The position numbers and the translations under genes were made by a program. Under the pieces are notes generated by a model that worked only from the letters and a program-made list of their open reading frames with translations, did no database searches and had not been told where the DNA came from. A DNA stretch of 32,109 nt from an uncultured Bacilli bacterium (GTDB lineage: Bacteria > Bacillota_I > Bacilli_A > RF39 > UBA660): NCBI GenBank assembly GCA_944359085.1, contig CALVSQ010000015.1, positions 1 to 32,109 on the forward strand. Reading direction: 5' to 3'. This document shows, in pieces, positions 1-32,109 of the stretch. The stretch's first letter is position 1. The number at the start of each line of letters is the position of its first letter.

Positions 1-84
1 AAACATTTTATAAAAATATTTATCCTTTTCTAACTTCAATCTTTTTCTTAATTATTCCTTTGATAATATTAATAATAATTAAAG

Positions 85-98
85 TTAAGAAAACTTAA
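85..98 (-). terminator. weak terminator-like hairpin after the DUF368 gene
   Basis: A TTAAG-AAAA-CTTAA hairpin directly follows the stop codon of the DUF368 gene. On the minus strand it is followed by an AT-rich but interrupted T tract. It is a weak candidate. Nothing else is seen in bases 1-84. Confidence 0.3.
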
Positions 99-926
99 TT
101 ATTCTAATTTTCTCGCTATATTATATCCAACAACTAACAATACAAGGGCAACTATAGTTTCTAAAATACTATAGTTGTTTTTAAATGTTTCAAAAAATAA
201 ACTCAACACTGAACTTAAAGTAAATCCAAGAATTCCACAGTACATGTACTCCTTTTTTTTATCAAATAAATATGTCATCACTTTAGATAATATAACGACA
301 CATAAAACAATACCCAACAAATAAGGAATGACTTTAAAAATATTAGAAAAAATAGCTTCCATACTAGTTAAAGAACTTAAAAAATTTAATAACAAATTAT
401 AACAACCTAAAATCATCATCACCGCTGTTCCGCTAATACCAGGAATTATCATAGTTAACGCATCAATAAAACCAATAATAAAAAATAATAAAAAATTAAT
501 CAATTCATTGGATGTCTCGACAAAAAAATGTTGACCATTCACTAAAGAAATTAAAAAAACTGTGGAAAAACTTAAAATTAAAATTAAAATGTGTATAAAT
601 TTCACTTTTTTAATATTAATATTATCGATTAAAGAAGGAATTCCTCCCATTATTAAACCAATAAATAAAAGAATAGTTGGAAAATAATAATTATTAATAA
701 AATAAAGGATTAAACCACTAGTCAAAGAAATAGATAGTAATACTCCTAATCCGATAGGAAATAGAAATAAAAAATTATTAATTGGATTTTCAAAAAAATT
801 ACTAATTGCTTTAATAGCCTTTTCGTAAATTCCAAAACTAATTGCAATTAAAGCTCCACTAACACCAGGAATTATTTTGGCTATTCCTATTATAAGTCCT
901 TTTAATAACAAAGTTAAAAAATTCAT
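99..926 (-). CDS. popT: DUF368 family polyprenyl-phosphate flippase (PopT-like)
   Basis: A 275-residue protein made almost wholly of hydrophobic segments (about 8 membrane spans). Residues 9-30 carry KGLIIGIAKIIPGVSG and about residues 155-172 carry DALTMIIPGISGTAVMMILG; this duplicated PGxSG re-entrant motif is the hallmark of DUF368. Members (PopT in Staphylococcus aureus) were shown to return undecaprenyl phosphate across the membrane for reuse in peptidoglycan and teichoic acid synthesis. The ATG has a GAGGTG ribosome binding site 8 bases upstream. The gene lies 35 bases downstream of trpS on the same strand. The trpS terminator lies in that gap, so expression needs read-through or a promoter inside trpS. 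Family call is firm; the exact substrate is by homology. Confidence 0.88.
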   Translation of the reverse strand: MNFLTLLLKGLIIGIAKIIPGVSGALIAISFGIYEKAIKAISNFFENPINNFLFLFPIGLGVLLSISLTSGLILYFINNYYFPTILLFIGLIMGGIPSLIDNINIKKVKFIHILILILSFSTVFLISLVNGQHFFVETSNELINFLLFFIIGFIDALTMIIPGISGTAVMMILGCYNLLLNFLSSLTSMEAIFSNIFKVIPYLLGIVLCVVILSKVMTYLFDKKKEYMYCGILGFTLSSVLSLFFETFKNNYSILETIVALVLLVVGYNIARKLE

Positions 927-935
927 AAATCACCT

Positions 936-963
936 CAAAAAAAAGATGTTGTTATAACATCTT
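936..963 (-). terminator. trpS intrinsic terminator
   Basis: Read on the minus strand, AAGATGTT / AACATCTT form an 8-bp stem with a 5-base loop followed by eight T residues. The trpS stop codon (962-964) overlaps the 5' arm. The GAGGTG ribosome binding site of the DUF368 gene begins immediately after the T tract. Confidence 0.8.
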
Positions 964-1963
964 ATTCAAAGTAATCTATTTTCATGTTTTTTCTTACTAA
1001 TTTCATTTTACTTTTCGCATACTTTTGTGCTTTTAAAGTTCCCTCTTTTAAAATATTATCAACTACATCCATATTTTCTTCATAATATTTTCTTTTTTCT
1101 TGAATTGGTTTTAAAAATTCCATCATTTTATTAATTAATTCTTTTTTACAAGCTACACAACCACGACTGCCATTTTTACATTCTTGGCATACAGTTTCTA
1201 AATTATCTTGATTAACTAACTTATGATAATAATAAACCATACAAACATCAGGATTAGCCTTATCATCTTTCTTTATTTTATTAGGATCAGTTACAGCTGA
1301 CATAACTTTTTTAGAAATAGTTTCATAATCATCAATTAGATATATAGCATTACCTAAACTTTTACCCATTTTTTCATTACCATCTAATCCTTTAATTCTA
1401 GTATTTTTTGTTAATAATTGTTCTGGTTCTACTAATGTATCGCCATATATAGAATTAAATTTACGAACTATTTCACGGCATTGTTCCAAAAGTGGTAATT
1501 GATCTTCACCTACTGGCACAAGTTCGCCATCAAACATAGTAATATCAGCTGCTTGACTTACGGGGTAACCTAAAAAACCATAAGTAACACTTTCACCATT
1601 ACCAAACAATTCTTTTTTTTGTTTAATTTCTGTCTTAACAGTTGGATTACGATATAGTCTAGAAATAGTTACTAAATTAGAATAATAAACTGTAGCTTCA
1701 GCTATTTCAGGTATATATGATTGAATAAAAATAGTTGTTTTTTTAGGATCAATACCACAAGCTAACAAATCTAAAGTTAATTCTTTAACATTTTTTCTAA
1801 CTTTATCAGGATTATTAAAATTGTCAGTTAATGCTTGAACATCAGCTATTTCAATAAAAGTATTATATTTATCTTGTAAATCAACCCAATTAGAAACAGC
1901 TCCAAAATAATGTCCCAAATGTAAATTTCCGGTTGGTCTAATACCTGTTAATATATTTTTCAT
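962..1963 (-). CDS. trpS: tryptophan--tRNA ligase with probable [4Fe-4S] cysteine motif
   Basis: Class I aminoacyl-tRNA synthetase charging tRNA-Trp in the cytoplasm. At 333 residues it has normal bacterial TrpRS length. The signature HLGH (15-18) and KMGKS (198-202) motifs are present, with the tryptophan-pocket region around residues 128-150. Five cysteines sit at 241, 259, 262, 269 and 272. The pattern C241-x20-C262-x6-C269-x2-C272 closely resembles the C-x22-C-x6-C-x2-C cluster ligands of Thermotoga TrpRS, which binds a [4Fe-4S] centre near the anticodon-binding region. The ATG overlaps the stop of the upstream lipase gene as ATGA, with GGAGG 5 bases before it, so it is the last but one gene of a co-transcribed group. 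No T-box leader is present. Confidence 0.96.
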   Translation of the reverse strand: MKNILTGIRPTGNLHLGHYFGAVSNWVDLQDKYNTFIEIADVQALTDNFNNPDKVRKNVKELTLDLLACGIDPKKTTIFIQSYIPEIAEATVYYSNLVTISRLYRNPTVKTEIKQKKELFGNGESVTYGFLGYPVSQAADITMFDGELVPVGEDQLPLLEQCREIVRKFNSIYGDTLVEPEQLLTKNTRIKGLDGNEKMGKSLGNAIYLIDDYETISKKVMSAVTDPNKIKKDDKANPDVCMVYYYHKLVNQDNLETVCQECKNGSRGCVACKKELINKMMEFLKPIQEKRKYYEENMDVVDNILKEGTLKAQKYAKSKMKLVRKNMKIDYFE

Positions 1964-3120
1964 AACTGCCTCCTTACAGCTAATAAATAAATTGCTGCTG
2001 CAAATTCTTTTGGGAAAAAATTAAATACAGCATTTATTTTATAACAATTTTTTAATTTTAAATATATATATTTTGTAATAATAGATTTATCAAGTATTTT
2101 TTTTATTTCGTCTAAATCAAATTTATCAAAATTAATATCTTTAGTTTCTTCTAATTTATCTAAAATAATTTTATTCAAATCGTAAGAATTATATATTTTA
2201 TCAATTTTAATCTTGAATATTTCTAACGTATCCTCAATTATTTTGTTAAATTTTTTTTGATCATAATTTTTAAAGTTACCAACATAATTTAATTTACTAC
2301 AAATATCATCTATTTGATTATGATAATTATAATATAAATTAGTTAAAGTTCCTTTTTTAAAAGTATACAAATTCCCATCTAATTTGTTAAATTTTTTTAA
2401 TGTATCATTATATCCTAGTTTAATCATTCTTTTAGTTACATTTGAATCAAACATTAAAAACGAATCTAATTTATTATTTGGTTCAATATATGTTATTTTT
2501 ATATCTTTATTCTTTATTCTTTTTCTAAATCCTATTGAACCTAAATCCACAGCAATTATTTCAGTAGCTCCTAATTCTATTGCTAAATTGATTGGTAAAT
2601 TATCATAATATCCACCATCAACTAAAATATCATTATCTATTTTAGTCGGCTTAAAAAATGGAAAACATGTAGCAGATGCTAAAATATATTTTTTTAATTT
2701 ATCAGGTCTAGTATTTTTTTTAGTTGAAACAACAACCTTTCTAGTCGTTAAATTATAAGAAACTACCCCAAAAGAAATTTTTGAATTATATAATTTATTA
2801 GGCTTATAATGATTATTAATTAATTGTTCAATTTTTACAGTATCTATACCACCTTCAACAATTTTATTTAAATATTCTAAATACATTTCTTTAGAATTAT
2901 TTATTTGTTTAAAATTATCATATAAAACATCATAATTAATATTTTTCCACAATCTTAAACATTTATAAAATTCCCTTTGAGCCATCATCATTCCATTTAA
3001 TGCTCCAATAGAAGTGCCTGTTACAATATCGTATTTAATATGTAATTTACGAAGTGCTTTCCAAACACCAACTTCATAGGCTCCTTTAGCTCCACCACCA
3101 GATAATACAATAGCTAGCAT
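1960..3120 (-). CDS. patatin-like phospholipase family protein
   Basis: A 386-residue protein with the patatin fold in its first 200 residues. It shows the glycine-rich oxyanion motif GGGAKGAYE (8-16), the nucleophile elbow GTSIG (about 35-39, serine catalytic) and the catalytic aspartate in DGGYYDNLP (about 168-176). It is probably a cytoplasmic or peripheral lipid acyl hydrolase of the RssA/YchK type. The C-terminal 180 residues are lysine- and asparagine-rich with no recognised domain. No signal peptide is seen. Its stop overlaps the trpS start by 4 bases and the upstream orphan gene ends 12 bases before its start, which implies one operon. The substrate cannot be told from sequence. Confidence 0.92.
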   Translation of the reverse strand: MLAIVLSGGGAKGAYEVGVWKALRKLHIKYDIVTGTSIGALNGMMMAQREFYKCLRLWKNINYDVLYDNFKQINNSKEMYLEYLNKIVEGGIDTVKIEQLINNHYKPNKLYNSKISFGVVSYNLTTRKVVVSTKKNTRPDKLKKYILASATCFPFFKPTKIDNDILVDGGYYDNLPINLAIELGATEIIAVDLGSIGFRKRIKNKDIKITYIEPNNKLDSFLMFDSNVTKRMIKLGYNDTLKKFNKLDGNLYTFKKGTLTNLYYNYHNQIDDICSKLNYVGNFKNYDQKKFNKIIEDTLEIFKIKIDKIYNSYDLNKIILDKLEETKDINFDKFDLDEIKKILDKSIITKYIYLKLKNCYKINAVFNFFPKEFAAAIYLLAVRRQL

Positions 3121-3132
3121 ATTTCATCTCCA

Positions 3133-4359
3133 TTAATTAGCAAATACATAAAAATTAATATTTTTATTAAATTCTAATTCTTTATAATCTACAATATTTT
3201 TAACCCCAATCGCATCATTATATACTTTTATTTTATTGTCTTCAATAAAATAAACATAATTGTTTACATAACTTATTAAATCTATTGATTGTGTAGTAAA
3301 TAAATAAATCATACCTTCATTATCTTGAATATTAGTTCTATAAACATCATAACTATTACCATTCTTTTTATACAAATAATAAAAACCAGTTCCTTCGCCT
3401 ACTTTATCAACTCTATCATAATTTTCATAACCATAATTTTCATCTGAAACAAATTTTTTTTCTTGATTTGCTTCTGCAACTGTCATAGTTGTCCACTCAC
3501 CATCATTATATTTTATTTCTGTCCCAGTTTTAACAATACTCTTATTATTAGGGTCTATTTCGTATTGAACTTTATTATCTTTATCATACAAATAAACTTT
3601 ATTATCAATTATTCCTTGAATATAACTGTCAAATGAAATTGCAGTATTAGATGTAATAGTAGATGCATTTAAATTTACTAAATCAACAATATTTATTTTA
3701 TTAAATTCATGATTTTCATTGTAATCAGCCACAATATAATATTTACCAATAAAAGTACCTAATTTTTGATTATAAACATCATTTTGAAATAATGTAATGT
3801 TATAAACTACTGAATTAAAATTTTTACTTATATTATATATACCTTTATAATTATTTATTCCTACATAATGATTATCAATTAAATTATCACGATATACTAA
3901 AACATTTTCAATTTCTTGAGCTTCAGTTTTATCTACAAATTGATTTGCGTCATAAATTTCTATACTATTTACAAATTCATCTAAATTACTGTTACCTTTG
4001 ATATTGTGATAATATTGATAAGTATCACTTTTGCATATCATATCAATTAATATTTCACCATCAAAAATAGGCAAAATACATTTATAAGTATCATCCTCAT
4101 AATATTTTGCGTCCGTTAAAACTCTATTTTCTTTACCATAATCTTTAAATACTTGAAAAGAAAATTTTGTATCATTAATTGTTACATTATAAAAATAATT
4201 ATGATTGCTAAAATTAGATTTTTCAACAACATCAAAATTATTGATTCCATCTTTTATTCTATAATTTATTTCTTGACCATTACTAAACCAATAAAATATA
4301 AATTGAATACCTAAATAAAATATAAATAATACTATTAACATAAAAAATAATCTTTTCAT
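3133..4359 (-). CDS. membrane-anchored extracytoplasmic protein of unknown function
   Basis: I do not recognise a family. From the ATG at 4359 the product is about 408 residues: MKR, then one hydrophobic segment (about 4-27) and a long polar region rich in Asn, Tyr, Asp and Ile. It looks like a signal-anchor protein with an outside domain. Recurrent short beta-like strands (YYIVADYN, NKVYLYDKDNK, GFYYLYKKNG, YVYFIEDNKIKVYN) suggest a propeller-like or repeated-sheet fold; this is inference. The longer in-frame start at 4404 is rejected because AGGTGAG stands at proper distance before 4359. It is the first gene of the group leading to the lipase and trpS, and is divergent from the spore-coat-like gene. 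Confidence 0.75.
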   Translation of the reverse strand: MKRLFFMLIVLFIFYLGIQFIFYWFSNGQEINYRIKDGINNFDVVEKSNFSNHNYFYNVTINDTKFSFQVFKDYGKENRVLTDAKYYEDDTYKCILPIFDGEILIDMICKSDTYQYYHNIKGNSNLDEFVNSIEIYDANQFVDKTEAQEIENVLVYRDNLIDNHYVGINNYKGIYNISKNFNSVVYNITLFQNDVYNQKLGTFIGKYYIVADYNENHEFNKINIVDLVNLNASTITSNTAISFDSYIQGIIDNKVYLYDKDNKVQYEIDPNNKSIVKTGTEIKYNDGEWTTMTVAEANQEKKFVSDENYGYENYDRVDKVGEGTGFYYLYKKNGNSYDVYRTNIQDNEGMIYLFTTQSIDLISYVNNYVYFIEDNKIKVYNDAIGVKNIVDYKELEFNKNINFYVFAN

Positions 4360-4461
4360 ATACTCACCTATATTTATTATATATGATTTTTTAATAATTA
4401 TCAATATGTATATTTATAAAATATAGGTGTTTAATTCACACCCTTTTGTCATTATTGAATA

Positions 4462-4470
4462 TGCTATATT
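4462..4470 (+). promoter_or_regulatory. extended -10 candidate for the CotZ-like gene
   Basis: TGCTATATT is an extended -10 (TGn plus TATATT). No good -35 is seen at 17 bp. The start of transcription would fall about 16 bases before the ATG. A mother-cell sigma factor reading the same AT-rich stretch cannot be excluded: AATATGCT partly fits a SigE-type -10. Confidence 0.35.
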
Positions 4471-4492
4471 AGAAAATGAAAGGGTGGATTTT

Positions 4493-4939
4493 ATGTGTAA
4501 TAATGAAAATGAATCTTGCAAATGCATAGCTGAAATATTAACTGTAATATGTATTCTACAACAAAACGCAAATTGTTGTGATTCATGTTTAGATACATGT
4601 GATCGTGGATTTTTAGGCTGTGGCACTACTACTTATACTTGCAATACAAGACCTATAATGTTATATACATGCTGTGGTAATGGGACACCATGGAGTATGC
4701 CAACAACTAAAGATACAACTGACTGTACTGATACTCCAACACCATCAAATTGTTCAAACGTATTCAGAATTGAAAAAATCGATGGATGTTGCGCAACTTT
4801 TAGAGTTCTAGCACCAAATACTGATTCTCTAACACAAGTAGCTATTCCATATGTATCAACTAATTCTTTCTTTACTATGAATTTAAATTGTGTTTGTAGT
4901 TTAAGATGCTTACAAGATACATACGTTGAATGTTTATAA
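4493..4939 (+). CDS. cysteine-rich CotY/CotZ-like spore coat protein
   Basis: A 148-residue protein with about 20 cysteines (13-14 percent). The C-terminal half has FRIEKIDGCCATFRVLAP and, near the end, NLNCVCSLRCL. These match in order and spacing the conserved end of Bacillus CotY/CotZ (an FRVEKL-CDCCA-type motif, then a D/NLGCFCAIQCL-type motif). CotY and CotZ form the disulfide-linked crust lattice of the spore coat. The N-terminal half is more diverged, with a CNNENESCKC opening similar in style to CotZ. The start at 4493 is chosen because AAAGGGTGG precedes it at 6 bases; the upstream ATG at 4427 lacks a site. It is a single-gene unit flanked by minus-strand genes. The family is recognised from remembered motifs, not a search. 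Confidence 0.78.
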   Translation: MCNNENESCKCIAEILTVICILQQNANCCDSCLDTCDRGFLGCGTTTYTCNTRPIMLYTCCGNGTPWSMPTTKDTTDCTDTPTPSNCSNVFRIEKIDGCCATFRVLAPNTDSLTQVAIPYVSTNSFFTMNLNCVCSLRCLQDTYVECL

Positions 4940-4943
4940 CATT

Positions 4944-4972
4944 AAAACAACGAAATTAATCGTTGTTTTTTT
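4944..4972 (+). terminator. bidirectional terminator between cotZ-like gene and the small minus-strand gene
   Basis: AAAACAACGA and TCGTTGTTTT form a perfect 10-bp stem around a 6-base loop, followed by T residues on plus. On minus the T run is four bases. The stop codon of the minus-strand gene (4956-4958) lies in the loop. Confidence 0.85.
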
Positions 4973-5279
4973 GAAATTCAATATCTAATATATCATTTAC
5001 ATTAATAACTTCATTATCCATAGTAATTAATTCATTTCTATTTCTTCCAATAATTCTTTTGTTCATTTTACCATTTTTAGTAGTAATAATAACATCTGCT
5101 TTATAAACATATCTAGCTGATGAAAAAATTTGATTTATTTTTTGATTAACAGTAAATATTGAACTAGAATTATCTTTTTGTTCATTTCTTACTTCATTTT
5201 TATCATAATAAACAGTTGCGTTATTATTTAAATTTTTATCAATTTTATTAGCAAAAACTTTAGGTAATTTTTTTTCCAT
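4956..5279 (-). CDS. small protein of unknown function
   Basis: No family is recognised. It encodes 107 residues without membrane segments, with a charged, Asn/Lys-rich first half and a second half that reads like a small beta domain (YVYKADVIITTKNGK...KRIIGRNRNELITMDNEVINVNDILDIEF). The ATG at 5279 has AGAGGTG at proper spacing. A promoter candidate (TTCATA, 17 bp, TATAAT) lies right after the polC terminator, so it is probably transcribed alone. It converges on the CotZ-like gene. The segment NGKMNKRIIGRNRNELITMDNEV has the look of a small SH3/OB-type RNA- or membrane-associated domain, but that is only a guess. Confidence 0.65.
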   Translation of the reverse strand: MEKKLPKVFANKIDKNLNNNATVYYDKNEVRNEQKDNSSSIFTVNQKINQIFSSARYVYKADVIITTKNGKMNKRIIGRNRNELITMDNEVINVNDILDIEFQKNND

Positions 5280-5296
5280 AGAACACCTCTTAATAA

Positions 5297-5325
5297 ATTA
5301 TATTATTTATTTTTATAAATATGAA
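5297..5325 (-). promoter_or_regulatory. promoter candidate for the 107-residue protein gene
   Basis: On the minus strand TTCATA, 17-bp spacer, TATAAT, ending about 18 bases before the ATG. It sits between the polC terminator and the gene. Confidence 0.5.
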
Positions 5326-5356
5326 AAAAGTCAATTAAAATAAACTTAATTGACTT
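5324..5356 (-). terminator. polC intrinsic terminator
   Basis: On the minus strand AAGTCAATTAA pairs with TTAATTGACTT (11-bp stem, 7-base loop) and runs into a T tract. The polC stop codon (5335-5337) lies inside the 3' arm, so the last codons of polC are part of the hairpin. Confidence 0.85.
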
Positions 5357-8300
5357 GATTCATCTAAATTATCTAAAATATGCATATTACGCATTTTTTC
5401 AATTAAAGTACTAGATACTTTACCACGTTTTTGTAAGTCTTCAATACTTAAGAATTCACCTTTATTTCTTTCTTCTACTATTGTTTTAGCAACAGTATCT
5501 CCTAATCCATCAATACTACTAAAAGGTGGAATTAAATTATTATCGTCATCTAAACAAAATGTCGTAGCTTGACTTTTATTTAAATCAATATTTTTAAATT
5601 TTAGACCACGAGCTGTCATTTCTAAGGCAAGTTTTAAGCATTCTAAAATACCACTTTCTTTGTTTGAAGCATCAAATCCTTTGTTAGAAATTTCAATCAT
5701 TCTATTTTTGATAGCATCATAACCTTTTATCATTGTTTCAATATCAAAATCGGTTGCTTTAGTTGAAAACCATGATGCATAAAAATAACTTGGATAATGA
5801 ACTTTATAATAAGCTATTCTAAAAGCACTAGTAACATAAGCAGTTGCATGAGCTTTTGGGAACATGTATTTTATTTTACGACATGAATTAATATACCAAT
5901 CTTCAATGCCTGCTTCTTTCATTTCTTGCTCAAATTCAACCCATTTATCAGGTTCTTTACTTGCTTTACCTTTTCTTACAAATTCCATTATTTTAAATGC
6001 TTTAATTGGTTTCATTCCCTTTTGCATTAAATATACCATAATATCATCACGACAACCAATTACTTCTTTAAATGGTACGATGTTGTTTTTTATTAATTCT
6101 TGAGCATTACCTAACCATACATCAGTACCATGTGACAAACCTGAAATTTTAATTAATTCAGCAAATGTTGTTGGTTTAGTTTCAGCTACTAATCCAATTG
6201 TAAAAGGTGTTCCAAATTCTGGTATTCCTAAAGTACCTGTTTCATTTAATATTTGTTCTTTAGTAACGCCTAAAGGTTCTGGTGATAGAAATATTCCCAT
6301 TGTTTTTTTATCATCTAAAGGAACTTTTGTTATATCATGACCAGATAAATCTTGAATCATTCTTAATTGTGTTGGATCTGAATGACCTAAAATATCTAGT
6401 TTTAAAACGTCTTGATCAATTGCATGATAATCAAAGTGTGTTGTACGCCAAGCACTATTAGGATCATCAGCTGGATATTGGAAAGGCGTAAAATCAAAAA
6501 CGTCCATATATCCAGGTATTACAACTATTCCTCCAGGATGTTGTCCAGTTGTTCTTTTAACGCCTGTACAACCAAGCGCTAATCTTTCAATTTCAGCTGA
6601 TTTTTTAGTTATTCCTTTATCTTCACAATAGCCTTTAACAAAACCATAAGCAGTTTTATCGGCTACGGTACCAATTGTTCCAGCACGATATACATTATCT
6701 TCACCAAACAATACTTTAGTATATTCATGAGCAGCTGCTTGATTTAAATCAGAAAAGTTTAAATCAATATCAGGAACTTTATCCGCATTAAAACCTAAGA
6801 ATGTAGCGAAAGGCATATCATTACCATCTTTTAACATTTTAGTTTGGCATTTAGGACATTCTAAATCAGGTAAATCAAAACCAGATGAATATGTATTTGC
6901 TAAAGGTACACCATCTATTTCAAATATACTATGTTTACAATTAGGGCAACGATAATGAGCCGGTAATGGATTTACTTCTGTTATCCCCATCATAGTTGCA
7001 ACAAACGATGATCCAACAGATCCACGAGAACCTACTAAAAAGCCATCGTCGTTAGATTTTTTAACTAATTTTTGAGCGATTAAATAAATAACGTCAAATC
7101 CTCCACCAATAATACCACCTAATGTTTTTGTTAATTTCTTTTCAACATCTTCATCATTTAAATCTGGTTCAGTTATTTTAATTTCATTTCTAATTTTATC
7201 TTTAACAGCGTCAAATCCTTGTAATATTGTCTCATGCAATATTTTAAAGCCTTCTTCTTCGATATTTTCTACATTATTTCTTTTTAATTCTTCTTTGATA
7301 CTATTAAATATGCCATCACCATATAATTCTTTGGCAATTCTCTCTTCAATATTATATGGTAATGGATCTCCATACCAATCTTTGGCTTTAGTATAAACTA
7401 AATCGGTAACAGTTTCTACTGATTTATCAATTTTAGGTGAAAAAGGAACTCCTCCTGTTTCAATAATAACTTCAATAATATCAACCATATCAGCTATTTT
7501 ATTAGGATTAGTAATAACAATTTCTTTTCTTGTTTCTTCATCTAAAAAATCAAAATTTTCTAACATTTCATCAGTTGTTCTAAAATGTTGACTAGGTATT
7601 TCTGTTATACTATTTTTAGCTAAAGGATGTCTTCCTCCACCCGGCACTTTTTGATTAACAATAATTTCCCTATAAATTTTATCTTCTTTAAATAAATGAT
7701 GAACATCACCAGTAGCTACTATTATTTTTCCCGAATCTTTAGTTACTCTAATAATTTTTCTAATGTGTTCTATTAATTCAATACTAGAACCAAAATCATT
7801 AGTTTGTAATAGATGATTATAAACATCTAATGGCTGTACTTCAACATAGTCATAAAAATTTATTATGTTAGTTAATTCTTCATCAGATTTACTTTTAGCT
7901 TCAACAAATACTTCACTTTCATAACATCCACTACCAATTAATAAACCTTCTCTTAACTCATTTAAAACACTTCTTAGTATTCTAGGTGTTTTATATAAAT
8001 AAACTGTGTTAGCTAAAGAAATAATTTTAAATAAATTTTTTAATCCTTTTTTATTCTTAACCAAAATATTAACATGATAACTTCTTCCATATTTATGAAT
8101 TTCACTTTTATCAATCATTTTATTTAATTGAGAAATTTTTTCAATATTTTGACTTGATAGTTTTTGAAGCATTTTATGTAAAACTAAAGCTGTACCTTGT
8201 GCATCATAATCAGCTCTATGGTGAGCATCTTCATCCCAAGGAACATCATAACGTTTAACTAAAGCGGTTAAGTTATGTCTTGCGTAATTACTATCTAATA

Positions 8301-9852
8301 TTCTTGATAGTTCTAATGTATCAATAACTGTATTTTTATACTCACCTAAATTATATTTTTTATAACACATTTCCAAAAAAGATGTATCAAATTTAGCATT
8401 GTGAGCAACCATTGGTAAATCACCATACCACTCAATAAATCTTTTAATGGCATTTTCTTCATTGTCCTTACCTTCTAGCATTTCATCAGTTATATTAGTA
8501 ACTTCAGTTATTTTAGGCGGTAATTTTCTACCCGGATTAATTAATTCATCATATCTATCAATTATCTCTCCATTATGAATTTTAACTGCACCTATTTCAA
8601 TAATTGTGTCTCCACCAGCCGCATTAAAACCAGTTGTTTCAAAGTCAAATACAACATAAGTATTATCTAATAAAACAGAATCATTTTCTCTTACTACAAT
8701 ATTAACACTATCATCAATTAAAGTTAATTCCGTTCCATAAATAGCTTTAAATTTATCTTTATCTTCTTTACCTTTATTTAAATCACATACTAAATGATAT
8801 ACATCTGGATAAGCTTGAGCTCCATTATGATCAGTAATAGCAATAGCTTTATGTCCCCATTTATAAGCTTGTTTAACTAATGTTTTAGCGTCTACTACCC
8901 CATCCATTTGACTCATCATTGTGTGAGCATGTAATTCAACTCTTTTTTCTACAGCATCATCACTAGGTGTAGTTATCACTTTATCGCTTTTATTAACATC
9001 TCTTAAATTTAAAACAATTTCATTAGAATATTTATCGAATTTAGTATATCCTCTAAATTTATACCAAGTATTATTTTTAATATTTTTCTTATAAAAATCA
9101 AAGTCACTTTGTTCTTTTACAAATAATTTAGCGTACATGCTATCATTAAAATCAGTTATTTTTAAAGTGAATATTTTAAAATTAGATTTACTTGATTCAA
9201 ATAAATCAATACCAAAAACATAAGCTTCTATACTTACATTATCTTCTTCGGCAAATATACCACTTATTTCATGAGTAATTTTAGGTATAAAACTACCCAT
9301 TATTTCAATTATTTCTTTTTTTTCAGTTGGTACTTCTACCACTTTAGCTTCTTCAATTTCTTTTCTTATTTCTTTACTTTTTTCTTCATCAATAATTATA
9401 CTTACATTAATTTCATCAAATCCCACACTATTTAATAAATCAATCAATTTAACTTCTATTGATTTAAATTTCATCTCTTCTGCTTTATTAGCCACTTTAA
9501 TATTAATTGTATTATCAATAATATCTAAATTATCAGTTATAAAAGTTTCTAATAAAGGAAATTCTTTTAAATTTTGTTTTAACAAATAATTATAATAATC
9601 ATTTATATATTCATTTTTTTTATTGTCTACTTTAAATGAAAATCCTACCTTATAATCTTTAAAATTATTTTTCAAACAATCTAAAAATTTAATATAAACT
9701 TCAAGAGGTAATGTGCTTTTTAAAGTAATAAAAAAGTGATAACATGTTTTTTCCTTATTACCTACTATTTTATCTAACTTACCATCATTAAAAAAATTTA
9801 ATAAGTCTTTATCCATTTTTATTTGATTTAATAGTAGAATAAGTTTTTCCAT
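5335..9852 (-). CDS. polC: DNA polymerase III subunit alpha, Gram-positive PolC type
   Basis: The replicative polymerase of Firmicutes, about 1505 residues. In order it has an N-terminal region (1-190), an OB domain (about 205-290), a PHP first half with ELHAHTMMSQMDG (about 306-318) and AITDHNG, an inserted DnaQ-type 3'-5' exonuclease starting YVVFDFETTG (catalytic D403 and E405) and ending near HHRADYDAQGTALVLH, then the PHP second half. The polymerase core follows, with GSRGSVGSS, two CPxC pairs forming the zinc site, and the catalytic PDIDLNFS. The C-terminal QLSLF is a sliding-clamp binding motif. The start at 9852 (MEKLILLL) is preferred over 9897 because GGGTGG precedes it. The upstream orphan gene ends 38 bases before. 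Confidence 0.98.
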   Translation of the reverse strand: MEKLILLLNQIKMDKDLLNFFNDGKLDKIVGNKEKTCYHFFITLKSTLPLEVYIKFLDCLKNNFKDYKVGFSFKVDNKKNEYINDYYNYLLKQNLKEFPLLETFITDNLDIIDNTINIKVANKAEEMKFKSIEVKLIDLLNSVGFDEINVSIIIDEEKSKEIRKEIEEAKVVEVPTEKKEIIEIMGSFIPKITHEISGIFAEEDNVSIEAYVFGIDLFESSKSNFKIFTLKITDFNDSMYAKLFVKEQSDFDFYKKNIKNNTWYKFRGYTKFDKYSNEIVLNLRDVNKSDKVITTPSDDAVEKRVELHAHTMMSQMDGVVDAKTLVKQAYKWGHKAIAITDHNGAQAYPDVYHLVCDLNKGKEDKDKFKAIYGTELTLIDDSVNIVVRENDSVLLDNTYVVFDFETTGFNAAGGDTIIEIGAVKIHNGEIIDRYDELINPGRKLPPKITEVTNITDEMLEGKDNEENAIKRFIEWYGDLPMVAHNAKFDTSFLEMCYKKYNLGEYKNTVIDTLELSRILDSNYARHNLTALVKRYDVPWDEDAHHRADYDAQGTALVLHKMLQKLSSQNIEKISQLNKMIDKSEIHKYGRSYHVNILVKNKKGLKNLFKIISLANTVYLYKTPRILRSVLNELREGLLIGSGCYESEVFVEAKSKSDEELTNIINFYDYVEVQPLDVYNHLLQTNDFGSSIELIEHIRKIIRVTKDSGKIIVATGDVHHLFKEDKIYREIIVNQKVPGGGRHPLAKNSITEIPSQHFRTTDEMLENFDFLDEETRKEIVITNPNKIADMVDIIEVIIETGGVPFSPKIDKSVETVTDLVYTKAKDWYGDPLPYNIEERIAKELYGDGIFNSIKEELKRNNVENIEEEGFKILHETILQGFDAVKDKIRNEIKITEPDLNDEDVEKKLTKTLGGIIGGGFDVIYLIAQKLVKKSNDDGFLVGSRGSVGSSFVATMMGITEVNPLPAHYRCPNCKHSIFEIDGVPLANTYSSGFDLPDLECPKCQTKMLKDGNDMPFATFLGFNADKVPDIDLNFSDLNQAAAHEYTKVLFGEDNVYRAGTIGTVADKTAYGFVKGYCEDKGITKKSAEIERLALGCTGVKRTTGQHPGGIVVIPGYMDVFDFTPFQYPADDPNSAWRTTHFDYHAIDQDVLKLDILGHSDPTQLRMIQDLSGHDITKVPLDDKKTMGIFLSPEPLGVTKEQILNETGTLGIPEFGTPFTIGLVAETKPTTFAELIKISGLSHGTDVWLGNAQELIKNNIVPFKEVIGCRDDIMVYLMQKGMKPIKAFKIMEFVRKGKASKEPDKWVEFEQEMKEAGIEDWYINSCRKIKYMFPKAHATAYVTSAFRIAYYKVHYPSYFYASWFSTKATDFDIETMIKGYDAIKNRMIEISNKGFDASNKESGILECLKLALEMTARGLKFKNIDLNKSQATTFCLDDDNNLIPPFSSIDGLGDTVAKTIVEERNKGEFLSIEDLQKRGKVSSTLIEKMRNMHILDNLDESSQLSLF

Positions 9853-9890
9853 TTTTACCACCCAATATATTGTATCAAATATAATTTTTT

Positions 9891-10760
9891 TTAACAACCA
9901 AAATTAGACAATTTTAATTGTTTTATAAATTCTTTTTCAGAAACATCTTCACCACGTTTATGATCAAATAATATTATTGCTATTTTAATTAATTCATTTA
10001 TTTGATTGTCACTTTTTGATATATAATCATTTATTTTTTGACCTATTATTTTTATTGCATTTTTATTTCTTTCTGATAAATTTGATTTTACCTTTACTTT
10101 TCCTAAAGGTTGCATTTTATTCACAAAATTTACAATTTCATAACATATTGGTACTTTTCTATCTTTTGAAGCAAATGAATAATCATTATTCATATTTAGA
10201 CTTTTTAATATCAAAATCATCATTTGCATCTTTATAGATAACTCATTTGAAAGAAAATCCGGATTTTCATTGTAAAATAAATAATATATATCACACAATT
10301 CTTGCTCAAATTCATTTAATTTCAATTCAGAAATATTTTTAAATTTTTTTATTTGTTCTATTCTGTTAGCTAGCATGTTTAAAATATTATCATTATTTGA
10401 ATTTATTCCATTGTCAAAATTTATTTTTTCTCCTTCTTTAAATAAAAATCTTTTACCATCAGAACTTACTTGTTCAAATAGTTTCAGTTTTTTTTCTTCA
10501 TATAATAATATTGTCGTATTTCCATTATGAAATATTTGAATTTCTAAAAACTTTTCATCCCAATTTTTAAATATCGTTCGTATCCAAGATACAATTCTAA
10601 CTAAATCATTATAATTTTTTAACCCATTCATACATTTATCTAATATTTCGTTTTGTTTAACTTCATCGCAATTATCATTCAATTGCATTCCAGAAAATAT
10701 AATTTTCATATTTGAAGTTGTAGTATTATAATTTTTTTGAAAAGTTAATCTTTTTTCCAT
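9891..10760 (-). CDS. unrecognised cytoplasmic protein upstream of polC
   Basis: Encodes about 289 residues and no family is recognised. The first 105 residues read as a mixed alpha/beta domain (ILLYEEKKLKLFEQVSSDGKRFLF); the remainder is helical and Lys/Asn-rich. No signal peptide, membrane segment or cysteine motif is seen. The ATG at 10760 is chosen because GGGGG lies 5 bases upstream; the TTG at 10772 is part of that same site. It ends 38 bases before polC and runs in the same direction, so it may be co-transcribed with it. Base use matches its neighbours, so there is no sign of recent transfer. The C-terminal third (about 190-285) is predicted helical and contains RNKNAIKIIGQKINDYIS. Confidence 0.6.
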   Translation of the reverse strand: MEKRLTFQKNYNTTTSNMKIIFSGMQLNDNCDEVKQNEILDKCMNGLKNYNDLVRIVSWIRTIFKNWDEKFLEIQIFHNGNTTILLYEEKKLKLFEQVSSDGKRFLFKEGEKINFDNGINSNNDNILNMLANRIEQIKKFKNISELKLNEFEQELCDIYYLFYNENPDFLSNELSIKMQMMILILKSLNMNNDYSFASKDRKVPICYEIVNFVNKMQPLGKVKVKSNLSERNKNAIKIIGQKINDYISKSDNQINELIKIAIILFDHKRGEDVSEKEFIKQLKLSNFGC

Positions 10761-10834
10761 TTTATCCCCCAATCAATTTTTTATAATTTATTTATAACAA
10801 ATATTAATAAAACTTTTATATTATACCATATAAT

Positions 10835-10874
10835 CAAAAAAAGTAGAAAATATTTAATTGATATTTCTACTTTT
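10835..10874 (-). terminator. terminator of the 184-residue protein gene
   Basis: On the minus strand AAAAGTAGAAATA and its partner around TATTTTCTACTTTT form a long AT-rich stem followed by seven T residues. The stop codon at 10873-10875 touches the 5' arm. Confidence 0.75.
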
Positions 10875-11427
10875 AATTACTTGAATATCTTACTTTCAAA
10901 TGTTTAAAATTAGAATTTAAAGATAATCTTTTCACTCTACTAAATTGTCGCCCTTCATTAACTTTATTATTTCTTATATTGTCTAAAGCATTTTTAAAAT
11001 ATTTAATAGCAGTTGCATCATCAATATTAGGATATGCTTGTTTTATTTTAGAATATATTGATTGAGCCAAAGTTAATTCACATGCATATCCTGTATGAAT
11101 TCCTGAAAATGAATATTTTTGTAAATAATCAAGCATCGCTTCTTGTTCAGAAGATAAACAATATTGTTCAAGATCTAAAACTCTATTGTCTAATCCACAT
11201 TTTATGCATCCACACCATCTATATATACGTCCTTCAGGACAAGCATATTCTATTTTAGAATATACCAAAATATGTTTACAAGATTTATATATATTTTTTT
11301 GCAATGCAGAAGCTTGTTTTTGTAATTGTAAATATTCTTGTAATCTATCAGTATTTTCAAGTTCTTCTATTTTTTCATTAATTTTTTTTAATTGTTCAGT
11401 AAAATCATCATATTCTAATTCTTCCAT
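10873..11427 (-). CDS. coiled-coil, cysteine-containing protein of unknown function
   Basis: A 184-residue protein of no recognised family. Residues 1-48 are a charged, heptad-like coiled coil (EQLKKINEKIEELENTDRLQEYLQL). Residues 50-80 contain a cysteine cluster: SCKHILVYSK, then CPEGRIYRWCGCIKCG. It suggests a small zinc-binding site. The rest is helical, with KIKQAYPNIDDATAIKYFKNALDNI. No signal or membrane segment is seen. The ATG at 11427 has AGAGGTG in front. It is a single-gene unit: the next gene upstream is a tRNA, and a terminator follows. A nucleic-acid or protein adaptor role is possible, but nothing in the sequence settles it. Confidence 0.65.
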   Translation of the reverse strand: MEELEYDDFTEQLKKINEKIEELENTDRLQEYLQLQKQASALQKNIYKSCKHILVYSKIEYACPEGRIYRWCGCIKCGLDNRVLDLEQYCLSSEQEAMLDYLQKYSFSGIHTGYACELTLAQSIYSKIKQAYPNIDDATAIKYFKNALDNIRNNKVNEGRQFSRVKRLSLNSNFKHLKVRYSSN

Positions 11428-11563
11428 ATCACACCTCTAAAAAAATATTTTATCATATTTTTAACACTGTTTATTAATACAACAAATTAAACTACATTGA
11501 TTAATTTTTATACTGGCAAAATTTTCAATGCTAATTTTTCTATTTTATCTAATTTAACTAAAA

Positions 11564-11588
11564 TTGAACCTTATTAAATAAGGTTCAA
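11564..11588 (-). terminator. terminator downstream of tRNA-Leu
   Basis: TTGAACCTTAT and ATAAGGTTCAA form a perfect 11-bp stem with a 3-base loop. On minus it is followed by TTTTAG. It is the strongest hairpin in the 185-base gap 11428-11612; nothing else is seen there except the leader of the 184-residue protein gene. Confidence 0.65.
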
Positions 11589-11612
11589 AATAAATTATAT
11601 TAACTAAAATAA

Positions 11613-11698
11613 TGGTGCTTGTGGTGGGAATCGAACCCACATGACCAAAGGCCACACGATTTTGAGTCGTGCGCGTCTACCAGTTCCGCCACACAAGC
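11613..11698 (-). tRNA. tRNA-Leu, anticodon CAA
   Basis: An 86-base class II tRNA. The acceptor stem GCTTGTG pairs with CACAAGC, followed by discriminator A and an encoded CCA. The D arm contains TGGCGGAACTGGTAGACGC, typical of leucine tRNAs. The anticodon stem CACGA..TCGTG closes loop CTCAAAA, giving anticodon CAA for UUG codons. A long variable arm (GGCCTTTGGTCA) and a GGTTCGATTCC T arm complete it. It is also the known type of substrate for TrmL, encoded at 14867-15367. Confidence 0.95.
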
Positions 11699-11708
11699 AA
11701 TTAATAAG

Positions 11709-11737
11709 ATTATATCACATAATCTTATTTTTTTAAA
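11709..11737 (-). promoter_or_regulatory. promoter candidate for tRNA-Leu
   Basis: On minus: TTTAAA, 17-bp spacer, TATAAT, with the predicted start about 4 bases before the tRNA 5' end. The -10 lies inside an 11-bp inverted repeat (11703-11729) which on the plus strand has a T7 tail. Confidence 0.55.
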
Positions 11738-11742
11738 TACTT

Positions 11743-12303
11743 TTACAAATTATCTTCATTATATTTTGAATTATATAGTTCTTTTACACTATCATCCTTA
11801 GTTATTTCAATACTCGGTAAATCTTTAATAGATTTTAATCCAAAATAATCTAAAAATAATGGCGTTGTGCCATATAAAACAGGTCTACCAGCAGCTTCAC
11901 TTCTTCCTACTTCGCATATTAAATTTTTATACATTAATTTTCTTACTAGATAAGCACTACTAACGCCTCTTATTTCATCAACCATTAATCTTGTTACAGG
12001 TTGATTATATGCAATAATAGCAAGAGTTTCTAAAGCTGATTCTGTTAAGTGTTCATCATCTTTAAAATCAACTAATTTTTGTAAATATTCCTTATTTTCT
12101 CTTTTCGTTATCAATTTTAATCTATTACTTAATATAGTTAATTCAATTCCTCTATCAATATTTTGATAATTATCTATTAATTTATCTGTTATTTGAGTTA
12201 AAGTAGCATCATCTATTTCTAATATTTTTTTTACTTCGTCTAAACTTAATCCTTCATCACCTACTACAAATAACAAACTTTCTAAAACTGAAACTAAATT
12301 CAT
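11743..12303 (-). CDS. scpB: segregation and condensation protein B
   Basis: ScpB is the winged-helix kite subunit of the bacterial SMC-ScpAB condensin, which binds the ScpA linker and helps organise and segregate the chromosome. At 186 residues it is of usual length. Two winged-helix domains are visible: about 1-75 (VSVLESLLFVVGDEGLSLDEV) and 85-165, which contains the conserved segment ESALETLAIIAYNQPVTRLMVDEIRGVSS, then KLMYKNLICEVGRSEAAGRPVLYGTT. The ATG shares one base with the scpA stop (TAATG), and GAGGTG is present, so translation is coupled to scpA. Confidence 0.96.
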   Translation of the reverse strand: MNLVSVLESLLFVVGDEGLSLDEVKKILEIDDATLTQITDKLIDNYQNIDRGIELTILSNRLKLITKRENKEYLQKLVDFKDDEHLTESALETLAIIAYNQPVTRLMVDEIRGVSSAYLVRKLMYKNLICEVGRSEAAGRPVLYGTTPLFLDYFGLKSIKDLPSIEITKDDSVKELYNSKYNEDNL

Positions 12304-13010
12304 TAAGACACCTCACACAACACAATATCTTCAAAATTATTTTCTTGAATTAATTTTATATCATTATTTTTCGCTAAAACTAAAATAGATAAAAATGTTA
12401 CAATTATATAGCTTTTAGTATTAATATTAAATAACTCTTTAAAATTAACTCGTTTTTTGTTTTTTATTATATCTTTTATTTCTTTACTTCTCTTTGTAAT
12501 TGAATATTCTTTACTAGTTATTTTAGTATTCAAAGGTTTATTATCTTCTTTTTTTTGTAAAAATTTTTCAAAAGCTTTTAATAAATCAGACAACTGAACA
12601 TCATCATTTAATTTAGTTTCAATATCATATTCACTTATATCACTTGCTTTTTTAGTATAGTATTGTTGTCTTTCTTGTTCTAAATCATGAAATTTAGATA
12701 TAACATCTTTATAATTTTGATATTCAATTAATCTTTGAATTAATTTTTCTTTTGGATCTTCTTCATATTCGTCTTCAGCTATTTCAGGTTTAGGTAAAAG
12801 TAATGATGCTTTCATTTCAATTAATTCTGCTGCCATGACTAAATATGAACTGGCTATATTTAAATTTAATTCTTCCATTTTATTAATATAATCTAGATAT
12901 TGATTAGTGATTTCTTCGATTTTTATATCATAAATATCAATATTAGACTGTTTAATTAAGTGAAGTAATAAATCTAATGGTCCAGAAAACTTATCAATTG
13001 TAAAATCCAT
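12303..13010 (-). CDS. scpA: segregation and condensation protein A
   Basis: The kleisin subunit of SMC-ScpAB, 235 residues. The N-terminal SMC-neck-binding region begins with IDKFSGPLDLLLHLIKQSNIDIYDIKIEEITNQYLDYI, the family signature. An acidic, glutamine-rich linker follows (about 90-150). The C-terminal winged-helix that contacts the SMC cap occupies about 170-235 (RVNFKELF...IIVTFLSILVLAKNNDIKLIQ). A clear GGAGG site precedes the ATG. scpA-scpB form one transcription unit with a one-base overlap. The gene upstream ends 55 bases before. Confidence 0.97.
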   Translation of the reverse strand: MDFTIDKFSGPLDLLLHLIKQSNIDIYDIKIEEITNQYLDYINKMEELNLNIASSYLVMAAELIEMKASLLLPKPEIAEDEYEEDPKEKLIQRLIEYQNYKDVISKFHDLEQERQQYYTKKASDISEYDIETKLNDDVQLSDLLKAFEKFLQKKEDNKPLNTKITSKEYSITKRSKEIKDIIKNKKRVNFKELFNINTKSYIIVTFLSILVLAKNNDIKLIQENNFEDIVLCEVS

Positions 13011-13065
13011 ATTTATTACCTCCTTAATCTAAATTATAACAAAAAAAGATAAAAAAATCTATTGT

Positions 13066-13677
13066 TTATCTTTTTATTAGTGTCATTTTTAATACTTTAT
13101 ATAATTTAATATATACATTTTCAAAATTATGATCTAATTCATAATAAATATCTTTTAATGTATCATTACTTTTTTTATTAAAACATTCCAAATATAAAAA
13201 ATTTAATTTATCAGCATCATTAATTTTTTTTAATTGATCATATATAAATTTTTTAATATATTGTTGATTCCTAGTTTGTAAATAGTCTATTTTCTTATCA
13301 TTAATTATTTGATATTTAATACTACTTACATTCAAATTTGAACTAAAATCTAATACTTCCATTTCTTCATCTAAAAATAACTGGCTATATTTTATTTTAT
13401 TTTGTTCTATTTTAAAAGCAATTACCATTTTACCATCTGTTGCTAAAAAAGAATAATCTAATACCTTTTTATTATATTGTTCAGTTCGCTTATATATTTT
13501 AATTAAAAATTCATTATCAATTTTAACTTTTTTATTTACTAAATTAAACAAATCAAATGTACTTAATTTAATAAGAGGTATCTTCCTTATATGAAGTATT
13601 TTATCATCTTTATTCCATTCAAAAATATCATAAGGTATATTATTAAAATTTAGTAAAATATCGTATATGTAATTCAT
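13066..13677 (-). CDS. UPF0736/DUF3603 family protein (YjbA-like)
   Basis: A 203-residue soluble protein. Its opening order of motifs (YIYDILLNF, then FEWNKDD, then IPLIKLS, then LDYSFLATDGKMVIAF) follows that of the Bacillus YjbA/UPF0736 family (LYDVWVN, FHEWRKDD, VPLLKV, L-YCFVVTDG). The function of that family is not known. The match is from memory of the family pattern and the C-terminal half is more diverged. The ATG at 13677 has an upstream AGGAGG. It overlaps the end of the upstream small membrane protein gene by 35 bases, so the two are co-translated. It precedes scpA by 55 bases and may be in the same operon. Confidence 0.65.
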   Translation of the reverse strand: MNYIYDILLNFNNIPYDIFEWNKDDKILHIRKIPLIKLSTFDLFNLVNKKVKIDNEFLIKIYKRTEQYNKKVLDYSFLATDGKMVIAFKIEQNKIKYSQLFLDEEMEVLDFSSNLNVSSIKYQIINDKKIDYLQTRNQQYIKKFIYDQLKKINDADKLNFLYLECFNKKSNDTLKDIYYELDHNFENVYIKLYKVLKMTLIKR

Positions 13678-13876
13678 TATTATCCTCCTTAGGTATACTA
13701 AAATATATTATAATCAATCCAACTACAGATATTAAACATTCAGGTCTTCTAATAATAAACTTAACATAATCTAAAAAATTATACCCTATTGTTGTTAAAT
13801 TTAAATAAATTATAATATAAATACAACCAATTAAAGTTAATCCAAATCCAACTAAAAAGAAAAAAAATCTTGTCAT
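13643..13876 (-). CDS. small two-span membrane protein
   Basis: A 77-residue protein of unrecognised family with two hydrophobic segments: about 4-27 (FFFLVGFGLTLIGCIYIIIYL) and about 46-61 (CLISVVGLIIIYFSIP). The short loop between them has FLDYVKFIIRRPE. A FLDYVxFIxRRPE-like loop with a second span ending in IIYFSIP recurs, as I recall, in small membrane proteins next to cell-division or chromosome genes in low-GC Gram-positives, but I cannot name the family. The ribosome binding site is weak (GGTGAAAT). Its last 35 bases overlap the start of the DUF3603 gene in another frame. With scpA-scpB it makes a likely four-gene unit. Confidence 0.6.
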   Translation of the reverse strand: MTRFFFFLVGFGLTLIGCIYIIIYLNLTTIGYNFLDYVKFIIRRPECLISVVGLIIIYFSIPKEDNNELHIRYFTKF

Positions 13877-13954
13877 TATTTCACCAATATATTTTTATAT
13901 ACCTTTCATTAATAAAATTTATGAAAAAATACTACTATATTAGAACATATATAT

Positions 13955-13982
13955 TTGACAATATCTTAAAATCATGTAAAAT
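13955..13982 (+). promoter_or_regulatory. promoter of the RNHCP gene
   Basis: A perfect TTGACA -35 (13955-13960), a 16-bp spacer and TAAAAT as -10. A perfect TATAAT at 13982-13987 is 21 bp from the -35 and is less likely. The predicted start of transcription falls about 8 bases before the ATG. Confidence 0.7.
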
Positions 13983-13996
13983 ATAATTGGTGAGTT

Positions 13997-14302
13997 ATGA
14001 AAAGATTTAATATGATTGATGAAGAATTTATCTGTGAAAACTGTGGAAAAAAAGTATCAAAATTAAATTATACTGCTAGAGATCATTGCCCATTTTGCTT
14101 ACATTCTAAACATGTTGACATCATGCCAGGTGATAGAGAAAATAAATGCTGTGGATTATTAATTCCAATAGATATAGAAAAATTTAAAGACACCTATAAA
14201 ATAATATACAAATGCCAAAAATGTAATGAATTACATAAAAATATTATAGCAAATGATGATAATTTTGAAGAAATATTAAAAATAATGCAAAATAAAACCT
14301 AG
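13997..14302 (+). CDS. RNHCP domain zinc-binding protein
   Basis: A 101-residue protein matching the RNHCP domain (PF12647) along its full length: FICENCGKKVS (first Cys pair), TARDHCPFCLHSKHVD where the family has RNHCPxCLxSxHVD, PGDRENKCCGLLIPI, then YKCQKCNELHKNIIANDDNFEEIL. Paired cysteines imply one or two zinc sites. The family function is unknown; such proteins are found across Firmicutes. The eponymous RN is replaced by RD here. It is transcribed alone from a TTGACA promoter with GGTGAG at the ribosome binding position, and it shares a bidirectional terminator with the acidic membrane protein gene that follows on minus. Confidence 0.88.
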   Translation: MKRFNMIDEEFICENCGKKVSKLNYTARDHCPFCLHSKHVDIMPGDRENKCCGLLIPIDIEKFKDTYKIIYKCQKCNELHKNIIANDDNFEEILKIMQNKT

Positions 14303-14317
14303 ATTTTTCTAGGTTTT
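14294..14317 (+). terminator. bidirectional terminator
   Basis: AAAACCTAG and CTAGGTTTT form a perfect 9-bp stem with T residues on both sides. The stop codons of both converging genes (14300-14302 plus; 14316-14318 minus) lie in the arms. Confidence 0.85.
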
Positions 14318-14807
14318 AAAATTTCCAAATATCTTCATCTTCAGCAACAGTTTGATTATTGTTTTCTTGAATAGGATTTTCTAACTTTGACGGTTCAACA
14401 TTTTTTAATTCAGTGTTTTCTACAACTTCATTATTTTGAGGTATTACTTCATTTACATTATCAGTTAATGGTGCAAATAAAGATTGGTCAATATTTTCAT
14501 TATTAACTTGAACATTTTGAACAGGTTCAACAACATTTAAGTCAGCAGATTCTTGTACATCAACTTTATTATTTTCAGCAACTTCTTGTGTTAATTCATT
14601 AATACCTTTAGCTTCAACTTTTATTTTTTCTTTTTTTTCTTTTACCTTTTTTTCTTTTTTTGGTTTTTCAACTTTCTTTTCTTTAGTATCTTCGTCTTTA
14701 CCCTTACGACCAAAATCAGTTTTGTCAGCAATATATCCAATAAAAGCCATCAAAATTATTATACCAACCACAATAAACCAAACATAATTATCAACAATAA
14801 AATCCAT
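14316..14807 (-). CDS. single-span membrane protein with lysine-rich and acidic cytoplasmic tail
   Basis: A 163-residue protein. Residues 8-27 form one membrane span (YVWFIVVGIIILMAFIGYIA) followed by DKTDFGRK. Then comes a lysine/glutamate repeat region (about 38-65, KEKKVEKPKKEKKVKEKKEK) and an acidic, Asn/Gln-rich tail (about 70-160) ending in DEDIWKF. The positive-inside rule places the tail in the cytoplasm. No enzymatic domain is seen; it resembles scaffold-like tails in small-genome Firmicutes. The ATG at 14807 has AGGAGG in front. It is downstream of trmL by 59 bases and could be read from that operon. The function is unknown. Confidence 0.7.
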   Translation of the reverse strand: MDFIVDNYVWFIVVGIIILMAFIGYIADKTDFGRKGKDEDTKEKKVEKPKKEKKVKEKKEKIKVEAKGINELTQEVAENNKVDVQESADLNVVEPVQNVQVNNENIDQSLFAPLTDNVNEVIPQNNEVVENTELKNVEPSKLENPIQENNNQTVAEDEDIWKF

Positions 14808-14866
14808 ATTTAACTCCTCCTTATTCTTATATTAATATTACCATTTTTTTTATTTTTTTGCAACAA

Positions 14867-15367
14867 TTATCTTTCCAAATAATCTTCACCTTTAAAAGGT
14901 TCAGTTCTTAATAAATCAAAATAATCATTTTGTCTTAAAACTTCATAAGTAGCAATTGCTACACAATTTGATAAATTTAAAGCTCTTACTTTATCTGTCA
15001 TAGGTAATCGCATACAGTGACTCAAATCTTCTTTTAAAATTTCTTTAGGAATCCCTGTACTTTCTTTACCAAAAATCAGATAAATATTTTCATCTTTAAA
15101 TTCAAATTCAGTATGTGGTTTCTTACCATATCTAGTAAAATAATAATAAGTTCCTTTATTTTGCTTTTTAAATTCTTCAAAATTAGGATAAACTTTATAA
15201 TCACAATTATCTATATAATTTACCCCACATCTTTTTATTGTTTTGTCATCTAATTTAAATCCCAATGGTTCTATTAAATGTAGTTTTGAATTAGTAGCAA
15301 CACAAGTTCTCATTATATTACCAGTATTTTGAGGAATTTCCGGTTCATATAAAACAATATTTATCAT
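14867..15367 (-). CDS. trmL: tRNA (cytidine(34)-2'-O)-methyltransferase, SPOUT family
   Basis: TrmL methylates the 2'-O of the wobble nucleotide (C34 or cmnm5U34) of tRNA-Leu CAA and UAA, using S-adenosylmethionine. At 166 residues it is full length. The opening INIVLYEPEIPQNTGNIMRTC is the signature, followed by LHLIEPLGF. The trefoil-knot cofactor motifs are LIFGKESTGIPKEIL and CMRLPMTDKVRALNLSNCVAIATYEVLRQ. Its ATG overlaps the stop of the upstream AAA+ gene as ATGA, so the two are translationally coupled. Its predicted substrate tRNA-Leu(CAA) is encoded about 3 kb away. Confidence 0.95.
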   Translation of the reverse strand: MINIVLYEPEIPQNTGNIMRTCVATNSKLHLIEPLGFKLDDKTIKRCGVNYIDNCDYKVYPNFEEFKKQNKGTYYYFTRYGKKPHTEFEFKDENIYLIFGKESTGIPKEILKEDLSHCMRLPMTDKVRALNLSNCVAIATYEVLRQNDYFDLLRTEPFKGEDYLER

Positions 15368-16311
15368 AATGTTGTTTGCTCCTTTTCTAAATCTTCTAAT
15401 TTTATAACTGGTAAAATAACATTTTCTTCTTTACATAAATCTTTAAATGTTTCTCTAAATTGATCTAATTCTTTTACGATACTATCAGGATATATCTTTC
15501 TACTTGATTTTATAGCGTTATAAAAATCAGATACATCAGCTTCTTTTTTATTATTGTACAAAGCTGTGGAAAAAACTTGAGATAAGACTGATAATGCAAC
15601 ATCTGGATACATTGCTGCTAATCCATAAACTCTTTTAAATTCACTAGTAGCACTTACAATCGCTCTTACTAATAACTCAGTAACATACTCATTGTATTTT
15701 ATTTTAACTCCTGTTTGTTTTTCCATTTTTGGAATGGATCCCATTAATATTTTTGTCGTAGTTGCTTCATCAGGTTCTAAAACATCTACTTTTTCAAATC
15801 TTCTTAAAAAAGCTCTATCTCTTAAAATATAAGTTTCATATTCAACAGATGTAGTTGCCCCTATCACTTTAATATCTCCACGATCTAATCCCGATTTTAG
15901 AATGTTAGCTAAATCCATAGGTCCATCTTGTTTACTACCAATAAGCATATGAATTTCATCTATAAATAAAATAGTTTTTTCAGCAGTTTTTAGTTCTTGA
16001 ACTAATTGATTAGCTACTAATACTTCTCTTCCTTCAACTGTCATCGTTCCTAATAAAGAAGTTGAATTTAATCTTACTATACGATATCCTTTTAAAGCAT
16101 CTGGAACTTCATTCTTTTGAATTAAATAAGCAATTCCTTCAACTATTGCAGTTTTACCTATACCCGGCTTACCTACTAACAAAGCAGATTTTTCTGGTGT
16201 TAACAAAATAACAATTGCTCTTTTAATTTCTTCTTCTCTTGCTATAGCAGGATTTGTAATATAAGCTTTTTTTGTTAAATCATCACCATAAGTATCAATA
16301 ACACTATACAT
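15364..16311 (-). CDS. stand-alone Clp NBD1-type AAA+ ATPase
   Basis: About 315 residues corresponding only to the first nucleotide-binding domain of ClpB/ClpC plus a helical lid; no N-domain, middle domain or second ATPase domain is present. It has Walker A GKPGIGKT, Walker B ILFIDEIH, the MDLANILKSGLDRG stretch, sensor 1 VIGATTSVEYETYI and the arginine-finger segment RDRAFLRRFEKV. Where Clp proteins carry the aromatic pore loop (KYRG), this one has TVEG after LLGTM, so the threading tyrosine seems lost. It may act as a remodeller or adaptor rather than a classical unfoldase. ATG at 16311 is preferred over the GTG at 16320, which is part of its AGGTGA site. It overlaps trmL and follows the thioredoxin gene. 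Confidence 0.82.
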   Translation of the reverse strand: MYSVIDTYGDDLTKKAYITNPAIAREEEIKRAIVILLTPEKSALLVGKPGIGKTAIVEGIAYLIQKNEVPDALKGYRIVRLNSTSLLGTMTVEGREVLVANQLVQELKTAEKTILFIDEIHMLIGSKQDGPMDLANILKSGLDRGDIKVIGATTSVEYETYILRDRAFLRRFEKVDVLEPDEATTTKILMGSIPKMEKQTGVKIKYNEYVTELLVRAIVSATSEFKRVYGLAAMYPDVALSVLSQVFSTALYNNKKEADVSDFYNAIKSSRKIYPDSIVKELDQFRETFKDLCKEENVILPVIKLEDLEKEQTTL

Positions 16312-16312
16312 A

Positions 16313-16714
16313 TTATTCACCTATATACCCGTGTTTTTTTAAACTATCTATTACATCTTCATATTTAGCAGCACCTACAATACGATTGTATGTAGAAATT
16401 TCTTCACCATCTTTTATAAAAATTGTTGTTGGAGTTGAAGTAACTACAAACTTACTATAAATTTTAGAATAATCTTCCTCTGATAAATTGTGCAAATTAA
16501 CATAAAAAATTTTCACTTTTGTATCTTTCATTACCTTTGCCATTGTTTTTTCATAACTAGCACATGCTGAACAAGTATCAGATCCTAATAACAATACAAA
16601 TGTATCTTTATTATCTAATTTTTGCTTTAATTGTTCATAATTAATTTCGGTATATTTAGGATTACCACATCCAACTAATAATATAGTCATTAAACAAATT
16701 AATAATTTTTTCAT
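16313..16714 (-). CDS. thioredoxin-like lipoprotein
   Basis: About 133 residues. The signal peptide (1-16, KKLLICLMTILLVG) ends in lipobox LVGC, so the mature protein would be lipid-anchored outside the membrane. A thioredoxin fold follows, with redox motif CSAC in GSDTCSACASYEKTM and the cis-proline loop TSTPTTIFIKDGEE. It likely acts in extracytoplasmic thiol exchange or disulfide formation; reductase or oxidase direction cannot be told. ATG at 16714 is chosen from three near starts because AAAAGGTG sits 6 bases upstream. Its stop and the next gene's ATG are separated by a single base pair arrangement (TAATATG), indicating one operon with the AAA+ ATPase and TrmL. Confidence 0.88.
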   Translation of the reverse strand: MKKLLICLMTILLVGCGNPKYTEINYEQLKQKLDNKDTFVLLLGSDTCSACASYEKTMAKVMKDTKVKIFYVNLHNLSEEDYSKIYSKFVVTSTPTTIFIKDGEEISTYNRIVGAAKYEDVIDSLKKHGYIGE

Positions 16715-16730
16715 AATCATCACCTTTTTA

Positions 16731-16759
16731 ATTATACAATATTTATAAACAAAAAAAAA
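16731..16759 (-). promoter_or_regulatory. promoter candidate for the thioredoxin-AAA-trmL operon
   Basis: On minus a perfect TATAAT lies at 16731-16736, with a poor T-rich -35 at 17 bp that coincides with the T tract of the preceding LysM terminator. The start would fall about 10 bases before the ATG. Confidence 0.45.
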
Positions 16760-16776
16760 GACTTTTAATCTTTTTT
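16751..16776 (-). terminator. LysM gene terminator
   Basis: On minus AAAAAAGA and TCTTTTTT form a stem around TTAAAAG and run into nine T residues. The stop codon of the LysM gene (16765-16767) is in the loop. Confidence 0.75.
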
Positions 16777-17184
16777 GTAAAATATTATTTGATCCTTTTG
16801 TAAATAAATATTATATAAATTGTCTAATTCTATTCCACTATCCAACAATTTTTTAACACTATCATTTTCTTTTGTAATATAAACGTTATCTTTTGGTATT
16901 AATAATTTTTGTCCTGGATATATATATTCATTTTCTTTTAAACCATTTAATAATTCAATAGCTTTTTCTTCCACATTATATCTTTTAGCAATATTATATA
17001 AATTATCACCATTTTTTACAACATAAGTATTATATTGATTTCCATTTGGAATAATAATTAATTGACCTTCTTTTATAGTATTTATATTATTATTTAAACT
17101 GATTAATTCTTCTAAACTAATATTTAACTTTTTAGCAATATCATTTAATGATTCATTTTTTTTTACTTCATACACACTATACAT
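16765..17184 (-). CDS. LysM repeat protein
   Basis: A 139-residue protein with two clear LysM repeats: residues 4-47 (YEVKKNESLNDIAKKLNISLEEL..N..I..GQLIIIP) and 53-97 (YVVKNGDNLYNIAKRYNV...LNGL...YIYPGQKLLIP). A third degenerate unit covers 100-139. LysM binds N-acetylglucosamine in peptidoglycan or chitin-like glycans. There is no signal peptide or anchor, unusual for a wall protein. Cytoplasmic LysM proteins are known in spore assembly (SafA-like), so a mother-cell coat or cortex role is possible; this is inference. AGGAGGT precedes the ATG. It lies 41 bases after the cold-shock gene's terminator. Confidence 0.85.
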   Translation of the reverse strand: MYSVYEVKKNESLNDIAKKLNISLEELISLNNNINTIKEGQLIIIPNGNQYNTYVVKNGDNLYNIAKRYNVEEKAIELLNGLKENEYIYPGQKLLIPKDNVYITKENDSVKKLLDSGIELDNLYNIYLQKDQIIFYKKD

Positions 17185-17212
17185 TTAAATTACCTCCTAT
17201 ATAATCATATTC

Positions 17213-17238
17213 AAAAAAAAAAAGCTTATACTAAAGCT
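17213..17238 (-). terminator. terminator of cold-shock gene 1
   Basis: On minus AGCTT-TAGTAT-AAGCT forms a short stem followed by a run of T residues (about 11). It overlaps the last codons and stop (17226-17228) of the gene. Confidence 0.7.
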
Positions 17239-17438
17239 GTTTTTATTTCAACTACATTTTTTGCTTGTAAGCCTTTATCTGTTTGAACTAATTCAAATTC
17301 AACATATTGGCCTTCAACTAAAGTTTTATATCCTGGTGATAAAATTGAAGAATAATGTACGAATATATCTTCATTTTCTTTATATTCAATAAATCCAAAC
17401 CCTTTTTCATTATTGAACCATTTTACTTTCCCCTTCAT
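17226..17438 (-). CDS. cold-shock domain protein 1
   Basis: A 70-residue CspA/CspB-type single-strand nucleic-acid chaperone. RNP1 (KGFGFIEY) and RNP2 (DIFVHYS) are intact, and WFNNEKGFGFI and a lysine-rich surface are as expected. It keeps mRNA unstructured; in Bacillus relatives such proteins also act as general RNA chaperones. GGGAG is the ribosome binding site. It has its own promoter (TTGCAT, 17 bp, TATAAT) 40-70 bases upstream. Three Spo0A-box-like heptamers lie immediately above the -35, which suggests control by a response regulator rather than temperature alone. Confidence 0.95.
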   Translation of the reverse strand: MKGKVKWFNNEKGFGFIEYKENEDIFVHYSSILSPGYKTLVEGQYVEFELVQTDKGLQAKNVVEIKTALV

Positions 17439-17476
17439 AATTTAAATCTCCCTTCTAGTAATTCCCTTACAATTTA

Positions 17477-17505
17477 ATTATAAAATAGTTATATATCAAA
17501 TGCAA
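17477..17505 (-). promoter_or_regulatory. sigma-A-type promoter of cold-shock gene 1
   Basis: On minus TTGCAT (17500-17505), exact 17-bp spacer, TATAAT (17477-17482). Predicted start near 17470, giving a leader of about 32 bases. Confidence 0.75.
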
Positions 17506-17514
17506 GAAAATTGA

Positions 17515-17541
17515 AACGACACTTTTCGACAAATTTCGACA
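17515..17541 (-). promoter_or_regulatory. triple Spo0A-box-like operator
   Basis: On minus TGTCGAA-ATT-TGTCGAA-AAG-TGTCGTT: two perfect 0A boxes (TGNCGAA) and one two-mismatch copy, each in the same orientation and exactly 10 bp apart. The array lies about 45-71 bases upstream of the predicted start, just above the -35. The 7+3 spacing is that of the tandem 0A boxes of the Bacillus abrB operator. Confidence 0.6.
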
Positions 17542-17550
17542 TTTAATAAA

Positions 17551-17575
17551 ATTAAAACATACTTTAAGTATGTTT
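17551..17575 (-). terminator. terminator of cold-shock gene 2
   Basis: AAACATACTT and AAGTATGTTT form a 10-bp stem with a one-base centre, then TTTTAATTTT on minus. The stop codon at 17574-17576 is in the 5' arm. Confidence 0.7.
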
Positions 17576-17789
17576 AATTCATAACGCATCTTTTTATAAC
17601 TGACACATTTTTAGCTTGATAACCTTTATCAGTTTCTACTATTTCATAACTTACTATATCGCCTTCATTTAATGTTTTATGACCTTTTTCAATTATAGAT
17701 GAATAATGAACAAATATATCTATTCCTTCTTTATATTCAATAAATCCAAACCCTTTTTCGTCATTAAACCATTTCACTTTTCCTTGCAT
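17574..17789 (-). CDS. cold-shock domain protein 2
   Basis: A 71-residue paralogue of the neighbouring cold-shock protein: the same KVKWFN(D/N)[11 protein letters not shown] start, RNP1 KGFGFIEY and RNP2 DIFVHYS, with a different tail ending IKRCVMN. The start at 17789 is used because GGGAG precedes MQGKVKWFN; the longer frame to 17825 adds a non-homologous extension. It is separated from copy 1 by a terminator and the Spo0A-box-like array, so the two are separately controlled. No good promoter was found upstream. Confidence 0.94.
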
Positions 17790-17957
17790 TTTATTGCTCC
17801 CTTCTATGTAAACATTTTTAATCATATCATTTTATTTAAATTATTTGTTTACCATTTGCTTAAATTATCTGTTTTTTTGATTTAATTGTTATCTTCAAAT
17901 AATATTTTATTAATAAAGCAAAATTAAAACTATAACCTTTTTTTTTAATACAAAAAT

Positions 17958-17987
17958 TTAATCAAATTATTAAAAGTGTGATATTTT
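17958..17987 (+). promoter_or_regulatory. weak promoter candidate for agrBD
   Basis: TTAATC, 18-bp spacer, TATTTT, ending 20 bases before the agrB ATG with GAGGT between. No clear paired LytTR-type direct repeats were found in 17826-18006, which otherwise appears empty. Confidence 0.35.
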
Positions 17988-18006
17988 AATACACGAGGTA
18001 GTAAAA

Positions 18007-18615
18007 ATGAAAAAAATAATAATGAATTATACAATGAATTTAATAAAAAATAATGGAATTTATGATGATGAAAAACTTGCTGTCATTAAATATGGCTTAG
18101 AAGGGTTATATTTAACAATATCAAAATTAATTATTATTTTGTTTCTAGCATGTTTATTAAACATTTTAAAGGAAGTAATTATATTTTTATTAATATATAA
18201 TGTAATTAGAACTACATCATTTGGTTTGCACGCAACTAAAAGTTGGATATGTTTATTATCATCAACTATAATATTCATTGGTTTTCCTATTATTTATAAA
18301 TATTTATATTTTGATAATTACCTTAAAGTAATTTTAGGTCTTATACTAATATTATTTATATATAAAAATGCACCTGCTGATACCCATAAAAGACCTATCG
18401 TAAATCAAAAAAGAAGAATGTTCTTTAAATATAGTTCTACTTTTATAGCAATAATATTTGTATTTTGTTCAATTTTAATTAATGATAATTTTATAAGTAA
18501 TTGTTTTATATTTTCATTATTTGTACAATCATTTATGATAGCACCTTCTGTATATAAGTTATTTAATTTACCTTATAACAACTATTTAACTTATTTAGCA
18601 AATAACAATATTTAA
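18007..18615 (+). CDS. agrB: accessory gene regulator protein B (AIP-processing protease)
   Basis: AgrB is a membrane cysteine endopeptidase that cuts the C-terminal tail of AgrD and forms the thiolactone ring. At 202 residues it has typical length, with about six hydrophobic segments. The catalytic pair is H75 and C82 in GLHATKSWIC, with the exact 7-residue spacing of Staphylococcus H77/C84. The conserved segment APADTHKRPI is present near residue 125. The ATG has GAGGT upstream. agrD follows 48 bases later on the same strand, while the sensor and regulator genes face it. Confidence 0.95.
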   Translation: MKKIIMNYTMNLIKNNGIYDDEKLAVIKYGLEGLYLTISKLIIILFLACLLNILKEVIIFLLIYNVIRTTSFGLHATKSWICLLSSTIIFIGFPIIYKYLYFDNYLKVILGLILILFIYKNAPADTHKRPIVNQKRRMFFKYSSTFIAIIFVFCSILINDNFISNCFIFSLFVQSFMIAPSVYKLFNLPYNNYLTYLANNNI

Positions 18616-18663
18616 ATATACATAGTATATTTGAATATAAAGAATAAAAAGGAGGGAAGTAGT

Positions 18664-18783
18664 ATGGCTTTTGTAGCATCTTTATTAGCAACAGTTGGTT
18701 CATTCTTAGCAACAATGGGAAGTCAAGCATGTTATTTAGTATTTATTGATGAACCTGAATGTCCAAAAAGTTTAGTTAAATAA
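18664..18783 (+). CDS. agrD: AgrD-type cyclic peptide pheromone precursor
   Basis: A 39-residue reading frame with a strong GGAGGG site 7 bases before the ATG, directly after agrB. Residues 1-19 form the hydrophobic amphipathic leader (AFVASLLATVGSFLATMG). The core and tail read SQACYLVFIDEPECPKSL; the acidic tail DEPExPKxL is the conserved AgrB recognition segment (DEVEVPKEL in Staphylococcus, YEPKSP in Listeria). The ring cysteine is C23. If cutting occurs just before DEPE the ring is CYLVFI (six residues); a conventional five-residue ring would be CYLVF. It was too short for ordinary gene finding but is well supported by context. Confidence 0.93.
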   Translation: MAFVASLLATVGSFLATMGSQACYLVFIDEPECPKSLVK

Positions 18784-18811
18784 AAATGTAGATTATAATA
18801 TCTACATTTTT
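18782..18811 (+). terminator. bidirectional terminator between agrD and agrC
   Basis: AAAAATGTAGAT and ATCTACATTTTT form a perfect 12-bp stem with a 6-base loop. The agrD stop (18781-18783) and agrC stop (18802-18804) both lie in or at the hairpin. Confidence 0.88.
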
Positions 18812-20115
18812 ATTTTGATCACTTGAGTAAAAATATTATTTACTATTTTTACTTCGTTAATTATATTATCATTTTCATCAACAATCTTTTTTAATAAGCT
18901 CAAACCATATCCATGACCTTTTTGTTTACTAGTATATCCTTTATCATAAATTTTGCTTAAATCTATATCATCTTTAATTCTATTAGACACCTCTATAATA
19001 AACATATCATCAACATACATTGAAATAATTATCTCACGATCTTTTTTATTAAATTTTGCAGTTTCTTCTATTGCATTATCTATTATTATTCCGACAATCC
19101 TACAAATATCATAATTCATTTTTGATGAAATGCGCGATGAATCAATTTTTCTTACTTTACTATTTATATCTAAATTTACTTCAATATTTTTTTCTTGCAT
19201 TAACAACATTTTTTGATATATTAATCCTTGTAGCCCACCTGAAGGAATTCTTTTAGCTTTATTATAAATAATTTCATTATCTTCTCGCTTTTCTTTTAGT
19301 ATTTCATTTATATATTCAGATATTTTTGAATCTTTCTTATCTATCAACGTCTTTATCACTAACAATTGATTTTTATTTTCATGATTACTTACTCTTTGAT
19401 AATCTAGCATTTTTTCATATTCATTTAAATTATTAATTAAATTAGTGTTTTCAACTTTAATATTAATATTTTCTAAATTTTTATTTATTGCATAATATAA
19501 AATATAGCAATAAATTATTATAAAAAATGAACTTAAAATTATTAATATTTTATAATTAACATTCAAATAATTTACGATTAAAAAAATATTGAGTGTTACA
19601 ACAAGAAAAAACATCAAACTATATTTTATATATTCTTTAACTTGATTTAAAATACAGAAAATCTTTTCAACAAAAATTTTAAAAAATGGTATTTTTATTA
19701 TCAAGATAGCTATTAAAGAAATTATAATATTAGGAAATAAATAGCCTCTTAAATTTTCAATAACATAAGACGCATTTTTGTTAAAAATGAGAAAAACTAT
19801 TAATGTAAAAATGAGTTCAGAAAAAAACATAATAAGCTGTTCGCAAATTACAATTATTGAAATTTGTTTTAATTCTTCTTTATAAATTATTTGATTAACC
19901 GCTATTAATATTATAGTATTTACTAAGAATACAATAAAATAATTTAAATAATAATAATTAATAACATATATAAACGTTACTAAAAAAGCAAATAATAAAG
20001 ATTTTCTCAAAATATTATTATTATATTTACGAACTAAATTATTAATAATATAAAATGCAGACATAACATTAACAAAACAAGGTAAATAATTACGAAAAAA
20101 ATAATATATTAACAT
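18802..20115 (-). CDS. agrC: AgrC-type sensor histidine kinase
   Basis: A 437-residue receptor for the cyclic peptide. Residues 1-205 form about six membrane spans. The linker then leads to the dimerisation helix with phospho-acceptor H245 in SNHENKNQLLVIK, the form typical of the AgrC/ComD (HPK10) class. The GHKL ATPase domain has the N box DICRIVGIIIDNAIEE (N347) and the G box KGHGYGLSLLKK (400-410). It is coupled to agrA: its ATG overlaps the agrA stop by 7 bases. The order agrA-agrC, opposite to Staphylococcus agrC-agrA, and the convergent placement to agrBD are notable. Confidence 0.94.
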   Translation of the reverse strand: MLIYYFFRNYLPCFVNVMSAFYIINNLVRKYNNNILRKSLLFAFLVTFIYVINYYYLNYFIVFLVNTIILIAVNQIIYKEELKQISIIVICEQLIMFFSELIFTLIVFLIFNKNASYVIENLRGYLFPNIIISLIAILIIKIPFFKIFVEKIFCILNQVKEYIKYSLMFFLVVTLNIFLIVNYLNVNYKILIILSSFFIIIYCYILYYAINKNLENINIKVENTNLINNLNEYEKMLDYQRVSNHENKNQLLVIKTLIDKKDSKISEYINEILKEKREDNEIIYNKAKRIPSGGLQGLIYQKMLLMQEKNIEVNLDINSKVRKIDSSRISSKMNYDICRIVGIIIDNAIEETAKFNKKDREIIISMYVDDMFIIEVSNRIKDDIDLSKIYDKGYTSKQKGHGYGLSLLKKIVDENDNIINEVKIVNNIFTQVIKIKM

Positions 20116-20819
20116 AATTGACCTACTTCTTTTTTATAATTATCAGAAACTAAATCTACCATTTCACCATTGTCAAATAAAATTTGCTTTTTCTTTTTAT
20201 CAATTTTAATAATTCTATCTTCATTAACCAAGCAAGCTCTATGACTCTGTACTAATGATCCCATACTTAATTCCTTTATTTCAGTCAAAGATTTACCAAT
20301 TTTATATGTTCTACTATCTGTTTTAATTAAACATTTTCTTTCTACATTATCGTGAGTAACATACAAAATATCTTTTACTGGGATTATATATACAGCGTTG
20401 TTATCAATAAACTTAATTGCTTGTTTCTTTCCAATATAAGCTAAAGATTTTATAATAGCATCTCTTACTCTTTTATTAAAATCGTCAAATTTACAAATAA
20501 AAGTTAAAACCATCAATTGATCACGAACAATATTAGAAGCTAGTTCATCATGTGCAGTTATAAATATTATAATACTATCTAAATCATTTTTTCTAATCAT
20601 TCTTGCTATATCAATACCAGATTCTGATTTTGTTTCAATATCTAATAAATATACTCTATTTACCATTGATTCATTCATAAGTTTCTTAAATTCACTATTA
20701 TAATCATTAAAAATATGTGTTTTATATTCTAATTTATTATTAATCATAACCTTACTTATAATATCCTTAATATTATCAGTTACTTCTTTAAAATCATCAA
20801 CTATTACAAAATTAATCAT
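20109..20819 (-). CDS. agrA: AgrA-type LytTR response regulator
   Basis: A 236-residue regulator. The receiver domain (1-120) has acidic pocket D8/D9, phosphorylated D60 in YLLDIE, T88 in FITAHDE and K110. The LytTR DNA-binding domain (about 135-235) includes IIPVKDILYV, the typical RTYKIGKSLTEIKE, SHRACLVNEDRI and a C-terminal cysteine. It should activate genes with paired 9-bp direct repeats in response to the peptide. GGAGG precedes the ATG. A promoter with extended -10 (TGATATAAT) is 32 bases upstream, so agrA-agrC are likely expressed independently of agrBD. Confidence 0.94.
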   Translation of the reverse strand: MINFVIVDDFKEVTDNIKDIISKVMINNKLEYKTHIFNDYNSEFKKLMNESMVNRVYLLDIETKSESGIDIARMIRKNDLDSIIIFITAHDELASNIVRDQLMVLTFICKFDDFNKRVRDAIIKSLAYIGKKQAIKFIDNNAVYIIPVKDILYVTHDNVERKCLIKTDSRTYKIGKSLTEIKELSMGSLVQSHRACLVNEDRIIKIDKKKKQILFDNGEMVDLVSDNYKKEVGQLC

Positions 20820-20850
20820 ACAGGCCTCCTACGTTTGCATTGTGTTAATT

Positions 20851-20859
20851 ATTATATCA
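20851..20859 (-). promoter_or_regulatory. extended -10 promoter of agrA-agrC
   Basis: On minus TGATATAAT (TGn plus perfect TATAAT). The hexamer 17 bp above (TACCAT) is a poor -35, consistent with an extended -10 or activator-dependent promoter. Confidence 0.55.
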
Positions 20860-20891
20860 TATTTTGGGAAATTATGGTAGACTTTTTGTCT

Positions 20892-20926
20892 AAAAAAACT
20901 AATTTTATGCTTAAATTAGTTTTTTT
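20892..20926 (-). terminator. feoB terminator
   Basis: On minus a 14-bp stem (AAAAAAACTAATTT with AAATTAGTTTTTTT) with a 7-base loop and terminal T run. The feoB stop (20925-20927) sits at the base of the 5' arm. Confidence 0.85.
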
Positions 20927-22934
20927 AAATAAAATTTGATATATTACTTATTAAAAAGCATAATATAATGCCTATTAAAGTAGGAATTATAATAGCTAAT
21001 AGTGTCCATTTTAAGCTTCCTGTTTCTTTTTTTATAGTCAAGCAAGTTGTTGAACATGGAAAATGACATAATGAAAAAATAAGTACACATATAGCTGTTG
21101 TAACTGTCCAGCCATTGTTAACCAAAATTGATCTTAAACTTTCTAAACTTTCATACTCTACTAAATTACCTGTCGCCATATAAGTCATAAGCATTATAGG
21201 AATTACTATTTCATTTGCAGGGAATCCTAAAATAAAAGATATTAAAATTACTCCATCCATTCCTATTAATTTACCAAAAGGATCTAAAAATGATGAAATA
21301 TGATTTAATAAAGAAATGTCATTTATATGTAAGTTTGCTAGCAACCATATTAATGCCCCTGCAGGAACCGCTACTATTACAGCTCTACTCAATACAAACA
21401 GTGTTCTATCAAATATTGATCTTATTATAACCTTACCTACTTGTGGTTTTCTATAAGGTGGTAATTCTAATGTAAATGAAGATGGTACACCTTTTAGTAT
21501 TGTTTTTGATAAAATATAAGAAACTAAGAAAGTTAGTAAAAATCCTAACAAAATGACTAATGTCAATATAATGACACTTAAAAATGAACTACCATTAATT
21601 CCAACAAAAAATATTGTAATTAAAGTTATCATGGTAGGAAAACGACCGTTACATGGAACAAAAACGTTTGTTAAAATGGCTATTAATCTTTCTCTAGGTG
21701 AATCAATTATTCTTGCTCCACTAACTCCTACCGCATTACAACCAAACCCCATACACATGGTTAACGCTTGTTTCCCACATGCACAACATTTTTTAAACAT
21801 CTTATCTAAATTAAAAGCTATCCTTGGTAAATATCCTAAATCTTCTAGCAAAGTAAATAAAGGGAAAAATATAGCCATAGGTGGTAACATAACAGCGACA
21901 ACCCAAGTTAACACTTTATATACGCCTGAAATTAATAAGTTGATTAAAAATTGAGGAAATTTTAAAAATTCTAAAAAATTTAAAATATGAATTTCTAAAT
22001 ATGAAAAAAATTGAAACAATAATTCAGAAGGATAATTAGCTCCTTTTATAGTTAGCCAAAATATTACCATTAGCAGTGTAATAATTAGTGGTATCCCAAA
22101 TAATTTACTTGTTGTTATTTTATCAATTTTTAAATCCTTTTGTTTATAATTTTTATTCTCATATGTTACTACTTTTTTAGCTATTTCTTCAGATTTTTTT
22201 ATTAAACTATCAACAACATTATAATTTCCTTCTTCTTTTATATAAATTAATTGATTTTTTATTATTTTATCTTTTAATAAATCATAATTCAAATAATTAG
22301 TTATTTTTTTATATAATGATTCTTCATAATTAATTAAATTAATAGCTACCCATCTAGGATTTAAATCTTTTGTTTTGTCTTTTAAATAAGGTAGTAAAAT
22401 ATCTATTGCTTCTTCTACTTTATCATAATATTTTATTTCAAATGGATTAAAATTAGTATTTTCTAAATTATTTAATAATTCATTTATGCCATTTTTATTT
22501 CGTGCACTTGTTCCAACTACTGGCACACCTAGTATATTTGATAATTTAGTCAAATCAATATTTATTTTCTTTTTTTTAGCTTCATCCATTAAATTAACAC
22601 ATACAATAACTTTTTTAGTTATTTCTAATGTTTGTAATACTAAATTTAAATTTCTTTCTAAGCATACAGCATCACACACTACAATTACTAAATCATATTT
22701 ATTAAAACAAATAAAGTCACGTGCTACCTCTTCTTCTTCAGAATGAGAAATTAAGGAATATGTACCGGGTAAATCATATATTTTATAGTCTTTGTTATTA
22801 TATTTAAATGTTCCACTAGCATTACTTACTGTTTTTCCTGGCCAATTTCCTGTATGTTGATGTAATCCTGTTAAAGAATTAAATACTGTACTTTTTCCAA
22901 CATTAGGGTTACCTGCTAAAGCAATTATTTTCAT
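20925..22934 (-). CDS. feoB: ferrous iron transport protein B
   Basis: FeoB imports Fe(II). At 669 residues it is of usual length. The G domain starts with G1 GNPNVGKST (8-16), G3 DLPGTYSL (about 53-60) and G4 NLMD, preceded by the switch residues HTGNWPGKTV. A GDI-like helical region follows to about residue 265, then about 10 membrane spans with two Gate modules, including the cysteine-bearing CCACGKQALTMCMGFGCNAVGVSGARIIDSPRERLIA and, near the end, LGFPANEIVIPI. Its ATG overlaps the feoA stop by 4 bases (ATGA), so the two are one operon. Confidence 0.97.
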   Translation of the reverse strand: MKIIALAGNPNVGKSTVFNSLTGLHQHTGNWPGKTVSNASGTFKYNNKDYKIYDLPGTYSLISHSEEEEVARDFICFNKYDLVIVVCDAVCLERNLNLVLQTLEITKKVIVCVNLMDEAKKKKINIDLTKLSNILGVPVVGTSARNKNGINELLNNLENTNFNPFEIKYYDKVEEAIDILLPYLKDKTKDLNPRWVAINLINYEESLYKKITNYLNYDLLKDKIIKNQLIYIKEEGNYNVVDSLIKKSEEIAKKVVTYENKNYKQKDLKIDKITTSKLFGIPLIITLLMVIFWLTIKGANYPSELLFQFFSYLEIHILNFLEFLKFPQFLINLLISGVYKVLTWVVAVMLPPMAIFFPLFTLLEDLGYLPRIAFNLDKMFKKCCACGKQALTMCMGFGCNAVGVSGARIIDSPRERLIAILTNVFVPCNGRFPTMITLITIFFVGINGSSFLSVIILTLVILLGFLLTFLVSYILSKTILKGVPSSFTLELPPYRKPQVGKVIIRSIFDRTLFVLSRAVIVAVPAGALIWLLANLHINDISLLNHISSFLDPFGKLIGMDGVILISFILGFPANEIVIPIMLMTYMATGNLVEYESLESLRSILVNNGWTVTTAICVLIFSLCHFPCSTTCLTIKKETGSLKWTLLAIIIPTLIGIILCFLISNISNFI

Positions 22935-23155
22935 ATAATATCTACCTCTATTTTATCACAATCTTCTTTTCTAATAGCAATTATAGCTCCCCTAATTAAA
23001 TAAGCTTTAGGATCGTTAAATGGGCTTTTTAAGACACATTCAACATTTGTCCCTTCAATTAGACCAATATCAAGTAATCTTCTTTTTATATTATCATTGG
23101 CAACTATTTTTTTTACAATAGCTTTATTACCAACTTTCATATCACATAAATACAT
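22931..23155 (-). CDS. feoA: ferrous iron transport protein A
   Basis: A 74-residue SH3-like cytosolic protein that supports FeoB. The family pattern is clear: VGNKAIVKKIVAN, then RRLLDIGLIEGTNVECVLKSPFNDPKAYLIRGAIIAIRKEDCDKI. The first ATG is used; AAAGGA stands somewhat far (about 12 bases), and an alternative in-frame ATG at residue 6 is possible. It has its own promoter between the HTH gene's terminator and its start, with a 17-bp dyad over the -10. Confidence 0.95.
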   Translation of the reverse strand: MYLCDMKVGNKAIVKKIVANDNIKRRLLDIGLIEGTNVECVLKSPFNDPKAYLIRGAIIAIRKEDCDKIEVDII

Positions 23156-23171
23156 TCAACCAATTCCTTTC

Positions 23172-23188
23172 ATGATATTATATGTCAT
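23172..23188 (-). promoter_or_regulatory. candidate iron-responsive operator over the feoAB -10
   Basis: ATGATAT-TAT-ATGTCAT is a 7-3-7 inverted repeat with one mismatch, covering the -10 hexamer. Its ATGATAT arm resembles a Fur half-site. The size and place suit a repressor; which protein binds is unknown. Confidence 0.35.
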
Positions 23189-23205
23189 AAAGAAATTGGA
23201 GTTAA
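23177..23205 (-). promoter_or_regulatory. feoAB promoter
   Basis: On minus TTAACT (23200-23205), exact 17-bp spacer, TATAAT (23177-23182). The -35 overlaps the T tract of the preceding terminator. Confidence 0.6.
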
Positions 23206-23237
23206 TAAAAACGATATTCCTATTTAGAAATATCGTT
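23205..23237 (-). terminator. terminator of the HTH gene
   Basis: On minus AACGATATT and AATATCGTT form a 9-bp stem, followed by TTTATT. The stop codon (23220-23222) is in the loop. Confidence 0.7.
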
Positions 23238-23564
23238 ATCAATTAATTCTGCTTCTTTTAGTATATTATATATACATGAATAGCTTCTTCTATTATAAAA
23301 TTTACAAAATTTTCTAACACTAACATTGCTTCTTTTATATAAATTTATTATATAATCTTTCTCTTTTTGACTTATTTTATTAACTGGTTCTCTATTTTTA
23401 TTACCATGTTCAAAATTAATCTCACCTTCTAAAATTTCTTTTTTAAGTTTTAAGATATATTTTGGATGATAACCTGTAATATTGGCTATTTCAACATAAG
23501 AAAGATATGATTTCCCCCTTAATTTATCAGCAATTAACTTGGCAGCTTCTATTTTCTTTCCCAT
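23220..23564 (-). CDS. orphan helix-turn-helix protein resembling transposase N-terminal domains
   Basis: A 114-residue, strongly basic protein. Residues 20-45 (YLSYVEIANITGYHPKYILKLKK) form one helix-turn-helix; residues about 65-105 (SQKEKDYIINLYKRSNVSVRKFCKFYNRRSY) a second. The order, and the HGNKNREP linker between, recall the DNA-binding head of ISNCY/IS30-type transposases (a GNKGRKP-like linker). No catalytic DDE part, terminal repeats or frameshifted continuation is seen, so it is either a domesticated regulator or a remnant. It has a proper ATG with AGGTGATAT, and its own terminator. Its neighbours are feoA and the ABC operon; no link to iron is shown. Confidence 0.6.
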   Translation of the reverse strand: MGKKIEAAKLIADKLRGKSYLSYVEIANITGYHPKYILKLKKEILEGEINFEHGNKNREPVNKISQKEKDYIINLYKRSNVSVRKFCKFYNRRSYSCIYNILKEAELIDNDISK

Positions 23565-23620
23565 AATATCACCTAATATAATAGTATCACAATAGTAATA
23601 TTTTTACAAGATAATTATAT

Positions 23621-23648
23621 AAAAAATAGGAATTTTTTTCCTATTTTT
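23621..23648 (-). terminator. terminator of the ABC transporter operon
   Basis: On minus AAAAATAGGAA and TTCCTATTTTT form an 11-bp stem, ending in a T run. The stop codon (23641-23643) is in the 5' arm. Confidence 0.85.
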
Positions 23649-25212
23649 CTATTTTAATTATCTCTTTTATGTCAGATTCTTTATAAGTTATTTTGATTTT
23701 ATCATCAACACTTAAGAATGGTAATATATTTTGATTTACTTTTAATGATGCACGATATATGTCATCATCTTTTAAGTAATAATAAGTTGTTCCATCTAAA
23801 ACTGCTGTTTTAATTGATTTAATTGTTATTTCTTTAGTCAATTCTTCACCAGTTGTAATATTACCACCCAGATAATTTTGAGCGGCCTTTAATATTCCTT
23901 CTGAACTTTCAGTAACAACTACTTTCTGATAATCTGCGTAGTCAACAAAAGCATACATTTTAACTAATCCTGCATTATCTTTTAAACTCATTAAGTAAGT
24001 TGGTTTATTATCTAAATTAATTAATAATGGAAAAGTTGAAGTATATTTCATTTGTTGTACCTGTCCTTCACTAGATGCCATTGCTGATGTTTCTGTAGCT
24101 CCGGCTACGTCATAGAACTTTGTTTCTTTAGTTCGCATATTAGTTAAAGTAAAACCAATATTAGATCCATCACTAGATACAGATGTAATACCAGTATATA
24201 GATAAATATCATCATTCATAGCTAAGTAATTATATCCTTCACTAGTACTTACTACATCTTTTTGACCAAAAATGGAATTAAAGAAACCATTTTTATATAA
24301 TCCCCAATCGTTTAATTGCTCAATTATTAAACTAGCTGAATACACATGGTCAACCCAAGTTGGAACTTCTTCAACTTTATATTTTTTAGATGTGCCATCA
24401 ATTGGATTAAGAATTACTACACCTGTCACTTCTTTTTTTAATCCTACTCCACTATATTTTAAAGTTTCTGCTATCCAATATGGATTTCCTTCATCATCAA
24501 CTTCAAAATTAATTTCACCAAATATTGTAAATGGATAACTTATTCTTAATTTTCTATATAAATTTTCAAAAAATAAACTTGAAGGCATATATTTCATACC
24601 ATTTTCTAATCTTACTAAATTAGATTCACCCGTTACAGAATCAACTGTAATATAACCAACTACTCCCTTATTTCTATTTGTAAAATATTTAATTATACTA
24701 GCATATTCTAATGGAGTAACTCTTACTATTTTATCATTATAATTAATTTGTGTATATTGATTTGATACTTCAAATTGTGATACTAAATCTGTCATTTGTC
24801 CCATCACTTTATCGCCTAATTTCATAGATGAATCTTTATCTAGTAATGGTAATTTATCAAAATCAACTGGCTCAACATCAGTAGTAAAATCACTATTATT
24901 AACACTTATTCTATTATAATATGATTTAGCCATAAATAGTGGTGAATTAGCTACATTAAATATTATAATTAAACCAAATATTATAAATAATGCACTAAAT
25001 AAAATATAAGATTTTTTATTTACTTTTTTATTATTTATTACCACTTTTAATATTTCTGTACTTGATACAATTAAACTAACTATACAAGTCATCACTACAC
25101 TAATAAATACAAATACCCAAAAACTTGGATCACTTAAATTTATTGGTGGTAGCATAAAATAATATAATATTAAAATCAAAATTATACTAATAATTATTTT
25201 TAAATATTTCAT
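23641..25212 (-). CDS. membrane protein with large extracytoplasmic domain, ABC transporter partner
   Basis: A 523-residue protein. Three hydrophobic segments lie at about 4-22, 31-50 and 70-90, followed by an outside domain of over 400 residues rich in beta strands. I do not recognise a named family, although similar N-termini (YYFMLPPINLSDPSFWVFV) occur in large membrane proteins of Firmicutes. The ATG lies 4 bases after the stop of the fused ABC transporter gene, so the two are co-transcribed and probably work together, for instance as an extracytoplasmic accessory of a FtsX-type machine. This is inference. No catalytic motif or cysteine site was noticed. Confidence 0.7.
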   Translation of the reverse strand: MKYLKIIISIILILILYYFMLPPINLSDPSFWVFVFISVVMTCIVSLIVSSTEILKVVINNKKVNKKSYILFSALFIIFGLIIIFNVANSPLFMAKSYYNRISVNNSDFTTDVEPVDFDKLPLLDKDSSMKLGDKVMGQMTDLVSQFEVSNQYTQINYNDKIVRVTPLEYASIIKYFTNRNKGVVGYITVDSVTGESNLVRLENGMKYMPSSLFFENLYRKLRISYPFTIFGEINFEVDDEGNPYWIAETLKYSGVGLKKEVTGVVILNPIDGTSKKYKVEEVPTWVDHVYSASLIIEQLNDWGLYKNGFFNSIFGQKDVVSTSEGYNYLAMNDDIYLYTGITSVSSDGSNIGFTLTNMRTKETKFYDVAGATETSAMASSEGQVQQMKYTSTFPLLINLDNKPTYLMSLKDNAGLVKMYAFVDYADYQKVVVTESSEGILKAAQNYLGGNITTGEELTKEITIKSIKTAVLDGTTYYYLKDDDIYRASLKVNQNILPFLSVDDKIKITYKESDIKEIIKIEK

Positions 25213-25216
25213 ATTC

Positions 25217-27517
25217 CTACTCCGTTCTTAAAGCTTCTACAGGATTTTTTCTACTTGCTATAACAGCAGGTATTAATCCACCTATTAAAGTTAAAATAAT
25301 GGCAACTGTAATTAAAATTAATGTATGAATTGGATTCATAATTGCTACATTATCTAAATTAGTTAAATCTTTTAATATAGCATTTATTGGGAATAATAAT
25401 AATCTTGCAATTATAATTCCTATTAATCCTGATGCTAAGCCAATAATAAATGTTTCAGCATTAAATACACGACTTACATCTTTTTTTCTTGCTCCTAAGC
25501 TTCTTAAAATACCTATTTCTTTTGTTCTTTCTAATACTGATATATAAGTTATAATTCCTATCATAATTGAAGAAACTATTAATGATATACCAGAAAAAGC
25601 TATTAATACCCAACCAATAGCATCCATGATGTTAGATGATAAAGTTGAAAAAGTATCTGCTAAATCAGTATAAACAATTTTATCTTCATCTGATTTGTCT
25701 TTATTATAATCATTTAAATAACTAATTATATTTTCTTTAGCCTCAAAATCAACTGGATAAATATTTATTATATATGGGATATCTTTAGCTCCTAAATAAG
25801 CTAACATATCATCTTTTGTATAATTTTCAGTAAATTTTTCTCCAGTTAAAATATTATAATCTAAATCTTGTTGAGCTTTTACAATCAAAGAATCTTTATT
25901 TTGTTCTATTATATATTCTGCTAATTCATTAGAATATAAAATATTACCAGCACCTTGACTCATACTCATAGCATTTACTATTTGAGCTAGCATATTATCT
26001 TCTTTACCTCTTACAATTCCAACTATTTTTAAGGTAATACCTTCATCATACATTTCATCATAATTCATATTAGGTACAAAATAGTCATTGTTATTTTTAT
26101 AAAAATCATCATTTAAAATTATTTTTATTTCTTTACCAATTAATTCATCAAAACTAATTTCTTCTTTACTTGTATCTATACCTAAAGCTTCTAAAATATT
26201 TTTTTCCAATCTATTTTTTTCATTTACTGCTACAACTATTTCTGCTTTATCCTTAGGATAACTTCCTTTTAATAAATCATAAGCGGATTCTAAAAATGTT
26301 TCTTCACTTTCTTTTAACTCTTTAGGTAATGAAGATAAACTTAAATTATTAACATAATTAATTTTATCATCATTTTTTATTAACATATTTAAACTCATTG
26401 TACGTAAATAAGATACACCTATCGTATAATCAGGATTAATATTATTTATGTAATTTAAATAATCATCTGTAAATACGTTTTTATGAATAAGCATTGAAGA
26501 TGCTGTATCATAAGGATAAATTACCTCTTCATCTATGTATGAATCACTTTTATCTGGCGTCATACTCATCATATCTTCTGGCGACATTTCTGTTGTTTGC
26601 CTACTTATCGTAATAGGGAAACTTGATAAAGTATCCTTTTCAAATTGATCTATTTGCATATCAAAACCATTTGATAAAGATAATATAATGGAAATACCTA
26701 TTATACCTATACTAGAAGCAAAAGCAGTCAATAAAGTTCTTCCTTTTTTAGTTTTTATATTATTAAATGATAATGATAAAGCAGTTAAAAAACTCATTGC
26801 TGTTTTTTTAATAGTATATGTTTTATTATTATTTTGTTTTTCTAATTTATTTGTATCACTTATAATATTACCATCTTTTAATTCAATAATTCTATTAGCA
26901 TAATCATGGGCTAATTCGCTATTATGAGTTACCATAATTACTAATTTGTCTTTAGCTATTTCCTTTATTAATTCCATTATTTGGACACTTGTTTTAGAAT
27001 CTAATGCTCCAGTTGGTTCATCGGCTAAAATAATATCTGGATTGTTAACTAAAGCTCTAGCGATAGCTACTCTTTGCATTTGACCACCAGATAATTGGTT
27101 TGGCTTTTTATTTATATGATTTTCCAAACCAACCTTTTTTAATACTTCAATAGCTTTTTGTCTTCTTTCTTTTTTAGAAACACCACTTAAAGTCATTCCC
27201 AATTCTACATTGGCTAAAATATTTATATGACTAATTAAGTTATAACTTTGAAATATAAATCCAATACAATTGTTTCTATATGCATCCCAATCAGTATCTT
27301 TAAATTTTTTGGTTGATTTATTATTTATAATTAAATCACCACTATCATAATGATCTAAACCACCTATTATATTAAGTAAAGTTGTTTTCCCAGAACCTGA
27401 TTGGCCTAAAACGGCTACAAATTCATTTTTTCTAAATTTTAAGCTAATATCATTTAATGCTAATTGTGTGTAATTAGCAAGTGTATAACTTTTTTTTATA
27501 TTTTTTAACTCTAACAT
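25217..27517 (-). CDS. fused ABC transporter ATPase / FtsX-like permease (MacB type)
   Basis: A 766-residue fusion. The ATPase (1-230) has Walker A GQSGSGKT (38-45), Q-loop Q90 in FIFQSYNL, signature LSGGQ (142-146), Walker B IILADE and H-loop H198 in VTHNS. A membrane span follows about residues 258-285 (TLLTAFASSIGIIGISIILSLSNG), then a large outside domain to about 630 rich in acidic residues, then three C-terminal spans with the FtsX motif EIGILRSLGARKKDVSRVF. MacB-type transporters use ATP for mechanotransmission or lipid/peptide export, not usually import. The domain order matches efflux of peptides or envelope lipids. AAAGG precedes the ATG. Confidence 0.93.
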   Translation of the reverse strand: MLELKNIKKSYTLANYTQLALNDISLKFRKNEFVAVLGQSGSGKTTLLNIIGGLDHYDSGDLIINNKSTKKFKDTDWDAYRNNCIGFIFQSYNLISHINILANVELGMTLSGVSKKERRQKAIEVLKKVGLENHINKKPNQLSGGQMQRVAIARALVNNPDIILADEPTGALDSKTSVQIMELIKEIAKDKLVIMVTHNSELAHDYANRIIELKDGNIISDTNKLEKQNNNKTYTIKKTAMSFLTALSLSFNNIKTKKGRTLLTAFASSIGIIGISIILSLSNGFDMQIDQFEKDTLSSFPITISRQTTEMSPEDMMSMTPDKSDSYIDEEVIYPYDTASSMLIHKNVFTDDYLNYINNINPDYTIGVSYLRTMSLNMLIKNDDKINYVNNLSLSSLPKELKESEETFLESAYDLLKGSYPKDKAEIVVAVNEKNRLEKNILEALGIDTSKEEISFDELIGKEIKIILNDDFYKNNNDYFVPNMNYDEMYDEGITLKIVGIVRGKEDNMLAQIVNAMSMSQGAGNILYSNELAEYIIEQNKDSLIVKAQQDLDYNILTGEKFTENYTKDDMLAYLGAKDIPYIINIYPVDFEAKENIISYLNDYNKDKSDEDKIVYTDLADTFSTLSSNIMDAIGWVLIAFSGISLIVSSIMIGIITYISVLERTKEIGILRSLGARKKDVSRVFNAETFIIGLASGLIGIIIARLLLFPINAILKDLTNLDNVAIMNPIHTLILITVAIILTLIGGLIPAVIASRKNPVEALRTE

Positions 27518-27547
27518 TTGATTTTCCTTTCTTTATTACATATAAAT

Positions 27548-27576
27548 ATTTTATACTTATAGATTTGATTTGTCAA
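27548..27576 (-). promoter_or_regulatory. promoter of the ABC transporter operon
   Basis: On minus a perfect TTGACA (27571-27576), exact 17-bp spacer, TAAAAT (27548-27553). The leader is about 24 bases with AAAGG. Its -35 lies within the spacer of the divergent DUF308 promoter. Confidence 0.75.
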
Positions 27577-27593
27577 TTTATTTGTTGTATAAT
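27565..27593 (+). promoter_or_regulatory. promoter of the DUF308 gene
   Basis: TTGATT (27565-27570), exact 17-bp spacer, perfect TATAAT (27588-27593). The predicted start is about 12 bases before the ATG, at the AAGGTG ribosome binding site. Confidence 0.75.
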
Positions 27594-27611
27594 TAATGAA
27601 GGTGATTAATA

Positions 27612-28142
27612 ATGAAAAAAATAACTGTTATTGAATATTCTAATGAGACTGCTTTAATTAGTTCAATTTTATTTTTGATATTTGGTATTATTTTATTTAC
27701 TAACCCAAGTGGTATACTTAATTTTATTTCTTACATTGTAGGAGGTATTTTAATTGTTATTGGTGTTTTTAATATTTTAAGCTATAGAAAATTGCTTAAA
27801 ATATTAAATGTTGAATACAAATCAAAGCTAATTCTTGGTGTCATATTAATTATATTCGGATTATTTGTAATATTGTTTTCTTCTTTAATTGAAATGACAT
27901 TTAGATTAATATGTGGAGGATGGATTATTTATACTGGTATTATTAGATTAATTGAAACTTTAAATGATAAGGAAAACAAAATATCATTTATCAGTAGATT
28001 AATTATTTCTATACTATTAATAATATGTGGTTTCTATGTTGCTTTAAAAACAAATTTAATATTTTCTACTATTGGATTATTTATTATTATATATGCTATT
28101 TTAGATATTGTTGGATATATATTTTATAAAAAAAAGTTTTAA
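27612..28142 (+). CDS. DUF308 (HdeD-like) membrane protein
   Basis: A 176-residue protein with six hydrophobic segments in pairs. It fits the DUF308/HdeD pattern of repeated short two-span units with small glycine-rich motifs: GIILFTNPSGILNFISYIVGGILIVIGVFNIL, then GVILIIFGLFVILF and GGWIIYTGIIRLIE, then LIICGFYVALKTN. The family is widespread and its role unclear; HdeD in enteric bacteria is linked to acid resistance. AAGGTGA is the ribosome binding site. It is divergent from the ABC operon with overlapping promoters and converges on the pilin-like gene. Confidence 0.75.
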   Translation: MKKITVIEYSNETALISSILFLIFGIILFTNPSGILNFISYIVGGILIVIGVFNILSYRKLLKILNVEYKSKLILGVILIIFGLFVILFSSLIEMTFRLICGGWIIYTGIIRLIETLNDKENKISFISRLIISILLIICGFYVALKTNLIFSTIGLFIIIYAILDIVGYIFYKKKF

Positions 28143-28160
28143 AATATTAAAACTTTTTTT
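28129..28160 (+). terminator. bidirectional terminator
   Basis: AAAAAAAGTTTT and AAAACTTTTTTT form a 12-bp stem with an 8-base loop and T tracts on both strands. Both converging genes end in it. Confidence 0.8.
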
Positions 28161-28683
28161 ATGGCTTGTTTGCATCTATTCTTGATTTGTAATTTTTTAA
28201 TTCTTCTTGTTTTTCTTCTTTTATAGCTTTATCAGTTATTAATTTAACATCTTTTCTTGCTTGTTCATATGCCAACATTGCTGCATTATAATTTGACTTA
28301 TTTTTATTATTTTCTAAATTTGTAACAAAACTACTCAAATTTGATAGTGAATTAATGGCATTTTGTTCAGAAATATTTGCAACATTTTCTTTAGTAGCAG
28401 AATTATAACAATCAATATAATACAAATTTCCCATCGGAATTAATCCAATCACAAAATTTAATAATGATGGTATCAAAAAAATGAGAACTGCAGCGATTAT
28501 TCTTGTAGAAATACTTTTAGTCAATTTTTTTGATTCTACTTCACTACTACTAATAGTTTTTATTATATCAATAATGACAAAAATACCTAATATTACAGGA
28601 ACTAAAATTGTTATCAATCCAATTAAACTTTTAAAAATACTTAATATGTTTAAAAGTTCAATATCATTACATGCACTTTCCAT
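28159..28683 (-). CDS. two-span TrbC/Mbov_0395 pilin-like small membrane protein
   Basis: A 174-residue protein. Two hydrophobic segments, about 18-42 (LIGLITILVPVILGIFVIIDIIK) and 63-84 (IIAAVLIFLIPSLLNFVIGLI), are separated by a polar loop with SKKLTKSISTR. This LIPVxLxxxxxIDxxK plus RIIAAVxxFxIP layout is shared with TrbC/VirB2-like and Mbov_0395 pilin-like proteins of Firmicutes and Mollicutes. A helical charged tail (about 100-174, EQARKDVKLITDKAIKEEKQEELKNY) follows; it may be a coiled coil. No other conjugation genes are nearby, so a transfer role is unlikely. GGAGG precedes the ATG. Confidence 0.55.
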   Translation of the reverse strand: MESACNDIELLNILSIFKSLIGLITILVPVILGIFVIIDIIKTISSSEVESKKLTKSISTRIIAAVLIFLIPSLLNFVIGLIPMGNLYYIDCYNSATKENVANISEQNAINSLSNLSSFVTNLENNKNKSNYNAAMLAYEQARKDVKLITDKAIKEEKQEELKNYKSRIDANKP

Positions 28684-28741
28684 ATTTATGCATACCTCCC
28701 ATACTTATATATATTATAACATATTTTTATTAAAATATATT

Positions 28742-28763
28742 AAAAAAGGTCAATTAATGACCT
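28742..28763 (-). terminator. htrA terminator
   Basis: On minus AGGTCA-TTAAT-TGACCT followed by TTTTTTA. The stop codon (28762-28764) overlaps the 5' arm. Confidence 0.75.
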
Positions 28764-29835
28764 AAATTGCTTTATTTAATTTTACTTCAACAGTATTAGA
28801 TTTACCATCTCTTTCATATTCAAGCTTAACAGTATCGCCAACACTATATTTATATAAAATATATTTTAAATGAGTCGTATCTTCTATTTCAATGTCATTT
28901 ATTTTTAAAATAACATCATTTTTTTGTAATCCAGCAACTCCAGCAGGTGAATCTTTTTCAACATCAATAACTACTACACCCTTTTCGTAATCTTTATCTA
29001 AATAAACTTTATAACTAAACAAAGCATATTGATTATTAGCATCAACCATACTAACACCTAATAATGGTCTTTCAATTTCTTCACCTTTTTCAAGTCTATC
29101 TAAAACAGAAGTAGCCATTTCAATTGGAATAGCAAAACCCATACCTTCTATTTCATCTTCAACTAATTTTAATGTGTTTATACCAATTACTTCACCATTA
29201 ATATTTACTAATGGTCCCCCACTATTACCAGGATTAATAGCAGTATTAGTTTGGATAACTTCCATCATAAAAGCTCCACCATCATCTAAAGTAACATTAA
29301 CCATTCTGTTTTTACCAGAAATAATTCCTTTAGTAACAGAACCAGCATATTTAACATCAACAGGAGTACCTACCGCAAAAACAGTGTCACCTATCTCAGA
29401 ATCAGTACTACTACCTAAAGTTGCAACTTGTAAAACAAATGATTTATCAACACGTAAAACTGCTAAATCAGCATATTCATCACTACCCAATAATGTAGCT
29501 TCAATGGTTACATTTTCTGTATTTGTAACTTCTATTTTTTTAGCTCCACTAATAACATGATTATTAGTTAGTATATAACCATATTTATCATCAGTTTTAT
29601 AAACAAAACCTGTACCAGTGGCTTGTAATTGATTACCGTAGTTTAATACTGTAACAACTGAATCATATACTTTATTTACAGCAGGTGCTATAGTGTCACT
29701 TTCAGTAATTGTAACTTCTTGTACGACTTTTTCTCCTTCATCATTAGGAATATAGTATACTACTAATAAAGTACCACTTATCCCAATAAATAATGATAAA
29801 ATAACAGAACATATATAAATTATTTTATTCTTCAA
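28762..29835 (-). CDS. HtrA/DegP-like serine protease with PDZ domain
   Basis: A membrane-anchored S1C protease of about 357 residues for envelope protein quality control. The N-terminal anchor is about 5-30 (IIYICSVILSLFIGISGTLLVVYY). The catalytic triad is H93 (TNNHV), D123 (YADLAVL) and S205 (NPGNSGGPL). One PDZ domain covers about 255-355 (LLGVSMVDA...GVVVIDVEKDSPAGVAGLQKNDVILKI). The start is a TTG at 29835 (MKNKIIYI): AAAGGGTG sits 6 bases upstream, whereas the GTG at 29844 would be inside that site. It follows the Abi_2 gene by about 13 bases and is co-transcribed. Confidence 0.94.
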   Translation of the reverse strand: MKNKIIYICSVILSLFIGISGTLLVVYYIPNDEGEKVVQEVTITESDTIAPAVNKVYDSVVTVLNYGNQLQATGTGFVYKTDDKYGYILTNNHVISGAKKIEVTNTENVTIEATLLGSDEYADLAVLRVDKSFVLQVATLGSSTDSEIGDTVFAVGTPVDVKYAGSVTKGIISGKNRMVNVTLDDGGAFMMEVIQTNTAINPGNSGGPLVNINGEVIGINTLKLVEDEIEGMGFAIPIEMATSVLDRLEKGEEIERPLLGVSMVDANNQYALFSYKVYLDKDYEKGVVVIDVEKDSPAGVAGLQKNDVILKINDIEIEDTTHLKYILYKYSVGDTVKLEYERDGKSNTVEVKLNKAI

Positions 29836-29848
29836 ATCAATCACCCTT

Positions 29849-30778
29849 TCAATCTATATTTTCTAATTCTCTCCAATTATCAGGAAAACCAATCTTGTTT
29901 AAAATTGATTTAGTGTCAACAGAATTAATTTTTCCATCTAAAATATCAATTTCATAACCTATTTCATTAATTAAATCATGAAATTCACCATCACCTAACA
30001 TTTGTTTTAAAATTATTAAAACTGCAAAAAAATCATTTTTTCCATAAATATATTCATCTTCTACTTTTGGAATATTTAAAAATTGATGAAATCTATTATC
30101 TGGGATACTTCTCTGTGTTGTATGATCATATAAGATATCCTCATGTGCACACAAATTTCTATAATTTGATAATAAATATAAATAAATATTTAATTCATTA
30201 CCATCTACATGATAAAAATTAGCTATTTCATCTTGATCTTCATATTTTAATATAGAATATAATTCTGAAATTATACCAAAAGATAAAACCTTAACTGAAA
30301 CCCACATTGGAATATATCCGTAATTACTAATATAATGTTTAGTAGCTCTATGTTGCTTACCATTCAATCTTATTTGTCTTTTCATTTTGTTAATAACATC
30401 ATTAACTTGACTCAATTTAAAACTTTCATATCTAAAATGTTTTGGATTCAAATAATCTTTTTCTTTATGACCATATTTTTTTGATAATTGATAACTAATT
30501 ATAGATTTAATATTATTTTCTACTATCATTATATTTTTAAACATTATATTTCTAAGCCTTCTATCAAAAATAAAAATTGCGTATAATTCTTCAAAAGTTG
30601 CTCCAGGAACAAATCTATTATTATTACTTGCACTAGTTAATAAATGCCTATAGCCATTAATAAAAAAATAATTTTCTTTAAACAAAATTTCTTTTGTTTT
30701 TTCATAATCTGTTATTTCCAGTCCTTTTGATTCTAATATTTCAACTTGTTCATCTAAAGTTTTAAATATCTTTTGCAT
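29849..30778 (-). CDS. Abi_2 family (AbiD/AbiF-like) abortive infection protein
   Basis: About 309 residues matching the Abi_2 family along its length: LEITDYEKTKEILFKENYFFINGYRHLL, the FIFDRRLRNIMFKNIMIVENNIKS stretch, GYIPMWVSVKVLSFGIISELYSIL and LSNYRNLCAHEDILYD. The last contains R207-x4-H212, the HEPN-type RxxxxH RNase motif. Family members cause abortive infection by phages in Lactococcus. It is the only phage-defence-like gene in the window, in an operon ahead of htrA. ATG at 30778 is chosen because GGTGG precedes it; an ATG at 30790 lacks one. Many Abi_2 proteins have unknown housekeeping or defence roles, so function is by family only. Confidence 0.88.
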   Translation of the reverse strand: MQKIFKTLDEQVEILESKGLEITDYEKTKEILFKENYFFINGYRHLLTSASNNNRFVPGATFEELYAIFIFDRRLRNIMFKNIMIVENNIKSIISYQLSKKYGHKEKDYLNPKHFRYESFKLSQVNDVINKMKRQIRLNGKQHRATKHYISNYGYIPMWVSVKVLSFGIISELYSILKYEDQDEIANFYHVDGNELNIYLYLLSNYRNLCAHEDILYDHTTQRSIPDNRFHQFLNIPKVEDEYIYGKNDFFAVLIILKQMLGDGEFHDLINEIGYEIDILDGKINSVDTKSILNKIGFPDNWRELENID

Positions 30779-30841
30779 ATCTACCACCATTATAATTATA
30801 TCACATAATATAATTAAAAAAGTGAAAATTAAATGATAATT

Positions 30842-30872
30842 AAAAATCTGTTAATTTTAATTAACAGATTTT
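30842..30872 (-). terminator. terminator of the DUF1292-like gene
   Basis: AAAATCTGTTAATT and AATTAACAGATTTT form a 14-bp perfect stem, with five T residues on minus. The stop codon (30857-30859) is in the loop. Confidence 0.88.
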
Positions 30873-31126
30873 AAACTTTCCTCATTTAACAAACCAACAT
30901 ACTCTAAAACTAATTTTAATATGTTTTGATCTTTTACTTTTTGAACACTTTTTTGATTATTAAAATCAACTTCTTCAAATACAACTAATTCTTCCATAAC
31001 ATTTTCTTCATCATCAGTTAATCGTAAAGAAACATAATATGTTTTCCCTTTATATATTGCTTGCTTAACAACAACATATTTTTTTCCATCTGCAAGTTCC
31101 ATGACTTGATTAATTCTATTTATCAT
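30857..31126 (-). CDS. small DUF1292-like protein
   Basis: An 89-residue acidic protein. Residues 8-70 read as a beta-rich domain of the DUF1292 type: ELADGKKYVVVKQAIYKGKTYYVSLRL, then EELVVFEEVD, then ILKLVLEYVG. DUF1292 proteins are small cytosolic proteins of unknown function in Firmicutes, usually next to yqgF or mltG; that context is absent here. Its ATG shares one base with the stop of the surface protein gene upstream (TAATG), so the two are translationally coupled. GGAGG lies upstream. The family call rests on pattern only. Confidence 0.6.
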   Translation of the reverse strand: MINRINQVMELADGKKYVVVKQAIYKGKTYYVSLRLTDDEENVMEELVVFEEVDFNNQKSVQKVKDQNILKLVLEYVGLLNEESLKSVN

Positions 31127-32109
31127 TAACGAGTCATACCTCCTTCTTTAGATAAACCTAATTCTTCTAAAATTTTATCATAATCATCGTTTTTTTCTTC
31201 ATTCATATTATCTTGTGGAGGATTAGTTTCTGATGGATCAACAGTTACAATAATATTTCCATTTTCATCAACTTGTGCACCAGTAATAGCATCTGAATTA
31301 GGATAATCATAATCTCCAGAAACAACATCAGAATTTTCTCCATTACTATTATCAACAATCACAGGACCTGATGGGGTATCAACAACAAATGAATCGCCAG
31401 GTTTTACAATTACTTCTACATCTTCATCTGGTTCAGGTGTTGGTTCAGGTGTTGGATCAGGTGTTGGTTCAGGTGTTGGATCAGGTGTTGGTTCAGGTGT
31501 TGGATCAGGTGTTGGTTCAGGTGTTGGCTCTGGTGTTGGCTCTGGTGTTGGTTCAGGTGTTGGTTCAGGTGTTGGCTCTGGTGTTGGTTCAGGCATTGGT
31601 TCAGGTGTTGGTTCTGTTTGATCTTGAGTTACATCATCTCCATTTGATATTCCTGATTCAATTCCTGCTAAAGCAGAATCTTTAGCTCCTTCATAGAAAA
31701 TATTAGAATCAAAATCAAAAGCAAAATCATCTTCAGGTAATTCAGGTAATTCTTCTGTTATAGAAGTATTTAACTCTTTATTTGTATCAGGTTTTTCTAT
31801 TTTACTACATGATGATAAACTAGCTACAATAAAGGCAATTGCACAAGCTAAAGCAATAATTTTTTTCTTATGTTTCTTTATAAAATCTAAAACTTTATCT
31901 TTTGCTTTTTTCCAACCAACAATTGCTATTGGCTGATCATCATCTTTATCTTTTTCATCTTCAGGTGTTGTAATTGGTACTGGAACAACTCCTTCATCAT
32001 CCTTGTCTTTTTCATCTTCAGGTGTTGCAATCGGTACTGGAACAACTCCTTCATCATCCTTGTCTTTTTCATCTTCAGGTGTTGCAATCGGTACTGGAAC
32101 AACTCCTTC
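31126..32109 (-). CDS. repeat-rich membrane-anchored surface protein, 5' end outside the window
   Basis: The frame is open from the window end to the stop, giving at least 327 residues. It starts with three 19-residue repeats of EGVVPVPIATPEDEKDKDD. A basic hydrophobic segment follows (KKKIIALACAIAFIVASLSSCSK), whose end LSSC fits a lipobox. Then come an acidic stretch (ELPELPEDDFAFDFDSN), about 14 PTPEP/PTPDP units and an acidic C-terminal domain without a wall-sorting motif. The layout suggests cytoplasmic repeats, a membrane span and a proline-rich stalk with an outside tip. The ATG at 31596 within the stalk is not a real start. The gene is co-translated with the DUF1292-like gene. The function is unknown. 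Confidence 0.8.
   Translation of the reverse strand, partial: EGVVPVPIATPEDEKDKDDEGVVPVPIATPEDEKDKDDEGVVPVPITTPEDEKDKDDDQPIAIVGWKKAKDKVLDFIKKHKKKIIALACAIAFIVASLSSCSKIEKPDTNKELNTSITEELPELPEDDFAFDFDSNIFYEGAKDSALAGIESGISNGDDVTQDQTEPTPEPMPEPTPEPTPEPTPEPTPEPTPEPTPEPTPDPTPEPTPDPTPEPTPDPTPEPTPEPDEDVEVIVKPGDSFVVDTPSGPVIVDNSNGENSDVVSGDYDYPNSDAITGAQVDENGNIIVTVDPSETNPPQDNMNEEKNDDYDKILEELGLSKEGGMTR
31429..31616 (-). repeat. 12-bp coding repeat encoding PTPEP/PTPDP stalk
   Basis: About 15 tandem 12-bp units (GGTTCAGGTGTT on plus, with GGATCAGGTGTT and GGCTCTGGTGTT variants). The period is a multiple of three, so changes in copy number alter stalk length but keep the frame. Confidence 0.92.
31939..32109 (-). 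repeat. 57-bp tandem coding repeat, three copies to window end
   Basis: Three 57-bp units encode a 19-residue acidic repeat. The two copies nearest the window end are identical at every base; the third has four substitutions. The array may continue beyond the window. Confidence 0.95.

Follow-up and report, generated by a model that had tools for sequence, protein, structure and literature searches.

The promoter of csp1, a cold-shock gene of an uncultured gut bacterium of the Bacilli, carries a tandem array of 0A-box heptamers to which Spo0A is very likely to bind, and which we interpret, with moderate confidence, as an operator through which phosphorylated Spo0A (Spo0A∼P) would activate csp1. 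Since sites of the Spo0A type recur at csp1 across a large group of relatives, csp1 is probably controlled by the sporulation decision, and a tie of this gene to developmental commitment is plausible.

The Box Array and the csp1 Promoter

The array is located in the window, by which the whole stretch of 32,109 nucleotides analysed here is meant, and reads on the minus strand TGTCGAA (17541-17535)-ATT-TGTCGAA (17531-17525)-AAG-TGTCGTT (17521-17515). It contains two perfect copies of the 0A-box core (TGTCGAA, fitting TGNCGAA) and one TGTCGTT, and all three heptamers share one orientation and follow each other with the 10-bp period of tandem boxes. The sequence-only reading, which had described a triple array of this orientation and period at 17515-17541 above a TTGCAT-17-TATAAT promoter, was exact with regard to the array, which lies on the minus strand, and the promoter is likewise present, although its -35 element matches the consensus at only three of six positions. 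Box 3 is separated from this TTGCAT by 9 bp (17514-17506), a spacer of 17 bp leads to TATAAT, and the ATG of csp1 is placed at 17438 on the minus strand. In the order of transcription the features are:

17574-17789, minus strand: csp2, paralogous cold-shock gene without a 0A box (PF00313, 87.9 bits)
17555-17575, minus strand: A+T-rich inverted repeat followed by T-rich DNA, seen in the sequence just above the boxes; possible csp2 terminator
17535-17541, minus strand: box 1, distal 0A box, TGTCGAA (sequence and shuffles; retained in part of the genus)
17525-17531, minus strand: box 2, middle 0A box, TGTCGAA, the invariant one (18/18 congeners; counterpart in 72/114 promoters order-wide)
17515-17521, minus strand: box 3, proximal degenerate 0A box, TGTCGTT (T-G-n-n-G skeleton kept order-wide)
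17500-17505, minus strand: -35 element TTGCAT (sequence; TTG kept in 17/18 congeners)
17477-17482, minus strand: -10 element TATAAT (sequence; invariant among genus orthologues)
17448-17456, minus strand: ribosome-binding site AGAAGGGAG (sequence; conserved in the genus)
17226-17438, minus strand: csp1, 70-aa cold-shock protein with CSD domain (PF00313, 91.4 bits)

The inverted repeat at 17555-17575 fell short of the G+C content demanded by the terminator scan. The exact tandem TGTCGAA-N3-TGTCGAA occurs once in the window, as does the extended triple, and neither appeared in 100 dinucleotide-preserving shuffles of the window. Within the whole assembly, a metagenome bin of 1.13 Mb that is 68% complete, there are only two exact tandems, namely the csp1 array and one before a sensor kinase gene. 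Near-matches with two mismatches elsewhere in this genome were dropped, because no coherent target was found among them.

The csp pair is adjoined by a complete agr-type quorum-sensing locus (18007-20819) with AgrB (128 bits), an AgrC-like kinase and an AgrA-like LytTR regulator, as well as an AgrD-like ORF of 50 amino acids at 18631-18783, the start of which is uncertain and which ends ACYLVFIDEPECPKSLVK. Elsewhere in the window, an ORF at 31126-31596 contains a long repeat of proline, threonine and glutamate (PTPEPTPEP) and may encode a surface spacer.

Conservation of the Boxes

The middle box begins with TGTCGA in all 18 congeners (TGTCGAA, with TGTCGAT in one), and its distance from the -10 element, itself invariant, is constant. 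The outer boxes vary in the genus, box 1 being perfect in some species and box 3 in others, so that the conserved unit, as judged by sequence comparison, is a tandem pair and not a triple. Across the order, TGTCG is found at the same place and in the same orientation in 72 of 114 non-redundant csp promoters (region tested: 60-110 bp above the csp start codon), compared with a mean of 4.6 for letter permutations of the motif, while the reversed TGTCG was found in 0 of these 114 promoters within the same region. Aligning the promoters on TGTCG brings out a second box, degenerate in sequence, at a downstream distance of exactly 10 bp (T in 93% at +10, G in 69% at +11, C in 30% at +13 over a background of 8%, and G in 66% at +14), below which TTGAA appears as the -35 element. 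As to whether the three heptamers and their spacing are kept in relatives, on which the sequence-only reading had staked its proposal, the middle box and the 10-bp pair are indeed kept, but the outer heptamers come and go.

Spo0A contacts the 0A box at G2, C4 and G5 (PMC3485338). The middle box is invariant at these three positions in the 18 congeners, and the degenerate second box seen order-wide keeps G2 and G5 and, partly, C4, i.e. the bases contacted by Spo0A. In some distant genera it is the proximal csp box that is perfect, which fits the expectation that one of the two halves of a tandem site must be strong. When distant csp genes were sampled with one per genus, TGTCG was present in only 14 of 40 within the region tested. 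In a second family of the class (L264, L266, L269, and L271), csp genes likewise have TGTCGAA at about -87, so that the link between csp and the box may be older than the order. At the adjacent paralogue csp2, a TGTCG box was found in 0 of 11 genus loci.

Spo0A in the Genome and Its Relatives

A Spo0A homologue, which the sequence-only reading had called for, is present in the genome. The protein scores 260.8 bits against the NCBI equivalog model TIGR02875 (cut-off 200) and is encoded full-length at locus L001, with receiver and Spo0A_C (PF08769) domains. Its C-terminal domain can be aligned over the full length with 1lq1 and 1fc3 (E ∼1e-43) and resembles the structure solved on DNA, the recognition segment being nearly unchanged (NTTVSRVERSIRHAVEVSW compared with NTTASRVERAIRHAIEVAW). 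Spo0A_C was found in 18/18 congeners and spoIIGA in 17/18, and Spo0A was found in 183 of the 193 genomes of the order, which is probably RF39. The 10 genomes of the order without a Spo0A match are probably gaps, since several of them keep the boxes and 9 of the 10 have congeners with spo0A, and for this reason they were discarded as a negative control. The seven genomes with the weakest Spo0A_C matches (G018, G025, G041, G062, G066, G107, and G208) are all without a csp match, compared with 15 of the 186 others (Fisher p ∼1e-7, with a threshold for weak matches that was chosen after looking at the data, and with three of the seven genomes sharing one genus). The exact tandem pair was found in none of these seven, a possible case of co-loss.

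Relatives with a name are uncultured Bacilli or Mycoplasmatota found in animal guts, and for RF39 a published survey predicts spore formation with a reduced gene set (PMC10868615). The window itself contains the gene of a CotZ-type spore coat protein (4427-4939, 53 bits), the presence of which in a bin of reduced-genome gut Bacilli is consistent with spore formation.

Other Putative Targets

The exact tandem was found 46 times in the 18 congeners and 120 times in the 193 genomes of the order, compared with 0 for the reversed-pattern control in both sets. When gaps of 0 to 22 bp between TGTCGAA pairs were scanned, 3 bp was far ahead of the rest, followed among the spacings listed by 13 bp (n = 20), which places the box starts two turns apart, and 19 bp (n = 10). 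Pairs of the N19 class, 26 bp apart, often have TAGCTAGTTT directly before the second box (e.g. G033:C46:7754-7786 and G078:C3:58215-58247).

Nearly all exact sites in the genus fall at three places, namely csp1, a membrane sensor kinase gene and the ComK gene, with few others. Autoregulation of spo0A and control of competence are already established as roles of Spo0A (PMC12090719; PMC3485338), and in these genomes the same motif is present at spo0A, at comK and, weakly, at spoIIGA. In nine other genera, spo0A itself is preceded by a tandem, which is always reversed and lies ∼55-150 bp before the estimated start, while the window’s genus has one perfect reversed box ∼90 bp above spo0A. The ComK gene (PF06338, 135 bits) lies between dnaN and recF, with tandem boxes upstream, and its promoter has two or three 0A boxes over the -35 region and an extended -10 element TG-N-TATAAG (L015 1445-1558; also L011, L014, L027, L031, and L068-L073). 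The coverage of the -35 region suggests that competence in this genus is under direct control by Spo0A, which at comK would probably be repressive. The sensor kinase gene adjoins a rodA/ftsW-like gene, and in its promoter (L002 1501-1550) the 0A boxes are tandem and reversed, and TCGACA stands 22 bp from TATAAT; Spo0A may here feed back on its own kinase. At spoIIGA a weak variant of the motif is present, with a box-like element 22 bp from the -10 element. The boxes at spo0A, comK, the kinase gene and spoIIGA are all reversed relative to transcription, whereas those at csp1 are forward.

Proposed Mode of Control and Alternatives

The most economical reading of the csp1 array is that Spo0A∼P would sit on tandem half-sites that lie on the same side of the helix. 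Upon nutrient exhaustion, a Spo0A∼P dimer would occupy the boxes side by side, binding the middle box with high and the proximal box with low affinity, while the distal box could offer a further docking site in the window’s species. Placed at about -61 to -45 from the expected start, Spo0A∼P would help RNA polymerase with sigma-A to use a promoter whose -10 element is perfect but whose -35 element is poor, such that the RNA chaperone Csp1 would rise at entry into stationary phase or sporulation, and csp2 would stay outside Spo0A control. If Spo0A binds, activation of csp1 is the outcome that we consider fairly probable. Sites above the -35 element of a promoter with a normal spacer are in the position typical of activators. 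TTGAA-type -35 elements are common in these A+T-rich genomes (the loci compared are themselves enriched for csp promoters), so that the weak -35 element is no proof of activator dependence.

The tandem 0A boxes of the Bacillus abrB operator have forward orientation and 10-bp spacing, as at csp1, and the core TGTCGAA and the side-by-side arrangement are likewise shared. However, the abrB boxes follow the promoter and work as a roadblock (PMC12090719), whereas the csp1 boxes stand above the -35 element of a cold-shock gene. Another known system is spoIIG of B. subtilis, which is Spo0A-activated and sigma-A-dependent, with 0A boxes above a promoter with a poor or displaced -35 element; the likeness extends to the box-like element 22 bp from TATAAT at the spoIIGA and kinase promoters of the genus. 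The csp1 promoter differs from spoIIG in having forward boxes, a separation of 9 bp and a normal 17-bp spacer, and the spoIIG-type layout, in which a box covers a -35-like element ∼22 bp from the -10 element, was found at the kinase promoter and not at csp1. With forward boxes above a normal 17-bp promoter, the mode of action at csp1 need therefore not be that of spoIIG. In C. difficile, the spo0A and sigH promoters have a consensus 0A box at about -75 from the start codon, which is bound by Spo0A (PMC3485338). A perfect coding-strand box within ∼100 bp of the start codon is common to these promoters and csp1, but csp1 is a cold-shock target and its boxes are tandem.

Alternatively, Spo0A∼P could bind and repress csp1 by blocking the contact of the polymerase alpha-subunit above the -35 element (UP element), and so lower the level of a growth-phase Csp when sporulation begins. 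Csp proteins often belong to the growth phase, the boxes cover the A+T-rich region where a UP element would lie, and they run in the direction of transcription, contrary to those at the other putative targets. The constitutive expression of CspB and CspD in B. subtilis (PMC8307031) was also counted in favor of repression. However, the csp1 boxes are clear of the -35 element, the spacer and the start site, unlike those at comK here or in the abrB operator, and the -35 element is poor, so that repression is considered possible but rather unlikely.

A different regulator could also read tandem TGTCG at a 10-bp period, e.g. the nearby agr-type LytTR response regulator (20109-20819) or one resembling WalR, given that other response regulators bind direct repeats about one turn apart and that the motif was identified by its likeness to the boxes of B. 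subtilis and C. difficile. This is improbable, since tandem sites occur at spo0A (in nine genera), comK and the kinase gene, all far from the agr locus, the conserved letters track the Spo0A contacts, no tandem site was found in the seven genomes whose Spo0A_C matches are weakest, and known LytTR and WalR sites differ in sequence and spacing. A chance or non-functional repeat, for which the recurrence of short motifs in an A+T-rich genome and the variable outer boxes might speak, is contradicted by the conservation of the middle box in 18/18 congeners, by the order-wide bias in position and orientation and by the absence of the array from the shuffles, and has a negligible probability.

Implications for Uncultured Gut Bacilli

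TGTCGAA boxes, tandem operators and regulons that extend beyond sporulation genes are classical for Spo0A, while a literature search outside which most subscription journals lay found no study in which Spo0A directly controls the gene of a cold-shock protein. With unusually broad comparative support, csp1 is probably a new addition to the targets of a known regulator, and one that is widespread among uncultured Bacilli, probably those of the order RF39. Csp proteins are of importance in the same part of the life cycle. Like the csp1 product, CspB, CspC and CspD of B. subtilis are small CSD RNA chaperones; all three are in the RNA-binding proteome of sporulating cells (PMC12456014), and loss of CspB and CspD abolishes competence (PMC8307031), but Spo0A control of csp is described in neither of these two studies.

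For the broader proposal, the balance is even: across a large group of gut Bacilli that are uncultured and have reduced genomes, Spo0A may directly control a small conserved set of genes, among them spo0A, comK and the genes of a sensor kinase and of a cold-shock RNA chaperone, which would place post-transcriptional control, competence and sporulation on one switch. This would be a first sketch, drawn from sequence alone, of what Spo0A regulates in uncultured gut Bacilli with a predicted ability to sporulate on a reduced gene set, and since purified protein and short DNA fragments suffice, the prediction can be checked without cultivation. If it is true, the master regulator of sporulation would directly set the level of a general RNA chaperone, and control at the RNA level during sporulation would gain an entry point in transcription.
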